Source of the DNA: Bacteroidota bacterium
GTDB taxonomy: Bacteria; Bacteroidota; Bacteroidia; 2-12-FULL-35-15
NCBI GenBank assembly: GCA_017303895.1
Contig: JAFLBF010000007.1
Coordinates: forward strand, 62,001-126,000
Direction: 5' to 3'
Length of the DNA stretch: 64,000 nt
Notes under the pieces: generated by a model
The model's database searches: none
What the model saw: the letters and a program-made list of their open reading frames with translations, nothing else
Told to the model about the DNA's origin: nothing
Shown: positions 1 to 64,000 of the stretch, piece by piece
How positions within the stretch are numbered: position 1 is the stretch's first letter
Layout: each line of letters opens with the position of its first letter
Made by a program: the position numbers and the translations under genes

Positions 1-339
1 GGTAAGATCGTGAACTGGCCGGTAGGAAGGGTGTTGATGTCTTACTTCGCTTCTATTTATGTGCGCATGATCCTTTGGGTTCCATTTAAAGATACAACAG
101 CAGGATTCAAATGTTATAGAAAAAAAGTGTTGGAGCGGATCCATTTTGATAGCATCAAATTTATTGGTTACGCTTTCCAGATCGAAATGAAATACATCGC
201 CTATCGTTTAGGATTTAAAGTGGTAGAAGTGCCCATCACATTTACGGATAGAACAGAAGGTGTTTCTAAAATGAATAAAGGGATTTTTAAAGAAGCCATT
301 CTCGGTGTTCTTAAAATGCGATTCATGACAATAAAATAA
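1..339 (+). CDS. Glycosyltransferase family 2, C-terminal part (dolichyl-phosphate mannosyltransferase-like)
   Basis: The 5' end lies outside the window; the frame is open from base 1 and ends in TAA. The 112 visible residues contain the KDTTAGFKCYR stretch and the hydrophilic tail VPITFTDRTEGVSKMN typical of the C-terminal part of polyprenol-phosphate mannose synthase-like GT2 enzymes, which move a sugar from a nucleotide donor to a polyprenol carrier at the cytoplasmic membrane face. No membrane domain follows, so it is the short single-domain type. Six bases separate it from the M28-like gene, so they are probably co-transcribed. Family assignment is good; donor and acceptor are inferred. 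Confidence 0.8.
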   Translation, partial: GKIVNWPVGRVLMSYFASIYVRMILWVPFKDTTAGFKCYRKKVLERIHFDSIKFIGYAFQIEMKYIAYRLGFKVVEVPITFTDRTEGVSKMNKGIFKEAILGVLKMRFMTIK

Positions 340-345
340 AACGCA

Positions 346-1284
346 ATGAGCTTGCGACCTTTTTTATTCCTTTTCTTTGTATCACTTCCATCTTTTTCTT
401 TTTCACAACAATCCATCAATGTCGCTAAATTAAAAACCCATGTGCGTTATCTAAGTTCGGAGAAACTTCATGGACGATTGACCGGTTCGCAGGATGAGTT
501 ATCTGCTGCTTACTATATTTCTAAAAATTTCAAAAGTTTAGGACTTATTCCCAAAGGAAACATTTCCAGTTATTATTATTCTTATAAATTCAAGCAACCA
601 CTTTTTGAAGGAGATACCATTGGTGGTAAATTGATATCCGGGATCAATGTGGCGGCATTTTTAGATAACCATTGCGATAAAACAGTCATTATTTCTGCTC
701 ATTTTGATCATTTAGGAATGTCTAAGAATGAGCAAGGACAGTTGAAAGCCTATCCCGGAGCCAACGATAATGCATCGGGTGTAGCCGGACTGCTGGAGCT
801 GGCCCGTTACTTTACGTCCAACAAAAAGAAAGAACAATTTAATATTCTTTTTGTTGCTTTTTCAGGGCATGAGCAAGGACATGTTGCTGCTAAGTTGTTC
901 TGCGAACAACCAACGATCGATCTGAATACGGTTTTGTTTATGGTCGATCTCGATATGATCGGAGCTATGAATGCACAATCTCAATTGTTTGTTCTTGGGT
1001 TAGAACATTTCAAGGATATGAATGATTTGATTGTTAATTCTAAAACAGAACTGAATATTCAAAAAGAAGGAATGATGAATATGACGAGAGACACAGAGCC
1101 ATTCCTAAAGAAGAATATAAAATGCATCACTTTTTCTACCGGTATTAATTCTAATACTCATAAGATAACAGATGAGCTTAAAATGCTTAACTTTGAGGGA
1201 GAAAAAAAGGTGCTCGATTATCTTCTGATGCTCATTTCAAAATTGGAAGAAATGCCTGATTATAAATGTAAACAAACACAGTGA
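346..1284 (+). CDS. Secreted M28-family peptidase-like protein with altered active site
   Basis: The 312-residue protein has an N-terminal signal peptide (about residues 1-20, ending SFSFSQ). The M28 di-zinc scaffold is visible: His119 in SAHFDHLG, Asp141 in ANDNASG, Glu176, Asp203 in DLDMIG and a late His in NTHKITDE. M28 enzymes carry two adjacent Glu, the first acting as general base; here the motif reads FSGHEQG, so that base is His175 while the metal ligands look intact. It may be a weak or non-canonical aminopeptidase, or a non-catalytic relative. Its stop overlaps the ATG of the dihydroorotase gene (TGATG), suggesting translational coupling. Confidence 0.8.
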   Translation: MSLRPFLFLFFVSLPSFSFSQQSINVAKLKTHVRYLSSEKLHGRLTGSQDELSAAYYISKNFKSLGLIPKGNISSYYYSYKFKQPLFEGDTIGGKLISGINVAAFLDNHCDKTVIISAHFDHLGMSKNEQGQLKAYPGANDNASGVAGLLELARYFTSNKKKEQFNILFVAFSGHEQGHVAAKLFCEQPTIDLNTVLFMVDLDMIGAMNAQSQLFVLGLEHFKDMNDLIVNSKTELNIQKEGMMNMTRDTEPFLKKNIKCITFSTGINSNTHKITDELKMLNFEGEKKVLDYLLMLISKLEEMPDYKCKQTQ

Positions 1285-2618
1285 TGAATATTTTAATTAA
1301 AAACGCCTCAGTAGTAAATGAAGGTAAGATCATAAAAGCAAATGTATTGATCAATGGGAATATGATCGCAGAAATATCGGAACAGGAGATCACAACTTCT
1401 GTCGATAAAACAATAGATGCCGCTGGAAAATATCTTTTCCCTGGTTGTATCGATGATCAAGTGCATTTCAGAGAACCGGGGTTAACACATAAAGGAGAAA
1501 TATATACAGAAGCGAAAGCAGCTGTTGCAGGTGGGATCACTTCTTATATGGAAATGCCGAACACTGTTCCGAATGTATTTACTCAGGATCTATTAGAAGA
1601 TAAATACAAACGTGCATCAGAGGTCTCTTTGGCAAACTACTCTTTTTTTATGGGAGCTTCTAACGACAATTTAGAAGAAGTATTGAAGACCGATCCTAAA
1701 ACTGTTTGTGGTGTTAAAGTGTTCATGGGTTCTTCTACAGGTAATATGCTGGTTGATAAACGTGAAACATTGGAAGGTTTGTTCTCGAAGTGCAACATGT
1801 TGATCGCAACTCATTGTGAAGATGAGGCTACGATCAAACATAACATGCAAGTGTATAAAGATAAATATGGGGATGATGTTCCGATGGTTTGTCATCCGGA
1901 GATCAGAAGTGAAGAGGCTTGTTATAGATCATCTTCATTAGCTGTGGAGTTGGCAAAAAAATACAATACACGTTTGCATATTCTTCATATTTCTACCGCT
2001 AAAGAATTAGCTTTGTTTGATAACTCAAAACCTTTGAAAGAAAAAAGAATTACTGCTGAAGCTTGTATTCATCATTTGTGGTTCAGTGATGGGGATTATA
2101 AAACAAAGGGTGCATTCATAAAATGGAATCCGGCAGTAAAAAAAGCGAGTGATAGAGATGCGATCTTTCAGGCGCTGTTGGATAATAAGATCGATGTCAT
2201 TGCAACCGATCATGCACCTCATACGATAGAAGAAAAAAATCAAAGCTATTTTAAAGCTCCTTCGGGCGGACCATTGGTTCAACATTCATTGAATGCCATG
2301 TTGGAATTTTACAAACAAGGAAAAATATCATTGGAGCGCATTGCCGAAAAAATGGCACATGCTGTTGCTGATTGTTTTCAAATTGAGAAAAGAGGTTATA
2401 TCCGCAAAGGCTACTTTGCCGATCTGGTATTGGTGGATCTCAACAATTCTTATACAGTTGAAAAATCGAATGTACTTTACAAGTGCGGATGGAGTCCGTT
2501 TGAAGGAACTACTTTTCATTCAAGTATAACACATACTTTTGTGAGTGGGCATCTTGTTTTTGAAAATGGAAAATTTGATGAATCCGTTAAAGGAAAGCGA
2601 ATGACATTTGAACGATAA
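1284..2618 (+). CDS. pyrC: Dihydroorotase (class I)
   Basis: Dihydroorotase interconverts N-carbamoyl-aspartate and dihydroorotate in pyrimidine synthesis. The 444-residue protein shows the HxR metal site in DDQVHFREPG, a Lys in KVFMGSSTGNM matching the carboxylated lysine, His in THCEDEA and LHILHIST, and the catalytic Asp in IATDHAPH. The length suits the class I amidohydrolase type. I use the ATG at 1284 rather than the GTG one codon earlier because it overlaps the upstream TGA as TGATG. The other pyrimidine synthesis genes are not in the window; pyrH at 19858 acts later in the pathway. Confidence 0.93.
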   Translation: MNILIKNASVVNEGKIIKANVLINGNMIAEISEQEITTSVDKTIDAAGKYLFPGCIDDQVHFREPGLTHKGEIYTEAKAAVAGGITSYMEMPNTVPNVFTQDLLEDKYKRASEVSLANYSFFMGASNDNLEEVLKTDPKTVCGVKVFMGSSTGNMLVDKRETLEGLFSKCNMLIATHCEDEATIKHNMQVYKDKYGDDVPMVCHPEIRSEEACYRSSSLAVELAKKYNTRLHILHISTAKELALFDNSKPLKEKRITAEACIHHLWFSDGDYKTKGAFIKWNPAVKKASDRDAIFQALLDNKIDVIATDHAPHTIEEKNQSYFKAPSGGPLVQHSLNAMLEFYKQGKISLERIAEKMAHAVADCFQIEKRGYIRKGYFADLVLVDLNNSYTVEKSNVLYKCGWSPFEGTTFHSSITHTFVSGHLVFENGKFDESVKGKRMTFER

Positions 2619-2636
2619 TTTTTAGGAGAGCGAACA

Positions 2637-3986
2637 GTGTTATATTGGATATTAAAACCATTACAGAATATTTTTTTAAGGATCTTTTACCGGATCGACT
2701 ACAAAGGAATTGAAAATATTCCCCGTGGTGTGCCTGTTGTGATAGCCACCAACCATGCAAATGCTTTTATCGATCCTTGTATTGTTGGCATGTTGCCCAT
2801 ACAAAAAGTTCGCTTCTTTGCCCGTGGAGATGTTTTTAAGGGGAAGTTTGCTAAAATGGCTCTCGAAAGCATGAACATCAGTCCCATGTATCGCATGCAG
2901 GAAGGATACAGCGAGATAAAAAAAAACGATAAAACATTTGAAGAGTGCAGACGACTTTTAGCAGATAACAAAGCATTGTTATTATACCCGGAAGCGATCT
3001 GTATCCTTGAAAGGAGATTGCGCCCTCTAAAAAAAGGATTATCAAGAATTGTATTTCAGTCGGCCGAAGCAATGGATTACAGCAAGAACATCTGGATTGT
3101 TCCTGCCGGGATCAATTATACGGCAGCGAATAAATTTGGCAGTAAAGTGTTCATTGAATTTGGAAAGGCGATGTCTGCTGATGTTTATTATGAACGCTTT
3201 AAGCAGGATAAAGTAAAAACCATCAATGAGTTTACACGCGACTTGGAACGCAAAATGTCTGATCATTTGGTGATCGTTAAAAATCCTGAACATGATCGCT
3301 TTTTAGAACTCATTGAAGAAATGTATTTAACAGAATGGTTGAAGAATAAAAATGTTGACCCTTCCGATCTTGAACAACAATACATTGGAAGTAAGGAAAT
3401 GGCAGCCATGATCAATCATGTAGATGAACATGCTCCCGCCATGTTGATCGATCTAAAAGTAAAAGCCGTTGATTACAACAGAAGGGTAAAAGCGAATTTG
3501 CTTCGCGATCATTTATTGCATCCCGGCAATATCAATAAAATGAATTTCGGTCGTTTTTTATTGGATGGAATACTTTTATGGTTAGGCTTACCTATATATA
3601 TGTTTGGAGTGCTAACCAATAAGTTACCTTACATGTTGGCTCAAAATGTTGCCGATAATAAAGTAAAGCATATTGAATTTTATGCTTCCGTTCATGCCAA
3701 TTTAGGAATGATCCTATGGTTGCTTTATTATCCGGCTCAGTTACTTTTGATCGCTTTCCTATTTAAGAGTTGGATGCTTTTAGGTGTATTATCTGTGTTG
3801 ATCCCTTTGTCGGGACTCATTGCCCTTTCATTTTACCCGCTAATGAAAAAGATCTTTGGTCGTTTACGCTTATTACGTATGGTAAGAAAAGACCGGAAGA
3901 TCGTTGAAACATTAATTGGTGATCGCAATGAGGTGCAGCACGACCTGAAGGCAATGATCGATTACTACCGTGCTTCTCAAAAATAA
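2637..3986 (+). CDS. PlsC-type glycerol-phosphate acyltransferase
   Basis: Membrane acyltransferase of the PlsC/LPLAT family (449 residues), likely acylating glycerol-3-phosphate or lysophosphatidate. The catalytic block is NHANAFIDP: five residues lie between His and Asp rather than the usual four, as in the Gat/Gpt2-like subgroup. A second block, LLLYPEA, matches the substrate-binding region. Two hydrophobic spans near residues 310-330 and 355-395 suggest C-terminal membrane anchoring. The start is GTG, chosen because an AGGAG Shine-Dalgarno at 2624-2628 lies 8 bases upstream, which is unusual in this window. Eighteen bases separate it from pyrC. The acyl acceptor is not determinable. Confidence 0.82.
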   Translation: MLYWILKPLQNIFLRIFYRIDYKGIENIPRGVPVVIATNHANAFIDPCIVGMLPIQKVRFFARGDVFKGKFAKMALESMNISPMYRMQEGYSEIKKNDKTFEECRRLLADNKALLLYPEAICILERRLRPLKKGLSRIVFQSAEAMDYSKNIWIVPAGINYTAANKFGSKVFIEFGKAMSADVYYERFKQDKVKTINEFTRDLERKMSDHLVIVKNPEHDRFLELIEEMYLTEWLKNKNVDPSDLEQQYIGSKEMAAMINHVDEHAPAMLIDLKVKAVDYNRRVKANLLRDHLLHPGNINKMNFGRFLLDGILLWLGLPIYMFGVLTNKLPYMLAQNVADNKVKHIEFYASVHANLGMILWLLYYPAQLLLIAFLFKSWMLLGVLSVLIPLSGLIALSFYPLMKKIFGRLRLLRMVRKDRKIVETLIGDRNEVQHDLKAMIDYYRASQK

Positions 3987-4152
3987 ATAGTTGCCTTCCC
4001 GGAACTAGGAATGCTGGTTTTTTTATCGAAAAAATGCTCATTTTAATCGAAAAAACGTAAAAAAAGACGGATTTTTGGTCAAAATGTGGGATAAAATCCT
4101 ATTTTCGCATCAGATTTTGTTAACCCGAATGTAAAAAAGTGCTATAGAATAC

Positions 4153-4181
4153 TTGTAGTGTGCTATATTTTTTTACCTTTG
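4153..4181 (+). promoter_or_regulatory. Bacteroidota-type promoter for the DUF177-rpmF-fab operon
   Basis: The -7 box TACCTTTG (4174-4181) matches TAnnTTTG and a TTG at 4153-4155 lies 18 bases upstream. The predicted transcript begins near 4187, which rules out the upstream start codon at 4158 and fixes the first gene's start at 4209. The 170-base gap before it (3987-4152) holds only AT-rich sequence with an ATCGAAAAAA direct repeat. Confidence 0.7.
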
Positions 4182-4208
4182 CGGGCTCTCAAAAAAAAAT
4201 GTACAACC

Positions 4209-4742
4209 ATGCAAGCAGGGAAAGCATACATTATTCAGTTTGTGAATTTGGGTTTAGGGGAGCATGAATTTGAGTTTGATGTAAACGATAAGTTCTTTGA
4301 AAATCTTGAGTATTCTGAAATAAAACAAGGAAATATTCAAGTAAAGCTGACATTGATCAAGCAATCAACAATGATGATATTGCAGTTCAATATTGGCGGA
4401 ACAGTGAAAATGAATTGTGATCGTTGTTATGGGGAGTTCGATCTTCCAATAGCAGGAGATTACAGACTGATCGTAAAAGTTGGTGGTCATGATGTAGGTG
4501 ATGAAGATGATGATATTATCAGCATTGCTGCCAATGAGCACGAATTAGATCTAAGTCAGTTCATTTATGAGTATATTATGCTTTCATTGCCTTTGAAGCG
4601 TGTACATCCGGACGATGAGAACGGAAACAGTACATGTGATCAGGAGATGCTGAATAAATTAAATAATTATTTGGTGGAAAATGAAGGGGAAGAGCCGGCT
4701 GATCCTAGATGGGAAGGCCTGAAGAATATAAAATTAAACTAG
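4209..4742 (+). CDS. DUF177 / YceD family protein
   Basis: The 177-residue protein starts MQAGKAYIIQF. The family is found next to rpmF across bacteria and is linked to 23S rRNA or large-subunit maturation (family knowledge). Visible family marks are CDRCYGEFDLPI (a Cys-x-x-Cys pair) and the later DDENGNSTCDQEML, plus an acidic tail. The frame opens at 4158, but those 17 codons overlap the promoter -7 box, so the ATG at 4209 is chosen. It heads the operon: rpmF follows after 29 bases. Confidence 0.85.
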   Translation: MQAGKAYIIQFVNLGLGEHEFEFDVNDKFFENLEYSEIKQGNIQVKLTLIKQSTMMILQFNIGGTVKMNCDRCYGEFDLPIAGDYRLIVKVGGHDVGDEDDDIISIAANEHELDLSQFIYEYIMLSLPLKRVHPDDENGNSTCDQEMLNKLNNYLVENEGEEPADPRWEGLKNIKLN

Positions 4743-4771
4743 TAAATATTAACAATTAAATAAATAATACA

Positions 4772-4960
4772 ATGCCACATCCTAAGCGAAAATTATCGAG
4801 AGCAAGAAGAGATAGCCGTAGAGGTCATGATAAAGCTACTGCTTCTACATTAGCTATTTGCCCTACTACAGGTCAACCACACTTGTATCACAGAGCTCAT
4901 TGGTTCGAAGGAAAACTTTACTACAAAGGAAAAGTAGTAATGGAGAAAGCGTCTGCATAA
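4772..4960 (+). CDS. rpmF: 50S ribosomal protein L32
   Basis: The 62-residue basic protein begins [21 protein letters not shown] and has the L32 body [16 protein letters not shown]. Only one Cys remains, so it lacks the four-Cys zinc ribbon and belongs to the zinc-independent type. It sits in the standard DUF177-rpmF-plsX arrangement, 46 bases before plsX. Confidence 0.96.
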
Positions 4961-5006
4961 GCAGAGGTTTAGCCTTTAACTAATATTAGCAACCAATCAA
5001 AATTTT

Positions 5007-5945
5007 ATGAAGATAGGTATAGATATTATGGGCGGAGATTTTGCACCCGATGCAACCATATCGGGCGCAATTTTGGCTTATAATGAGTTACCAAAAGATG
5101 TTCGTTTAGTTTTAATTGGCGACAATGAACAAATTTTGGCAGGACTTGCAAAACACAATGTGGATGCATCGTGTTTTGATATTGTTCACGCTCCCGATGT
5201 GATCGGAATGGGTGAACATCCTACTAAAGCATTTGCACAAAAACCCAATTCTAGCATTAGTTTTGGGTTTCATCTTTTAAAAGAGGGTAAGATCGATGCG
5301 TTTGCAAGCAATGGAAACACAGGCGCAATGCTTGTCGGCTCAATGTTTACCGTAAAAGCAATTTCAGGTGTTATCCGTCCTTGTATTACTTCTGTTATGC
5401 CTAAACCATCCGGTGGTGTTGGGCTTATCCTTGATGTTGGAACGAATGCCGATTGTAAACCTGATGTATTGTATCAGTTTGCTGTGCTAGGTTCACTCTA
5501 TGCAGAGCATGTGTATAACATTAAAAATCCGAAAGTTGGTTTGTTGAACATTGGTGAAGAACCTGAAAAAGGTAACTTGGTAGCACAAGCTACACATGGA
5601 TTAATGAAGGATAGCAAAGATTTCAACTTTATCGGTAATGTAGAAGGTCGTGACCTTTTCAGCGATGCTGTAGATGTTATTGTGTGTGATGGATTTACAG
5701 GAAATGTAGTTCTAAAAGAAGCTGAAGCATTTTATACCATGATCAAAAAGAGAGGGATCAAAGATGAATTCTTTGACCGTTTTAATTATGAGAATTATGG
5801 TGGAACACCTGTATTAGGTATCAATTCAACAGTGATGATCGGACATGGAATTTCCAATGATGTAGCTGTTAAGAATATGATATTATTGTCGAAAGATGTT
5901 GTGGAAGCAAAGCTTCCTGAAAAAATTAAACTAGCATTTAACTAA
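5007..5945 (+). CDS. plsX: Phosphate acyltransferase PlsX
   Basis: PlsX makes acyl-phosphate from acyl-ACP for phospholipid synthesis. The 312-residue protein starts MKIGIDIMGGDFAPDAT, the family's conserved N-terminus, and has GMGEHPTKAF, SNGNTGAMLVGSM and CDGFTGNVVLKEAE. Its length is slightly short (330-340 is common) but all blocks are present. Its last base is the first base of the fabH start codon (TAATG), which supports translational coupling. Confidence 0.95.
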   Translation: MKIGIDIMGGDFAPDATISGAILAYNELPKDVRLVLIGDNEQILAGLAKHNVDASCFDIVHAPDVIGMGEHPTKAFAQKPNSSISFGFHLLKEGKIDAFASNGNTGAMLVGSMFTVKAISGVIRPCITSVMPKPSGGVGLILDVGTNADCKPDVLYQFAVLGSLYAEHVYNIKNPKVGLLNIGEEPEKGNLVAQATHGLMKDSKDFNFIGNVEGRDLFSDAVDVIVCDGFTGNVVLKEAEAFYTMIKKRGIKDEFFDRFNYENYGGTPVLGINSTVMIGHGISNDVAVKNMILLSKDVVEAKLPEKIKLAFN

Positions 5946-6943
5946 TGACAAAAATAACTGCTGCTATAACTGCTGTTGCCGGATATGTTCCGGAATACGT
6001 GTTAACCAATGCAGAATTAGAAAAATTGGTTCCTACTACCAGCGAATGGATAGAGACCAGAACCGGGATCAAAGAAAGAAGGATCTTGAAAGGTGAAGGT
6101 TTAGGAACATCAGATATGTGCGTAAAAGCCATTAATGATCTCTTAAAAAAGCGTGGCATATCTCCATTAGAAATCGACATGATCATTGTGGGTACTGTTA
6201 CTCCTGATTATGTATTCCCTTCTACTTCGAATGTTGTTTGCGATAAAGTGGGTGCAACCAATGCCTGGGGATATGATGTGAATGCTGCTTGTTCAGGATT
6301 TGTATATTCTTTGGTTACTGGTGCTCAATTCATCGAAACAGGAAAATATAAAAAAGTAATTGTTATGGGTGCAGATAAAATGTCTGCAATCCTCGATTAT
6401 ACCGATCGTTCAACATGTATCATCTTTGGTGATGGTGCAGGTTGTGTGTTATTGGAACCAACTACCGATGGTTTAGGTGTTCAGGATTCTATCTTGAAAG
6501 CTGATGGATCGGGTCGTCAATACTTACACCAAAAAGCAGGTGGATCAGTAAAACCGCCTACGCATGAAACAGTGGATGCACGTGAGCATTATGTGTATCA
6601 GGATGGACAACCTGTATTCAAACGTGCTGTTGTAGGTATGGCTGAAGTATCTGCTGATATCATGCAACGTAATAACCTAAAATCGGAAGACGTTGCATGG
6701 TTAGTTCCTCATCAGGCAAACAAACGTATCATTGATGCTACTGCCGAGCGTATGGGATTATCATCTGAAAAAGTAATGTTGAATATTCAGAAATACGGAA
6801 ATACAACTGCAGGAACCATTCCTTTGTGTTTATGGGATTATGAAAAGCAAATGAAAAAAGGAGATAACATCATCATCTCTACCTTTGGAGCCGGCTTTAC
6901 ATGGGGAAGTATCTATTTGAAATGGGCATACGATAGTAAGTAA
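5945..6943 (+). CDS. fabH: 3-oxoacyl-ACP synthase III
   Basis: FabH condenses acetyl-CoA with malonyl-ACP to start fatty acid elongation. In this 332-residue protein the triad is visible: Cys in VNAACSGFVYSL, His in PHQANKRI and Asn in QKYGNTTAGTIPL. The C-terminal block IISTFGAGFTWGSIYLKW is typical. It overlaps plsX and precedes accB, so acyl-phosphate supply, chain initiation and malonyl-CoA supply are encoded together. Confidence 0.96.
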   Translation: MTKITAAITAVAGYVPEYVLTNAELEKLVPTTSEWIETRTGIKERRILKGEGLGTSDMCVKAINDLLKKRGISPLEIDMIIVGTVTPDYVFPSTSNVVCDKVGATNAWGYDVNAACSGFVYSLVTGAQFIETGKYKKVIVMGADKMSAILDYTDRSTCIIFGDGAGCVLLEPTTDGLGVQDSILKADGSGRQYLHQKAGGSVKPPTHETVDAREHYVYQDGQPVFKRAVVGMAEVSADIMQRNNLKSEDVAWLVPHQANKRIIDATAERMGLSSEKVMLNIQKYGNTTAGTIPLCLWDYEKQMKKGDNIIISTFGAGFTWGSIYLKWAYDSK

Positions 6944-6986
6944 GAAACAATTATTAAACAGAATATAAATTTAAAAATCATAGCAG

Positions 6987-7493
6987 ATGAAACTGAATGA
7001 AATCCAAGATTTAATCAAATTTGTTTCAAAATCTGGCGTAAGCGAGGTTGAATTGGAAACAAAAGATGTTAAGATTGTAATTAAAACACCTGCAGGTAAA
7101 AGCAAAGAGCAGGTAGTATTACAGACAGTAGCTGCTCCGGTAGCACAACCTGTTATTCAAGCTGCTGCTCCTGTTGTTCAACAACAAGCTGCTCCTGCTG
7201 TGGAAACAAAAGCTCCTGCTGCAAACAATAATTCAGGTGCTGATGAATCAAAATATGTGACCATCAAATCACCGATGATCGGAACATTCTACCGTTCTTC
7301 TTCTCCTGATAAACCACCATTTGTAAATGTTGGTGATGAGATCGGAGCTGGAAAAACAGTTTGTATCATTGAAGCAATGAAATTGTTCAATGAGATCGAA
7401 TCAGATGTAAAAGGTAAGATCGTTAAAGTATTGGTGAATGATGCTACTCCTGTTGAGTACGATCAACCATTATTCTTAGTAGATCCTAGCTAA
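6987..7493 (+). CDS. accB: Biotin carboxyl carrier protein of acetyl-CoA carboxylase
   Basis: AccB carries biotin between biotin carboxylase and carboxyltransferase. The 168-residue protein has an N-terminal helical region, a flexible Ala/Pro/Gln-rich linker (about residues 45-80) and a C-terminal biotinyl domain with the biotin Lys in CIIEAMKLFNEIESD. It is followed by accC after a 105-base gap containing an inverted repeat. Confidence 0.96.
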   Translation: MKLNEIQDLIKFVSKSGVSEVELETKDVKIVIKTPAGKSKEQVVLQTVAAPVAQPVIQAAAPVVQQQAAPAVETKAPAANNNSGADESKYVTIKSPMIGTFYRSSSPDKPPFVNVGDEIGAGKTVCIIEAMKLFNEIESDVKGKIVKVLVNDATPVEYDQPLFLVDPS

Positions 7494-7576
7494 TTTGAAA
7501 ATTTGGAAGTTCCTTAATTTGGAAATGGTTAGCCCTTTTCGAATTAATATGTATTTCCTTTTCAAATTTTCAAATT
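7492..7576. repeat. 14-bp inverted repeat between accB and accC
   Basis: AATTTGAAAATTTG at 7492-7505 is the exact reverse complement of 7563-7576. The 57-base interval carries further fragments of the same words (AATTTGGAA, TTTTCAAATT). In the transcript this gives a long weak stem just before accC. The left arm begins within the accB stop codon. It could be a structural spacer, an mRNA-processing site or a dispersed AT-rich repeat. The first ten bases of the open accC frame overlap it, which is one reason to start accC at 7599. Confidence 0.6.
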
Positions 7577-7598
7577 GTTTAATTTTCAAATTGGAATC

Positions 7599-8939
7599 AT
7601 GTTTAAAAAGATATTAATTGCAAACAGGGGCGAGATCGCATTGCGTGTCATTCGTACCTGTAAAGAAATGGGAATTAAAACAGTTGCGGTTTATTCAACA
7701 GCTGATAAAGATTCTCTACATGTGAAATTTGCTGATGAAGCCGTATGTATCGGACCTCCTCCAAGTAAAGATTCATACTTGAACATTCCGAATATTATTT
7801 CTGCTGCTGAGATCACCAATGCGGATGCGATCCATCCGGGTTATGGTTTCTTATCAGAGAATGCAAAATTTTCAAAGATCTGTCAGGAACATAATATCAA
7901 GTTTATTGGTGCATCACCTGAAATGATCAATGCAATGGGTGATAAAGCTTCTGCAAAAGCAACCATGATCGCTGCAGGTGTGCCGTGTGTTCCGGGATCT
8001 GATGGATTGTTGGAAAGTGCACAACAAGCAGTTGAACTAGCTCCTAAAGTTGGTTACCCTGTGATCATCAAAGCAACAGCTGGTGGTGGCGGACGTGGTA
8101 TGCGTATCATCTGGAAGGAAGAAGATATGGTTTCTAATTTTGAATCAGCTAGCAAAGAAGCAGAGGCTGCATTTGGAAATGGTGCCATGTATATGGAAAA
8201 ATACATTGAAGAACCTCGCCATATCGAAATTCAGGTAGTAGGTGACCAATACGGAAAAGCTTGTCATTTATCGGAACGTGATTGCTCTGTTCAAAGACGC
8301 CATCAAAAGTTAGTGGAAGAAACACCATCTCCATTCATGACCGATGAATTACGCGAACGTATGGGTGAAGCAGCGATCAAAGCTGCCTTGGCTGTAAACT
8401 ACGAAGGTGTAGGTACCGTAGAGTTTTTGGTTGACAAACACCGCAATTTCTATTTCATGGAAATGAATACACGTATTCAGGTGGAGCATCCGATCACGGA
8501 AGAGGTGATCGATTATGACTTGATCCGTGAACAAATATTAGTAGCTGCAGGTGTTCCTATCTCCGGAAAGAACTATTACCCTCAGTTACATGCGATCGAA
8601 TGCCGTATCAATGCAGAGGATCCGTTTAATAACTTCCGTCCTTCACCGGGTAAGATCGGTAATTTACATACTCCGGGTGGACATGGTATTCGTGTGGATT
8701 CTCATATCTATGCAGGTTATACCATCCCGCCAAATTATGACAGTATGGTAGCGAAATTGATCACAGTGGCACAAACACGTGAAGAGGCTATCGCAAAAAT
8801 GCACCGTGCATTAAGCGAGTATGTGATCGAAGGTGTAAAAACAACGATCCCTTTCCACTTACGTTTGATGAAAGATGAACGTTTTATCAAAGGGGATTAT
8901 ACAACCAAATTCCTGGAAGATTTCGATCTTTCGGAGTAA
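7599..8939 (+). CDS. accC: Biotin carboxylase subunit of acetyl-CoA carboxylase
   Basis: AccC is the ATP-dependent carboxylase that loads CO2 onto AccB-biotin. The 446-residue protein starts [19 protein letters not shown]; an upstream TTG at 7575 is rejected because the family begins at this ATG. ATP-grasp features are visible: the glycine loop [12 protein letters not shown], the [12 protein letters not shown] block and the catalytic region [17 protein letters not shown]. It closes the operon and is followed by a strong terminator. Confidence 0.97.
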
Positions 8940-8954
8940 ATGAATATTCAGCAG

Positions 8955-8986
8955 AACGCCACACAATTGTGTGGCGTTTTTGTTTT
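8955..8986 (+). terminator. Intrinsic terminator after accC
   Basis: A 10-bp perfect stem (AACGCCACAC pairing with GTGTGGCGTT, loop AATT) spans 8955-8978 and is followed by a T-rich run. It ends the lipid operon and precedes the M16 gene. Confidence 0.9.
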
Positions 8987-9045
8987 ATAACACCTCGGTT
9001 TTCCCGAAAAAAATCATTAAGTTTGTTATACCAACAATCAAAAAA

Positions 9046-11976
9046 ATGAAGACAAAAAAGATCATTCAATTTTCACTTTTTATAGCAGCATGTATCACAA
9101 CAACAGCTGTTGCACAAACTAAATTAATTGAGAAAGTAAGTCGCAAAGGAAGCGAACTTATGATCCCCTACGAAAAATATCAATTAGCGAATGGATTAAC
9201 CGTTCTAGTACACGAAGATCACTCCGATCCGATCGTATATGTGGATGTAACCTATCATGTAGGTTCGGCACGCGAACAGGAAGGTCGTTCGGGATTTGCT
9301 CACTTTTTTGAACACATGATGTTCCAAGGATCAGAGCATGTGGGGGATGAACAGCATTTTAAAATTGTTACCGAAGCCGGAGGAACGTTAAACGGAACAA
9401 CCAACCGTGATCGAACCAATTATTTTGAAGTATTACCTTCTAATCAGTTGGAAACGGCTTTTTGGCTGGAAAGTGACCGTATGGGCTTTTTGTTGGACTC
9501 TGTTACTCAGAAAAAATTTGAAGTACAACGTGCTACTGTAAAAAATGAGCGTGGTCAAAATTATGATAACAAACCGTATGGATTGGTGTTTGAAAAGATC
9601 AGCGCAGCATTGTATCCAACTACTCATCCGTATTCCTGGTTAACCATTGGTTATATCGAAGATTTGAATCGTGTGGATGTGAATGACCTGAAAAAATTCT
9701 TCTTACGTTGGTATGGTCCGAATAACGCTACTTTAACTGTTTCAGGCGATGTGAAGCCCGAGGATGTATTGAAGTTAGCTGAAAAATATTTCGGCCCGAT
9801 CCCTGTAGGTCCTGAAGTGAAACCTCAAACGGTAGCTGATGTGATCCTGGATAAAGATAGATACATCTCTTATGAAGATAATATCCGTGCACCACAGATC
9901 AACTTTTCATATCCAAGTGTTCCTGCCCGTCATGCCGATGAAGCAGCATTAGATGTGTTGGCAGATATTCTTGCAGGAAACAAATCGTCTATTTTCTATC
10001 AAACATTCATCAAATCACAATTAGCACAATCGGCTGATGTGTATAATTCTACTTCTGAATTAGCAGGTGATTTTTCAGTGCAGGTAAAAACCTTCCCTGA
10101 TAAACCTTTAGTACAAATGGATTCATTGATCCGCTATTGTTTTGCTCAATTTGAAAAACGTGGTGTGACTGATGATGATCTTACAAAGTTTAAGGCAAGC
10201 ATGGAATCACAAATGGTAAATGCATTGTCGAGTGTACAGGGAAAAGGTGCTATGTTGGCGGCTTATCAAACTTTTACAGGGAATCCGAATTATTTAGTAA
10301 AAGAGATGGACGCTTATAACAAAGTGACCAAAGAAGATGTAATGAGAGTTTACAACAAGTATGTAAAAGGAAAATATGCAGTTATATTAAGTACTGTCCC
10401 TAAAGGAAAATCAAACTTGGTAGCCAAAGCAGATAACTATACTTATCCAGTTAGAAATGTAAATGCTGTTGAAGCAGAAGGGTATAAGTCATTAAAATAT
10501 AACAAGGCAAAGGATACTTTTGATCGTAATAAGCAACCGGTTGCTCCAGCTGCTGCTTTGGTAAAAGCACCAGATTATTGGAAACAAAATTTTGATAATG
10601 GAGTGAAATTGATCGGAGCAAAATCGGATGAGGTTCCAAAAGTAACCATCCAATTGAGTGTTGAGGCCGGACATCGTTATGAGCCAATGGCAAAAGCGGG
10701 TATTTCGCAGTTGTTGACGAGTATGATGAACGAGTCCACTCAAAAACATACTGCCGAAGAAATTGCTGAAATGCTTGAAAAAATGGGAAGTAGCGTGAGT
10801 GTCATGAATAACGGACAAGATATTGTTGTGTATGTGTCATCATTGACAAAGAATATTGATGCAACATTAGCTATTGCGCAAGAGATCTTGTTTCAGCCAA
10901 AGTTTGATGAGAAAGAATTTGAGCGTATCAAAAAGCAACGCATAGAAGCAATTGCGAATCAAGCAACACAGGCAACAACAATTGCTAATAATGTATATGC
11001 TAAATTGTTGTATGGCGATAAACACATTATGAGTATTAGCTTATTGGGAACAAAAGAAACGGTAAGTGCTATTACGCTGGATGATGTGAAAAAATATTAT
11101 GCTGATTATTTTTCACCATCTATAGCCTCTGCTGTAGTGGTGGGTGATATTGATCAAGCTACTGCCATTTCGAAGTTGTCGTTCTTAAAGAACTGGACTG
11201 GTCCGAAAGTATTAAAAGGTATTGAGCCAAAATCGCCTGCTATTGAAAAAACAAAATTGTATTTTGTAAATAAAGATAAAGCACCGCAATCAGAGATCAG
11301 GATAGGTTACTTGTCAATGGCATTTGATGCTACCGGTGATTTTTATAAATCACAGATCATGAATTATCCATTAGGCGGATCATTCAATAGCCGAATCAAC
11401 TTGAATTTGCGTGAGCTGCATGGCTTTACATATGGTGCTCGTGGTAGCTTCAGCGGGAATCAATTTGTTGGTCCGTTCACTGCAAGTGCAGGTGTTCGTG
11501 CCAATGCTACTGATAGTTCTGTGATCGAATTTATGAAAGAGATAAAGAACTATGCCGACAATGGTATTAAAGATGCAGAGTTGGAGTTCACAAAAAAATC
11601 GATGGGACAAAGTGAGGCTTTGAAATATGAAACAGCTATGCAAAAAGCCGGTTTCATTAAGCGTATTTTGGATTATAATTTAGAAAAGAATTTTACTGAT
11701 CAGCAAAGTGAAATTTTAAAAGCGATCACCAAGCAGGAGATCAATGCTTTGGCAAAAAAACAATTACCATACAATAAGATGGTGATCCTTGTTGTAGGTG
11801 ATAAGGTAGCAGTTTGGGAAAGCATCAATAAATTAGGATACGAAGTAATAGAGTTGGATGTGGATGGGAATAGAATAGGGGGGGAGAAAAAAGTGGAGGA
11901 TGGACAAAATACAGCTCCAGCTAACAATGGAAAAGAGCCTTACAAAAAGGTTTACAGGGATGTGAAAGAAAAATAA
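9046..11976 (+). CDS. Secreted M16-family zinc protease (two-domain, PqqL-like)
   Basis: The 976-residue protein begins MKTKKIIQFSLFIAACITTTAVAQ, a signal peptide; the open frame extends upstream to 8971 but that part lies in the accC terminator. The first M16 domain has the inverted zinc motif HFFEH in GFAHFFEHMMFQG and a downstream Glu in FEVQRATVKNERGQ. The second repeat (from about residue 520) keeps the fold but has no HxxEH, as expected for the non-catalytic half. The C-terminal tail (about 945-976) is hydrophilic. It is probably periplasmic; the substrate is unknown. Confidence 0.9.
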   Translation: MKTKKIIQFSLFIAACITTTAVAQTKLIEKVSRKGSELMIPYEKYQLANGLTVLVHEDHSDPIVYVDVTYHVGSAREQEGRSGFAHFFEHMMFQGSEHVGDEQHFKIVTEAGGTLNGTTNRDRTNYFEVLPSNQLETAFWLESDRMGFLLDSVTQKKFEVQRATVKNERGQNYDNKPYGLVFEKISAALYPTTHPYSWLTIGYIEDLNRVDVNDLKKFFLRWYGPNNATLTVSGDVKPEDVLKLAEKYFGPIPVGPEVKPQTVADVILDKDRYISYEDNIRAPQINFSYPSVPARHADEAALDVLADILAGNKSSIFYQTFIKSQLAQSADVYNSTSELAGDFSVQVKTFPDKPLVQMDSLIRYCFAQFEKRGVTDDDLTKFKASMESQMVNALSSVQGKGAMLAAYQTFTGNPNYLVKEMDAYNKVTKEDVMRVYNKYVKGKYAVILSTVPKGKSNLVAKADNYTYPVRNVNAVEAEGYKSLKYNKAKDTFDRNKQPVAPAAALVKAPDYWKQNFDNGVKLIGAKSDEVPKVTIQLSVEAGHRYEPMAKAGISQLLTSMMNESTQKHTAEEIAEMLEKMGSSVSVMNNGQDIVVYVSSLTKNIDATLAIAQEILFQPKFDEKEFERIKKQRIEAIANQATQATTIANNVYAKLLYGDKHIMSISLLGTKETVSAITLDDVKKYYADYFSPSIASAVVVGDIDQATAISKLSFLKNWTGPKVLKGIEPKSPAIEKTKLYFVNKDKAPQSEIRIGYLSMAFDATGDFYKSQIMNYPLGGSFNSRINLNLRELHGFTYGARGSFSGNQFVGPFTASAGVRANATDSSVIEFMKEIKNYADNGIKDAELEFTKKSMGQSEALKYETAMQKAGFIKRILDYNLEKNFTDQQSEILKAITKQEINALAKKQLPYNKMVILVVGDKVAVWESINKLGYEVIELDVDGNRIGGEKKVEDGQNTAPANNGKEPYKKVYRDVKEK

Positions 11977-11980
11977 ATGA

Positions 11981-12012
11981 AAAAGGTGATCAATTTGATC
12001 ACCTTTTTTTTT
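11981..12012. terminator. Bidirectional terminator between M16 and tadA
   Basis: A 13-bp stem (AAAAGGTGATCAA with TTGATCACCTTTT, one-base loop) lies between the convergent genes, with a T run on the plus strand and an A run on its left flank. The tadA stop codon (11999-12001) lies inside the stem. Confidence 0.85.
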
Positions 12013-12442
12013 GAAAAAAACTTTTCATTAAGTCGGCACATTCATCTGCAATTATGCCGTGTATTATTTCTGTTTTTGGATGTAGGATCTTATTACCTAC
12101 AAAATTAAATCCACGCTTGGTATCGCTGGCTCCATAAACGATCTTTCCTATTTGCGACCAGGAAAGGGCACCGGCACACATCACACAAGGTTCGAGTGTG
12201 ATGTACATAATGCATTCATTTAAATATTTTCCATTTAAAAAATTGGCTGCAGAAGTAATGGCTTGCATTTCGGCATGTGCCGTCACATCGTTCAAACGTT
12301 CGGTTAAGTTATGAGCACGTGCAATGATCTTGTTGTTGCAAACAACAACAGCCCCAACAGGAACTTCATCTGCATCAAAAGCTTTTTTTGCTTCTTTTAA
12401 TGCTTCACGCATAAAGTATTCGTCCGATAGAATGTTTTCCAT
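11999..12442 (-). CDS. tadA: tRNA-specific adenosine deaminase (A34 to inosine)
   Basis: The 147-residue zinc deaminase has the HAE motif in VTAHAEMQAI (zinc His plus catalytic Glu) and PCVMCAGAL for the two zinc Cys. Length and start (MENILSDEYFMREALKEAKKA) match TadA, which edits the wobble base of tRNA-Arg; a general nucleoside deaminase of the same fold cannot be fully excluded. Its ATG overlaps the hemB stop by one base (TAATG), so it is translated as the last gene of the hem operon. Confidence 0.9.
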   Translation of the reverse strand: MENILSDEYFMREALKEAKKAFDADEVPVGAVVVCNNKIIARAHNLTERLNDVTAHAEMQAITSAANFLNGKYLNECIMYITLEPCVMCAGALSWSQIGKIVYGASDTKRGFNFVGNKILHPKTEIIHGIIADECADLMKSFFQKKR

Positions 12443-13410
12443 TACAACCAGCCTTTTTCTAATATATCCTTGGTGTGATAAGTAATGATCAAATTGGAAC
12501 CCGAGCGTGCAAAAGCATACATATTTTCCATTACGATCTTTTGCTCATCGATCCAGCCTTTCGCAGCGGCCGCTTTTACCATTGAATATTCTCCAGATAC
12601 ATTGTAACAAGCAATCGGCAATAGCGTGTTTTGTCGCAGGTTAAAGATCACATCCATATAGGCAAGCGCTGGTTTTACCATTAATATATCAGCACCTTCA
12701 GCTTCATCAAGCATCCCTTCAGTCATGGATTCATTTCCATTTCTGAAATCCATTTGATAAGATTTACGATCACCTTTTTGCGGGGCAGAATCTGCTGCTT
12801 CGCGGAAAGGACCATAATAGGCTGATGCGTATTTGATGGAATAGGACATGATCGCAGTATTCTCAGATCCATTTTTGTCTAATAGTGTTCGCATGGCAGC
12901 AATGCGGCCATCCATCATATCACTTGGTGCAACCATATCGGCACCGGCTTGTGCGTGTGCCAAAGCCATTTTTGCTAATACTTCAACGGAGGAATCATTG
13001 TGTACATAATCATCGTGAAGAATACCACAATGACCATGTGTTGTATAAGCACATACACACACATCGGTGATCACATATAATTTGTCACCGAATTTTTCTT
13101 TTAAAGCTTTTACCGCCTTTACAATGATAGAGTTGTTGCTGAAAGAAGAGCTTGCATCAGTTGACTTTTGTTCACCAACTCCAAAGAGTAGTATTTTATT
13201 GATCCCGATTTTTAATCCTTTTTCTACATCCTTCAATAGTTCATCAATAGAGTAGTGATTAATACCCGGCATTGCATCGATCGGATGAATGGTATTTGTT
13301 CCTTCTACAACAAAGTATGGGTAAATGAACATGTCTTTTGAAAGACGTGTTTCTGCAACCATTTCTCTTGAAATAGCTGTTTTTCTTAATCTACGTGGGC
13401 GATGTATCAT
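12442..13410 (-). CDS. hemB: Porphobilinogen synthase (delta-aminolevulinate dehydratase)
   Basis: HemB condenses two 5-aminolevulinate molecules into porphobilinogen. In this 322-residue protein the active-site lysines are seen in SYSIKYASAYYGPFREA and MVKPALAYMD. The catalytic zinc cysteine cluster is present in DVCVCAYTTHGHCG, so it is of the zinc-dependent type. It is third in the hemA-hemCD-hemB-tadA run, 7 bases after the fused hemCD gene. Confidence 0.96.
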   Translation of the reverse strand: MIHRPRRLRKTAISREMVAETRLSKDMFIYPYFVVEGTNTIHPIDAMPGINHYSIDELLKDVEKGLKIGINKILLFGVGEQKSTDASSSFSNNSIIVKAVKALKEKFGDKLYVITDVCVCAYTTHGHCGILHDDYVHNDSSVEVLAKMALAHAQAGADMVAPSDMMDGRIAAMRTLLDKNGSENTAIMSYSIKYASAYYGPFREAADSAPQKGDRKSYQMDFRNGNESMTEGMLDEAEGADILMVKPALAYMDVIFNLRQNTLLPIACYNVSGEYSMVKAAAAKGWIDEQKIVMENMYAFARSGSNLIITYHTKDILEKGWL

Positions 13411-13417
13411 TGTTTTG

Positions 13418-14977
13418 TTATATTCCGAAAACAGCTTCTGCTAATCCTGTTTCATCAAATGATGCAGGAAGTATGCTATTCTCGATTCCAAATTCTTTTA
13501 GTTTCCTTTGAGTAGAAGTACCTATGGCAACTACTCTCTGTGTATTTTTAATTTTAGTCTGTTTAAAGAATGATTCAACATTAGAAGGGCTCGTAAAAAC
13601 AAGTACATCTGCTTCCGGGACTTGAATGTTTTCTCGTGAAGCTGTTTCATAAACTACAAGGTCGGTTAATTTCGAAGCATCTTCAAATTGCTGTTGTATC
13701 GTTCTTATTCCGCCTTTGGCTTGAGGAAATAATACCGTTTCTTGTCCAACTGTTTTTGCGAATTTTTTTCCGACTACTTTGGTGTCGTTGATATGCCCTA
13801 CAAATGCTGCATTTTTATTGTGCTTTTTTAATGCATATTCAGTTGATTTGCCAATAACACCAAATTTTGTTTTGGGTTTAATATCTGGCGATTGATTGAA
13901 AAAATGATCAACCGCATTGCTACTGGCAAAGAATATCCAATCTGAAGCAGGAGTATCACTTATCTTAACTTGTTTTGTTTCAATGAATGAAATGCCATGA
14001 ACTTTGTATCCGTTTCCTTCCAGTGTTTTTTTGAAAAATGAATGTTCGTTTAAGTCGCGTGTAATTAAAACAGAAAGAGGTTTGATAGCATTTAAAGTAT
14101 CAACGATCTTTTGCGCAAAGCCTTCGTTGGTAAATGATTCCTTATAGATACGTTTTGGCATTCCATTCCAATTGTCGGATTTAGAAGCCCACACTTTGAA
14201 TTTATTATCCTCTTTAATGCAGTATACACCTAAAGGAAGTTGGCAGCCACCATCAAATAAGTTGAGCACTTTACGTTCTATTCCGATAATGTCTTCTACT
14301 TTTTCAGAATTTAACTTGTTGATGTGCTGGAATAATTCATGATCATCTTCACGTATCTGCAAACCTAATACGCCTTGAGCAGGAGCAGGAATAAATTCTT
14401 TAGGATCCAGACGTAATACTTTAAATTCACTGAGGTCGATCTTTAGTCTTTCCACGCCTGCAGCTGCTAACATGATCGCATCGTATTTTTTATCACGAAG
14501 CTTTTGAATTCGTGTAGGGACATTACCTCTTAGATCTTCAATCTGTATATCACTTCTAAACGCTAATAATTGAGATTTTCTTCTGGCAGAAGAAGTTCCA
14601 ACGATCGCATTTTTTTTGAATGCATATTTAAGTGTTTTATCAACGCTTTCTTTTCTAACTAAGATCAGTTCAGCAGGATCTTCCCGTTCAGAAACGGCAG
14701 CTATTTTTAATCCTTCTGGAGAAGTGGTAGGTAGATCTTTATGTGAGTGAACGGCAAGATCGATCTCTTTATTTAATAGTGCATCTTCAATTTCTTTTGT
14801 GAAAAATCCTTTACCTTCCAGCTTATCAAAACTAAGATGTTGTATTTGGTCACCTTGTGTTTTGATGATCTTTATTTCTGCTGTAAGTCCTAGTTTTTGA
14901 ACTTTACGTAATACATGATTTGCTTGCCACAAGGCTAATTCGCTACCTCTGCTGCCTATGATTATTTTTCTCTCCAT
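13418..14977 (-). CDS. hemCD: Fused hydroxymethylbilane synthase / uroporphyrinogen-III synthase
   Basis: One 519-residue frame encodes two consecutive heme enzymes. Residues 1 to about 300 are HemC: IIGSRGSELALWQANHV at the start, DLAVHSHKDLPTT, GTSSARRKSQL and the dipyrromethane cofactor Cys in DGGCQLPLGVY. From about residue 305 (PLSVLITRDLNEHSFF) to the end is HemD, with VLVFTSPSNVESFF and AIGTSTQRKL. The joint is direct, without a repeat or frameshift. The fusion would hand the unstable product hydroxymethylbilane straight to the cyclising enzyme. Most bacteria encode these separately. Confidence 0.92.
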   Translation of the reverse strand: MERKIIIGSRGSELALWQANHVLRKVQKLGLTAEIKIIKTQGDQIQHLSFDKLEGKGFFTKEIEDALLNKEIDLAVHSHKDLPTTSPEGLKIAAVSEREDPAELILVRKESVDKTLKYAFKKNAIVGTSSARRKSQLLAFRSDIQIEDLRGNVPTRIQKLRDKKYDAIMLAAAGVERLKIDLSEFKVLRLDPKEFIPAPAQGVLGLQIREDDHELFQHINKLNSEKVEDIIGIERKVLNLFDGGCQLPLGVYCIKEDNKFKVWASKSDNWNGMPKRIYKESFTNEGFAQKIVDTLNAIKPLSVLITRDLNEHSFFKKTLEGNGYKVHGISFIETKQVKISDTPASDWIFFASSNAVDHFFNQSPDIKPKTKFGVIGKSTEYALKKHNKNAAFVGHINDTKVVGKKFAKTVGQETVLFPQAKGGIRTIQQQFEDASKLTDLVVYETASRENIQVPEADVLVFTSPSNVESFFKQTKIKNTQRVVAIGTSTQRKLKEFGIENSILPASFDETGLAEAVFGI

Positions 14978-15042
14978 ATGGTTTATTGGGAATTCGATCT
15001 TGCTAATATAGGATGCTAAAATTAGAAAATCGATTGATAACT

Positions 15043-16269
15043 CTATTTCTGATTGGTCAAAATATCTTTTGCCATCTTCATCGGAACACTGATGTATTTT
15101 TTCTCCATGTATTGAAGTATTTTGTCTAATACTTCTTTGGATTGAGCATCCATTGATGATAGTTCTTTTGCGAACACTTCATTCATTGCAACTTCGCGGA
15201 TCTCTTTTACTTTTTTAGGAACTTCGCTCATTGCCAGTTCAACTTTTCTTGCTTTAAGAATTTGTTTGAACTCTTCAATATTATTTTCAATGATCACTTT
15301 ACAAGCTTCTAATTCTTTTTCTCTTGCTTGTAAATTTTCTTTTGCAACTTCTTGAAGATTATTTACTGCTATCAAATTAACATCATAGTTGTTCAAGATC
15401 TCAGCATCCAGGTCATTTGGAATAGCTAGGTCGATTACCACTTTCTTTGACTTATCATCGCCAACCAGACTTTTATAGATTGCTGGAGTGATCACGCTTT
15501 CTGCAGCACCGGTGCACGTAACAATGATATCAAATCCTTCTTTGTAATTTGATAATTCAGAAAGAGGAAATGCTTTTCCATTTAGATCAGCAGCTAATTT
15601 TTCTGCATTTTCTAACGTTCTGTTGAATACGGTGAAGTTAGCAAATTTGTGCTTTTTAAGGTATTGCGCCATGTTGGTATTGGTCACTCCCGATCCTATG
15701 ATCAGGAAGCGGGCATCCAATTTTACATTAAGTGCGCGTAATTTTCTATAAGCTAAAGAAACTACGGATACAGGATTGCGGGCAATGTTTGTATGTGTAT
15801 ATACTTCTTTACCAACTTCGATCGTGCGTTTAATAGCCAAACGGATAAGGTCACCGGTTAATCCCAATTCATTGCATTTTTCATAAGCATTACGAACCTG
15901 AGTGATGATCTCACGTTCTCCAACTACCAATGAATCAATGGAAGATGCTACGCTAAATAAATGGCGCAATGCATTTTCTCCTTCAAAAACTTTTGCATTC
16001 TCGATCGACAAGTTGATCTCGGTGTCGGTCCAGTTTGTATCGAATGAATTGAAGAATTTTTTAAGGAAGAGTTGGTCGATGTTTTCGTTTACGGAAAGCA
16101 TGAACTCAACACGGTTACAAGTAGATAAATAAAGCAGTTCTTCCGCATTTACGGAGCTTTTCAAGAATTCTAATCTCGATCTCAGATCAGCATCACTAAT
16201 ATGAAACTTGCCGATATCATTAATATCAGTAGTTTTGTGCGTGAATGCTATGATCTTAAAACGGTCCAA
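15043..16269 (-). CDS. hemA: Glutamyl-tRNA reductase
   Basis: HemA reduces glutamyl-tRNA to glutamate-1-semialdehyde, the committed step of the C5 heme pathway. The 408-residue protein has the catalytic Cys in LLYLSTCNRVEF and an NADPH-binding segment IIGSGVTNTNMAQYLKK. The start is TTG (on plus, CAA at 16267-16269) and is supported by an AGGAG site about 8 bases upstream; no ATG lies nearer the conserved N-terminus. It heads the minus-strand heme operon. Confidence 0.93.
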   Translation of the reverse strand: MDRFKIIAFTHKTTDINDIGKFHISDADLRSRLEFLKSSVNAEELLYLSTCNRVEFMLSVNENIDQLFLKKFFNSFDTNWTDTEINLSIENAKVFEGENALRHLFSVASSIDSLVVGEREIITQVRNAYEKCNELGLTGDLIRLAIKRTIEVGKEVYTHTNIARNPVSVVSLAYRKLRALNVKLDARFLIIGSGVTNTNMAQYLKKHKFANFTVFNRTLENAEKLAADLNGKAFPLSELSNYKEGFDIIVTCTGAAESVITPAIYKSLVGDDKSKKVVIDLAIPNDLDAEILNNYDVNLIAVNNLQEVAKENLQAREKELEACKVIIENNIEEFKQILKARKVELAMSEVPKKVKEIREVAMNEVFAKELSSMDAQSKEVLDKILQYMEKKYISVPMKMAKDILTNQK

Positions 16270-16321
16270 GTCTATTTTCTCCTTTTATTTACAGCACAAA
16301 TTTGCAAAGCAGCAACACCTC

Positions 16322-16343
16322 ATTTGTCATGAATTTGTCATGA
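16322..16343. promoter_or_regulatory. Tandem 11-bp direct repeat upstream of hemA, candidate operator
   Basis: ATTTGTCATGA occurs twice with no gap (16322-16332, 16333-16343). The 11-bp period is about one helical turn, and each unit carries a TCATGA palindrome, as for a regulator binding two adjacent major grooves. It lies 53-74 bases upstream of the hemA start. The bound factor is unknown. The rest of the 340-base divergent gap holds a GGGCA-AAA-TGCCC mini-hairpin (16441-16453) and the rplM promoter. Confidence 0.45.
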
Positions 16344-16523
16344 AACTAGTTTAGATTTGTTCCAAATAAGATTTTTTTGTTTAATTAATTGATAATCAGT
16401 GTTTTGTTTGTGTTTTAGGAAAAACTGATCTTCGTCAGTTGGGCAAAATGCCCGCATTACAAAAAGATTTTCCCTGAAAACGGTCATTGCGTGTTAGTTT
16501 TCAACAATTTATTTGTGAATTAT

Positions 16524-16554
16524 TTTGCAGAAAATAAAAATGTGCTTATCTTCG
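16524..16554 (+). promoter_or_regulatory. Promoter of the rplM-rpsI operon
   Basis: TTTG at 16524-16527, 19 bases, then TATCTTCG at 16547-16554 (7 of 8 to TAnnTTTG). Transcription would start near 16560, about 50 bases before rplM. Confidence 0.65.
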
Positions 16555-16610
16555 CGTCCCATTTTAAAGAAAAAGTGGAATTTTTAGTGTAAAAATTAAT
16601 ATATAAAACA

Positions 16611-17066
16611 GTGGAAGCAATTAGTTACAAAACAGTTTCAGCAAGCAAAGAAACTGTAAACAAAGGATGGGTTTTGATCGATGCAGAAAACGAAACATTG
16701 GGTCGTTTGGCGTCTAAAGTTGCCTTTATTTTAAGAGGTAAGAACAAAACAAATTTTACTCCTCACGTTGATACAGGTGATAATGTTATTATTATCAACG
16801 CTGAAAAAGTTAAATTAACAGGTAATAAACTTACTGAAAAAGAGTACGTTCGTCACACAGGGTATCCGGGTGGTCAGCGTTTCGCTACTCCTAAAGTATT
16901 ATTAACTTCTAAGCCTACTGAAGTAATTCGTATGGCGGTTAGCGGTATGTTACCAAAAAACAAATTGGGAGATGCTTTAAGACGTAATGTTTACATCTAC
17001 GCAGGTTCTGAGCATCCTCATGCAGCACAACAACCAAAAGAAATCAAATTAAACACAATTAAATAA
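16611..17066 (+). CDS. rplM: 50S ribosomal protein L13
   Basis: The 151-residue protein shows the L13 core GWVLIDAENETLGRLASKVAFILRGK and GMLPKNKLGDALRRNVYIYAGSEHPH. The start is GTG (MEAISYKTVSAS); no ATG precedes the conserved core in frame. It is 5 bases upstream of rpsI, the usual L13-S9 pair. Confidence 0.97.
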   Translation: MEAISYKTVSASKETVNKGWVLIDAENETLGRLASKVAFILRGKNKTNFTPHVDTGDNVIIINAEKVKLTGNKLTEKEYVRHTGYPGGQRFATPKVLLTSKPTEVIRMAVSGMLPKNKLGDALRRNVYIYAGSEHPHAAQQPKEIKLNTIK

Positions 17067-17071
17067 TAAAG

Positions 17072-17458
17072 ATGGAAGTCGTAAATACTCTTGGTAGAAG
17101 AAAAACCGCTGTAGCGCGTGCATATGCGCAAAAAGGAAGTGGCAACATTGTAATCAACGGAAGAGATTACAAAAGCTACTTTACAACAACCACTTTACAA
17201 TACAAAATAGGTCAAGCATTTGCAGTTACTAAAACTGTTGGTGAAGTTGACGTAAATGTAAATGTAAAAGGGGGCGGGGTAACAGGACAGGCAGAAGCTG
17301 TACGTTTAGCAATTGCCCGTGCTTTAGTAGAAATGGATGCTAATCATAAACCTGCTTTAAAAGCTGAAGGTTTAATGACACGTAATCCGAAAATGGTTGA
17401 ACGTAAAAAACCGGGTCAGAAGAAAGCTCGTAAGCGTTTCCAATTCAGCAAACGTTAA
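17072..17458 (+). CDS. rpsI: 30S ribosomal protein S9
   Basis: The 128-residue protein starts with the S9 signature TLGRRKTAVARAYAQKGSG and ends KKARKRFQFSKR, the conserved basic tail that reaches the P-site tRNA. It follows rplM directly and precedes rpsB by 96 bases. Confidence 0.97.
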   Translation: MEVVNTLGRRKTAVARAYAQKGSGNIVINGRDYKSYFTTTTLQYKIGQAFAVTKTVGEVDVNVNVKGGGVTGQAEAVRLAIARALVEMDANHKPALKAEGLMTRNPKMVERKKPGQKKARKRFQFSKR

Positions 17459-17554
17459 TATTATTTGGTTTTGCAGATCAATTTCTACAATTGGTTTGCA
17501 ATACCTTATTAAGAAAATCATCTATCTAAAAAAAGTATTAAAAAATAAAGACAA

Positions 17555-18403
17555 ATGTCAAGAACAAATTTTAACGAATTATTAGAAGCCGGATCTCACT
17601 TCGGTCACTTAAAAAGAAAATGGAATCCAGCTATGGCTCCATATATTTTTACTGAGAAAAATGGTATCCACATCATCGACTTGAACAAAACAGTTGTAAA
17701 AATTGATGAGGCTGCAAATGCTTTAAAACAAATTGCTAAATCAGGTAAGAAAGTTTTATTCGTTGCTACTAAAAAACAAGCAAAAGATATCGTTGCTGAA
17801 AAAGTAAAAGCAATCAACATGCCTTATGTTACTGAGCGTTGGCCAGGTGGTATGTTGACCAATTTTGCTACTATCCGTAAAGCGGTTAAGAAAATGGCAA
17901 CAATCGATAAAATGGCTACTGACGGAACTTTTGATAACATCTCTAAAAAAGAGAAATTACAAATTTCACGTGAGCGTGCTAAATTAGAAACTCAATTAGG
18001 AAGTATTGCTGACTTAACCCGTTTACCGGCAGCATTATTTATCGTTGATATTTCTAAAGAACATATCGCAGTTGCAGAAGCAAAGCGTTTAAATATCCCA
18101 ACATTTGCGATCGTTGATACAAACTCTGATCCGAATGTTGTTGATTACGCAATTCCTGCAAATGACGATGCTTCAACTTCTATCTCTTTGATCACTGGTC
18201 TTATTGCTAAAGCGATCGAAGAAGGATTAGCTGAACGTAAAGTGGATAAAGAAACAGCTGCTGCTGAAGAAAAAGATGGTAAATCATCTTCTCGTGAAGA
18301 GGCTTCTAAATTAGCTGCTGGTGCTAAATTCAAATCATCTGATGATGAAGGAGATGTTGCTGTAGGTAAAAAAACTGCAGTGAAAAAACCTAGAAAAAAA
18401 TAA
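17555..18403 (+). CDS. rpsB: 30S ribosomal protein S2
   Basis: The 282-residue protein has the S2 core LLEAGSHFGHLKRKWNPAMAPYIF and VTERWPGGMLTNF. The last 50 or so residues (from KDGKSSSREEASK) are a charged low-complexity tail ending KKPRKK, longer than in the shortest S2 proteins. It is followed by a hairpin and then tsf, the standard rpsB-tsf pair. Confidence 0.97.
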   Translation: MSRTNFNELLEAGSHFGHLKRKWNPAMAPYIFTEKNGIHIIDLNKTVVKIDEAANALKQIAKSGKKVLFVATKKQAKDIVAEKVKAINMPYVTERWPGGMLTNFATIRKAVKKMATIDKMATDGTFDNISKKEKLQISRERAKLETQLGSIADLTRLPAALFIVDISKEHIAVAEAKRLNIPTFAIVDTNSDPNVVDYAIPANDDASTSISLITGLIAKAIEEGLAERKVDKETAAAEEKDGKSSSREEASKLAAGAKFKSSDDEGDVAVGKKTAVKKPRKK

Positions 18404-18463
18404 GCACACGCTTTTATAAGCACATAAGGGGCTTTAAAGAATATATATTAATTGTATAAATGT

Positions 18464-18491
18464 CCCGACTTTACAGGTCGGGATATTTTTT
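18464..18491 (+). terminator. Hairpin between rpsB and tsf
   Basis: CCCGAC (18464-18469) pairs with GTCGGG (18477-18482), followed by a T-rich run. It lies within the rpsB-tsf gap and may partly terminate, setting the S2 to EF-Ts ratio. Confidence 0.7.
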
Positions 18492-18508
18492 AATAACAAA
18501 ACAAAAAA

Positions 18509-19345
18509 ATGACAACAATGGCTATAACAGCAGCAGACGTTAATAAATTACGTCAAATGACAGGTGCAGGTATGATGGACTGCAAAAAAGCATTAACTGA
18601 AGCAAACGGTGATTTTGAAAAAGCAATCGATGAATTGCGTAAAAAAGGTCAGAAAGTTGCGGCTAACCGTAGCGACCGTGATGCAAAAGAAGGTTTGGTA
18701 GTTGCTAAAACAACTGCAGATAACAAACGTGGTGTTGTATTGGTAGTAAATTGTGAAACCGATTTCGTTGCTAAAAACGAAGACTTCGGAAAATTTGTAA
18801 ATAATATCGTTGATGTTGCGATCGCAAAAAATCCAAAATCAGTGGATGAATTAAAAGCATTAGCATACGATAACAATATCACCATTGCTGATAAATTGAT
18901 CGAACAAACAGGTGTGATCGGTGAAAAGATCGATCTTTCTAAATATGAAACTGTTGAGGCTTCATACGTGATCGCTTATAACCACCCTGGTAATAAATTA
19001 GCGAACATTGTTGGTTTCAACAAAGATGCAGTAAATGCTGAAGTAGCTAAAGATGTGGCAATGCAAGTTGCTGCAATGGCACCTGTAGCTGTTGATAAAG
19101 ATGGTGTTGATTCAGAAACATTACAACGTGAGATCGAGATCGGTAAAGAACAAGCTCGTGCTGAAGGAAAACCGGAAGATATGTTAGAAAAAATTGCAAT
19201 GGGTAAATTGAATAAATTCTACAAAGAATCTACTTTGTTGAATCAAGAGTTTATCAAAGACAATAAAAAGTCAATCGCTCAATACCTTGATGGTTCTGAG
19301 AAAGGATTAACTGTTACAGCTTTCAAACGCATTGCTTTAGGTTAA
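18509..19345 (+). CDS. tsf: Elongation factor Ts
   Basis: EF-Ts is the nucleotide exchange factor for EF-Tu. The 278-residue protein has the N-terminal UBA-like segment AADVNKLRQMTGAGMMDCKKAL and the contact motif CETDFVAKN. Two ATGs compete (18509 and 18518); the second gives MAITAADVNK, closer to the usual length, so the start is uncertain by three codons. Confidence 0.96.
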   Translation: MTTMAITAADVNKLRQMTGAGMMDCKKALTEANGDFEKAIDELRKKGQKVAANRSDRDAKEGLVVAKTTADNKRGVVLVVNCETDFVAKNEDFGKFVNNIVDVAIAKNPKSVDELKALAYDNNITIADKLIEQTGVIGEKIDLSKYETVEASYVIAYNHPGNKLANIVGFNKDAVNAEVAKDVAMQVAAMAPVAVDKDGVDSETLQREIEIGKEQARAEGKPEDMLEKIAMGKLNKFYKESTLLNQEFIKDNKKSIAQYLDGSEKGLTVTAFKRIALG

Positions 19346-19357
19346 TCAATATTCAAT

Positions 19358-19391
19358 TAAAAAAATCCCGATATTTATCGGGATTTTTTTT
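19358..19391 (+). terminator. Terminator after tsf
   Basis: AATCCCGATA (19364-19373) pairs with TATCGGGATT (19376-19385) around a TT loop; an A run lies before and a T run after, so it can act in both directions. Confidence 0.88.
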
Positions 19392-19411
19392 GGACTAATT
19401 TTTAATTTGAC

Positions 19412-19855
19412 ATGAAAAAACTTCTTTTGTTATCAACTTTAATCGTTCTTATGTCCGCTTGTTTAAACGAGTCGGTTAAAGAGAAGGTGAATACTGTTGG
19501 TGATGCTGCCGGAGAAACTGCCGGTGAATTTATAAAAGGTGTTGGCAGTGGAATGGATAAGGCATTTGAAGTAAAAGTATCATCGCCCAAGTATATTAGT
19601 GATAAAGGATTAGAGTTTAGTAAAGTGACCATAAATAGTGCGGGTGAAGGGATGGATAATATGTTGAATGTTTATGTTATATTTAAAAAAGATTTTTCGG
19701 GAAAATTAACCGCAAAGGTTTTTGATACAAAAGAAAATGAAGTAGGTAGAGTGACTTTACAAGTAGAAGGTAAAGCAGAGGAGGCTAAGTACATCGATTT
19801 TGAATTTGACCCCCGTACCAATATTGATAGTGATTTTAAAATAATTATAGAATAA
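19412..19855 (+). CDS. Small predicted lipoprotein, function unknown
   Basis: The 147-residue protein starts with a lipoprotein signal, [17 protein letters not shown], with the lipobox Cys at residue 17. An Ala/Gly-rich amphipathic stretch ([27 protein letters not shown]) follows, then a beta-rich body with [24 protein letters not shown] do not recognise a named family. It sits between the tsf terminator and pyrH, 2 bases before the pyrH ATG, so it is probably co-transcribed with pyrH-frr although no shared function is evident. Confidence 0.75.
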
Positions 19856-19857
19856 AT

Positions 19858-20565
19858 ATGAAATATAAACGCATTCTCTTGAAACTTAGTGGTGAGTCAC
19901 TAATGGGTAATAAACAGTTTGGTATCGATAATGAGCGTTTGGCTCAATATGCGAAACAAATAAAGGAAATTGCTGATATGGGTGTTCAGGTGGCAATTGT
20001 GATCGGTGGTGGAAATATTTTCAGAGGTATTCAAGCCGAAGAAGGTGGAATGGACCGTGTTCATGGTGATTATATGGGAATGCTTGCCACTGTGATCAAC
20101 TCAATGGCTTTACAATCGGCATTGGAAAAAACAGGAATGGAAACCCGTTTGCAATCCGCTATTAAAATGGAACAGATCTGTGAGCCATTTATCCGTAGAA
20201 AAGCGGTTCGTCATTTAGAAAAAGGACGTGTTGTTATTTTCGGTGCAGGTACAGGAAACCCTTATTTTACAACCGATACTGCTGCTACATTAAGAGCTAT
20301 AGAGATTGAAGCAAATGTGGTACTTAAAGGAACACGCGTGGATGGTATCTATACAGCCGATCCTGAAAAAGATAAAACAGCTACAAAATATGATGTGATC
20401 TCTTTTGATGAAGTATATGCGAAAGGCTTAGAAGTAATGGATATGACCGCATTTACTTTGTGTAAAGAGAATAAGTTGCCGATCATTGTTTTTGATATGA
20501 ACAAGCAAGGGAATTTGAAACGTTTAGTGGATGGTGAAAAGGTAGGAACCTTGGTAGATCTGTAA
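19858..20565 (+). CDS. pyrH: UMP kinase
   Basis: PyrH phosphorylates UMP to UDP. The 235-residue amino-acid-kinase-fold protein begins [17 protein letters not shown], followed by [10 protein letters not shown] and [13 protein letters not shown], all family hallmarks. It forms the common tsf-pyrH-frr neighbourhood, with frr 41 bases downstream. Confidence 0.97.
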
Positions 20566-20606
20566 TTTTAGAATAAATTTGTAAAACAATTTCAATAAAT
20601 AACGAT

Positions 20607-21170
20607 ATGAACGAAGAGATACAGTTTGTGCTTGATAATGCCAAAGAGCAAATGGAAAAGGCCGTGAATCACTTGGAAGCGGAATTGGTAAAAGTGAGAG
20701 CTGGAAAAGCCAGTCCAACCATGTTGGAAGGAGTAATGGTTGATTATTACGGATCAAAAGCTCCTTTGAACCAGGTAGCAAATGTTAATACAGCCGATGC
20801 CAGAACATTAGTGGTACAGCCATGGGAAAAATCAATGTTAACACCAATCGAGAAAGCTATCCAAGCAGCTAATCTGGGTTTAAATCCTCAAAACGATGGT
20901 GTGATCATACGTATTCTTGTGCCAGCATTAACAGAGGAGCGAAGAAAAGACCTTGTTAAAAAAGCAAAATCGGAAGCAGAAAATGCGAAAGTGAGTTTAA
21001 GAACGCTTCGTAAAGATGCAAATGAAGCTTTGAAAAAATTGCAAAAAGATGGAATGCCCGAAGATGAAGTGAAAGAAGGAGAAGGGAAGGTTCAAGTGTT
21101 GACTGATACTTATGTGGCGAAATGCGATAAACATTTAGAAGTAAAAGAAAAAGAGATCATGACCGTTTAA
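20607..21170 (+). CDS. frr: Ribosome recycling factor
   Basis: The 187-residue protein has the RRF pattern: LVKVRAGKASPTMLEGVMVDYYGS near the N-terminus, QPWEKSMLTPIEKAIQAANLGLNP in the middle and LTEERRKDLVKKAKSEAENAKVSLR before the C-terminal helix. It releases ribosomes from mRNA together with EF-G. A terminator follows directly. Confidence 0.97.
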   Translation: MNEEIQFVLDNAKEQMEKAVNHLEAELVKVRAGKASPTMLEGVMVDYYGSKAPLNQVANVNTADARTLVVQPWEKSMLTPIEKAIQAANLGLNPQNDGVIIRILVPALTEERRKDLVKKAKSEAENAKVSLRTLRKDANEALKKLQKDGMPEDEVKEGEGKVQVLTDTYVAKCDKHLEVKEKEIMTV

Positions 21171-21190
21171 TAGAGATAGATTTTTTTATC

Positions 21191-21217
21191 AGCCCCTGTA
21201 TTTACAGGGGCTTTTTT
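21191..21217 (+). terminator. Terminator after frr
   Basis: AGCCCCTGTA (21191-21200) and TACAGGGGCT (21203-21212) form a perfect 10-bp stem with a TT loop and a T run after it. Confidence 0.92.
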
Positions 21218-21221
21218 ATGC

Positions 21222-21301
21222 AAAAAAAGCAGCCTCTGAACGAACAGAAGCTGCTACCACATTAATCATTCATGTTCATTGATCCAATGAGCAAATGAAT
21301 G
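21222..21301 (-). ncRNA. Candidate small RNA antiparallel to frr
   Basis: The minus strand carries a complete small transcription unit with no long ORF. Promoter: TTTG (plus 21333-21336), 20 bases, then TTACTTTG (plus 21305-21312). Terminator: AGCAGC/GCTGCT plus TCTG/CAGA stem (21228-21255), followed on the minus strand by seven T (21222-21228). Between them is a nested hairpin: CATTCAT/ATGAATG outside (21267-21273, 21295-21301) and TCATTG/CAATGA inside (21276-21281, 21285-21290). The predicted RNA is about 80 nt. The only ORF is a five-residue MNMND. The hairpin could instead be a DNA operator for the 21389 gene. Function unknown. Confidence 0.45.
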
Positions 21302-21388
21302 TTACAAAGTAATTTGAATATTTCAGTTGTTACAAATCGAAAAAACAATAAAACTTACTAAATTTGATCACCACAAAGATCATTTATT

Positions 21389-22783
21389 TTGAGTCAATTA
21401 CATGCTTTAATTCAGACATTGAATGAAAGTGAGCTTACATTGCTTCGCTCTCAACGCCTCATTGGTAAAGAAAAAGAGGTGTTTGACTATGTAATCAAGA
21501 ATAAAGACACGGAACTTCCTGAAACCCTAAAAGTTCAGCAACTTCTTCAGCTTACGGAATCGCACTATTATAAGATCAATTCTGTTCTATTACGAAAATG
21601 TTATCAATTACTAGTACCTGAGGAAGCTATCGATCTACTTCTTTTTTTGCGCAGCAAGAATTTGTTTACATTGTTACGACATGAGATCCTTTCACAAGAA
21701 AAGAAAAATGGGGATAAAAATAATACCGCTTTTTACTTAAAATGTTTTCATCTCTGCATAGATTTTCCTTATAAATACTACGATGAAAAAATGACGGCTC
21801 TGTTCGGAGAAAAATACCTTCGTTCTAAAAAGGATTGTACACTTTCAGATAAATTATATGTGAAGTATCATTTAATGTTCTCTGAGGTAAACCGCACTGC
21901 AGCCCGTAAAAATCCCATCAAAGCATTGGGGTTTGGAATAAAGGATCTGTTTAAGCATGAAAAAGAATTAGAGAAAAGTAACCATCATTTAGCAAAATAT
22001 TATTTATACCGTAGTATATGCAGTTATTATTCTTATTATGAAAAGAATAATGATATGATCATTTCTTATTTGAAAAAAGCCATTGACTTGAAAGATCATA
22101 TTGCTTATTTCTTTTCAGTGAATATCGAACAGTTTCTTCAGTTGCAGTATGCCGATGCTTTGTTGAATAATAATGAAGTGGATCAAGCGGAAAAGATATA
22201 TGCATCAGCTTTTAAACAAGGTGTTGAGCCTTCTATGTATGGTTATTATTATCATTGTGAACAATATATTCTTGTTTTGATAATACAGAACGAGTTTGTA
22301 AAAGCAGAAGAGTTATTAAAAAAAGTGTTCGAACCTTGTATTCAAAATAAGATCGATATCTATGCGACCAGAGGAGCAATGAGCTATGTGAAGCTGTATC
22401 TGAGTTCAGGCGATTACAAATTGGCTTTGAAGTATTTGAATATTGGGAAAGTGATCAATGAAAAGACATTCTATTTGCCTTTTGATGTCCAATTGAGAGT
22501 TTTGGAAAATGTATATTTCTTTATGAAAAAGGATTATGATTTTGCGCTTCAATTAGCCAACCGGAATATTAAATTCATCCGCTCCCAGGAGCAAAATCCC
22601 GTATTGGAAGATTATGTGAAGATCTGGAGAATGATTATAACGCTCATTAATAAGATCTTGAAAGAGGAAGAGATCACGGAAAACATCAAAGAAGAAAATC
22701 GTTTGTTGACTCGTGAATATGCTAATCTATATTGTCGCTTGTTTCCTCTTATTTTAGAGCAGGCCGTGAATGAAACTACTTAA
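21389..22783 (+). CDS. Helical-repeat (TPR-like) protein of unknown function
   Basis: The 464-residue protein is almost wholly alpha-helical, rich in Tyr, Leu and Lys, with degenerate TPR-like pairs from about residue 170 (for example YADALLNNNEVDQAEKIYASAFKQG and MSYVKLYLSSGDYKLALKYLNIGK). No signal peptide, so cytoplasmic. The start used is TTG at 21389; the first in-frame ATG is far downstream. A TATTTTG at 21385-21391 resembles a -7 box, so the true start may be a few codons later (for example the TTG at 21419). The last four bases overlap the convergent radical SAM gene. No function is proposed. Confidence 0.75.
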   Translation: MSQLHALIQTLNESELTLLRSQRLIGKEKEVFDYVIKNKDTELPETLKVQQLLQLTESHYYKINSVLLRKCYQLLVPEEAIDLLLFLRSKNLFTLLRHEILSQEKKNGDKNNTAFYLKCFHLCIDFPYKYYDEKMTALFGEKYLRSKKDCTLSDKLYVKYHLMFSEVNRTAARKNPIKALGFGIKDLFKHEKELEKSNHHLAKYYLYRSICSYYSYYEKNNDMIISYLKKAIDLKDHIAYFFSVNIEQFLQLQYADALLNNNEVDQAEKIYASAFKQGVEPSMYGYYYHCEQYILVLIIQNEFVKAEELLKKVFEPCIQNKIDIYATRGAMSYVKLYLSSGDYKLALKYLNIGKVINEKTFYLPFDVQLRVLENVYFFMKKDYDFALQLANRNIKFIRSQEQNPVLEDYVKIWRMIITLINKILKEEEITENIKEENRLLTREYANLYCRLFPLILEQAVNETT

Positions 22784-23802
22784 GCCCAAACTTTGGTTCC
22801 TTCCGTGCAATTTTTGCAAATGTCAATTTCGGAGCGGGAGCGAAGTACAGATGCTCTAAATTTATTATAAGCTTCGGAATGCCATAGTGTTTCAAAATCG
22901 CTTGCTTTTAGATCGCCCAATTGATGTTGTGCATCCTTATCAAAACAGCATGGAACTACTAAACCATCCCAGGTGATTACTGTTGAATGCCAAAGTCTCC
23001 AGCAATGATTAAGCATTTCATTCTTGATGCTATATGAACCGTCTGTTTCTTTCTTATAGCGGGAATATTTATCAATTGTGGGGATCAGCCGGTTTCCTTT
23101 TTCGAAGTTATAGATCTGTGCTGTTTTGAATTTAACTTCATCCACTCCAATTTCTTTCGCGATCTTTTTAATATCCTCAATCTGATGTTCATTGGGTTGA
23201 ACAACCAAAAATTGAAAGATGACATGTGGAGTACTTGACTTTAATTCTTTTTTCCACTTAATAATGTTTTTTGCTCCTTCTTTAACTTTGTTGATGTCCC
23301 CACCGATCCTATATTGTTCATAGGTTTCTTGAGTTGTGCCATCAATGGAAATGATCAAGCGGTCCAAGCCACTCTCCACTGTTTTTTTTGCATTGGCATC
23401 ATTTAAATAATGCGCATTAGTAGAGGTGGAGGTATAAATGTTTTTTCTGGAGGCATAATTGACCATTTCTAAAAACTTTGGATTCAGAAAGGGTTCACCT
23501 TGAAAATAGAAGTTGAGGTGTAAGATTCTGTCGGATAGTGAATCAATAGTCTTTTTAAAGAAGTCAGTTTGAAGCATTCCGGTTGGACGGGTGAATTCTC
23601 TTTTCCCGCTTGGACATTCAGGACATCTTAAATTGCAGGAAGTTGTGGGCTCAATCGTAATGCTGATAGGTACTCCCCACTGAACAGGTTTTTTACTCCA
23701 TTTAGAAATATAAAAACTCATCAAAACTTTCAGTGCATTCAACATCCTCTTAAACCGGAGTTTATAGAATAGATTAAGTGCATCTGTTAGTCTTGAGTTC
23801 AC
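22780..23802 (-). CDS. Radical SAM / SPASM-domain protein
   Basis: The 340-residue protein has the cluster motif CNLRCPEC (Cys-x3-Cys-x2-Cys) in ITIEPTTSCNLRCPECPSG and a C-terminal SPASM-type region with HCWRLWHSTVITWDGLVVPCCFD and ICKNC. Such proteins modify peptides or cofactors using extra Fe-S clusters. No precursor peptide gene is visible nearby, so the substrate is unknown. The start is GTG at 23802; an upstream minus-strand TATCTTTA could be the -7 box. Its end overlaps the previous gene tail to tail. Confidence 0.85.
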   Translation of the reverse strand: MNSRLTDALNLFYKLRFKRMLNALKVLMSFYISKWSKKPVQWGVPISITIEPTTSCNLRCPECPSGKREFTRPTGMLQTDFFKKTIDSLSDRILHLNFYFQGEPFLNPKFLEMVNYASRKNIYTSTSTNAHYLNDANAKKTVESGLDRLIISIDGTTQETYEQYRIGGDINKVKEGAKNIIKWKKELKSSTPHVIFQFLVVQPNEHQIEDIKKIAKEIGVDEVKFKTAQIYNFEKGNRLIPTIDKYSRYKKETDGSYSIKNEMLNHCWRLWHSTVITWDGLVVPCCFDKDAQHQLGDLKASDFETLWHSEAYNKFRASVLRSRSEIDICKNCTEGTKVWA

Positions 23803-23841
23803 TACTTATGTTTTTGTAAAGATACGAATCGTTTATAAATA

Positions 23842-23871
23842 AAAGAGCCTATCGTTTAGGATAGGCTCTTT
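23842..23871 (-). terminator. Terminator of the first T9SS cargo gene
   Basis: AAAGAGCCTATC (23842-23853) pairs with GATAGGCTCTTT (23860-23871); T-rich on the minus strand, just beyond the stop of the gene at 23891. Confidence 0.85.
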
Positions 23872-23890
23872 GTAATCTGAGATGATAAGT

Positions 23891-24838
23891 TTATTTCGCT
23901 ATTTCAAATTTACCTCTGCCAATAAGCACTTTATCTTTATTATACAGGTTATATATATATATTCCCGAAGAGTAATTGTGTGTATGAATATTGACCTTAT
24001 TCTCATTTAATTCATATACTCCTACTTTTCTGCCGGTAATGTCTATGATCTCTATTTTTTCTGCATCTCTTTCACTTTTGAAGTTGATGTTTGTGCTAGC
24101 CGGATTAGGGAAAATGGTTACATTATTTGAAATACCTTCCATATCGTTGGTGCTAATCACTAAACCACTCCACTGCAAAGCATCTACAAACATGGCACTA
24201 CCCATTTTTGCTCCGGGATGAAGATAAACGCTGGATGAAATATAAACACGTTGTGTATCCGGGTTCACACCATTAAATGCCGGATTATACACCATTGAAA
24301 TGCTATTCGTTGAATAGGATGTTTGATTTGCACCTACTGCATAGGTACCGCGTGCAATTGTATCGCGATGATTCACATTCCATCTGGTCAAATAAGCCAC
24401 AACAAAGCCTGAGTCGGCTCCTGCCGGTTGATACATACTGGCGAATGACAATGTTGCTGAACGGGTCGTATAAGGATATCCGAATAATACCGGAGCCGTT
24501 GTAGAAAATTGCGTTTTCCCAATTACCAATAGGCCGACAGTGTCTAAATTTTCAGTTGTGTTAAAAGGATTTTCAATCAATACACTGGCAGGTAACTTGC
24601 CTGTTACAACCTTTACAGAAGCAGTTCCTGCATAAGGAGATGGAGCGATGGTATCACGAAAAACCGATTGTGGCATTCCGGAAATAGCAAGTACGTTGAA
24701 ACTAGCCCAGCCCACAGGGTCTTTTATAGTGCTACTTAAGGGAACATTTGCCCAGGTTTCAAATCCCATATCAGGTGCTTGTGCTTTAGCTATAAGAACG
24801 CTTGCAGAAATACATATTGATAATATTATTTTTTTCAT
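23891..24838 (-). CDS. Secreted protein with T9SS C-terminal sorting domain (PCMD-like)
   Basis: The 315-residue protein has a signal peptide (MKKIILSICISASVLIAKAQ) and a central beta-sandwich opening with MGFETWANVPLSSTIKDPVGW, resembling the PCMD-type domain of Bacteroidota surface proteins. The last 75 or so residues form a type A sorting domain: VTIFPNPASTNINF, then IEIIDITGRKV, then SSGIYIYNLYNKDK, ending GKFEIAK. This domain directs export by the type IX system and is usually cleaved. A TATATTTG -7 box lies at plus 24862-24869. Ligand unknown. Confidence 0.85.
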   Translation of the reverse strand: MKKIILSICISASVLIAKAQAPDMGFETWANVPLSSTIKDPVGWASFNVLAISGMPQSVFRDTIAPSPYAGTASVKVVTGKLPASVLIENPFNTTENLDTVGLLVIGKTQFSTTAPVLFGYPYTTRSATLSFASMYQPAGADSGFVVAYLTRWNVNHRDTIARGTYAVGANQTSYSTNSISMVYNPAFNGVNPDTQRVYISSSVYLHPGAKMGSAMFVDALQWSGLVISTNDMEGISNNVTIFPNPASTNINFKSERDAEKIEIIDITGRKVGVYELNENKVNIHTHNYSSGIYIYNLYNKDKVLIGRGKFEIAK

Positions 24839-24883
24839 GATCTTAATATTTAATAGATAATCAAATATAGTAAAAACTAAATA

Positions 24884-24918
24884 AAAAAACGCCCCTTCTT
24901 TTTAGATAGGGGCGTTTT
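24884..24918. terminator. Terminator of the second T9SS cargo gene
   Basis: CGCCCC (24890-24895) pairs with GGGGCG (24909-24914), with A/T runs on both sides, allowing termination of the minus-strand gene at 24934. Confidence 0.82.
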
Positions 24919-24933
24919 CATTGATTGAAAATA

Positions 24934-26007
24934 CTATTTTGCTACAGTAAATTTACCTCTGTTTGCTACTGAACGATCTTTAGCAATAATGCTGTATGTG
25001 TAAAGACCATTAGAAAGCTCAGAAATATCTAAAGAAGAAATGTCATTTGTTACGTTAAATGAGCGAACCAATTTGCCATTGATGTCAAATATTTGAACTG
25101 AATTTACCTTATCTGCTTTTGTTGCAAAATAAACGACATTTTGAGCTGGATTAGGATAAACATTTACATCAAGTGCATTTGTGTATTCGTTGATCCCTGC
25201 AGCAGGAGAAACTTTTAACCATGTAGCACTCTGTGGAACATCACTAAAGTCAACTGTGATCTCTGCTAAAGGAAAACCAATTCCGTTTGCCCACCAAGTG
25301 TATGTTTTAGATGAATCCTGTGTAGCCTGAACATTATTCCAGAAACCAAATACTTGAGCATCTAATGTATCTGAGTTATATTTAGTTGTAACAACACGTA
25401 ATGCATTAAAAGTTCCTAATGGTGTTGTAACGCTTCCCCATCCATCAACAGTTGATGTTTTGGAAATAACAGATTTTAAACGGATAGAGTCAACCACAAA
25501 GCCAATACCAGGATCCACTCCTAAATAGAATTGAGCAAATTGAGTATAGTTGTTGTTAAAAGTCGAGTTATAGGTAGCAGGGAAGTTAGTTAAAATTTCT
25601 GATGGAGTATTGAACTGGTTAACAGTAACCGGTGTTCCATTGAAATCAATATTGGCATGTGTACCTAAAAAGGATAAACTGCTTGCCGAATTAATGGCAT
25701 ATACATAAGCATCGCCTCCTTGTTGTTTCATTTTAATAGCCAAATTCGCTCCTGGAAATGCAGTATAATTAGGACCGAAGTTAGCAGGAAGGAATGTCAT
25801 TGTGTCTTCTGTATCTGTGGCAAGTGCAGATAGATCCCATGTTTGACTCGTTCCTGCAGTTCCTGCAGAAACAGAGGTTACAGTATCATTTGCTTGACGG
25901 ATACTTGTAAATGGACCAGCGATATCAGCAGTAGTGATCGTAATTTGAGCACTTGATGTTAATGCTAACAATATACCGGAAGAAATAAAAAGTAGTTGTT
26001 TTTTCAT
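24934..26007 (-). CDS. Secreted T9SS-sorted protein, unknown function
   Basis: The 357-residue protein has a signal peptide (MKKQLLFISSGILLALTSSAQ), a beta-rich body with no recognised catalytic motif, and a C-terminal sorting domain: LDVNVYPNPAQNVVYF, VQIFDINGKLVRSF, LSNGLYTYSI, ending RGKFTVAK. It is tandem with the other T9SS gene (95-base gap) but each has its own hairpin and TATATTTG box (here plus 26036-26043), so they are separate transcripts. The bodies are not obviously duplicates. Confidence 0.83.
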   Translation of the reverse strand: MKKQLLFISSGILLALTSSAQITITTADIAGPFTSIRQANDTVTSVSAGTAGTSQTWDLSALATDTEDTMTFLPANFGPNYTAFPGANLAIKMKQQGGDAYVYAINSASSLSFLGTHANIDFNGTPVTVNQFNTPSEILTNFPATYNSTFNNNYTQFAQFYLGVDPGIGFVVDSIRLKSVISKTSTVDGWGSVTTPLGTFNALRVVTTKYNSDTLDAQVFGFWNNVQATQDSSKTYTWWANGIGFPLAEITVDFSDVPQSATWLKVSPAAGINEYTNALDVNVYPNPAQNVVYFATKADKVNSVQIFDINGKLVRSFNVTNDISSLDISELSNGLYTYSIIAKDRSVANRGKFTVAK

Positions 26008-26098
26008 TTTGTTGATTTTTAGGGTTTTAGTAGTTCAAATATAGGAAAATTACTTGATAAAAAAAGGGTTGGTCAACAATATGAAATCAGTTTGTGGA

Positions 26099-27943
26099 TC
26101 ATACAAACGATTGCATTTCATGAAGCTTTTTATAAGTTCCATTGCTATTGATGAGCTGGTTATGCGTGCCTCTTTCTATTATAAGTCCTTTTTGCATTAC
26201 AATGATCTCATCGGCATGTTGGATAGTAGACAAACGGTGAGCGATCACAATGGAGGTCCTGTTCTTCATTAATTTGTTCAAGGCATCCTGAACCAGTCTT
26301 TCGCTCTCGGTATCTAATGCTGAAGTTGCCTCATCCAAGATCAATATAGGTGGGTTTTTTAGAACCGCTCTGGCAATACTGATCCTTTGTCTTTGTCCGC
26401 CCGACATTTTACTTCCCCTGTCGCCAATATTGGTCTGGTAACCATTTGGCATCTGCATGATAAAATCATGGGCATTTGCAATTTTTGCTGCTTCAATAAC
26501 ATCCGCCTCAGTTGCATTGTCAATTCCAAAGGCAATGTTATTAAAAACGGTATCATTAAATAAGATGGATTCCTGGGTAACGATTCCCATCAAATTACGA
26601 ATATCCAAAATAGCGGCATCTTTCAATGATATACCATCGATCAGGATCTCACCATGGGTGGTATCGTAAAAGCGTGGAAGCATATCGGCCATGGTTGTTT
26701 TTCCGGAGCCGGATTGCCCAACCAATGCGATCGTTTTTCCTTTTTCAATCGTTAGATTAATATCATTTAATACCCAGCCTACTTCGCCTTTGCGGTAAGC
26801 AAAAGATACATTTTTGTATTCAATGCTTTTTTCAAATGAGTGAATACGTTTTGGATTTTCCTTGTCTTTGATACTTACTTCAGCATTCAAAATTTTATCG
26901 ATGCGCTCGGCTGATGCCAATCCTTTTTGAACACTGGAATAGGCGCTGGCAAATGCTTTGGATGGAGTAAGTAACTGAGAGAACATGGCAAGATAAGTGA
27001 TAAAAACAGCTCCGTCCATAGAACGGTCATCAATAACCATTTTACCACCAATGTAAAGCAATGCAACCAATACGCTCACCCCGAGTGTTTCGCTTAAAGG
27101 CGATGCCAGATCTACTTTCCGCCCAACTTTGACACCGAGTTTGGTAAAAGATTCATTTTCATCTTCAAACTTCTTTGCTGTTTTTTTCTCTGCATTAAAT
27201 CCTTTAATGATGCGCAATCCACCCAAGGTTTCATCCATAATAGAAAGTAAAATGCCCATTTTTTCTTTCTGGATTCCCGATGATCGTCTTAAGCTTTTCC
27301 CCAATTTGCCTATTAATAAAACAGTAACCGGCAAAAGAATAAATGCAATTAGTGTCAATTTCGGACTCATCGCCACCATCATTACTAAAAAGATGATGAT
27401 GTTCAGCGGTTCACGGAAGATCATTTCCAGCGATTGCATAATGTTCCATTCTATTTCCTGCACATCAGTGGTCATCCGGCTAATGATATCGCCTTTGCGC
27501 TCTTCTGAATAATAGGAAAGTGGAAGTTCCAATGTTTTTTTAAAGATCTTGTTTCTTAGATCCTTCACAACGCCATTTCTGATGGGAGCCAGACTATACA
27601 TTGCTAAATAACGGAATAGGTTTTTTAATAGGATCGTAACAATGATAAATACACAGATAAGCGACAGTACATGTGTTTTCCCATGTTCAATGGTGCTATG
27701 AGCCAGCATGTAATTGATGCTGTCTAAAATACCATTGGTTGAAAACTGAAATACCGGTTTGCCTTTAGCAATGATCTCATCCAGTTTGGAATTATTCTCG
27801 GAAAACAATACCTGCAGGAAAGGAAACAGCATGGCAATAGAGAAAACGGAAAAAACAACAGATAATATATTGAAAATAATATTCCAGATGGCATATTTCC
27901 AATAACCCTTCACATAAGGGAGTATCCCAAAGATGTTTTTCAT
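26099..27943 (-). CDS. ABC exporter, MsbA-like (fused membrane and ATPase domains)
   Basis: The 614-residue half-transporter has about six membrane segments in residues 1-330, then an ATPase domain with Walker A GQSGSGKTT, signature MSGGQRQRISIARA, Walker B PILILDEATSALD and H-loop VIAHRLST. This is the lipid A / multidrug exporter architecture; the substrate cannot be fixed from sequence. The ATG lies only a few bases after its -7 box (27948-27955), so the mRNA is nearly leaderless. It is divergent from rbfA. Confidence 0.9.
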   Translation of the reverse strand: MKNIFGILPYVKGYWKYAIWNIIFNILSVVFSVFSIAMLFPFLQVLFSENNSKLDEIIAKGKPVFQFSTNGILDSINYMLAHSTIEHGKTHVLSLICVFIIVTILLKNLFRYLAMYSLAPIRNGVVKDLRNKIFKKTLELPLSYYSEERKGDIISRMTTDVQEIEWNIMQSLEMIFREPLNIIIFLVMMVAMSPKLTLIAFILLPVTVLLIGKLGKSLRRSSGIQKEKMGILLSIMDETLGGLRIIKGFNAEKKTAKKFEDENESFTKLGVKVGRKVDLASPLSETLGVSVLVALLYIGGKMVIDDRSMDGAVFITYLAMFSQLLTPSKAFASAYSSVQKGLASAERIDKILNAEVSIKDKENPKRIHSFEKSIEYKNVSFAYRKGEVGWVLNDINLTIEKGKTIALVGQSGSGKTTMADMLPRFYDTTHGEILIDGISLKDAAILDIRNLMGIVTQESILFNDTVFNNIAFGIDNATEADVIEAAKIANAHDFIMQMPNGYQTNIGDRGSKMSGGQRQRISIARAVLKNPPILILDEATSALDTESERLVQDALNKLMKNRTSIVIAHRLSTIQHADEIIVMQKGLIIERGTHNQLINSNGTYKKLHEMQSFV

Positions 27944-27947
27944 GGGG

Positions 27948-27955
27948 CAAATATA
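27948..27955 (-). promoter_or_regulatory. -7 box immediately before the ABC exporter start
   Basis: On the minus strand TATATTTG ends at plus 27948, and the ATG begins at 27943. With initiation about 5 bases after the box the transcript would start at or next to the start codon. Confidence 0.5.
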
Positions 27956-28006
27956 CTGTTTGTAGCGTTATAATTGTTACTTTTGAACTCATAAAATAAG
28001 TTAAAC

Positions 28007-28345
28007 ATGGACTCTACACGTCAGTTAAAAGTATCGCGATTAATACAAAAAGAGTTGGGGGAGATCTTTCAACGTGAAACGCGTATGTTATTCGGGCCTG
28101 CTTTGATAACCGTTACTCAAGTGAGGGTAAGTCCTGATCTTGGTGTAGCAAAAGTATATGTGAGCTTGTTTAATGTTCCCGATAATAAAGCCTTGCTTAA
28201 GGCAATTCAGGAAAACACCAAGGAGATCAGAATGAAATTGTCTGAGCGTATCAAAAAGCAGGTGCGTATCATTCCTAATCTTGTGTTTTTTCATGATGAC
28301 TCTCTTGATTATGCGATGCGAATTGATGAATTACTAAAGAAGTAA
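28007..28345 (+). CDS. rbfA: Ribosome-binding factor A
   Basis: The 112-residue protein has the RbfA KH-like fold pattern: TRQLKVSRLIQKELGEIFQRE at the start, ALITVTQVRVSPDLGVAKVYVSLF and IPNLVFFHDDSLDYAMRIDELLKK at the end. It assists 30S maturation. A TACTTTTG -7 box at 27978-27985 lies 21 bases upstream. It is followed by a hairpin and then the LolC/E-type gene. Confidence 0.93.
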   Translation: MDSTRQLKVSRLIQKELGEIFQRETRMLFGPALITVTQVRVSPDLGVAKVYVSLFNVPDNKALLKAIQENTKEIRMKLSERIKKQVRIIPNLVFFHDDSLDYAMRIDELLKK

Positions 28346-28362
28346 TCGGGATGATGAATCTG

Positions 28363-28389
28363 CACCGATCTTCCGGTGGATAGATTTTT
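28363..28389 (+). terminator. Weak hairpin after rbfA
   Basis: CACCG (28363-28367) pairs with CGGTG (28374-28378); flanking ATCT/AGAT bases could extend it, and a short T run follows. It may partly separate rbfA from the next gene. Confidence 0.45.
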
Positions 28390-28430
28390 CATTTATTCGT
28401 ATATTCGTACAAATTCATAATTATTAGTCG

Positions 28431-29633
28431 TTGAACTTACCGTTTTTCATAGCAAAGCGTTATCTGATCTCTAAAAAATCACACAACGCTATCAATATTA
28501 TTTCTGCCATATCGGTAGCAGGAATAACAATTGGTACGATGGCTTTGGTGATCGTGCTTTCTGCTTTTAACGGATTGTCCGATCTGGTTCAGTCGCTCTA
28601 TAACTCATTTGATGCCGATATTCAGATCACGGCTGTGCATGGTAAAACGTTTGTTCCTACTGCACCTGCTTTCCAATCCATAAAAAATATGCCCGGAGTT
28701 TTACACTTTAATGAAGTGGTAGAAGGAAATGCTTTATTAAAGTTGGGAGATAAGCAAACACTTGCAACAATAAAAGGAGTTTCTCCAACGTATAACGGGA
28801 TGAACGGTTTTGATTCATTGGTGCAGGAAGGCAATTACAATCTGTCAAAAAATAATCTGGTAATGGGAGTTGGTTTAAGTTATGTGTTGGAAGCCCGGGC
28901 CGGTGATCCCTTTTCTCCAATTTCCATTTATGCTCCGAAACGTGGCGATATCAACGCTATTAATCCGGAAGATGGATTGAATGAATTAAAAATGTATGCA
29001 TCAGGTTTTTTTGCCATAAATGATGAGTTTGATTATAAATATGTTCTTATCGATATTCAAAAAGCACGAAGCTTATTGGATTATTCAAATCAAGTTACAT
29101 CTATTGAGTTAGGTGTTGAAGAAGCCGATCTGCATGCTATTCAACAACAAATACAAGATCAATTAGGTGCCGGGTTTTATGTTAAAAATAAAGAGGAGCA
29201 AAATGCTTTGCTTTACAAAACGCTGCGTTCAGAAAAATTGTGGACCTTTATTATTCTGGTATTTATTCTCGTGATCGCAACATTCAACGTGATCGGTTCA
29301 TTGACCATGTTGATCATTGAAAAGAAAAAAGATATTACAACACTTCATAGTCTCGGAGCCGACCGTTCACTGATCCGGAAAATATTTTTGACAGAAGGCA
29401 TGTTGATCACCTTTGTAGGATTATTAACCGGATTATTACTTGGAGTGATTGTCTGTTGGTTACAAATGAAGTTCTCTTTGATCCAATTCAGTGAAGGCTA
29501 TGTAGTAAATGCTTATCCAATTAAAGTGGAGATCATGGATCTTTTGTTGATCTGTCTGGTGGTTTTATTGATCGGATTTTTTGCGGCATGGTATCCTGTT
29601 CGATTGTTTACTAAAAAGTACATGGCTATATGA
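28431..29633 (+). CDS. LolC/LolE-type ABC permease (lipoprotein release)
   Basis: The 400-residue membrane protein begins MNLPFFIAKRYLISKKSHNAINIISAISVAGITIGTMALVIVLSAFNGL: a cytoplasmic RYL segment, one membrane span, a long periplasmic domain (about residues 45-270) and three C-terminal spans with the FtsX-type pattern. It matches LolC/E subunits that detach lipoproteins from the inner membrane for outer-membrane transport. The start is TTG, as no ATG precedes the conserved N-terminus. The ATPase partner is not adjacent. It overlaps the next gene by 4 bases (ATGA). Confidence 0.88.
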   Translation: MNLPFFIAKRYLISKKSHNAINIISAISVAGITIGTMALVIVLSAFNGLSDLVQSLYNSFDADIQITAVHGKTFVPTAPAFQSIKNMPGVLHFNEVVEGNALLKLGDKQTLATIKGVSPTYNGMNGFDSLVQEGNYNLSKNNLVMGVGLSYVLEARAGDPFSPISIYAPKRGDINAINPEDGLNELKMYASGFFAINDEFDYKYVLIDIQKARSLLDYSNQVTSIELGVEEADLHAIQQQIQDQLGAGFYVKNKEEQNALLYKTLRSEKLWTFIILVFILVIATFNVIGSLTMLIIEKKKDITTLHSLGADRSLIRKIFLTEGMLITFVGLLTGLLLGVIVCWLQMKFSLIQFSEGYVVNAYPIKVEIMDLLLICLVVLLIGFFAAWYPVRLFTKKYMAI

Positions 29634-32005
29634 TTCGTGTTTTATACATATCATTACTGTTGATTGTTTGCTTAAATCCTGCATTGGCTATTGATGTTGA
29701 AAAAAAACTATTGATCGATAAGTATATTCCCGATCCTGCTGTCAACAGTTCACTTAATGAAATAGATCAGCTGACCATTAAAGGGGAGTATGAAGCGGCA
29801 AAGAAAAAGATCTTTACACTTCAGAAGAAGGATAAAATAGCTGCTGCTGCTGCGAATGTTTACCTGGCGAATATCCTTTATAACCAGAGTGAATATGGGC
29901 GTTCTATCCAATTATGCGATTCCGCTATTCAATTGCTCAATAATGATCTGAAGAATGGCTATGTAATCAAAGCCTATAATTTAAAAGCAAAATCATTGGC
30001 TTCGATCGATAAATTTGACGAAGCCTTGGATCTACTTTCTTTTACTAAAAAAGAGTCGAAGAAGAATGATGACCAATACGGATTAAGTGTATCTTATTAT
30101 CTCTTGGGCTCTGTTTTGGCCGATCGTGGAAAGTATCAGGAAAGTTTATCGCAATTCGATTCCAGTTTGACCATACGGAAAGAGTTGCAGGATGAATTGG
30201 GAGAAGCAGCCTGTTATTCATTCATCGGTCTAGATCATTCTTTTTTGGGTAATTACTCTTTGGCTATTTCATTTATTCAAAAAAGTATCAGCATCCGCGA
30301 ACGCATTGGTGATAAAAGAGGATTGGCCAACTCTTATTTGAATCTCTATAAGATCTATTATGGTATGGGAGAGATCGATAAAGCTTTGCAGTCGGAATTC
30401 AAAAGTTTGGAGATCTGCACCGAGTTGAATGATCTGCAATGTGTATCAGGTAGATATACGAACATCGGACAGTTGTATCAAAATAAGAACGAGCTGGAAA
30501 AAGCAAAGGAGTATCATTTCAAAGCATTGGCGATCAGTAAAAAGATCAATCTGAAAAATAGAACAGCGCTTATTCATGAACATCTTTCGCGTGTGTTGCT
30601 GAAACAAAAAGAATATGTGCAGGCAAAAAATAATTTAGATACAAGTTTAGCAATTCGTAGTTCCCTCAATGATAAAGAAGGCATAGCGAGCACTCAACTT
30701 GTTTATGCGATGTATCATGGTGAATTGAATGAGTTAGATAAGGCTATTGACAGAGCGAATCAATCTCTTTCTGGAGCAGAACGTTTGCAACTTCCTTTAT
30801 TGGCAAAAGAAGCACATGAATTATTGAGTGAACTTTACTCGAAGAAGAATGACACAAAAAATGCATTTTATCATTATAAAGAGTTCATTACACTACGCGA
30901 TAGTATTTATAATATTGAAAAAACAAAAGAGATCACCCGTAAAGAGTTGGAGTTTGATTTCTCAAGAAAAGAACAACTCCAAAAATTGGAGCAGGAAAAA
31001 CAACTCTCTATTGCCGAACAGGAGAATGAAAAACAGAGAGTGATACGGAATGTAAGCATTGCCTTTTTGATAATAGTTGTTCTGTTTTTGATCTTAACGA
31101 TCCGTGCAAACAAAAGAAGAAAGCGTGCACAAAATGAATTGGAATTTGCCAATAAATTATTGAATTCAAACAATAAAGAATTAAGAGAGAATAATGAGCT
31201 GATTCAATTACAAAAACATACGATCGAGCATAAGAATAGGGAGATCACCGATAGTATTAAATATGCTTATAACATTCAATCAGCTTTATTGCCGAAGGAG
31301 CATGAGGTAGCTGAATTTTTTCCTGAATCGTTTGTGTTATTTAAACCGAAAGATATTATTAGTGGCGACTTTTACTGGATCAGTGAGGTGGATGGTAAGA
31401 TCATTTATGCAACCGCTGATTGTACCGGACACGGTGTTCCGGGAGGTTTTATGAGTATGTTGGGGATCTCATTGTTGAATGAGGTGATCAATGAACATGA
31501 GTTGACAGATCCTGCTTTGATCTTAAGTCGATTGAGAAAAAAAGTGATCAAAGCGCTCCGACAAAAAGGAGTTTCTGGTGAGCATCAGGATGGAATGGAC
31601 ATGGTATTGTGTGTGATCGATAAAGAAAAGCGTGAACTGTTGTATGCGGCAGCTAACCGGCCGATCTATATTGTTTCTGATCAAAATGGAACCAAAACAT
31701 TGAAAGAATATAAAGGAGACGGGCAACCTGTAGGTATTTATGGCGGTGAATTAAAACCATTTAAACAATACACCGTACAGTTAAATGAAGGCGATGTAAT
31801 CTATACTTTTTCGGATGGATTTGCGGATCAGTTTGGCGGACCCGATGGAAAGAAATTCAAGTATAAACAAATGCAGGAAATGTTTTTGACCGTTGCTAAT
31901 AAACCAATGCTGGAACAAAAAAAATTGATCGACCAAACGTTTAAGAACTGGCAAGGACAAATGGAACAGATCGATGATGTTTGTATGATAGGAGTGAGGG
32001 TTTAA
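29630..32005 (+). CDS. TPR sensor with SpoIIE/PP2C serine phosphatase domain
   Basis: The 791-residue signalling protein has a signal peptide (about 1-20), a periplasmic TPR array (about 50-430, with repeats such as GEAACYSFIGLDHSFLGNYSLAISFIQKSISIRERIGD), one membrane span (VSIAFLIIVVLFLILTI, about 475-493), a charged coiled coil and a cytoplasmic SpoIIE-type phosphatase domain (about 560-791) with SGDFYWISE, ADCTGHGVPGGFMSMLG and YTFSDGFADQFGG supplying metal Asp residues. It probably dephosphorylates an anti-sigma antagonist or similar; no partner is nearby. Translational coupling to the permease gene may be incidental. Confidence 0.9.
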   Translation: MIRVLYISLLLIVCLNPALAIDVEKKLLIDKYIPDPAVNSSLNEIDQLTIKGEYEAAKKKIFTLQKKDKIAAAAANVYLANILYNQSEYGRSIQLCDSAIQLLNNDLKNGYVIKAYNLKAKSLASIDKFDEALDLLSFTKKESKKNDDQYGLSVSYYLLGSVLADRGKYQESLSQFDSSLTIRKELQDELGEAACYSFIGLDHSFLGNYSLAISFIQKSISIRERIGDKRGLANSYLNLYKIYYGMGEIDKALQSEFKSLEICTELNDLQCVSGRYTNIGQLYQNKNELEKAKEYHFKALAISKKINLKNRTALIHEHLSRVLLKQKEYVQAKNNLDTSLAIRSSLNDKEGIASTQLVYAMYHGELNELDKAIDRANQSLSGAERLQLPLLAKEAHELLSELYSKKNDTKNAFYHYKEFITLRDSIYNIEKTKEITRKELEFDFSRKEQLQKLEQEKQLSIAEQENEKQRVIRNVSIAFLIIVVLFLILTIRANKRRKRAQNELEFANKLLNSNNKELRENNELIQLQKHTIEHKNREITDSIKYAYNIQSALLPKEHEVAEFFPESFVLFKPKDIISGDFYWISEVDGKIIYATADCTGHGVPGGFMSMLGISLLNEVINEHELTDPALILSRLRKKVIKALRQKGVSGEHQDGMDMVLCVIDKEKRELLYAAANRPIYIVSDQNGTKTLKEYKGDGQPVGIYGGELKPFKQYTVQLNEGDVIYTFSDGFADQFGGPDGKKFKYKQMQEMFLTVANKPMLEQKKLIDQTFKNWQGQMEQIDDVCMIGVRV

Positions 32006-32994
32006 GCCACTTCTATTTCCGAATAATTCTTTTGAACTTCTTCTAAAATGCTCAAAATTTCCTCGTAAGAGTTAGAGGTTACCAAACGCATGCGATAATC
32101 TTTGAAGTGTGGTAAGCCTTTAAAATAATTAGCGTAATGCCTGCGCATTTCTAATATTCCCAAAACAGGATTTTTCCACTCGATCGATTTTTGTAAATGG
32201 ATCTTACAAACTGCAATGCGGTCGTTGATGGTTGGTTTTGCAAAATGCTCCCCTGTTTTTAAAAAGTGTTTGATCTCTCTGAATATCCAGGGATAACCAA
32301 TGCTTGCGCGTCCGATCATGATCCCGTCTACTCCGTAACGTTCTTTCATTTCTTTGGCTTTCTCCGGACTGTCTACATCGCCATTTCCGAAAATAGGGAT
32401 CTTGATACGCGGATTGTTTTTGATCTCACCGATCAAGGTCCAGTCGGCTTCTCCTTTATACATTTGAGAGCGGGTACGGCCATGCACACTCAAGGCTTGA
32501 ATGCCTATGTCTTGCAAACGCTCCGCAACTTCCATTACATTCTTTGTTTTATCATCCCAGCCTAAACGGGTTTTTACTGTCACAGGGCGGTCAGCTATCT
32601 TCACGATCTCCGATGTCATGTGCACCATCTTTGGAATATCCTGTAATAGTGCAGCGCCTGCACCTTTACAAGCCACTTGCTTTACAGGACAGCCATAATT
32701 GATATCGATAAGATCAGGTTTCGCAGCATTGGCAATAATTCCCGCTTCCCGCATGGAGTCAATATCGGAACCGAAAAGTTGAATCCCGATCGGACGTTCA
32801 TATTCGAAGATATCCAGTTTCTGAACACTTTTTGCGGCATCACGTATCAATCCTTCCGATGAAATAAATTCGGTGTACATGAGGTCGGCACCGTTTTGTT
32901 TGCACACATAACGGAAAGGCGGATCGCTCACATCCTCCATGGGGGCGAGCAATAAAGGAAAATCGCCTAATTCTATGTTACCTATTTTAACCAT
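32002..32994 (-). CDS. dusB: tRNA-dihydrouridine synthase
   Basis: The 330-residue FMN enzyme reduces uridines in tRNA D-loops. Visible: PLLLAPMEDVSDPPFR at the FMN site, the catalytic Cys in INYGCPVKQVACKGAGAALL, VKTRLGWDD and IPIFGNGDVDSPEKAKEM. The DusB assignment follows overall length and the N-terminal IGNIELGDFPLLLAPM; the exact Dus subtype is less sure than the family. It overlaps the phosphatase gene tail to tail by 4 bases. Confidence 0.9.
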   Translation of the reverse strand: MVKIGNIELGDFPLLLAPMEDVSDPPFRYVCKQNGADLMYTEFISSEGLIRDAAKSVQKLDIFEYERPIGIQLFGSDIDSMREAGIIANAAKPDLIDINYGCPVKQVACKGAGAALLQDIPKMVHMTSEIVKIADRPVTVKTRLGWDDKTKNVMEVAERLQDIGIQALSVHGRTRSQMYKGEADWTLIGEIKNNPRIKIPIFGNGDVDSPEKAKEMKERYGVDGIMIGRASIGYPWIFREIKHFLKTGEHFAKPTINDRIAVCKIHLQKSIEWKNPVLGILEMRRHYANYFKGLPHFKDYRMRLVTSNSYEEILSILEEVQKNYSEIEVA

Positions 32995-33055
32995 TTTCTA
33001 TCCGAATTCAACAGTATTCATTAGCTTTGCAAAGTTACCAAAAAAATAGATATAG

Positions 33056-33949
33056 ATGGAACTAGTAGAAAAGGAGCGCCATTCCTGGCTTAAATTATCG
33101 CTTATTTTTTTATACATTTTGGCCTATGGCTTTTTAAATGTAATAGGTGGTGATGGTGAGTTGGGATTTAACATGGATAACGATAGCGTGATCACAATGC
33201 TTAAAATAATGCAAGCGGTAAGTGTTATTTTAGTATTCATTCTACCTGCGCTTCTTTTTGCAGCATTTTGGACCAAGCCACGTGTTCATTATTTAGGGAT
33301 CACTAAAAAGCCTTTGTTCTCAACTATTATATTGGCCGCTGTAGGGATGGTAATGGCTATGCCAATGATCAATTGGTTGTCGGAATTGAATCAGCAAATG
33401 AGTTTGCCGGAAATGTTTTCAGGAGTAGAAATCTGGATGAAAAATAGTGAAGCAAAGGCGATGGAGTTGACGGATGCTTTTACCCGTGGGACTTCTGTAG
33501 GATCATTATTGCTTAATTTATTTGTGGTAGCGTTTATGGCAGCTGTGAGTGAAGAGTTGTTCTTCAGAGGGATGTTACAAAAAGTATTGATCGAATGTTT
33601 TAAAAATAAGCATGTAGCAGTTTGGATAGGAGCTGCTTTATTCAGTGCTTTTCACATGCAATTCTATGGTTTTGTTCCAAGAATGTTGATGGGAGCCTAT
33701 TTGGGTTATTTATTCCTTTGGTCAGGCTCCTTGTATCCAAGTATTGTAGCTCATTTTGTAAATAATGGAATGGCTGTATTGCTGGTATGGCTGGCGAACA
33801 GAGGAACTATTTCTGTGGATGCCGATAAAGTAGGGATGGAACAAGGTGAGTTTATATATGTGATAGTAAGTGTTGTTATGGTGGTTTCGAGTTTGTTTTT
33901 AGTGTACCGTTTAGAGCAAAAGAAAAGGAACGTTCAATCTATCGAATAA
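33056..33949 (+). CDS. CPBP-family intramembrane metalloprotease
   Basis: The 297-residue protein with about eight membrane segments carries the CPBP (CAAX protease/bacteriocin-processing) motifs: EELFFRGML (EExxxR), FSAFHMQFYGFVPRMLMGAYLG and HFVNNGMAVL. A TAGCTTTG -7 box lies at 33022-33029. Family members process prenylated or peptide substrates or regulators. The tRNA-Ser region begins about 30 bases downstream. Function beyond the family is unknown. Confidence 0.88.
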   Translation: MELVEKERHSWLKLSLIFLYILAYGFLNVIGGDGELGFNMDNDSVITMLKIMQAVSVILVFILPALLFAAFWTKPRVHYLGITKKPLFSTIILAAVGMVMAMPMINWLSELNQQMSLPEMFSGVEIWMKNSEAKAMELTDAFTRGTSVGSLLLNLFVVAFMAAVSEELFFRGMLQKVLIECFKNKHVAVWIGAALFSAFHMQFYGFVPRMLMGAYLGYLFLWSGSLYPSIVAHFVNNGMAVLLVWLANRGTISVDADKVGMEQGEFIYVIVSVVMVVSSLFLVYRLEQKKRNVQSIE

Positions 33950-33954
33950 TCTAT

Positions 33955-33962
33955 TATATTTG
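33955..33962 (+). promoter_or_regulatory. -7 box before the tRNA-Ser cluster
   Basis: TATATTTG matches TAnnTTTG exactly and ends 17 bases before the first tRNA-like copy; no good -33 TTTG is seen. It begins within 6 bases of the CPBP stop. Confidence 0.5.
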
Positions 33963-33979
33963 CACTCCCAATTTTAGCC

Positions 33980-34043
33980 GGAGAGATGTCAGAGTGCCCT
34001 GATAGCTATCGGGGGAATGAGCAAGTTAAATTGGAACTATAGG
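33980..34043 (+). pseudogene. Degenerate tRNA-Ser copy 1 with palindrome in the D loop
   Basis: The first 17 bases (33980-33996) are identical to the intact tRNA-Ser at 34407. Then GTCG of the D loop is replaced by 19 bases (33997-34015) built on the palindrome CCCTGATAGCTATCGGGG (9 bp arms, one G-T pair). The next ten bases (34016-34025) match the tRNA again. The anticodon arm is eroded (ATTGGAAC) and the 3' half is missing. It cannot make a functional tRNA. Confidence 0.75.
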
Positions 34044-34053
34044 TATAACGACC

Positions 34054-34142
34054 GGAGAGATGTCAGAGTGGTCGAATGAGCAAGCCTGGTCCGAAGGACT
34101 CCTTTGGAGAAAGTTTTTATATTCGCAAGGGTATCGAGGGTT
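34054..34142 (+). pseudogene. Degenerate tRNA-Ser copy 2 with palindrome in the anticodon loop
   Basis: Bases 34054-34089 equal the intact tRNA. Twenty extra bases (34090-34109) then split the anticodon loop between GG and AAA; they contain a 19-nt palindrome TCCGAAGGA-C-TCCTTTGGA with one G-T pair. The variable arm and half of the T arm follow with two substitutions, then the match ends at GAGGGTT, so T loop and acceptor 3' strand are lost. It is too short for a group I or II intron. Confidence 0.8.
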
Positions 34143-34158
34143 AGTTAGAATAAAGTAG

Positions 34159-34401
34159 ATGTATAAAGCATATATATTGAAGAGTGTCAAGGATGGCGGT
34201 TATTATTATGGAAGTTGTAAGGATATTCAGAAACGGTTGTTAAAACATAATAAGGGAGACGTAAGATCGACAAAAGGACGAAGACCATTATTGTTGCACT
34301 ACGAAGAAGATTATTCTTCTAGATCGGAGGCATTTAGAAGAGAGCATTTTTTTAAATCTATAGATGGATATAATTGGTTGAAGAAAAATCAGATTATATA
34401 A
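34159..34401 (+). CDS. Small GIY-YIG nuclease-domain protein
   Basis: The 80-residue protein has the compact GIY-YIG pattern: AYILKSVKDGGYYYGSCKDIQKRLLKHNKG (Tyr pair, Arg on the following helix), HYEEDYSSRSEAFRREHFFKSIDGYNWLK with the metal-binding Glu. It resembles the single-domain UvrC-like proteins (UPF0213 type) common in Bacteroidota, which lack a DNA-binding domain. It lies between tRNA-Ser copy 2 and the intact tRNA-Ser and its stop overlaps the downstream direct repeat. No own promoter or Shine-Dalgarno is visible, so it may be read from the tRNA promoter. Homing-like or repeat-mobilising activity is inference. Confidence 0.85.
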   Translation: MYKAYILKSVKDGGYYYGSCKDIQKRLLKHNKGDVRSTKGRRPLLLHYEEDYSSRSEAFRREHFFKSIDGYNWLKKNQII

Positions 34402-34406
34402 CGACC

Positions 34407-34493
34407 GGAGAGATGTCAGAGTGGTCGAATGAGCAAGCCTGGAAAGTTTGTATACTCGCAAGGGTATCGAGGGTTCGAATCCCTCTCTCTCCG
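34407..34493 (+). tRNA. tRNA-Ser (GGA)
   Basis: The 87-nt gene folds fully: acceptor GGAGAGA/TCTCTCC, anticodon stem CAAGC/GTTTG with loop CTGGAAA (anticodon GGA), long variable arm (TATAC...GGGTATC region) as in class II tRNAs, T arm GAGGG-TTCGAAT-CCCTC, discriminator G. CCA is not encoded. It is the only intact copy of three in this region. Confidence 0.95.
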
Positions 34494-34495
34494 CA

Positions 34496-34680
34496 CAGAA
34501 GTGAAGTAACCCACCGTTTTCGGTGGGTTTTTTATTTTGAAGAAAAGCGTAAGAAAGCAAGGCTTTCTTAAAGCGGATCTGAAAAATAAAAATGCCCGAA
34601 GGGTTGCTTCACTTCTGCGCTGGCCCCGCTTCGGGATGACGAGCGCAGCGAGTAATCCCTTCCAGAAAACTTGCTTTCAA
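34496..34680. repeat. Cluster of overlapping inverted repeats downstream of tRNA-Ser
   Basis: Several palindromes overlap: a 17-bp inverted repeat with one mismatch (34496-34512 against 34601-34617), a perfect 9-bp hairpin TAAGAAAGC/GCTTTCTTA (34550-34570), CCCGAAG/CTTCGGG (34595-34601, 34629-34635) and GGGAT/ATCCC (34633-34637, 34655-34659). The block is GC-richer than its flanks. No gene is seen from 34534 to 34895; 34681-34827 is plain AT-rich sequence. Confidence 0.7.
34508..34533 (+). terminator. Terminator after tRNA-Ser
   Basis: AACCCACCG (34508-34516) pairs with CGGTGGGTT (34521-34529) around TTTT, with six T after it, 15 bases past the tRNA. Confidence 0.9.
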
Positions 34681-34827
34681 AGGTTTTTTTGAAAACAAAA
34701 AACACAACCCACGAAGCGAATAATTCTTCTGTTTTATTTTGTGAATAGCTTGCTTTTTCATCGTAAAGTAATTGAAAATCAATAAGTTTAAGTGTTAATA
34801 TCGGTTAATTAATTACCGCAGTTCTCA

Positions 34828-34858
34828 TTGGCGAATTAGCCCAATAAGCTTAACTTTG
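34828..34858 (+). promoter_or_regulatory. purL promoter
   Basis: TTG at 34828-34830, 20 bases, then a perfect -7 box TAACTTTG (34851-34858); start of transcription near 34863 and of translation at 34896. Confidence 0.7.
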
Positions 34859-34895
34859 CGCTTTCTAAATCATAACCCGACTAATTATTCATAGT

Positions 34896-37800
34896 ATGAT
34901 CCATTTCTTCGGAAACAATTCCAATAGAGTGTATGCCGTTCAGGCAAAAGCAGAAATAAATGCAGCTGATATCAAAAAGTTAAATTGGTTATTTGGTGGT
35001 TCTAATAAAATAGAACAAACCACTATCAAGGAAACATTTGTTGGGCCGCGTGCTGCCATGGTAACACCATGGAGTACCAATGCTGTGGAGATCACTCAAA
35101 ATATGGGAATAGAAGGCTTGATCCGTATCGAAGAGTTTGAAAAAGTTGCAGCTGATTTCAGCGATTTCGATCCAATGTTGTCGCAAAAATACCAGGAATT
35201 AAATCAAGAAATTTATACCATCAATATCAAACCTGAATCCATTTTGGAGATCGCAGATATTGATGCATACAATAAACAGGAAGGTTTAGCTTTAAGCGCA
35301 GAAGAAGTAGAATATCTGAATAATCTGGCAGCTAAACTAAAACGTAAATTAACGGATTCTGAAATTTTTGCTTTCTCACAAGCTAATTCAGAACACTGCC
35401 GTCATAAGATCTTCAACGGAACATTTGTTGTAAATGGTGAAGAAAAACCGACTTCATTGTTTAAGATGATCCGTAAAACATCGGAGACACATCCGAATGA
35501 GATCGTTTCTGCTTACAAAGACAATGTAGCTTTTATCAAAGGACCGAAAGTAACTCAGTTTGCTCCTAAGTCGGCTGATAAACCTGATTTTTATGCTGAA
35601 AAAGAATTTGAATCCGTTATCTCTTTGAAAGCGGAAACACATAATTTCCCTACAACCGTAGAACCTTTCAATGGCGCTGCAACAGGTTCAGGTGGAGAGA
35701 TCCGCGATCGTTTGGCGGGTGGACAAGGTTCATTGCCATTGGCGGGAACTGCAGTGTACATGACAGCCTACTCACGTTTAGATGACAGCAGAGACTGGGA
35801 AAAAGGGATGGCTGAACGTAAATGGTTGTATCAAACGCCAATGGATATTTTGATCAAAGCATCGAATGGTGCATCCGACTTTGGAAATAAATTCGGACAA
35901 CCATTGATCTCCGGTTCGGTTCTTACATTCGAGCATGAAGAAGCAAAACGTAAAGTTGGTTTCGATAAAGTGATCATGTTGGCAGGTGGTGTTGGTTATG
36001 GTAAATTGGATCAAGCGATCAAAAAAACACCAAAAGCGGGTGATAAGATCGTCATTCTTGGTGGTGAAAATTATCGTATCGGTATGGGTGGTGCAGCCGT
36101 ATCATCAGCTGATACAGGTGCTTTCGGTTCAGGGATAGAATTAAATGCGATCCAACGTTCTAATCCTGAAATGCAAAAACGTGCTGCTAATGCTATTCGT
36201 GGCTTGGTAGAAAGTGATAACAACCCGATCGTATCCATTCACGATCATGGTGCAGGCGGACATTTAAATTGTTTATCGGAATTAGTGGAAGCAACAGGTG
36301 GTTTGATCGATATGGATAAATTACCTGTTGGTGATCCTACCTTATCTGCAAAAGAAATTATCGGTAACGAATCGCAAGAGCGTATGGGATTGGTGATCGG
36401 TGAAAATGATATTGATACCTTAAAACGTATCTCTGAGCGTGAGCGCTCTCCAATGTACACTGTTGGTGATGTTACAAATGATCACCGTTTTACGTTTGTA
36501 TCCAAAACAACTGGTATCAAACCAATGGATTACGCATTGAGTGATTTCTTTGGTAGCTCACCAAAAACGATCATGAATGACAAACAGGTGGATAGAAAAT
36601 ATGCGGATGTTTCTTACAATGTAAATGATATCCCATCTTACCTGAATAAAGTATTGCAACTAGAAGCTGTTGCTTGTAAAGATTGGTTAACGAATAAAGT
36701 TGACCGTTGTGTGGGTGGTAGAGTTGCAAAACAACAGTGTGCAGGACCATTACAGTTGCCACTTAATAATGTTGGTGTAATGGCATTGGATTATAAAGGC
36801 AAAGAAGGGATAGCGACTTCTATCGGTCATTCTCCTGTTTCTGCTTTGGTTGATCCTGTTGCAGGTTCACGTAATTCTATTGGAGAAGCACTTAGTAATT
36901 TAGTCTGGGCACCTTTAAAAGATGGATTAACTTCTGTTTCTTTATCAGCAAACTGGATGTGGCCTTGTAAAAATGAAGGTGAAGATGCACGATTGTATGA
37001 TGCAGTAAAAGGATGTTCTGATTTTGCCATTGAATTAGGGATCAATATTCCAACAGGGAAAGATTCCTTGTCAATGAAACAAAAATATCCTAACGATGAA
37101 GTGATCGCTCCGGGAACAGTTATCATTTCTAGCGTTGGCAATTGCTCTGATATCAATAAAATTGTGGAGCCGGTATTGAAACGTAATGGCGGAAATATTT
37201 ACTACTTAAATTTATCTCAAGATACATTCAAATTAGGTGGTTCTTCTTTTGCTCAGGTACAAAATAAAATTGGTGCAGAGGTGCCGACCATCACTAGCGC
37301 AGCTTACTTCAAAAAAGCATTTAACTTATTGCAAGATTTGATCAAGGCCGGAAAGATCAAAGCAGGACATGATGTGGGAAGTGGTGGATTGATCACAACA
37401 CTTTTAGAGATGTGTTTTGCAGATGTGAATTTGGCTGCTAACTATGATCTTACATCTTTGAATGAAAAAGATTCGGTTAAAACATTCTTCAATGAAAATA
37501 TAGCAGTTGTGTTTCAAGCCGATGCTTCAGTAGAAGCAGAATTTTCAAAAAACAACATCGAAGTATTTAACATTGGTAAGGTGGTAAATGGAAATACGAT
37601 CACTGTAAAAAATCATATTGATTCATTTAACTTTAATGTTTCTGAAGTGCGTGATATCTGGTATAAAACATCTTTCCTTTTAGATTCTAAACAATCGAAA
37701 AATGGAATGGCGAAAGAGCGCTATAGCAATTATAAAAACCAACCATTACAATTTGTTTTCCCAAAACATTTCAATGGTAAAATGCCTGTCACTTCGAGCT

Positions 37801-38579
37801 TGTCACTTCGAGCGGAGTCGAGAAGCGAGAAACCAAAAGCTGCTATCATCCGTGAAAAAGGATCGAATTCCGAACGTGAAATGGCGAATGCTATGTATTT
37901 AGCAGGTTTTGATGTAAAGGATGTACATATGACCGATCTGATCTCCGGCAGAGAAACATTGGAAGATATTCAGTTCATTGGTGCAGTAGGTGGTTTTTCT
38001 AATTCAGATGTATTAGGTTCAGCGAAAGGTTGGGCCGGAGCATTTTTATACAATGAAAAAGCAAACGCGGCTATCCGTAATTTCTTCAAGCGTGAAGATA
38101 CTTTATCAGTCGGGATATGTAACGGATGTCAGTTGTTGATGGAATTAGAATTGATCAATCCTGAGCATGAAGTGCATGGTAAAATGCATCACAATACTTC
38201 CGGCAAACATGAGAGTGGTTTTACTTCAGTGAAAGTTCAAAAGAACAATTCGATCATGTTATCTTCTTTAGAAGGAGCTACTTTAGGTGTATGGATCTCG
38301 CATGGTGAAGGAAAATTCAAATTACCTTACTCAGAAGATAAATACAATATCGTTGCTAAATATGCTTACGATCAATATCCTGCTAATCCGAATGGTTCTG
38401 ATTTTAATACAGCCATGATGTGCGATACAACAGGCCGTCATTTAGTGATGATGCCACATATTGAACGTTCTACATTCCCATGGAACTGGGCACATTACCC
38501 TGACAGAGCAGGTGATCAGGTCTCGCCTTGGTTAGAGGCTTTTGTGAATGCAAGAAAATGGATTGAAAGTAGAAAGTAA
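34896..38579 (+). CDS. purL: Phosphoribosylformylglycinamidine synthase (large PurL)
   Basis: The 1227-residue single-chain FGAM synthase performs the fourth step of purine synthesis with glutamine. Visible: [15 protein letters not shown] and [27 protein letters not shown] in the ATP-binding half, GGGV-type loops, [18 protein letters not shown] in the second half, and a C-terminal glutaminase domain with the Cys nucleophile in [15 protein letters not shown] and His-Glu near [12 protein letters not shown]. Fourteen extra residues (965-978) encoded by a palindromic repeat sit in the linker just before the glutaminase domain. The frame is intact, so the gene is presumably functional. A terminator follows. 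Confidence 0.96.
   Translation: [1227 protein letters not shown]
37788..37829 (+). repeat. 42-bp palindromic repeat inserted in frame in purL
   Basis: GTCACTTCGAGC occurs at 37788-37799 and again at 37802-37813, followed by GGAGTCGAGAAGCGAG. The right part has the arms CTTCGAG and TCGAGAAG of a dispersed palindrome, also present at 61735. The insert is exactly 14 codons ([14 protein letters not shown]) between the ordinary purL segments FNGKMP and [17 protein letters not shown]. Confidence 0.8.
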
Positions 38580-38594
38580 TTTCTAGAAGTGATT

Positions 38595-38726
38595 TTATTT
38601 AAAAGAGAATTCAATCAGAATTCTCTTTTTTTTATCCGAACGTAAAATTCTATAAAAGAAATAGCCACAGCAGCCACTGAATACTGCTACAGTTGAAAGC
38701 CAGAAAATTAGTGCAGTTGTTGTCAT
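38595..38726 (-). CDS. Candidate 43-residue single-span membrane protein downstream of panD
   Basis: ATG at 38726 opens a frame encoding a short N-terminus (MTTTALIF), one hydrophobic span (about residues 5-27, containing GCCG) and a basic tail (RILRSDKKKR). It starts 18 bases after the panD stop on the same strand, so it would be the third gene of a crp-panD operon. The size and layout resemble small accessory subunits of membrane complexes, but I recognise no family. Its 3' end overlaps the purL terminator hairpin, a point against it. Confidence 0.45.
   Translation of the reverse strand: MTTTALIFWLSTVAVFSGCCGYFFYRILRSDKKKRILIEFSFK
38603..38633 (+). terminator. Terminator after purL
   Basis: AAGAGAATT (38603-38611) pairs with AATTCTCTT (38619-38627) followed by T to 38633. 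It lies within the C-terminal codons of the small minus-strand ORF 38595-38726. Confidence 0.88.
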
Positions 38727-38744
38727 CGTTTTGCTTCAATTGGA

Positions 38745-39089
38745 TTAAAAAGTATTATCTGCTTTTGGAAAGATAATTTGAGGATTGAACTTTTTCGCAT
38801 CATCTATTGCCATTTGAGCATATGAAATTATAATTACTTTATCTCCCTTACTTATTTTGAGTGCAGCAGGTCCATTCATGCAAATTTCTTTGCTTCCTTT
38901 TTTGCCTTTTATTACGTAGGTAATTAGCCTTTCTCCATTTCTATGGTTAACCACATGTACTTGTTCGCCCTCGATTATATTTACTGCATTCATTAAGTTT
39001 TCATCTATAGTGATACTTCCAATATAGTCGATGTTTGCTTCTGTAATAAATGCATTATGTATTTTTGATTTTAGAACTGTAATAAACAT
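38745..39089 (-). CDS. panD: Aspartate 1-decarboxylase (pyruvoyl type)
   Basis: PanD converts aspartate to beta-alanine plus CO2, normally for pantothenate, consuming a proton. The 114-residue proenzyme has the self-cleavage site Gly24-Ser25 in DYIGSITIDE, which yields the pyruvoyl group, and the family blocks NAVNIIEGEQVHVVNHRNGERLITYVIKG and MNGPAALKISKGDKVIIISYAQM. No other pantothenate gene is near. It is 5 bases after the Crp/Fnr gene, an unusual partner, suggesting a conditional copy; whether the genome has a second panD cannot be seen here. Confidence 0.93.
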   Translation of the reverse strand: MFITVLKSKIHNAFITEANIDYIGSITIDENLMNAVNIIEGEQVHVVNHRNGERLITYVIKGKKGSKEICMNGPAALKISKGDKVIIISYAQMAIDDAKKFNPQIIFPKADNTF

Positions 39090-39094
39090 GATTT

Positions 39095-39790
39095 TTATAG
39101 GTCTGATAAAATATTTAAAAGATACTTTTGTTTTTGAATAATAATTTTAGTCCCCTTAGTTGAAATAATTTTCTGATCCTTAAAGGTGCGTAGCATCCTT
39201 ACTAAGGTTTCTTTTGCCGTTCCGACAAAACCTGCAAAATCGTCCCTGTTGATAGCAATTATTGATTTTTTACTTTTTTCATTTTCCCTTTTGTAAACAC
39301 GATCTAATATTATTAAACTTAAAGCAACTCGTTCCTTTACTCCATATTGAGAGAAAATGGTCATTTTGTTTATCCAGACAGAGAATTCTTTCGAAAGAAC
39401 AACTAATAATTCTTTCGCTAAATTGCTGGAATTAATTAATATAGAATTAAAAATATCTTTTGGAATGAAGGTAACCACAACATTGTCCATCGCCATTGCT
39501 GAAACAGGGTGGGGTTCTTCTGCTAGGATTGGCCTGTAGCCAAAATAGTCTCCTTTTTTATAAATATATACGATACTCTGTTTACCATCACTATTCGTTT
39601 TGAAAATTTTAACTTTCCCTTTTCTTATAATATATACACCTTTAGAGTAACTCTTTTCTTTAAATAACAGTTCTCCTTTAGAAAACTCTCTTCTTGTAAT
39701 TTTAGATTGAATAGAATTGAATTCATCCTTTGATAAGAAATCAAAGAAAGAAGTTGATTTTAAGTGAAAATTTTCAATATTAAACTCCAT
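39095..39790 (-). CDS. Crp/Fnr-family transcription regulator
   Basis: The 231-residue protein has a cyclic-nucleotide-like jelly roll (about 10-120, with GELLFKEKSYSKGVYIIRKGKVKIF), a dimerisation helix and a C-terminal winged helix whose recognition helix TAKETLVRML keeps Glu194 and Arg198, the residues reading the TGA core in FNR/CRP. It has no cysteine at all, so it is not an Fe-S FNR. The ATG at 39790 is preferred to the TTG at 39796; the latter lies within the predicted -7 box spacing. The start is almost at the predicted transcription start. It likely activates its own promoter and that of the kamA-like gene. Confidence 0.9.
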   Translation of the reverse strand: MEFNIENFHLKSTSFFDFLSKDEFNSIQSKITRREFSKGELLFKEKSYSKGVYIIRKGKVKIFKTNSDGKQSIVYIYKKGDYFGYRPILAEEPHPVSAMAMDNVVVTFIPKDIFNSILINSSNLAKELLVVLSKEFSVWINKMTIFSQYGVKERVALSLIILDRVYKRENEKSKKSIIAINRDDFAGFVGTAKETLVRMLRTFKDQKIISTKGTKIIIQKQKYLLNILSDL

Positions 39791-39793
39791 GCT

Positions 39794-39801
39794 CAATTAT
39801 A
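39794..39801 (-). promoter_or_regulatory. -7 box of the crp-panD operon
   Basis: On the minus strand TATAATTG (7 of 8 to TAnnTTTG) ends at 39794, 4 bases before the crp ATG codon. There is no -33 TTTG at the usual spacing; the operator occupies that place. Confidence 0.6.
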
Positions 39802-39818
39802 TTAATTTTAAAAAGATA

Positions 39819-39842
39819 AATAATTGACATTTGTCAATTATT
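39819..39842. promoter_or_regulatory. Crp/Fnr operator 1, serving two divergent promoters
   Basis: A perfect palindrome with 11-bp arms (39819-39829 and 39832-39842, two-base centre) holds TTGAC-N4-GTCAA. Its centre (39830.5) is exactly 36.5 bp from the last base of the rightward -7 box (39867) and 36.5 bp from that of the leftward box (39794). With initiation 5 bases further, the operator is at -41.5 for both, the class II activator position. Confidence 0.75.
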
Positions 39843-39859
39843 AAATAGAATTTGATTGG

Positions 39860-39867
39860 TAAGTTTG
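39860..39867 (+). promoter_or_regulatory. -7 box of the rightward transcript (hairpin and 66-residue ORF)
   Basis: TAAGTTTG is a perfect TAnnTTTG box. No -33 box lies 17-23 bases upstream, consistent with activator-dependent use through operator 1. Start predicted near 39872. Confidence 0.65.
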
Positions 39868-39896
39868 CAGCACTATACTTTTTCATTCCTTAATAT

Positions 39897-39936
39897 GGCC
39901 TGCCGGTGCTGTGCTTGGTGCTGGCGGGCCTTTTTT
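39897..39936 (+). terminator. GC-rich terminator or attenuator before the 66-residue ORF
   Basis: GGCCTGCC (39897-39904) pairs with GGCGGGCC (39923-39930, one G-T pair) and six T follow. The loop holds a GGTGCT direct repeat (39905-39910, 39917-39922). Placed 25 bases after the predicted transcription start and just before the ORF at 39938, it would end a 65-nt RNA or attenuate the ORF. Confidence 0.7.
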
Positions 39937-39937
39937 G

Positions 39938-40138
39938 ATGATGTTCGATATTATTAAAAAAGAAATATTATTTTCAATTGATTCCGATGACATTTCCAAA
40001 ATTTCCTTTCGTGTGGAAAGTGAATATTCTAAAGAAATTATCGAATGTCTGATCGCATTTCTTTCTGAACAATATAATTCAGATTCACTTACAGTCGAAC
40101 AAAAAAACAAGATACGATTATTTATTAATTTTTTGTAA
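39938..40138 (+). CDS. 66-residue ORF of unknown function in the Crp/Fnr cluster
   Basis: Starts MMFDIIKKEILFSIDSDDISK (or at the second ATG, 39941); the frame extends back to a GTG at 39911, but that part is the GC-rich hairpin. The peptide is acidic with short hydrophobic segments and is predicted helical after residue 25; there is no signal peptide or known motif. Its stop codon overlaps operator 2. Expression would need read-through of the hairpin. I do not recognise it. Confidence 0.5.
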   Translation: MMFDIIKKEILFSIDSDDISKISFRVESEYSKEIIECLIAFLSEQYNSDSLTVEQKNKIRLFINFL

Positions 40139-40182
40139 TTGACAATTGTCAATGACTTTCCGTTTGCATATGATTTTATTTG
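40138..40182 (+). promoter_or_regulatory. Crp/Fnr operator 2 and kamA-like promoter
   Basis: ATTGACAATTGTCAAT (40138-40153) is a perfect 16-bp palindrome with the same TTGAC-N4-GTCAA core as operator 1. The -7 box TTTATTTG (40175-40182, 7 of 8) ends exactly 36.5 bp from the operator centre, as at operator 1. The start would be near 40187, only about 8 bases before the ATG. Confidence 0.75.
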
Positions 40183-40194
40183 TAGAAAAAAACT

Positions 40195-41532
40195 ATGAAA
40201 CTAAAATCCTATACACTTAGTAATTTTAAAACTTTGAAACAAGTCGAACGGCTTTCAAAGGAACAAATTGAAGCGATCGAAGTTGTTGGAAATGTTCTTC
40301 CTTTTAAAACAAATAACTATGTCGTTGATGAACTAATAAATTGGGAAGATCCCGAAAATGATCCGATGTTCAAACTAACATTTCCACAAAAAGGAATGTT
40401 GAGCGATGAGCATTATCAAGCAATGAAAATTGTTTTAAATAATACGTCCAATAAAGACGATATCAAACGAGTTGCGAATGTCATTCGTATGGAGCTAAAT
40501 CCTCATCCTGCCGGGCAGATCGAACATAATGTGCCGGAGTTTAACGGAGAGAAGATCATGGGATTGCAGCATAAGTATAGAGAAACGGTGCTTTTCTTCC
40601 CAAGCCAGGGTCAGACATGTCATGCCTACTGTACATTTTGTTTTCGATGGCCTCAATTTGTTGGAATGGATGAATTCAAATTTGCAGCAAAAGAAGCTTC
40701 CTTACTAAAGGATTACGTCAAAGAAAATATAGGTGTAACTGATATTCTGTTTACAGGCGGTGATCCAATGATCATGAAGGCAAAAGTATTCGCTTCTTAT
40801 GTTTTGCCTCTTTTAGAGAATGATGTTCCTAATTTGCAAACGATTAGAATTGGTACTAAAGCACTTGCTTATTGGCCATATAAATTTATTAGTGATGATG
40901 ATACGGAAGAGTTATTTGATCTGTTTGAATTAATAGTGAAGAAAGGGATCAATCTATCCATAATGGCTCATTTTTCTCACCCAGTTGAGTTGGAGACAGA
41001 AGCAGTAAAAATAGCTATAAAAAGATTAAGAAGTATTGGTGTTCAAATAAGAACACAATCGCCACTGCTTAAGCATATAAATGATTCTCCCGATGTTTGG
41101 GCTGAAATGTGGAGGAAACAAGTCAATTTAAATTGCATCCCATATTACATGTTTATTCCTCGTGATACAGGAGCACAAGAGTATTTTGCTTTGCCTTTGG
41201 AGAAAGCCTGGGATGTTTTTAGGAATGCATACCAGCGTGTGAGTGGTGTTTGTAGAACTGTTCGTGGACCAAGTATGTCGTGTACACCAGGGAAAGTTCA
41301 GATTTTAGGAATTTCAGAAATAAACAACAAAAAAGTTTTTGTCCTGCGTATGCTTCAGGGAAGAAATCCTGATTGGGTAGCAAAACCATTCTTTGCCGAA
41401 TACGATCCCAATGCTATATGGATGGATGATCTGCGACCCGCTTTGGGTGATGAGAAATTTTTCTTCGAAGATGAATTAGAATGGCTATTCAATGAGCATC
41501 TTACGGATGATGAAATTGGCAGGTTTGAGTGA
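40195..41532 (+). CDS. KamA-family radical SAM enzyme (amino acid 2,3-aminomutase-like)
   Basis: The 445-residue protein has Cys142, Cys146 and Cys149 (CHAYCTFC) for the 4Fe-4S/SAM cluster, Arg151 equivalent to the carboxylate-binding Arg of lysine 2,3-aminomutase, ILFTGGDP, and Lys367 in CTPGKVQI at the place of the PLP lysine. By hand alignment the two Asp that hold the lysine side chain are not kept: one position is Arg323 (next to Asp324) in YYMFIPRDTG, the other Cys363. So the substrate may be acidic (glutamate or aspartate-like) rather than lysine. Product would be a beta-amino acid. It is directly under operator 2; the ClC gene follows after 72 bases. Confidence 0.85.
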   Translation: MKLKSYTLSNFKTLKQVERLSKEQIEAIEVVGNVLPFKTNNYVVDELINWEDPENDPMFKLTFPQKGMLSDEHYQAMKIVLNNTSNKDDIKRVANVIRMELNPHPAGQIEHNVPEFNGEKIMGLQHKYRETVLFFPSQGQTCHAYCTFCFRWPQFVGMDEFKFAAKEASLLKDYVKENIGVTDILFTGGDPMIMKAKVFASYVLPLLENDVPNLQTIRIGTKALAYWPYKFISDDDTEELFDLFELIVKKGINLSIMAHFSHPVELETEAVKIAIKRLRSIGVQIRTQSPLLKHINDSPDVWAEMWRKQVNLNCIPYYMFIPRDTGAQEYFALPLEKAWDVFRNAYQRVSGVCRTVRGPSMSCTPGKVQILGISEINNKKVFVLRMLQGRNPDWVAKPFFAEYDPNAIWMDDLRPALGDEKFFFEDELEWLFNEHLTDDEIGRFE

Positions 41533-41573
41533 TTTTGTTTATACAAATGATAGACAATTTATGCCATTCGCTT

Positions 41574-41581
41574 TATATTTG
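41574..41581 (+). promoter_or_regulatory. -7 box before the ClC gene
   Basis: TATATTTG, a perfect TAnnTTTG, ends 23 bases before the ATG. No -33 box and no good TTGAC-N4-GTCAA site are present, so independent or weak activator use is possible besides read-through from kamA. Confidence 0.5.
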
Positions 41582-41604
41582 CTCTGAATTAAATTGTGAT
41601 TTGA

Positions 41605-43383
41605 ATGGCTGCTAAGAAAGTCAATTTTATTGAGTCGGGAATTAACTGGATACATGAGAGAACCAATGAAAAGCAATTTTTAATCTTCTCAAGTATACTT
41701 GTTGGTATTAGTGTTGGAATAGCAGCTGTTATTCTTAAATTGTTTGTAAATACCATTAGAACAAGTCTGGTTGAGGGATATTTTCTAAAGTTGGATTTTA
41801 AATATTTGTATTTAATTCTCCCTTTAATTGGAATTGGTATAGTTATACTAATTACCAAATATTTTTTTAAAGATCAACTACACCGTGGAACAGCTGCTGT
41901 ATTATTGGCTATAGCCAAAAGAAGTAGTTTTATTCCTTTTCATCAAATGTATTCGCATGTTATTACAAGTGGTTTAACGATTGGTTTTGGTGGATCTGCC
42001 GGATTAGAATCGCCAATAGTAAGCACCGGATCAGCTATTGGATCTAATTTTGCCCGGACCTATAAGCTTAGCTATAAAGAGCGTACATTACTTATTGCAG
42101 CTGGCGCAGCTGGTGGTGTTGCGGGTGCATTTAATGCTCCTATTGCAGGTGTTCTTTTTGCTCTTGAAGTAATCTTGGTGGATATTAGTTTAAGTGCATT
42201 TATTCCGCTTTTAATTGCAGCGGCTTCCGGTGCGCTCATATCTAAAATTTTATTAAATGAGAATAATTTATTGTTTTTTAAACTGAAACAACCTTTTGAT
42301 TACCATAATGTTCCGCTTTATATAATTTTAGGTCTTTTGGCCGGTTTTGTTTCCTTGTATCATGTAAAAACGTTTGATAAAATAGAAACGACTTTTCAAA
42401 GAGTGCAATCAAAATGGGTGCGACTGTTTATTGCAGGTATTGGTCTGATTATGTTGCTTGCTTTTTTGCCTTCCCTATATGGTGAAGGTTATGAAAGTAT
42501 AAAGGCGCTTTCAGAATTTAAAACAGATGGACTGTTTAAAGACAGTATTCTTTTGCCCTACATTAGCGATAAGTGGATGTTGTTATTTTTTATTGCACTG
42601 GCCATATTACTTAAACCAATTGCAACAGCAATTACGCTTGGTGCCGGTGGAAATGGAGGAAATTTTGCCCCTTCACTTTTTGTGGGTGCTTATCTAGGAT
42701 TCGTATTTTCCTTTTTATTGATCATTCTTGGATTTGATGATATTCCTATCAGTAATTTTACTATTGTTGCTATGGCAGGAATTTTAAGTGGTGTTTTTCA
42801 TGCTCCGCTCACCGGAATATTTTTGATTGCAGAAATAACAGGAGGATATGAATTGATCATTCCATTGATGCTTGTCTCTTCTATTAGCTTTGTAATTGTG
42901 AAGTATTTTCAGCCTGAATCACTTGATCTGAAAAAGTTAAAGGAAAAAGGAGCAATTGTTTCGGAGAATAAAGACAAAAGTATTTTAGGTAAGTTACAAA
43001 TACGATCAATGATCGAGACGGACTTTTCGCCTGTTCATTTCAAAGCAACCTTACGCGATATTGTCGAAATTATTAAACATTCAAAAAGGAATATTTTCCC
43101 GGTTGTAAAAAAGAATGGAAAATTATTGGGTGTAATTTATTTGGATCATATCAGGCAGGAAATGTTCAACGCGGAGCTTTACGATAGAGTTACAGCAAAA
43201 GAAGTAATGCGAAAGGCTTCCGTTACAATTGATATACATGAAGATATTTTTTCAATTATGAAAAAATTTGAGGAATCAGGACAATGGAATCTACCCGTTG
43301 TAGAAGATGGAATTTACATTGGTTACCTTTCTAAATCAAGTATCCTTGATAAATACAGACATGAATTATTGGAGACTGTATGA
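41605..43383 (+). CDS. ClC-family chloride channel/transporter with two CBS domains
   Basis: The 592-residue membrane protein has about ten hydrophobic helices in residues 20-450 with ClC signatures GGSAGLESPIVSTGSAIGS (gating Glu kept) and AFNAPIAGVLFALEV, then two CBS domains (about 465-590) that usually bind adenine nucleotides. Where CLC-ec1 has the internal proton Glu203, this protein has Val, the residue found in channel-type ClCs, so strict chloride/proton exchange is doubtful. It closes the Crp/Fnr cluster and could provide an electrical shunt or osmotic chloride flux. Confidence 0.9.
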   Translation: MAAKKVNFIESGINWIHERTNEKQFLIFSSILVGISVGIAAVILKLFVNTIRTSLVEGYFLKLDFKYLYLILPLIGIGIVILITKYFFKDQLHRGTAAVLLAIAKRSSFIPFHQMYSHVITSGLTIGFGGSAGLESPIVSTGSAIGSNFARTYKLSYKERTLLIAAGAAGGVAGAFNAPIAGVLFALEVILVDISLSAFIPLLIAAASGALISKILLNENNLLFFKLKQPFDYHNVPLYIILGLLAGFVSLYHVKTFDKIETTFQRVQSKWVRLFIAGIGLIMLLAFLPSLYGEGYESIKALSEFKTDGLFKDSILLPYISDKWMLLFFIALAILLKPIATAITLGAGGNGGNFAPSLFVGAYLGFVFSFLLIILGFDDIPISNFTIVAMAGILSGVFHAPLTGIFLIAEITGGYELIIPLMLVSSISFVIVKYFQPESLDLKKLKEKGAIVSENKDKSILGKLQIRSMIETDFSPVHFKATLRDIVEIIKHSKRNIFPVVKKNGKLLGVIYLDHIRQEMFNAELYDRVTAKEVMRKASVTIDIHEDIFSIMKKFEESGQWNLPVVEDGIYIGYLSKSSILDKYRHELLETV

Positions 43384-43385
43384 TC

Positions 43386-44606
43386 TTACTTTAGTTCGTT
43401 AATGGCTACCCATGCCATGAGTCCGGCTCCTATCTCTAACGCTGCTTCATCAATATCAAAAGTGGAAGTGTGTACACCACTTGTTATGCCTTTGACTTTA
43501 TTACCGGTCCCTAAACGATAAAAACAGGATGGAACTTGCTGTGAGAAGAATGCAAAATCTTCTGCAGTCATACGCAATGGTAATTCCTCTACATTCTCTT
43601 TTCCTAAATATTCAATAGCAGAAGCACGTGCTGTATTCGTAGTTTGCTCATCGTTCACTAAAAAGGGATAACCTTTCTCTACTCTGAATTCACAAGTGCC
43701 ATTCATTTCTTTCGCTACTTCTTCTGCTATTCTTTTCATTTTTGAATGTGCTGCAGCTCTCCATTCTTCATCCATGGTCCGGAATGTTCCTTCAATTTTT
43801 ACTTCATCGGGGATAACATTGGTAGCACCATTTCCTATGATCTTTCCAAAAGCTAGCACTGTTGGCGGTTTCGGTTTGTTGTCGGCTTCCAGTGTAGAAT
43901 AAGCCGGAGCCTGTACCATAAATTCTTTATTTAACTCGAGTAAGATCTTTGAAGCGATCAAAAGTGGATTGTTATAATCAGCAGGCATGGCAGCATGTCC
44001 ACCTTTTCCTTTTACTGTCATATACAACTCATCTGTACTCGCCATATACATTCCATTTCTGAACCCTACTTTCCCCACTTCCATGCTTGGGAATACATGT
44101 TGTCCGAACATGGTTGTAGGTTTTGGATTTTCGAGTACACCTTCTTTGATCATTAATGACGCACCACCCGGTAGTTTTTCTTCTCCCGGTTGAAAGATCA
44201 ATTTGATCGTACCTTCAAATTCATTTTTTAGTTCATTCAATATTTTTGCTGTTCCCAATACCGATGCAGTATGTACATCGTGTCCACAGGCATGCATAAT
44301 GCCCGGATGTTTTGAGATATAGTCGCAAGTATTTGTTTCATTGATCGGCAGTGCATCCATATCAGCTCGTAAAGCAATTACTTTTTTTGTTGGATTCTTT
44401 CCTTCGATAAGTGCAACGATCCCTGTTTTTACAATTCCTTGAGTGTAAGGGATCCCATATTCTTTTAGCTTGGATGCTATATAATTTGAAGTGTTGTATT
44501 CTTCAAACGACAATTCCGGATGTGCATGCAAATGCCTTCTGATGGAGATCATCTCCTGGTTCAGACCCTTTGCGAGTGCTTTTATATTATTTTTCAATTG
44601 CAACAT
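43386..44606 (-). CDS. M20-family amidohydrolase (N-acyl amino acid hydrolase-like)
   Basis: The 406-residue protein has the M20D pattern: RRHLHAHPELSFEEYNTSNYI at the start, zinc ligands in MHACGHDVHTASVLGTAKIL, the Glu pair region FQPGEEKLPGGASLMI and GQHVFPSMEVGKVG. It removes acyl groups from amino acids such as hippurate-type substrates; which one is unknown. No signal peptide. It converges on the ClC gene with 2 bases between stops and is 6 bases after the unknown secreted gene upstream. Confidence 0.9.
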   Translation of the reverse strand: MLQLKNNIKALAKGLNQEMISIRRHLHAHPELSFEEYNTSNYIASKLKEYGIPYTQGIVKTGIVALIEGKNPTKKVIALRADMDALPINETNTCDYISKHPGIMHACGHDVHTASVLGTAKILNELKNEFEGTIKLIFQPGEEKLPGGASLMIKEGVLENPKPTTMFGQHVFPSMEVGKVGFRNGMYMASTDELYMTVKGKGGHAAMPADYNNPLLIASKILLELNKEFMVQAPAYSTLEADNKPKPPTVLAFGKIIGNGATNVIPDEVKIEGTFRTMDEEWRAAAHSKMKRIAEEVAKEMNGTCEFRVEKGYPFLVNDEQTTNTARASAIEYLGKENVEELPLRMTAEDFAFFSQQVPSCFYRLGTGNKVKGITSGVHTSTFDIDEAALEIGAGLMAWVAINELK

Positions 44607-44612
44607 GCGTAT

Positions 44613-46115
44613 TTATGGCAATTTCATTCTTACTGGATGTAGTTTTCCAACACTTCCTTTGCTCAAAAAGAAAAATTCTTTTTCGTTCACGGGTACAAAA
44701 GCATTTGGACATAGATAAACTACTCCTTTTTTCCCTCCAACATTCGTGTCGATCATTGCAAATGTTTTCCCTTTACTGCCATCAAATGAAAAGAATTGAA
44801 TCACAGGGATCTTAATGCTAGCTAAGCCGGGACCGACTACTTTATGCTCTTGCCCATCATATTTGTACTGATAACCATTGTAAACAAGCATTAATTGATC
44901 TCCTACCTGGCTAACAGCTACAGAGTTAGCAATTCCACTGTCTTCAATGGACTTATTGTCTTTTTCTAATGTGTTGTCTGTGATCAGTTTTCCACTTTCA
45001 TCTAAAATAGTTACATAAATATCACGGGTAACAAATTCTCTGTTGTAAATGGGAAAACCTTTTGAATCTTTTTGTTCGGTTGCAAGATTATTTTCTAATC
45101 GATCTTCTCCAACGAGAAATGTACTTCCTTTAATTAATTGAACTTTAACAATATTTAAATTGTTTCTCGTTTTATCGAATGCCGTTGTTGTATTAACTTT
45201 GATATCACTTGTGCTCCCTGAAATTCTTGTGTAGAAGACTCCTTTGAAACCTGTGCCACCAAATACTACTTTCCCATCTTCTGTATAATATCCTACAACG
45301 ATCAGGTCATTACTATTTTCTTCGATCGTAGTAGAAAAATTCACAATTTTTTTAGGATCAGTCATCTGGATCAGGTTTTCTTTAACTTTATTTCCTTTGT
45401 CGCTGATCTGATAAGATGTATAAAAGTCTGCATTTTTAGGCCCCTCAACTTTTTTAATAATGTATGCTATTCCGGAATTACTTACTGATACCTGGTTGCT
45501 TGGACCTCTTTTGGAATCATATACTAATTCTAATTCTTTTGTCCAGGATAAATTTAAAGAATTGTCATATATGCTTACTGCAAATTTTTCTTTGGTTTCT
45601 TTTATGAAAGGATATTCAGAAAGGACAACAAAACTTTTCCCATCCGCAGCAGCATTAATTATAAAGTTGCCTGAATTCACTGCTTTTTCAGCAGGGATGA
45701 ATGCAATCTCTTTCCCTGAAGAGGAAACGATCCCTTTTTCATTTACATCATGGGCATACAAAAAACATTTTTTTTCATCTTTTTTAAAGACCGAACGAAA
45801 CAGATACATCCGGTCAGTTAGCGCAGCGAATCCTTCGAATATTGCTATTTCGTTTGGCTCATGTGGTGTTGGAATATCTTGAGAACATAAATACGAGTCG
45901 TTCGGATCAGAAAATCCTTCTAAGTGCAAAAGCATCCCTTCCGACATTTTAAACTTTTTGAATAAGACATAGTTGTTATTCTTTATTCTAAATGTTATTA
46001 TTTCAGGATTCTCTGAAGCAGACATGGTTCTTTCTGAACCAATTGTGAAATTTATATTTTGTGCAGTTGTTATGAATGGTAACAGGAGCAGAAGCCAAAA
46101 AAAAGTTTTTTTCAT
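44613..46115 (-). CDS. Secreted beta-rich protein, function unknown
   Basis: The 500-residue protein starts with a signal peptide (MKKTFFWLLLLLPFITTAQ); an upstream ATG at 46139 overlaps the TauE gene and is rejected. The body alternates short beta strands with patterns such as GFAALTDRMYLFRSVFKKDEKKCFLYAHD and YVTILDESGKLITD, suggestive of a beta-propeller. There is no sorting domain or catalytic motif. It is probably co-transcribed with the M20 gene. Not recognised. Confidence 0.75.
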   Translation of the reverse strand: MKKTFFWLLLLLPFITTAQNINFTIGSERTMSASENPEIITFRIKNNNYVLFKKFKMSEGMLLHLEGFSDPNDSYLCSQDIPTPHEPNEIAIFEGFAALTDRMYLFRSVFKKDEKKCFLYAHDVNEKGIVSSSGKEIAFIPAEKAVNSGNFIINAAADGKSFVVLSEYPFIKETKEKFAVSIYDNSLNLSWTKELELVYDSKRGPSNQVSVSNSGIAYIIKKVEGPKNADFYTSYQISDKGNKVKENLIQMTDPKKIVNFSTTIEENSNDLIVVGYYTEDGKVVFGGTGFKGVFYTRISGSTSDIKVNTTTAFDKTRNNLNIVKVQLIKGSTFLVGEDRLENNLATEQKDSKGFPIYNREFVTRDIYVTILDESGKLITDNTLEKDNKSIEDSGIANSVAVSQVGDQLMLVYNGYQYKYDGQEHKVVGPGLASIKIPVIQFFSFDGSKGKTFAMIDTNVGGKKGVVYLCPNAFVPVNEKEFFFLSKGSVGKLHPVRMKLP

Positions 46116-46128
46116 GTTTATAGTTATT

Positions 46129-46491
46129 TTATTTTCCAAAGATCATTTTTAATGAAAGCAAAAGGATGATCACACCAAATACTTTTTTTAATGTTGTTTG
46201 ATCAATTGCGATAGAGATCTTAGAACCAAAATAACTGCCGATCACAAATGTGCTGGCCATTATCAGTGCTGTTTTCCATTCCACATGTCCTGCTTGATAA
46301 TAGTTGTACACACCAAGAATTCCAATGGGCATTAAGAACATGAATAGAACCGTTCCTTGTGCTTGGTGTTGGGAATAACCCAAAAAGTAAACCAAAGCAG
46401 GAACAATGATGATGCCACCACCAATACCCACCATGCCACTTAATAACCCTGCTATCACTCCGAGAGCGAGCAGAATAAAAATTGTATTCAT
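46129..46491 (-). CDS. Half-size TauE/SafE-family membrane protein
   Basis: The 120-residue protein has four hydrophobic segments and the TauE signature GLLSGMVGIGGGIIIVPALVYFLG. Full members have about 250 residues with two such halves, so this single half must dimerise, or it is a stand-alone N-terminal module. The ATG at 46491 is used; an upstream TTG at 46512 overlaps poorly with the family start. Proposed substrates of the family are sulfite or organosulfonates; none is implied here. Lies 23 bases after the barrel gene. Confidence 0.8.
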   Translation of the reverse strand: MNTIFILLALGVIAGLLSGMVGIGGGIIIVPALVYFLGYSQHQAQGTVLFMFLMPIGILGVYNYYQAGHVEWKTALIMASTFVIGSYFGSKISIAIDQTTLKKVFGVIILLLSLKMIFGK

Positions 46492-46514
46492 ATGAAGAGG
46501 AGATTTTTTCAATG

Positions 46515-49500
46515 TTAGAAATCCAGACTAAGTGAAAGATGCCAAATAGGTTTCAGGATAATACCATCTTGTACACCCCACGCTCTGTCTAGGCGGATAA
46601 AATAGCCGAACAAACGACTTCTGATACCAAGTCCATAACCACCCACGATCGGATTGTGTTGTGTTTTTAGAATGATCAGCAATGGTGGATTGTCAACATA
46701 AGTTGTGTTTAAGGCATTTTTGTCCGAGTATGGATCCGGACCGGTCCATGCTGTTCCAACATCACCGAAAGTAATGATCTGGAAATTGTTGACAAAATCG
46801 GAGCGGATCGGACGCTTGTATAAATATTTGAAGATCGGGAAGCGGATCTCACTATTGATCACAGCATACGAATTTCCATTGCGAGCATTTTGATAAAAGC
46901 CACGCATATTGGTAACCAAAGTTTGATAGGCATAATTTTGATCACGTGCGATATTGGTACTGTTGTCGAATTTAGGAATAAACCAATTGTCAACCCCGCC
47001 TAAATAATAGATCAGTTTTTGATTTCCAAAAGATGTTCCGGCAGAGATCCTGTTTGCCCAGATCAGGTCGCGATGAAGTTTTTTGTAATATCTCCAGTCC
47101 ATCCCTAATACAAAGAAATCTGTTTTCTCTTTGTCGATCTGTCTGTAATATTCTCCAAATACTTTTCCTCTTAATCCATTGTAAAGATTCAATCCTTTTT
47201 TGATCGTATTGTCAAATACATATTCCACTTTTACAGTTCCCCAATTTTCGTAGGTGTTCGGTTTCTTCAAATTGTTGTAGTCGGTAGAGGTATAAATCGT
47301 TCTGTCATTGCGGTAAGCAACACTTGCTCTCACACTTGCTACTTCATTGAATGGAAATTTTAAAATATAACGGGCATCATGTGTATGTACTTTTACAAGT
47401 GAATAGCTATCGCTGATGTTTAATAATGATTGACGATGAAGCACAAGTTGTTTGTCCACATTTTTCATTCTGTCCTCATAGCTCAAATAATATTCATTGC
47501 TATTCATATCGCCTGAAAAGCGCATCCCGCCTGAAATACGGTAGTTCTCGAATAGATCACTAATGCCAATTTTAAAGAAAGCATTGATGCCGGGATTCAA
47601 ATAGATCGGACTTCCACCACCGGTGAATTTTTGGTAGGTAGCATTCAAGAAATTGTTGTCAAGCTGTGTAACAACATAATCAACCGAATAGTTGGTTTCG
47701 TAGTTTCTTTGTCTTGCTAAAACAAATTCTTCATCTACTGCTGTTGCAGCAGAATCGGTAGGTGTGATCTGTTTTTCCGCAGTGTTGCTTTTTGTGTCAG
47801 CTTTCTTTTGTTCGTTCTCAAAAGTGTAGTTATTGATATCCACTTCCGATGGATCTTTTTTCTTCTCTTTATCATCTACACTAATTACGATCTTCACATT
47901 TTCTGCTTTCGGTGTAGCATACAATGCTTTGTCTTTCGCTTCCTGTTCAACTTGTTCTTTGTAGTCTAACCGATTTCTGTAATCACGATACGATGTGTTC
48001 TTTAAGTTGAGAGGTGTTAGTGCTTTTGCATCAGCTAAAGGTTGAACCAGCATTTTGTATTTGCCGTTTTCAAAGATCACTTCCGTTAGTTTGTTTGCTT
48101 TTACATTCACATCCTGCTCAAGAATACTTCTGGAGTAATTGCTGATAGGGAAGGAAGTTGCAACAGTTTTGTAATGTGCTGCAGTATCCACATAGGCAAT
48201 AACACTGTCGAAACGTGCCAGGTATCTGTTTCTGATCCCGTTCTTGTCGCTCAAATACGTAATGTGTTCCTTGTCGTAATCGGAAGGGAATGTTTCATCA
48301 ATGTAAGGGGTGTTGGTAACACGGATCAATAATTTTGATTTGCTGATGTTATCAAAAGCAAATACATCTTTTTTCTTTTGAGGATTTTCAAATTTTTTTT
48401 TGCTGTCAAAAGAAAGCGTATCGCCTGGTCTGTTGGATGTAAAGACGATCTTTTTAGAATTGTTTGCAAAACGAGGATTCAGATCATCATAAATATCTTT
48501 GGTGATCTGTTCATATCCGTTGGAGGCTGTGGTGAAAACAAAAATGTCGCTTTGTCCTTTTTGTACTCCCGACATCACAAATAATTTTCCATCCTCATTA
48601 TAGGAATAGTCGAGTATCTTTTCAAATCCAAAAATGTTGCGCTCGGTCAAGTCTTTTGTTTCCAACTCGTATGTTGCCATCACAAAGTATTCCTTACGTT
48701 CAATAATATAAGAGAATAATTTTCCACTCGGATGCCATGCAAGCAATGGGAAAGAATAGTCATTGATCCGGTCGATCTTGGAGCCTGATTTTAAAATGCG
48801 TTTCGCTTTGTTCGTCTGGAAGTTATACAACCAGATCTTGTATTGTCCCATCTCATTGGTGGTGTAAATGGCATAATTACCATCCGGACTAACTTTCACC
48901 TGGCTGTAAACACGTGTCGATTTTATTTTAGAAAGGATCGGTTTTTCAGAAGGTGTTTTTTGTGTGGTATCTTTTGAGTTGTATTTTGAAATATAGGATT
49001 CAACACATTCGGCCCATAAATTCTTTATAGAGATACCCATCACAAAAACGGTAGAGTTGTCGATGTTCCTGCTCACCTTCGACATATAGAGAATGTTGGA
49101 GATAACTGCTTCGCCATAATTATCAGCTACATGTTTCCAGAAAGCATGACCGGCAATAACAGCATCATTTCCTTCCAGGCGGTTTAAATTTTTGTAGCGG
49201 TTGTTTAAGATCCCATCTTTCACTCTGTTGTCGAGGTCAGAGCTCCAGTCGTTGGCTACATAATCGATCAAACCTTTGGTGTACCATTCAGGAAGATTCA
49301 GCAAGGTGTTGTTCTTTACCATTTCGCGAACATTCCCACCATACATCATTTGTTCAATAAGTACTTGTGCAACACCACTTCTGATCTGTGCATCCAGCTT
49401 GGCATGATCACCTTCAAAGTAGAGCATCACTTTCGATCCTGCAATGCGGGTAACACCACCGGTATTGTATTGTTCATCGGTCAATAAACCAATATTGCTT

Positions 49501-49823
49501 TGTTTAAAATCGGATTGTTTGTTGAATACAATGAATTGGATCTTTCCATCAATGGAATAGTCGAATAGCTTTTCTACATATTGCATTTCCTTTTTGGCCG
49601 CTTTGGAAACGTAATTGGCAATTTCTTTTCCTTGTTCATAGAAATACACATCATAGCGTTCGTAGCCATAATAGGTCCAAAAGAATGTTTTGTATTTTAC
49701 CCTGTTCTTTCCGAAATCGGTTTGTGAGCCACTGTAAAATTGTGCTTTTGAAAATGAGAAATTCAAAAACAAAACAAGGCAAAGTAAAAAACGGAGTATA
49801 TATGTTGTTGACGGTTTATTCAT
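46515..49823 (-). CDS. TolB-like propeller fused to outer-membrane barrel
   Basis: The 1102-residue protein has a signal peptide (about 1-28), an N-terminal region like a gluzincin/peptidase-MA domain without its HExxH (LLNLPEWYTKGLIDYVANDWSSD), WD40-like TolB repeats (about 290-560, with NYAIYTTNEMGQYKIWLYN and NSKKIVFTSNRPGD) and a C-terminal barrel (about 740-1102, BamA/TamA-like strands, RSRLFGYFIRLDRAWGV). It is probably an outer-membrane protein with a periplasmic propeller. A SD-like AAAGGA precedes the ATG. Role unknown. Confidence 0.85.
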   Translation of the reverse strand: MNKPSTTYILRFLLCLVLFLNFSFSKAQFYSGSQTDFGKNRVKYKTFFWTYYGYERYDVYFYEQGKEIANYVSKAAKKEMQYVEKLFDYSIDGKIQFIVFNKQSDFKQSNIGLLTDEQYNTGGVTRIAGSKVMLYFEGDHAKLDAQIRSGVAQVLIEQMMYGGNVREMVKNNTLLNLPEWYTKGLIDYVANDWSSDLDNRVKDGILNNRYKNLNRLEGNDAVIAGHAFWKHVADNYGEAVISNILYMSKVSRNIDNSTVFVMGISIKNLWAECVESYISKYNSKDTTQKTPSEKPILSKIKSTRVYSQVKVSPDGNYAIYTTNEMGQYKIWLYNFQTNKAKRILKSGSKIDRINDYSFPLLAWHPSGKLFSYIIERKEYFVMATYELETKDLTERNIFGFEKILDYSYNEDGKLFVMSGVQKGQSDIFVFTTASNGYEQITKDIYDDLNPRFANNSKKIVFTSNRPGDTLSFDSKKKFENPQKKKDVFAFDNISKSKLLIRVTNTPYIDETFPSDYDKEHITYLSDKNGIRNRYLARFDSVIAYVDTAAHYKTVATSFPISNYSRSILEQDVNVKANKLTEVIFENGKYKMLVQPLADAKALTPLNLKNTSYRDYRNRLDYKEQVEQEAKDKALYATPKAENVKIVISVDDKEKKKDPSEVDINNYTFENEQKKADTKSNTAEKQITPTDSAATAVDEEFVLARQRNYETNYSVDYVVTQLDNNFLNATYQKFTGGGSPIYLNPGINAFFKIGISDLFENYRISGGMRFSGDMNSNEYYLSYEDRMKNVDKQLVLHRQSLLNISDSYSLVKVHTHDARYILKFPFNEVASVRASVAYRNDRTIYTSTDYNNLKKPNTYENWGTVKVEYVFDNTIKKGLNLYNGLRGKVFGEYYRQIDKEKTDFFVLGMDWRYYKKLHRDLIWANRISAGTSFGNQKLIYYLGGVDNWFIPKFDNSTNIARDQNYAYQTLVTNMRGFYQNARNGNSYAVINSEIRFPIFKYLYKRPIRSDFVNNFQIITFGDVGTAWTGPDPYSDKNALNTTYVDNPPLLIILKTQHNPIVGGYGLGIRSRLFGYFIRLDRAWGVQDGIILKPIWHLSLSLDF

Positions 49824-49885
49824 TCCTTTATTTAATGTTGCTAAAATACAAATAAATGCCAGTAATCACAAGCGTTTTATTTGTG

Positions 49886-50941
49886 TTATTTTCTGTCTTC
49901 CAGATACTGATCGATCAATCGGGGAACGGCAAAATTGCTGATTTTATTCCATGGGATCAGTATTTCATTCTCTCCGGTCCATTTTTTTAATGGTTCAGCA
50001 CTATCTATTTCCCAAAAACGGGCATAGATCTTTTGGTGACTGAGGATATGTTTGTATGTTTTGCTAACGTTCCTGATCTTGAATTTAGTATTCCCGATTA
50101 ACTTTTTCCACTCTTTTGACTTCAGGAAGGTGTGTTCATCCCATTCTTTTTCGCTTTCGATCAATGGAAAATCATGCAGGTTGATCCAGATGTCCTTTTC
50201 TGTCCGTTTCCGGATAATGGTGTTGTTCTTATTTGTTAGAACAATATAATTGAAATAACGATCCCTTGTTTTTGTTTTTTTGCTTTTGACCGGCAAGGCA
50301 TCTACTTTCTTTTTCTCAAACGCGTAACACATGCTTTGCAGAGGACAATGGATACAATCGGGGTTCACCGGCTTGCATTGCAATGCGCCAAATTCCATGA
50401 TCGCCTGATTGTGCAGTGCGGGTTCCTTTTTATTTAAAAGTGTTACGGCCAGCTCTTTGAATTCCTTTTTGCCTTGTGTGCTATCGATCGGGGTAGAAAT
50501 ACCAAAAACACGTGCTAGCACACGATACACATTCCCATCTACCACCGCATGGGGTTTGTTGAAAGCGAAGGAGGCAATGGCAGCTGCTGTATATTCACCT
50601 ATTCCTTTCAGTTGAAGGATGGCTTCATAACTATCAGGGAATTGTCCTTTATGCTCCGATTGAACGATCTGAGCGGTTGTATGGAGGTTACGGGCTCTGG
50701 AATAGTAACCCAATCCTTGCCACAGTTTCATTACCTTTTCATTGTCGGCTTTGGCCAAATGTGTAACGGTTGGAAACTCGCTGGCGAACTTCAGGTAATA
50801 ACTCATCCCTTGATCCACCCTTGTTTGCTGTAAAATAATCTCCGATAACCATATATAGTAAGGATCCTGCGTGTTTCGCCAGGGTAGATCTCTTTTATTT
50901 TGCAGATACCAGGTAATTATTTTGGCTGAAAATGCCTTCAT
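49886..50941 (-). CDS. mutY: A/G-specific adenine glycosylase
   Basis: The 351-residue DNA repair enzyme removes A mispaired with 8-oxoG. Visible: catalytic Glu in WLSEIILQQTRVDQGMSYY, the helix-hairpin-helix LKGIGEYTAAAIASFAF, catalytic Asp in VVDGNVYRVLARVFG, and the 4Fe-4S cysteines CKPVNPDCIHCPLQSMC with spacing 6-2-5. A C-terminal NUDIX-like domain (about 230-350) reads 8-oxoG. It is divergent from the HU gene. Confidence 0.96.
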   Translation of the reverse strand: MKAFSAKIITWYLQNKRDLPWRNTQDPYYIWLSEIILQQTRVDQGMSYYLKFASEFPTVTHLAKADNEKVMKLWQGLGYYSRARNLHTTAQIVQSEHKGQFPDSYEAILQLKGIGEYTAAAIASFAFNKPHAVVDGNVYRVLARVFGISTPIDSTQGKKEFKELAVTLLNKKEPALHNQAIMEFGALQCKPVNPDCIHCPLQSMCYAFEKKKVDALPVKSKKTKTRDRYFNYIVLTNKNNTIIRKRTEKDIWINLHDFPLIESEKEWDEHTFLKSKEWKKLIGNTKFKIRNVSKTYKHILSHQKIYARFWEIDSAEPLKKWTGENEILIPWNKISNFAVPRLIDQYLEDRK

Positions 50942-51018
50942 ATATGGGTTTGAATCAGTTTTTAAGGGTTTGGAAAGTCAAAATTACAATTAAAATTTTT
51001 GTTTGACGATTTAAATAC

Positions 51019-51026
51019 TATCTTTG
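51019..51026 (+). promoter_or_regulatory. -7 box of the HU gene
   Basis: TATCTTTG matches TAnnTTTG exactly; T-rich TTTTTG ends 17 bases upstream (51001). The 5' leader would be about 54 bases. Confidence 0.6.
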
Positions 51027-51084
51027 CAGCCCTAAATTAAATTTTATTGAACTAATTATTTGATTTTAAATAGATTATAGAAGT

Positions 51085-51384
51085 ATGACAAAGGCAGACA
51101 TTATCAACGAAATCGCAGAAAAAACAGGCATAGAGAAAGTAGCAGTTCAGGCAACTGTAGAAGCTTTCATGAAATCAGTTAGAAACTCAATGGTAGCAGG
51201 AGAGAATGTTTATTTGAGAGGTTTCGGAAGTTTTATCGTGAAAAAACGTGCTGAAAAAACAGGACGTAATATTTCTAAGAATACAACGATCATTATCCCT
51301 GCTCATTATATTCCGGCATTTAAACCGGCTAAAACGTTTTCTGAAAAAGTAAAGAAAAACGTTAAGAAAGAAGTAGCAGCATAA
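51085..51384 (+). CDS. HU/IHF-family DNA-binding protein
   Basis: The 99-residue histone-like protein starts MTKADIINEIAEKTGIEK, with the arm region NVYLRGFGSFIVKKRAEKTGRNISKNTTIIIPAHYIPAFKPAKTF. The PA(H)YIPAFKPAK tip matches the DNA-bending Pro loop. It packages the chromosome and is likely highly expressed from the promoter above. The tail KKNVKKEVAA is basic. Confidence 0.95.
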   Translation: MTKADIINEIAEKTGIEKVAVQATVEAFMKSVRNSMVAGENVYLRGFGSFIVKKRAEKTGRNISKNTTIIIPAHYIPAFKPAKTFSEKVKKNVKKEVAA

Positions 51385-51428
51385 TTGAATTAACCGGCTG
51401 AATTTTTCAGTCGCTTATTATATATAAA

Positions 51429-52259
51429 ATGAAGTCTGTAAACAAAATACAAATTGCTGTAATTGCAGGCGCATTGATATTAGTCGTTCTTTTATTATTT
51501 GCAAACACCAAACTTCCTCTTAAAAAGGAAGAAGCAGAAACACATGCTCCGGGAGAACATCAGGAGATGAGCATCGCTGATATGGTAGAAGGGTTGAAAG
51601 CTGCTTTGCCGGAGGCTGAAAAGCAAGAGGTGAAAAAGCTGGAAGAGGCTACGGTTTCTTCACCTGATAAAAAGCATGCCTTTGAAGATCTGATCAATTT
51701 TTTTGATAATGTCCGTCAACCTGTCCTGGCCGCCTACTACATGGAAAAAGCAGCAATCGCTTCACCAATTGATAGTAACTGGACCTATGCAGGAGCACGT
51801 TATTATTCAGCAATACAGTTCAGCAAACCGGTGGATCATCCGGTATTGTACAAAAAAGCAATTGAGTGTTTTGAGAAAACATTGCAGATCAATCCGAAGA
51901 ACATTGATGCACGTATCAGCTTAGCTGCATGCTATGTCGAAGGTTCTGCTGATCCGATGAAAGGGATCACCATGTTAAAAGAGATCGAGAAAACCGATTC
52001 TAATAATGTGAACCTGCAATTGAATTTTGCTTTTTTCTCTGAACGTTCCGGACAGTGGAATAAAGCCATTGCCCGTTTTGAAAAGGTGTTAAAGATCCAG
52101 CCTGATTTCATTGAAGCTTATTTGCACATTGCTGATGCGTATGAGCAACAGGGAGAGAAGAAAAAAGCGATCGAATATTTAGAAAAATACAAAGCTGCTG
52201 TGGATGATGTTACCATCAAAACAGAAGTTCAGGATTATATAAATAAATTATCCCAATAG
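51429..52259 (+). CDS. Membrane-anchored TPR protein
   Basis: The 276-residue protein has an N-terminal membrane span (IQIAVIAGALILVVLLLFA), a charged linker and four TPR units (about residues 95-260, for example WNKAIARFEKVLKIQPDFIEAYLHIADAYEQQG). The TPR side lies outside the cytoplasm if the basic N-terminus stays inside. The family often accompanies HU and the RNase G gene in Bacteroidota, as here. It is probably a scaffold; partners are unknown. Confidence 0.85.
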   Translation: MKSVNKIQIAVIAGALILVVLLLFANTKLPLKKEEAETHAPGEHQEMSIADMVEGLKAALPEAEKQEVKKLEEATVSSPDKKHAFEDLINFFDNVRQPVLAAYYMEKAAIASPIDSNWTYAGARYYSAIQFSKPVDHPVLYKKAIECFEKTLQINPKNIDARISLAACYVEGSADPMKGITMLKEIEKTDSNNVNLQLNFAFFSERSGQWNKAIARFEKVLKIQPDFIEAYLHIADAYEQQGEKKKAIEYLEKYKAAVDDVTIKTEVQDYINKLSQ

Positions 52260-52307
52260 GGAAAGAGACAATAAAATAAAGTATTAAACATTTAAAACCA
52301 TTTAGCT

Positions 52308-52397
52308 ATGCCAAGCGGTAAAAAAAGAAAAAGACATAAAATGGCTACTCACAAACGTAAAAAACGTTTGAGAAAAAACAGACATAAGAAAAAATAA
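52308..52397 (+). CDS. AURKAIP1/COX24-domain small basic protein (mS38-like)
   Basis: A 29-residue peptide, starting MPSGKKRKRHKMATHKRK and almost all Lys/Arg/His, matches the Bacteroidota COX24-type protein related to the mitochondrial ribosomal protein mS38. It is too short for ordinary gene callers. It lies 48 bases after the TPR gene and opens the gap before the RNase G gene. A role as ribosomal protein is inferred from family. Confidence 0.85.
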   Translation: MPSGKKRKRHKMATHKRKKRLRKNRHKKK

Positions 52398-52422
52398 TCC
52401 TGTTTAGCAGGTTATAATTCAG

Positions 52423-52579
52423 CGTGCGCTGTCAAGATTCTTTTATGCAGAATGGAGTGTAAAACTCTATTCTGCTATTTAACGCACGTATGTTTGTATT
52501 CTTTCCGGCAAAGCCGGACAATGCTATTACATCATTAAAAACGTATCCGCAGATTCCGGAAAACGGAGTACTGGGATAC
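52423..52579 (+). other. Structured leader of the RNase G gene
   Basis: Three stem-loops lie in a row: an outer stem CGTGCG/CGCACG (52423-52428, 52483-52488) enclosing a 12-bp hairpin (52447-52458 with 52464-52475, one G-T pair); CCGGC-AAA-GCCGG (52505-52517); and GTATCC/GGATAC (52543-52548, 52574-52579) enclosing TCCG/CGGA (52555-52558, 52564-52567). The last ends 26 bases before the RNase gene. This resembles the hairpin-rich leader through which RNase E controls its own mRNA in E. coli; the analogy is inference. Confidence 0.55.
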
Positions 52580-52609
52580 TTGTATTTATTTAAAAAACTG
52601 AACGATTGA
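52490..52609 (+). CDS. Candidate 39-residue leader ORF overlapping the RNase G start
   Basis: ATG at 52490 opens a frame beginning MFVFFPAKPDNAITSL and ending TGA at 52607-52609, which overlaps the TTG start of the RNase G gene (52606-52608). Codon choice looks ordinary for the genome. It spans the second and third leader hairpins, so translating ribosomes would unfold them. No Shine-Dalgarno, no homology recognised; may be chance. Confidence 0.35.
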   Translation: MFVFFPAKPDNAITSLKTYPQIPENGVLGYLYLFKKLND

Positions 52610-54162
52610 ATAACGAATTAATTATAGATTCAACTCCATCGGAAGTAGTTATTGCCTTATTAAATGATAAGCGCTTAGTTGAGCTTCATCGTGAACGTAA
52701 CAATAATAACTTTTCGGTAGGCGATATCTATCTGGGTCGCGTTAAAAAAGTGATGCCGGGTTTGAATGCCGCCTTTGTAGATGTAGGATATGAAAAAGAT
52801 GCCTTCCTGCACTACCTGGATCTGGGTCCGCAAGCCAATACCTTTAATAAGTATACCAAACTGGTTCAAACCGGAAAACAATCTACTTCTAACTTAATGT
52901 ATTTTAAGAATGAAGCTGATATCGAAAAAGACGGAAAGATCGGTAATGTTTTAAATGCCAACCAGCAAATACTTATTCAGATCGCCAAAGAGCCGATCTC
53001 CACAAAAGGTCCACGCATCACCACAGAAATTTCATTAGCAGGGCGATACTTAGTATTGATCCCTTTTGCCGATAAGATCTCTGTTTCACAAAAAATAAAA
53101 ACTACGGATGAGAAAAATCGTTTGAAACGATTGATACAAAGTATCAAACCAAAGAATTTTGGTGTGATCATCCGTACAGTAGCCGAAGGTAAAAGTGTTG
53201 CCGAACTGGATGCCGATCTGAATGATCTGGTAAACAAATGGAACACCTGTTACGAAGCATTAAAAACAGCTCAGCCTCCTTTTAAAGTATTGGGTGAGAT
53301 CGATCGTACCTCTGCTATGTTGCGCGATCTGTTAAATGCAAGTTTTAATAGCATTCATGTGAATGATGCGGCCATGTTTGAAGAGGTGAAGAACTATCTT
53401 CATACCATTGCTCCTGAGAAAGAAAAGATCGTAAAGCTATACAAAGGCACAGTTCCTATCTTCGATAACTTTGGTGTGGATCGTCAGATCAAAGCGCTGT
53501 TTGGAAAAACTGTGACCATGAAAAGTGGTGGTTATTTGATCGTAGAACATACCGAAGCATTGCACGTAATTGATGTGAACAGCGGTAATCGTGCGAAATC
53601 AGATAACAATCAGGAAACAAATGCGCTGGAAGTAAATCTGGAAGCAGCTGTGGAAGTAGCACGCCAATTGCGTTTGCGCGATATGGGTGGTATTATTGTT
53701 GTTGATTTTATCGACTTACACAATGCAGAGAATCGTAAAATGCTTTACGATAAGATGAAGGAAGAGATGTCGAAAGACCGTGCAAAACACAACATTCTTC
53801 CTCCAAGTAAATTTGGTTTAGTGCAGATCACCCGTCAGCGTGTTCGTCCGGAAATGAATGTAGTAACAGTAGAAAAATGTCCTGCATGTGGTGGTAGTGG
53901 AGAAGTACAGGCAAGTATCCTGTTGGTAGATCAGATCGAAAACAACTTGCGTTATATTTTAAAAGAACAAAATGAATCAGGTGTTACACTGTGTGTTCAC
54001 CCATATTTGGAAGCATACTTAACAAAAGGATTCTTCTTTAATTCGATCAGACGTAAATGGTCAAAGAAATTTGGAAAGTCGATCAAGATCCGTCCGGTTT
54101 CTTCGTATCACTTTTTGGAATACCGCTTTTTGAATAAAAGCGAGGATGAAATTAAGATCTAA
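52606..54162 (+). CDS. rng: Ribonuclease G/E family endoribonuclease
   Basis: The 518-residue protein has the S1-like RNA-binding domain (about 35-130, VGDIYLGRVKKVMPGLNAAFVDVGYEKDAFLH), metal Asp in HVIDVNSGNRA and VVDFIDLHN, and the zinc-link CPACGGSG. It lacks the C-terminal degradosome scaffold of RNase E, so it is the short RNase G form, used in rRNA maturation and mRNA decay. The start is TTG; upstream ATGs are out of frame. Confidence 0.93.
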   Translation: MNNELIIDSTPSEVVIALLNDKRLVELHRERNNNNFSVGDIYLGRVKKVMPGLNAAFVDVGYEKDAFLHYLDLGPQANTFNKYTKLVQTGKQSTSNLMYFKNEADIEKDGKIGNVLNANQQILIQIAKEPISTKGPRITTEISLAGRYLVLIPFADKISVSQKIKTTDEKNRLKRLIQSIKPKNFGVIIRTVAEGKSVAELDADLNDLVNKWNTCYEALKTAQPPFKVLGEIDRTSAMLRDLLNASFNSIHVNDAAMFEEVKNYLHTIAPEKEKIVKLYKGTVPIFDNFGVDRQIKALFGKTVTMKSGGYLIVEHTEALHVIDVNSGNRAKSDNNQETNALEVNLEAAVEVARQLRLRDMGGIIVVDFIDLHNAENRKMLYDKMKEEMSKDRAKHNILPPSKFGLVQITRQRVRPEMNVVTVEKCPACGGSGEVQASILLVDQIENNLRYILKEQNESGVTLCVHPYLEAYLTKGFFFNSIRRKWSKKFGKSIKIRPVSSYHFLEYRFLNKSEDEIKI

Positions 54163-54166
54163 TAAA

Positions 54167-54196
54167 AAAAGCCTGATCCGTGGATCAGGCTTTTTT
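54167..54196. terminator. Bidirectional terminator between RNase G and LD-carboxypeptidase genes
   Basis: AAAAGCCTGATCC (54167-54179) pairs with GGATCAGGCTTTT (54182-54194) with A and T runs on its two flanks. Confidence 0.9.
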
Positions 54197-55089
54197 TATT
54201 TTATTTCACAATAACCGTTCTCTAGGGTTAGTTCAACTTTTTTTCCCAGTATGATTGCCACGTTTCTATCAATATGACCGCAAGGGAAATGAAAGCAAAC
54301 AGGATAGTTGTATTCTTTTACTGCATCCAGAATGATGGCTTCTGCTGTTTTTCCAAAAGGGACTGTATTGTCCTTCATGTCACTCATTCCACCTACGATC
54401 AATCCTGTCAGTCCACTCAGTTTGCCGGAGCGTTTCAGGTTCATCATCATCCTGTCGATATGATATAAATATTCATCCAGATCTTCAATGAATAAGATCT
54501 TCCCATTGGTATCAATATCCGAATTGCTTCCGCAAAGTGCATAGAGCAATGATAAATTTCCACCTACAAGTATTCCTTCTGCTTTCCCGTTTTTGTTCAG
54601 CGCATGTGGCTCAAAAGAATAGTGGATCTTTTCTCCGAAAAGCGATTTTCTTAATGTTTCAGTCGCTTCTTCATTCACTTTAAAATTAATAGGCATAGTA
54701 GCATGCAATGTTTGAATGCCCATATTGTGAATATGCGAATGCAATACGGTGATATCACTATAACCAATGATCCATTTTGGATGTTTTTTGAAAGTGCTGA
54801 AATTAAGCTTATCAATGATCCTTACTGTTCCATATCCGCCACGGGCACTGATCACGGCTTTGATGCTTGTATCATCCAGCATGCTTTGAAGGTCGGCCGC
54901 ACGCTCTTCATCTGTTCCTGAAAATTGATGCTCCGCATTAAACACATTTTTTCCTAAGACCACTTCCAGTCCCCAGTTTTGAAGAATGTCAATAGCGGGC
55001 TGCAGTTCCTCCTTGCTGATCTTTCTGGCACATGCTACGATCCCGATCTTGTCGCCTTTTTTTAGAAATTCCGGTTGAATAAATTCCAT
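54196..55089 (-). CDS. LD-carboxypeptidase (peptidase family S66)
   Basis: The 297-residue protein is a serine peptidase that trims the terminal D-Ala from muropeptide tetrapeptides (murein recycling) or hydrolyses related amides. Visible: KGDKIGIVACARKI at the start, the Ser nucleophile in IIGYSDITVLHSH, Glu in LFIEDLDEYLYHIDRMM and His in VCFHFPCGHIDRNV, the expected Ser-Glu-His set. No signal peptide, so cytoplasmic. It is divergent from the hemoglobin gene. Confidence 0.92.
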   Translation of the reverse strand: MEFIQPEFLKKGDKIGIVACARKISKEELQPAIDILQNWGLEVVLGKNVFNAEHQFSGTDEERAADLQSMLDDTSIKAVISARGGYGTVRIIDKLNFSTFKKHPKWIIGYSDITVLHSHIHNMGIQTLHATMPINFKVNEEATETLRKSLFGEKIHYSFEPHALNKNGKAEGILVGGNLSLLYALCGSNSDIDTNGKILFIEDLDEYLYHIDRMMMNLKRSGKLSGLTGLIVGGMSDMKDNTVPFGKTAEAIILDAVKEYNYPVCFHFPCGHIDRNVAIILGKKVELTLENGYCEIK

Positions 55090-55142
55090 GCTATTTCTTT
55101 ATTTACAGTAAAAGTAATCGGATATTTGTATAAAAAATTATC

Positions 55143-55496
55143 ATGAGCAAAACCGATATACTTTCACCTGCTGATGTAACAAAGCTAATCAAAACTTTTT
55201 ATGATAAGTTATTGGTCAGTTCAATAAAACATCATTTTATTCATTTGAATTTGGAGGAGCATTTGCCGAGAGTAGATAGTTTTTGGAATGCGACTCTTTT
55301 TCCGGAGCATGCTTATGCCCAAAATTTGATGGAACGTCACATGCATTTGCCATTGCAAAAAGAAGATTTTAAAGTGTGGTTGAGTTTGTTTTGGGAAAGT
55401 GTGGATGAGCTATTTGCAGGGCCAAATGCCGAAACAACAAAGAATAGAGCTTCCAGTATATCTTATATCATGCAAAAGAAGCTACTCAAGGATTAA
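55143..55496 (+). CDS. Group III truncated hemoglobin
   Basis: The 117-residue single globin domain has the group III marks FYDKLLVSS, HLPRVDSFWNATLF, and the proximal His in ERHMHLPLQKEDFKVWLSLFWESVDELFAGP. Such TrHbs handle NO, oxygen or peroxide under low oxygen. A GATATTTG -7-like box lies upstream. It is monocistronic, followed by an inverted-repeat region before metG. Confidence 0.9.
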   Translation: MSKTDILSPADVTKLIKTFYDKLLVSSIKHHFIHLNLEEHLPRVDSFWNATLFPEHAYAQNLMERHMHLPLQKEDFKVWLSLFWESVDELFAGPNAETTKNRASSISYIMQKKLLKD

Positions 55497-55516
55497 TTTT
55501 TATCTTTGTATGCCAT

Positions 55517-55597
55517 AATTCAAAAGGGTTAAAAAGAGCTTAAGTCAGAAGGATATTTTTTGTATTATCCGCTCTTATGCCCTTTCACTTTTGAATT
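55517..55597. repeat. Nested inverted repeat upstream of metG
   Basis: Outer arms AATTCAAAA (55517-55525) and TTTTGAATT (55589-55597) enclose AAAGGG/CCCTTT (55523-55528, 55580-55585) and AAGAGC/GCTCTT (55534-55539, 55571-55576). The 31-base apex is plain sequence. Perfect outer arms and an 81-bp size would suit either a structured metG leader or a tiny non-autonomous repeat. No T run follows. Confidence 0.6.
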
Positions 55598-55626
55598 GTC
55601 TATTTTTGAATTTTGATTTTAAAATT

Positions 55627-57666
55627 ATGTCCTTAAATTATAAACGACAATTAGTTACAGCAGCATTACCTTATGCCAATGGTCCCGTTCATATCGGACA
55701 TTTGGCGGGTTGTTATTTGCCTGCTGATATTTATGTACGTTACCTGCGCTCCAAAGGAGAAGATGTGAAATTCATTTGCGGATCGGATGAGCATGGCGTA
55801 CCTATTACCATCAAAGCAAAAAAAGAAGGTGTAACACCACAGCAGGTGGTTGATAAATACAACAAGATCATGGGTGATGCATTCAAAGAGTTTGGTGTAT
55901 CATTCGATATCTATTCCCGTACATCCTCTTCCACACATCATGCTACAGCATCGGAGTTCTTCAAAACACTTTTCGATAAAGGTGTTTTTCAGGAAGAGGT
56001 GACAGAACAATATTTTGATGAAAAAGCCAATCAGTTTTTGGCCGACCGATATATCATTGGTACTTGTCCGAAATGTGCCAACGAAAATGCATATGGCGAT
56101 CAGTGCGAAAAATGTGGTACTTCATTGAATCCTACGGATCTTATTAATCCAAGATCAACGCTAAGTGGAGAAAAGCCAGTTTTGAAAAAAACGAAGAACT
56201 GGTTCTTGCCATTGGATAAGATGCAGCCACAAATTGAAGCATTCATTGAATCACATAAAGATTGGAAAACAAATGTATATGGTCAGTGTAAAAGTTGGTT
56301 GAATGCAGGTTTGCAGCCACGTGCTATGACACGCGATCTGGATTGGGGAGTGAAAGTGCCTGTAGAAGGTGCTGATGGAAAAGTATTATACGTATGGTTC
56401 GATGCACCTATCGGTTATATCTCTGCAACAAAAGATCTAACAACTGATTGGGCGAAATACTGGAAAGACAAAGAAACAAAGCTGGTACATTTTATCGGGA
56501 AAGATAATATTGTATTTCATTGCATCATTTTCCCTGCTATGTTAATGGCCGAAGGTTCTTACATCTTGCCGGAGAATGTTCCTGCGAATGAGTTCTTGAA
56601 TCTGGAAGGAGATAAGATCTCTACTTCACGCAACTGGGCAGTGTGGTTACATGAATATTTGTTGGAGTTTAAAGATAAGCAGGATGTATTGCGCTATACC
56701 TTATGTGCTAACGCTCCTGAATCAAAGGATAATGATTTTACCTGGAAAGATTTTCAGGCAAAGAACAACAATGAACTAGTTGCTATTTTGGGAAATTTTG
56801 TGAACCGTACCTTGGTACTTACACATAAATATTATGGAGGGAAAGTTCCTGAAGCAGCCGAATACACCAAGAGTGATGTGTTGTTGCTGGAAGAGATCTC
56901 TAAATATCCTGCAAAAATTGCAGCGAGTATAGAACAATACCGTTTCCGCGAAGCATTGTCGGAATTAATGAATTTAGCACGTTTAGGAAATAAATATCTG
57001 GCCGACAATGAGCCATGGACATTGATCAAAACGGATGAGAAACGTGTTCAAACGATCATGAATCTTTCATTACAGATCTCTGCAAACCTGGCGGTGTTGA
57101 TGGAACCATTCTTGCCATTCACTTCCAAAAAATTAAGTGAGATGCTAAATCTGAATCCTGCATTCAGATGGAATGATGCTACACGTACCGATCTGTTATT
57201 GACCGGACATCAGATCAATGCTGCAGCCTTGTTGTTCGATAAAATTGAAGATGCTGCGATCGATGCACAAATTCAAAAATTAGCGGATTCTAAAAAAATG
57301 AATGAAGCGCAAAATAAAACCGTAGAACCTGCTAAAGCAGAAACATCCTTCGATGATTTTAGTAAAATGGATATCCGTGTAGGAACTATTCTAGAAGCGG
57401 AGCGTGTTCCTAAAACGGAGAAATTATTAAAGCTGAAAATTGATACCGGAATTGATCAACGCACGGTTGTAAGCGGTATTGCAGAATACTACAAACCGGA
57501 AGACATCATCGGTCAGCAAGTATCTATATTGGTAAATTTGGCTCCACGTAAGATCAAAGGAATTGAAAGTCAGGGAATGATCTTGATGGCGGAGAACAAT
57601 GCAGGAGAGTTAAGTTTCGTGGCTCCTACAAAGAGCAATATGAATAACGGAGGAGGGATCAAATAA
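55627..57666 (+). CDS. metG: Methionyl-tRNA synthetase
   Basis: The 679-residue protein starts [28 protein letters not shown] with the HIGH motif; an in-frame TTG at 55591 lies in the inverted repeat and is rejected. The zinc knuckle has [17 protein letters not shown], the KMSKS loop is KISTS, and the tRNA-binding C-terminal domain (about 570-679) begins [29 protein letters not shown]. The long form with the EMAP-like domain is usual in Bacteroidota. Confidence 0.97.
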
Positions 57667-57685
57667 ATTTTAAAATAAAAACAGA

Positions 57686-57731
57686 AAGGTCCGCAGGCAG
57701 AACAGAACGTTTTATTATGCGGGCCTTTTTT
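57686..57731 (+). terminator. Terminator after metG
   Basis: AAGGTCCGCA (57686-57695) pairs with TGCGGGCCTT (57718-57727, one G-T pair) and a T run follows. Confidence 0.8.
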
Positions 57732-57748
57732 ATGATATAAACATTACA

Positions 57749-59893
57749 ATGAAAAAGATCGTACTATTATTTGTTGCAATTGCAAATGTTGCTTTCGCTC
57801 AAACCAAGCTATTTACCATGGAAGAAGCTGTGGTGCTGCAACGCTCCACACTTGCTCCCGCTAAGCTCAAACAATTGATGTGGCAAAAGAATGCCGACAA
57901 TTATTCATTCATCGAAAAACGGGGAAATGAAGATGTGTTGGTTGTTTATGCTGCAGCATCTGCCAAAGAGATAAATGCACTTAATCTTACTCAGCTCAAT
58001 ACTGCGCTTACATCTGCGTCATTAAATACAGTGAAATCTTTCCCTGCTATTCAATGGCTGAACAACAAACAATTTACATTCGAAGCAGATAAAAAATTGA
58101 TCAGTGTTGATATTACTACCAAAAAAGCAAAAGTAGAAGCTAGTCGCGATTTAGGTGAAGAAGCCGCCAATAAAGATGTTGCCGATAAAACCAATTATGT
58201 GGCTTTCACAGTAAAGAATAATCTATTTGTGTTTGATGGAAAAGAAAAACTGATCGTAACGAATGATGCGGATCAAAATATTGTAAACGGTCAAACCGTT
58301 CATCGCGATGAATTTGGTATTCACAAAGGAACGTATTGGTCGCCAAAAGGAAATTTATTAGCCTTCTACCGCATGGATCAAACCATGGTAACGGATTATC
58401 CTGTTATCGACTGGGCACCCCGTCCGGCAAAGAATGTGAACATCAAATACCCGATGGCAGGTGATAAAAGTCATGAAGTGACGGTGGGTATTTACAATGT
58501 GAGCAGCGGCAAAACAGTGTTTCTAAAAACAGGCGAGCCTAAAGAGCAATACCTTACCAATATCGCCTGGAGCAATGATGAACAATATGTGTACATCGCT
58601 GTGTTGAATCGCGGGCAGGATCATATGAAATTGAATAAATACAATGTTACTACCGGCTTACTTGAAAAAACATTGTTCGAAGAAAAGCATGAGAAATATG
58701 TGCACCCAATGCACCCGATGGTGTTTTTGCCTAATGGAAAACAATTCATCTGGCAAAGTGAACGCGATGGATTTAATCATCTGTATCTTTACAATGAAGA
58801 TGGTACCTTGGTAAAACAACTAACAAAAGGCAATTGGCTGATAACTGATCTGGCCGGATTGGATGCTAAAGGAAGCAAAGCATATTATACTTCTACAACA
58901 GAAAGTGGGATCACCCGTAATTTTTATTCGGTAGATATTAAATCAGGAAAAACAACACGCATCACAAAAGGCGATGGAACACATGTTAGTTTATTGAGTA
59001 GTTCAGGAAACTATATTTTAGATAATTTTCAAAATACTTCTGTACCAAGAAATGTATATGTGAATTCCACCAATGGCAAATCATCCAAATTGATCTACAC
59101 GGCCGCTAATCCAATTCAAGATTATAAATTGGGCGAAATGAAGATCTTTACTTTGAAAAGCGAAAGTGGTGATGACCTGTATTGCCGTTTATACAAACCG
59201 GTTGATTTCGATTCTACAAAAAAATATCCAACCATCGTTTATCTGTATAACGGACCAAGTGCACAAATGATAAACAACACCTGGAATGGTGGAGGCGACC
59301 TTTGGTTTCAATACATGGCACAACGTGGCTATGTTGTATTTACACTCGATGGTAGAGGAAGTGCCAACAGAGGTTTGGCCTTCGAACAAGCGATCTTCCG
59401 GAATTTAGGTGTAAATGAAATGAAGGATCAAATGGTGGGCGTTGACTATTTGAAAAAACAAAAATTTGTGGACGCTGCCCGCATGGGAATTTTCGGATGG
59501 AGCTATGGTGGATTCATGACCACCAGTATCATGACACGTTATCCGGATATATTTAAAGCAGGTGTAGCAGGTGGCCCGGTGATTGATTGGACCTATTACG
59601 AAGTGATGTACACCGAGCGTTATATGGATACTCCACAAGAAAATCCGGAAGGTTACAAAACAAGCCGTACTATCGACTATATTGATAATTTAAAAGGAAA
59701 ATTGATGTTGATCCACGGAGCACAAGATCCAACCGTTGTTTGGCAACATAGCATTCAATATTTAAAAGCGTGTGTTGATAAGAAAAAGCAAGTGGATTAT
59801 TTTGTGTATCCCGGACATGAACACAATGTGCTTGGAAAAGACCGCGAACACTTGTATCAAAAAGTGACCGATTATTTTATGCAAAATTTGTAG
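57749..59893 (+). CDS. Dipeptidyl-peptidase IV-like S9 peptidase
   Basis: The 714-residue protein has a signal peptide (MKKIVLLFVAIANVAFAQ), a propeller N-terminal domain (about 90-450, with TYWSPKGNLLAFYRMDQTMVTDYP as in DPP-IV) and an alpha/beta hydrolase C-terminus with Ser585 in FGWSYGGFM, Asp660 in GAQDPTVVW and His690 or His692 in YPGHEHNV. It would cleave X-Pro dipeptides from peptides in the periplasm. It is 42 bases from the next gene, whose signal peptide begins with the same seven residues. Confidence 0.92.
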   Translation: MKKIVLLFVAIANVAFAQTKLFTMEEAVVLQRSTLAPAKLKQLMWQKNADNYSFIEKRGNEDVLVVYAAASAKEINALNLTQLNTALTSASLNTVKSFPAIQWLNNKQFTFEADKKLISVDITTKKAKVEASRDLGEEAANKDVADKTNYVAFTVKNNLFVFDGKEKLIVTNDADQNIVNGQTVHRDEFGIHKGTYWSPKGNLLAFYRMDQTMVTDYPVIDWAPRPAKNVNIKYPMAGDKSHEVTVGIYNVSSGKTVFLKTGEPKEQYLTNIAWSNDEQYVYIAVLNRGQDHMKLNKYNVTTGLLEKTLFEEKHEKYVHPMHPMVFLPNGKQFIWQSERDGFNHLYLYNEDGTLVKQLTKGNWLITDLAGLDAKGSKAYYTSTTESGITRNFYSVDIKSGKTTRITKGDGTHVSLLSSSGNYILDNFQNTSVPRNVYVNSTNGKSSKLIYTAANPIQDYKLGEMKIFTLKSESGDDLYCRLYKPVDFDSTKKYPTIVYLYNGPSAQMINNTWNGGGDLWFQYMAQRGYVVFTLDGRGSANRGLAFEQAIFRNLGVNEMKDQMVGVDYLKKQKFVDAARMGIFGWSYGGFMTTSIMTRYPDIFKAGVAGGPVIDWTYYEVMYTERYMDTPQENPEGYKTSRTIDYIDNLKGKLMLIHGAQDPTVVWQHSIQYLKACVDKKKQVDYFVYPGHEHNVLGKDREHLYQKVTDYFMQNL

Positions 59894-59935
59894 TATGATC
59901 TATTTTGGTGTATTTTAGTGTAAACTAAATACCCC

Positions 59936-61687
59936 ATGAAAAAAATTGTACTCCTGTTTTTTTTCTTTGCTATTGCATTTTCAAAGAATAACTATGCACA
60001 ATGTCCAGGTTGTGCCATTAACTCTACTTTAACCACTCCCGGTATTTATCCCGATACATTACCGAACGGAATACAAGCTCAGCCCTACAGCGAAGATGTT
60101 ACCTTTGTGATGTTCACCGATACTTCCGGTTTTTCTGTGAACTATTTCAAGATCGTTTCGGTAACAGGTTTACCTTTTGGTTTGAACTGGCAATGTAATA
60201 ACTCATCAACCGGTTGTCAGTACGATCCGAATGTGAGTATGTATGGATGTGTGAAGATCTGCGGAACACCCATGCAAAGCGGACATTTCATAGTAGATGT
60301 AGGTGTACTTACTAATTTAACGGTTGTAGGGAATATCAATTCAGTTATTCAAATTGTCATCGATATTGATCCTGCTGCGGGTGGCAACTCCGGCTTTTCA
60401 TTTAGTCCTGCTCAGTCATGCGACAGCGCTACGGTTGCATTCAATGGTTTGATCTCCGGTGCTCCGAATCCAACAGCGTATGCCTGGAATTTCGGGAATG
60501 GAAATACCAGCACCGTTCAAAATCCTCCTGCACAACAATACACCACTCCGGGTGATTATGTGGTTTCCTTGCAAACAGATATTTTGGGATACAAGATCAC
60601 AGGTGTGAATGTAACAGGCTTGAATAACAACTGGTGTGGGGATGTGGAAGAAGCCAGCTGTACCTTCAATAATCCTGATCCGTATTTTCAAATCTTCAAT
60701 TCCTTGTCCAACAATTTATACACAGCCTCTTCTTTGAGCGATGTACAAAGCGGATCATGGAGCGGATTGAATATTTTATTGAACAATCCCCCATATTCTA
60801 TTACCATTATGGATGAGGACAATGTATCACAAGATGATAACCTGGGAACATTTCCTTTTTCGGTATCCGGACCGGGAACTATTCCTTTTAGTGGAGCAGG
60901 TGGCACATCTGGAACCATCACGGTTGCTACGTATGTGATCCAGTCGTTCACCAATTATGATACAGTACATGTGTATGCACTGCCAGCAGCGGGAACTGTT
61001 TCTTATGCCGTGAATGATTCGGTATGTGCGGGCGATTCTATTTTGCTAACTGCCAATGGAGTAGGAGTGAATGCATTGCAATGGTACAATGATACAACCT
61101 TGTTGGTCAATGAAACAGGATTGAATTACACGGCTACACAAACAGGTGATTATTATTTCCAATTGACCAATGCAAACGGATGTTCCTCTTTAAGTCCGGT
61201 ACAACATATTGAAATTGTTCCATTGCCAACAACACCAACTTTCTTAGCATCAGGCAATGTGTTGAATTGTTTCCTTACAGGCTATCAATTACAATGGTAT
61301 TTGAATGGCAATCCAATTGCGGGTGCTGATTCTACCAGCTATGTGGTAACACAAAGTGGAAATTATTCAGTAGTAGCTACCGATGTTTTTGGTTGTACAA
61401 GCACCAGCATCACTATTCCTGTAACATACAGCGCCATCAATGATATCGAGTTGTTGAACAATTTAGTGATCTATCCAAACCCAACATCTGATGTTGTTAT
61501 GATCAATGGTGGCGACAAGATCGTTGGATACAATTATACTTTGTCTGATAATTTAGGAAGAATAGTACAAGCAGGTGTGATCGATCAAATGGAAACACAA
61601 TTATCCTTGAACGAATTACAAACCGGGTTCTATTTCCTAACTGTTAGCGGAAAAGCATCACATACTTATAAGATTGTTAAGAAGTGA
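59936..61687 (+). CDS. T9SS-sorted adhesin-like protein with PKD and Ig-like domains
   Basis: The 583-residue protein has a signal peptide (MKKIVLLFFFFAIAFSKNNYAQ), a Cys-containing N-terminal region, a PKD-like domain (about 160-230, AYAWNFGNGNTSTVQNPPAQQYTTPGDYVVSL), a calcium-binding C2-like segment with ITIMDEDNVSQDDNLG, two Ig-like repeats (QWYNDTTLLVNETGLNYTATQTGDYYFQL; QWYLNGNPIAGADSTSYVV) and a T9SS sorting domain (LVIYPNPTSDVVMI, ending HTYKIVKK). Surface-exposed role is inferred. Confidence 0.87.
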   Translation: MKKIVLLFFFFAIAFSKNNYAQCPGCAINSTLTTPGIYPDTLPNGIQAQPYSEDVTFVMFTDTSGFSVNYFKIVSVTGLPFGLNWQCNNSSTGCQYDPNVSMYGCVKICGTPMQSGHFIVDVGVLTNLTVVGNINSVIQIVIDIDPAAGGNSGFSFSPAQSCDSATVAFNGLISGAPNPTAYAWNFGNGNTSTVQNPPAQQYTTPGDYVVSLQTDILGYKITGVNVTGLNNNWCGDVEEASCTFNNPDPYFQIFNSLSNNLYTASSLSDVQSGSWSGLNILLNNPPYSITIMDEDNVSQDDNLGTFPFSVSGPGTIPFSGAGGTSGTITVATYVIQSFTNYDTVHVYALPAAGTVSYAVNDSVCAGDSILLTANGVGVNALQWYNDTTLLVNETGLNYTATQTGDYYFQLTNANGCSSLSPVQHIEIVPLPTTPTFLASGNVLNCFLTGYQLQWYLNGNPIAGADSTSYVVTQSGNYSVVATDVFGCTSTSITIPVTYSAINDIELLNNLVIYPNPTSDVVMINGGDKIVGYNYTLSDNLGRIVQAGVIDQMETQLSLNELQTGFYFLTVSGKASHTYKIVKK

Positions 61688-61734
61688 TGTAGGATGACGG
61701 ATGTTTGATGTTGGATGAATTGAATGCGTGCGTG

Positions 61735-61773
61735 TGTCAGTTCGAGTGGCGAGGTACGAGCTGTATCGAGAAC
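61735..61773 (+). repeat. Dispersed palindromic repeat, second copy
   Basis: GTCAGTTCGAG (61736-61746) and TATCGAGAAC (61764-61773) form the arms. Compared with the purL copy the outer pair is changed from C-G to G-C, a compensatory change that supports a hairpin. A GATGAGTT/AACTCATC hairpin and two CTCATCCCCTCAT direct repeats follow up to 61840; these may end the minus-strand OmpA transcript. Confidence 0.7.
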
Positions 61774-61840
61774 GTTTGGGATTGATGAGTTGTGATTTCT
61801 CCAACTCATCCCCTCATCACTTTATTACCTCATCCCCTCA

Positions 61841-62641
61841 TTACTTTTTTATGATCGTAATATCCACCCGTCTATTCTGCTTCCTACCTTCTTCGGTAGC
61901 ATCATCACCAATGGGTTTGTTTCGACTGTAACCTTTGTAGGTCATTCGTTTTTCGGCAATGCCTTTATATGCCAGGTAATCAAACACAGCTCTGGCTCTT
62001 TCAATGGATAGAGGCATATCATTGGCACAACATACATGACCGCCAATTTCAATTTCAAGTGTAGGATTGTCCTTCATTGTTTTTAATAAACTTTCCAAGG
62101 CAGGTTTTGATTCAGGTAAAAGGTCAGCAGTACCACCCACAAAATTTATGTTCTTTAAAATTAATGTTGCACCCACTTCCAGTTCGGCATTACCAAATGT
62201 TCCCGGTTTGTTTTCTGTGACAGCCTTTACTTCACTTTCCACTTTTTGTGGGATGAACTCTACTGAAATGACCGTTCTGCGGTTTAGGGCTTTTCCTTGT
62301 TCTGTAGTATTATCAGCCATAGGTGAGGAGGCACCCAATCCTTCAGATTGTATTGCACTTGAAGCAATGCCTTTAGCGATAAGATATTGCGTAACGCTGG
62401 CAGCACGTTTTTGGGAAAGTGTTTTATTCTTTTCTTCAGAGCCGGTATTATCTGTATAACCATATACACTGATCTGTTGCACCGCATTACTTTTTATAAA
62501 AACAGCAAAAGAATCCAACAGCTTGGAATCTTTTGCAGATATACCACTTTCATTGGAATTAAAATGAATGATGATTTGATGCTGTGCTTTGCTGCTGAAT
62601 GAGCAAACAAAAAATAAGATGAGAAAAAGCGCTTGTTTCAT
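61841..62641 (-). CDS. Protein with two OmpA-like peptidoglycan-binding domains
   Basis: The 266-residue protein starts MKQALFLILFFVCSFSSKAQ (signal peptide; an upstream start at 62677 is rejected). Two OmpA_C domains follow: one at about 22-125 (ISVYGYTDNTGSEEKNKTLSQKRAASV), one at about 150-265 (IEIGGHVCCANDMPLSIERARAVFDYL). In the second, the usual Asp of the GHTD motif is Val and two Cys follow. There is no barrel domain, so it is a soluble periplasmic or lipid-free protein. Domain duplication without a barrel is less common. Confidence 0.85.
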   Translation of the reverse strand: MKQALFLILFFVCSFSSKAQHQIIIHFNSNESGISAKDSKLLDSFAVFIKSNAVQQISVYGYTDNTGSEEKNKTLSQKRAASVTQYLIAKGIASSAIQSEGLGASSPMADNTTEQGKALNRRTVISVEFIPQKVESEVKAVTENKPGTFGNAELEVGATLILKNINFVGGTADLLPESKPALESLLKTMKDNPTLEIEIGGHVCCANDMPLSIERARAVFDYLAYKGIAEKRMTYKGYSRNKPIGDDATEEGRKQNRRVDITIIKK

Positions 62642-62834
62642 AAACCTGTTTTTATACCATAACGGAAGCGGATGCAAAAAGGCACAGGATTTTTCTATTT
62701 TCTTTAAAATATTGCCTTAAATTTACTACGGGACACCGATTTTAAAGTATTGAAGTGTCTTTTAAACAAAATATTTTGTGTTTTTTGAATATTGAAAACC
62801 AAATATTACAATAAAGTACAAAAATTATAAAGAA

Positions 62835-63857
62835 ATGGATTATTCTTATAAATATTTCGGAAAATCATTGTCATTCTTGACATGGAATGATATTGAGAAT
62901 TATTTTTTAGATGCTAAAGAAGAAACAGATACAATCGAATTTAAATCTTTTATTGGAAAAGATCTTCATGAAACGCATTACAAAAAAATACTTGAAACAA
63001 CTTGTGCTTTTCTTAATTCAAATGGAGGGATAATTATATGGGGTGCACCAGAAGGATTTAAAGTGGAAGGGAAAAAAGAAAAATCCTTTAAAGGTAATTT
63101 GAGGCCATTAAATGTAGTATTAGAAAAAGATGCACTTATTTCAAAAATTTCAAGTAAGATTATATCAATGCCGGAAGGTATTAATGTACAGATTTTAAAA
63201 AAGGGGGCAGTTTGCATTTGTGTATTTGAAATTCAGAAAAGTAATTATTCTCCTCATCAGACAGATAATATTTATTATATGCGACTTGATGGACAAAATG
63301 TTCCTGCACCACATTACTTTGTGGAGGCAATGTTTCGACAGGTTAAATACCCGAATATTGAGGGCTATTTGAAATTTCATGGTGTAAGCCGTGTACACAA
63401 TTCCATTTATAGCTTAACTGTAGAAGCATTTATTTTCAATCAGTCCCCTTTTCAAAATGAGACACAAGTTCATTTGAGTTTAGCGAATGACGTTGGTTCT
63501 ATTTCAGGTAATTCAAATAATATCAATCCTAAGATTGTTTATTGGAACAATGGAAGAGCCGTTAAGTATAAAGATGTAATGTCCGTATTGCATTATGGAT
63601 CACCATTGAGTAAATTTATTTCAATTGAAGTTCCTCTTGGTCAAATTCCGGGCGAAATTAATGTCCAACTTTTTTTTGGAGGTAAAAATAGCCCGCAGAA
63701 GGTTTCTGAATATAAATGTGCATTGACATTTTCCGAAGAGTTAAATGGCGCTATAAAATGTGAAATTATTGAACTGAATGAAAATATTCATATGCATGAC
63801 CTTCCTCAAGCTGCACTTTCAAAAGCAGAAATGTTAAAGAGGATTTTAGGCCGTTAA
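62835..63857 (+). CDS. AlbA_2 (Schlafen-like) domain protein
   Basis: In this 340-residue protein the N-terminal 150 or so residues form an AlbA_2 domain: DTIEFKSFIGKDLHETHYKKILETTCAFLNSNGGIIIWGAPEGF, a fold found in Schlafen-like and some defence proteins. The rest (160-340) is beta-rich with no known domain (IEGYLKFHGVSRVHNSIYSLTVEAFIFN) and could be a sensor. No nuclease motif is visible. It is AT-richer than the neighbours and has no operon partner. From 63858 to the end of the window I see no gene. Confidence 0.75.
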   Translation: MDYSYKYFGKSLSFLTWNDIENYFLDAKEETDTIEFKSFIGKDLHETHYKKILETTCAFLNSNGGIIIWGAPEGFKVEGKKEKSFKGNLRPLNVVLEKDALISKISSKIISMPEGINVQILKKGAVCICVFEIQKSNYSPHQTDNIYYMRLDGQNVPAPHYFVEAMFRQVKYPNIEGYLKFHGVSRVHNSIYSLTVEAFIFNQSPFQNETQVHLSLANDVGSISGNSNNINPKIVYWNNGRAVKYKDVMSVLHYGSPLSKFISIEVPLGQIPGEINVQLFFGGKNSPQKVSEYKCALTFSEELNGAIKCEIIELNENIHMHDLPQAALSKAEMLKRILGR

Positions 63858-64000
63858 GAGTGTTTGTCGTATAATTGACATTGTTTAATCTGAATGGATC
63901 AAAAAGATTTTTGTTAGGTGCTCTATTCTTACTTTCTTAGTATATAATGCCAAAATCGGAAGTGGAAAAATTGCAATGTTTTAGTTGAAATAATGCATTA

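Follow-up and report, generated by a model that had tools for sequence, protein, structure and literature searches.

In the type I antitoxin layout, an sRNA gene is paired with one linked protein gene and the RNA base-pairs with the mRNA of this partner. Divergent antitoxin sRNAs of this kind are those of IstR-tisB and OrzO-zorO (cf. PMC3919570). Among the Bacteroidota, GibS of Bacteroides thetaiotaomicron is presented as the first trans-encoded sRNA of the Bacteroidetes with identified targets (PMC7366714). According to this source GibS pairs with start-codon regions, including that of the operon adjoining its own gene, and this adjacent operon was derepressed in a gibS mutant (PMC7366714). 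The same source gives the promoter consensus of the phylum as TAnnTTTG (-7) and TTTG (-33). Instead of Shine-Dalgarno sites, translation initiation in the phylum is described as depending on other signals (PMC9723704).

Here, we analyzed a stretch of 64,000 nucleotides from a Bacteroidota bacterium, referred to as the window (genome G000), in which a minus-strand unit sits between frr and a TPR-repeat gene. It consists of a promoter and a predicted transcript of about 79 nt that ends in a terminator (Table 1). We consider it very probable that this unit is a real sRNA gene that has not been listed before.

Table 1. Positions of the features at the sRNA locus in the window
Feature	Position	Strand	Remarks
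frr	20607-21170	+	RRF by Pfam
Terminator after frr	21191-21212	+	9 pairs; convergent with the sRNA terminator
Predicted sRNA	21222-21300	-	about 79 nt; 5' end inferred from the promoter
Intrinsic terminator stem-loop of the sRNA	21228-21255	-	T-run 21227-21222
Linker AATGATTAATGTGGT	21256-21270	-	15 nt; likely pairing region; identical in 6/6 species
5' hairpin arm	21268-21300	-	weak in G000
sRNA promoter, -7 box TTACTTTG	21305-21312	-	TTA[AC]TTTG in 6/6 species
sRNA promoter, -33 box TTTG	21333-21336	-	TTG in 6/6 species
TPR gene promoter TTACTAAATTTG	21355-21366	+	-7 box TAAATTTG 21359-21366; identical in 6/6 species
TPR leader stretch complementary to the linker	21370-21384	+	12/15 positions; predicted duplex -13.7 kcal/mol
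TPR-repeat protein gene, divergent	21389-22783	+	464 aa; presumed target
Radical SAM/SPASM gene	22780-23802	-	convergent; shares its last 4 bases with the TPR gene

The sRNA promoter resembles the Bacteroidota consensus, from which its -7 box departs at one position, and the distance between the TTG and TTACTTTG is 20 bp. In a sigma-70-type promoter scan it was absent from the list, i.e. it is not sigma-70 like. The upstream region of the TPR promoter overlaps the -33 region of the sRNA by position; besides, the whole of TTACTAAATTTG and not the -7 box alone is invariant in the six species. No closed minus-strand ORF of at least 50 aa overlaps positions 21222-21336. The predicted sRNA sequence had a single match in its own genome at E <= 0.001, which rules out a repeat or mobile element (REP, MITE). 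Rfam 15 gave no match at the gathering cut-off at the sRNA locus, nor in L081, L043 and L051, and each of the 17 weak matches at the sRNA locus fell short of its cut-off by 20 bits or more. The only match in the window that reached its gathering score was a tRNA gene (34407-34493, plus strand). Among open-licence papers we found no report that could be linked to this RNA, and the sRNA likely represents a new family of a known working type.

The original prediction had described a minus-strand promoter with 20-bp spacing, a T-tailed terminator that faces the one behind frr, and a nested hairpin, all in a place without a minus-strand protein gene. These elements were recovered in our analysis, with the qualification that the hairpin, at the 5' end, did not exceed chance in the window species; it did so in four relatives. 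The terminator comprises 11 pairs, six of them G-C, a loop of 6 and six Ts, and alone reached a z-score of -6.8 in the window species. The minus-strand fold from 21340 to 21180, which includes both terminators, had an energy of -49.6 kcal/mol (z -5.8, none of 200 shuffles as good), and four terminator-like sites were counted in the region 20300-22600 compared with 1.2 (sd 1.2) in shuffles. For the 5' arm the z-score in the window species was -1.1 with 16% of the shuffles as good. The folding signal in this species is therefore that of the terminator and not of the 5' arm. Across the six species the 5' arm beat the shuffles (p < 0.05) in G001, G029, G033 and G009 and was no better than shuffles in G000 (p 0.16) and G010 (p 0.31). 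The linker between the two hairpins had a predicted mean unpaired probability of 0.66 in the window species and of 0.46-0.84 across the six.

Conservation of the structure in relatives, which had been suggested as a check of the prediction, was observed and supports it. The arms of the terminator vary in sequence yet pair across species, and the 5' arm exceeded shuffles in 4/6. Changes of pair type on both sides were found at 10 of the 11 stem positions of the terminator among seven sequences (G116 from outside the genus included), with each stem numbered inwards from the outermost pair of the individual fold and homology of register assumed. Pairing of a terminator is kept irrespective of any role of the RNA. 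Because the MAFFT alignments of the sRNA misregistered the 5' arm and some of the terminators, column pair counts were left out and no covariance model was built.

A search of the 36 genomes of the genus detected the TPR gene in six, namely G000 and its relatives G001, G029, G033, G010 and G009. In all six the sRNA unit adjoins the TPR gene in divergent orientation; five of these units were found by pattern and the sixth (G009) by reading the sequence. The distance from the TTG to the -7 box is exactly 20 bp in every species. The linker is identical in all of them while the TPR proteins are only 57-65% identical to that of the window, and this unpaired stretch, which the original prediction does not name, is the most conserved part of the sRNA unit. 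With promoter spacing, linker, terminator and T-run present in each of the six TPR-bearing genomes, the proposal of a small RNA gene withstood the comparison with relatives. A search with a 19-mer (up to two mismatches) in all 36 genomes, which misses variants of the G009 type, returned the five units and two other sites. These two (L046 and L047) were rejected as they lie inside transporter-like ORFs, where they form codons for INVV.

The original prediction had placed the gene between frr and the next gene. Its position beside the next gene, i.e. the TPR gene, was confirmed, but the tie to frr was lost, as the unit of G010 is located about 9 kb away from frr. Among the 30 frr loci examined, 25 belong to genomes in which no TPR match was found; the set included no frr locus of another five TPR-less genomes. 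The 13-nt core of the linker (up to one mismatch) was found at none of the 25 TPR-less loci within the flanks examined. Therefore, the sRNA gene goes with the TPR gene rather than with frr, and we rejected a link between the sRNA and frr. A radical SAM gene lies convergently downstream of the TPR gene in five of the six TPR loci (in G001 the contig ends) and likewise at the TPR loci of G116 and G078. At the TPR-less loci a motif search detected a convergent radical SAM motif at most 0.7 kb past the end of frr in 13 of 25 cases, a few of which leave room for a small gene between frr and the radical SAM gene. As frr and the radical SAM gene are near-neighbours in these TPR-less loci, the sRNA and the TPR gene seem to come or go together.

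Homologues of the TPR gene were detected in 12 of the 395 genomes of the class, with eight outside the genus. A relative of the sRNA was found beside only one of these eight, in G116, and no such unit was seen at the other seven; two of the loci, L076 and L084, apparently belong to the same genome and both were searched whole. In G116, TGATTAATGTGGT is followed by a 10-pair terminator, and the unit is divergent to the TPR gene. We saw no clear promoter of this unit, and inspection by eye revealed no linker match in the TPR leader of G116. Upstream on the same strand (L081, 2960-3090) lies CTAACCACATTAGC, which repeats part of the linker in inverted form. The two fold onto each other in a long hairpin, which could mask the linker in this genome. 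A looser class-wide pattern of linker core and four Ts, which is passed by G009 and was applied to 15 of the 36 genus genomes (11 of them TPR-less), occurred in 21 of the 395 genomes. Its single match in a TPR-less genome of the genus (G024) lies inside a long open frame. Outside the genus there were 17 sites in 16 genomes, of which only G116 was judged real, because it adjoins the TPR gene. Most of the others fall within long open frames or have no terminator and were rejected. The site in G117 (L100) has a terminator, but directly after the stop of another gene, and was taken as the terminator of that gene.

In the mechanism that we propose, minus-strand transcription of the sRNA by the primary sigma factor of Bacteroidota would begin near 21300 and end near 21222, behind the terminator stem. 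In the resulting RNA the 15-nt linker would be exposed between a 5' hairpin and the terminator hairpin. The linker is predicted to pair with the short TPR mRNA leader (about 20 nt) just 5' of the start codon, which would block the access of ribosomes and lead to less TPR protein; perhaps the mRNA would be destabilised as well. By analogy with GibS we infer translational repression at the TPR start codon. Whether pairing with the TPR leader is the main mechanism of the sRNA is, on the sequences compared here, evenly balanced. Moreover, the divergent promoters overlap upstream by position, hence transcription may also be reciprocal.

The leader of the TPR gene comprises 20-23 nt between the invariant promoter and the start codon, which differs among the species (TTG in the window species, ATG or GTG in two relatives). 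For the duplex of linker and leader we calculated -13.7 kcal/mol in G000, -8.8 in G001, -15.4 in G029, -9.5 in G033, -10.2 in G010 and -12.1 in G009. Their sum of -69.7 compares with -35.6 (sd 4.4) for composition-preserving shuffles, and none of 2000 shuffles was as good; the kinship of the species was left in, and the six tests are not independent because the species are related. Taken singly, the fraction of shuffles as good was 0.0025 (G000), 0.058 (G001), 0 (G029), 0.0425 (G033), 0.0365 (G010) and 0.0005 (G009), i.e. the complementarity is clear in three species and borderline in the other three (p 0.037-0.058). With ungapped matching the corresponding fractions were 0.0015, 0.46, 0.0045, 0.45, 0.087 and 0.021, which is the level of chance in G001 and G033. 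The leader was the best linker site of the whole mRNA in G000, G029 and G009, and in the window species it beat all 459 windows scanned in the body of the TPR mRNA. Windows equal to or better than the leader numbered 11 of 459 in G033, 6 of 459 in G010 and 10 of 237 in G001, whose TPR gene runs off the contig; this places the leader within the top 1.3-4.2% in these species. At the 48 ATG starts of ORFs in the window the best linker duplex was -8.5.

However, the linker is more conserved than the leader, its presumed target. Pairing with the TPR leader alone falls short as an explanation, because the leader differs between species and the linker does not, and there is probably at least one further partner. 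This could be a second mRNA or else a protein, for which the TPR protein itself is a candidate. It is possible, albeit rather unlikely, that such a partner is even the main one of a genuine sRNA and that the match to the TPR leader is minor or accidental. The drift of the leader beside an invariant linker would fit, as would G116, which keeps the linker core and not the leader match. By raw count, and as a hint at most, 3 of the 10 non-self complements with one mismatch in the six genomes are located at most 30 nt before a plausible start (L068, L069 and L070), and a fourth (L071) falls just behind one. In total number, however, the reversed control gave 15 one-mismatch complements against these 10. 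Complements with two mismatches (282, self hits included, against 226 in the control) were not clearly enriched either, and only 2 of 47 sites in G000 lie at leaders; classification of the two-mismatch sites covered two genomes, with all 47 listed non-self sites in G000 and 12 of 40 in G001. A wider regulon through near-complements was thus not borne out. In L069 (G001), CCATATTAATCATT lies 28 nt before a 177-aa membrane-like ORF and directly after a perfect TAnnTTTG box (TACTTTTG), a layout which is the same as that of the TPR leader. The linker-complementary CACATTAAT is found just upstream of an ORF which, from its sequence, we take to be aminotransferase-like (L194 in G000 and L195 in G001). 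This leader pairs with the linker at -14.2 in G000 and -9.8 in G001, but the match is gone in three other genomes (-3.3 to -4.8) among the five scored, the sixth (L199) being unreadable. Moreover, the association with the TPR gene in 6/6 genomes argues for a TPR-linked role.

The AlphaFold model of the TPR protein is all-helical with a mean pLDDT of 88, and a fold search against the PDB returned generic TPR matches (best E 9e-4; Rap protein 1e-3). In a more far-reaching scheme, which we consider doubtful at best, the sRNA and the TPR gene would form a self-contained two-gene cassette that is gained or lost as a unit, and the linker would both silence the TPR mRNA and bind the TPR protein in an autoregulatory manner. 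If true, such an RNA-protein cassette would be a new kind of sRNA-controlled switch for Bacteroidota.

Two further explanations dispense with RNA pairing. The leader motif and the linker form direct repeats on the minus strand within one intergenic region, and these TGTGGT-type repeats might be DNA sites of a transcription factor for both divergent genes. This is very unlikely, since the linker copy is invariant and the leader copy is not, the spacing of the copies varies (114, 116, 116, 131, 134 and 135), and the linker lies inside the predicted transcript where it adjoins the terminator. Alternatively, the linker could encode the beginning of a short leader peptide (MINVV...) that, together with an attenuator, controls a downstream gene. 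It contains ATG ATT AAT GTG GT in all six genus genomes, with a TTG start in G116, where the open frame over the sRNA unit continues into a co-directional gene that starts about 30 nt past the terminator; in G010 an ATG follows on the same strand about 45 nt past the T-run. In the window, however, no co-directional gene follows, the 15 nt show no synonymous codon variation, and the peptides of the genus would comprise 5, 8, 17, 25, 27 or 36 residues, several of them reading through the terminator, which renders an attenuator highly improbable. Finally, a mere terminator of stray antisense transcription without a functional RNA would agree with the weak 5' hairpin of the window species, but is hardly credible in view of the fixed promoter spacing, the invariant linker and the co-occurrence with the TPR gene.

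The preferred reading, an sRNA that pairs with the TPR leader, can be set beside the systems described so far. The locus shares with type I antitoxins the divergent sRNA gene next to one protein gene, but the partner is a 464-aa helical TPR protein and not a small hydrophobic toxin, and by partner size we rejected a classification as type I antitoxin RNA. Another conserved sRNA for which pairing with mRNA is predicted comes from the same phylum, namely Rfp18 of Flavobacterium psychrophilum, although it belongs to another genus and was compared by its description only (PMC9723704). If our reading is right, the locus would provide one more compact sRNA family whose linked target can be tested, in a lineage of which the six named records are all metagenome-assembled genomes. 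It would also be a further case of start-codon pairing where initiation does not depend on Shine-Dalgarno sites. As the design is simple, with one linker and one leader, tests by compensatory mutations are straightforward. In comparison with GibS, which is about 145 nt long and carries its seed in the 5' portion, the RNA predicted here has about 79 nt and a central linker between two hairpins; it also has one linked target candidate, the two RNAs being compared by description only (PMC7366714). Nevertheless, the linker is invariant in 6/6 species with a predicted unpaired probability of 0.46-0.84, as expected for a seed of the GibS type. Similar to GibS, the candidate would thus be an intergenic sRNA of Bacteroidota with a conserved single-stranded seed; pairing at start codons is described for GibS (PMC7366714) and predicted here.
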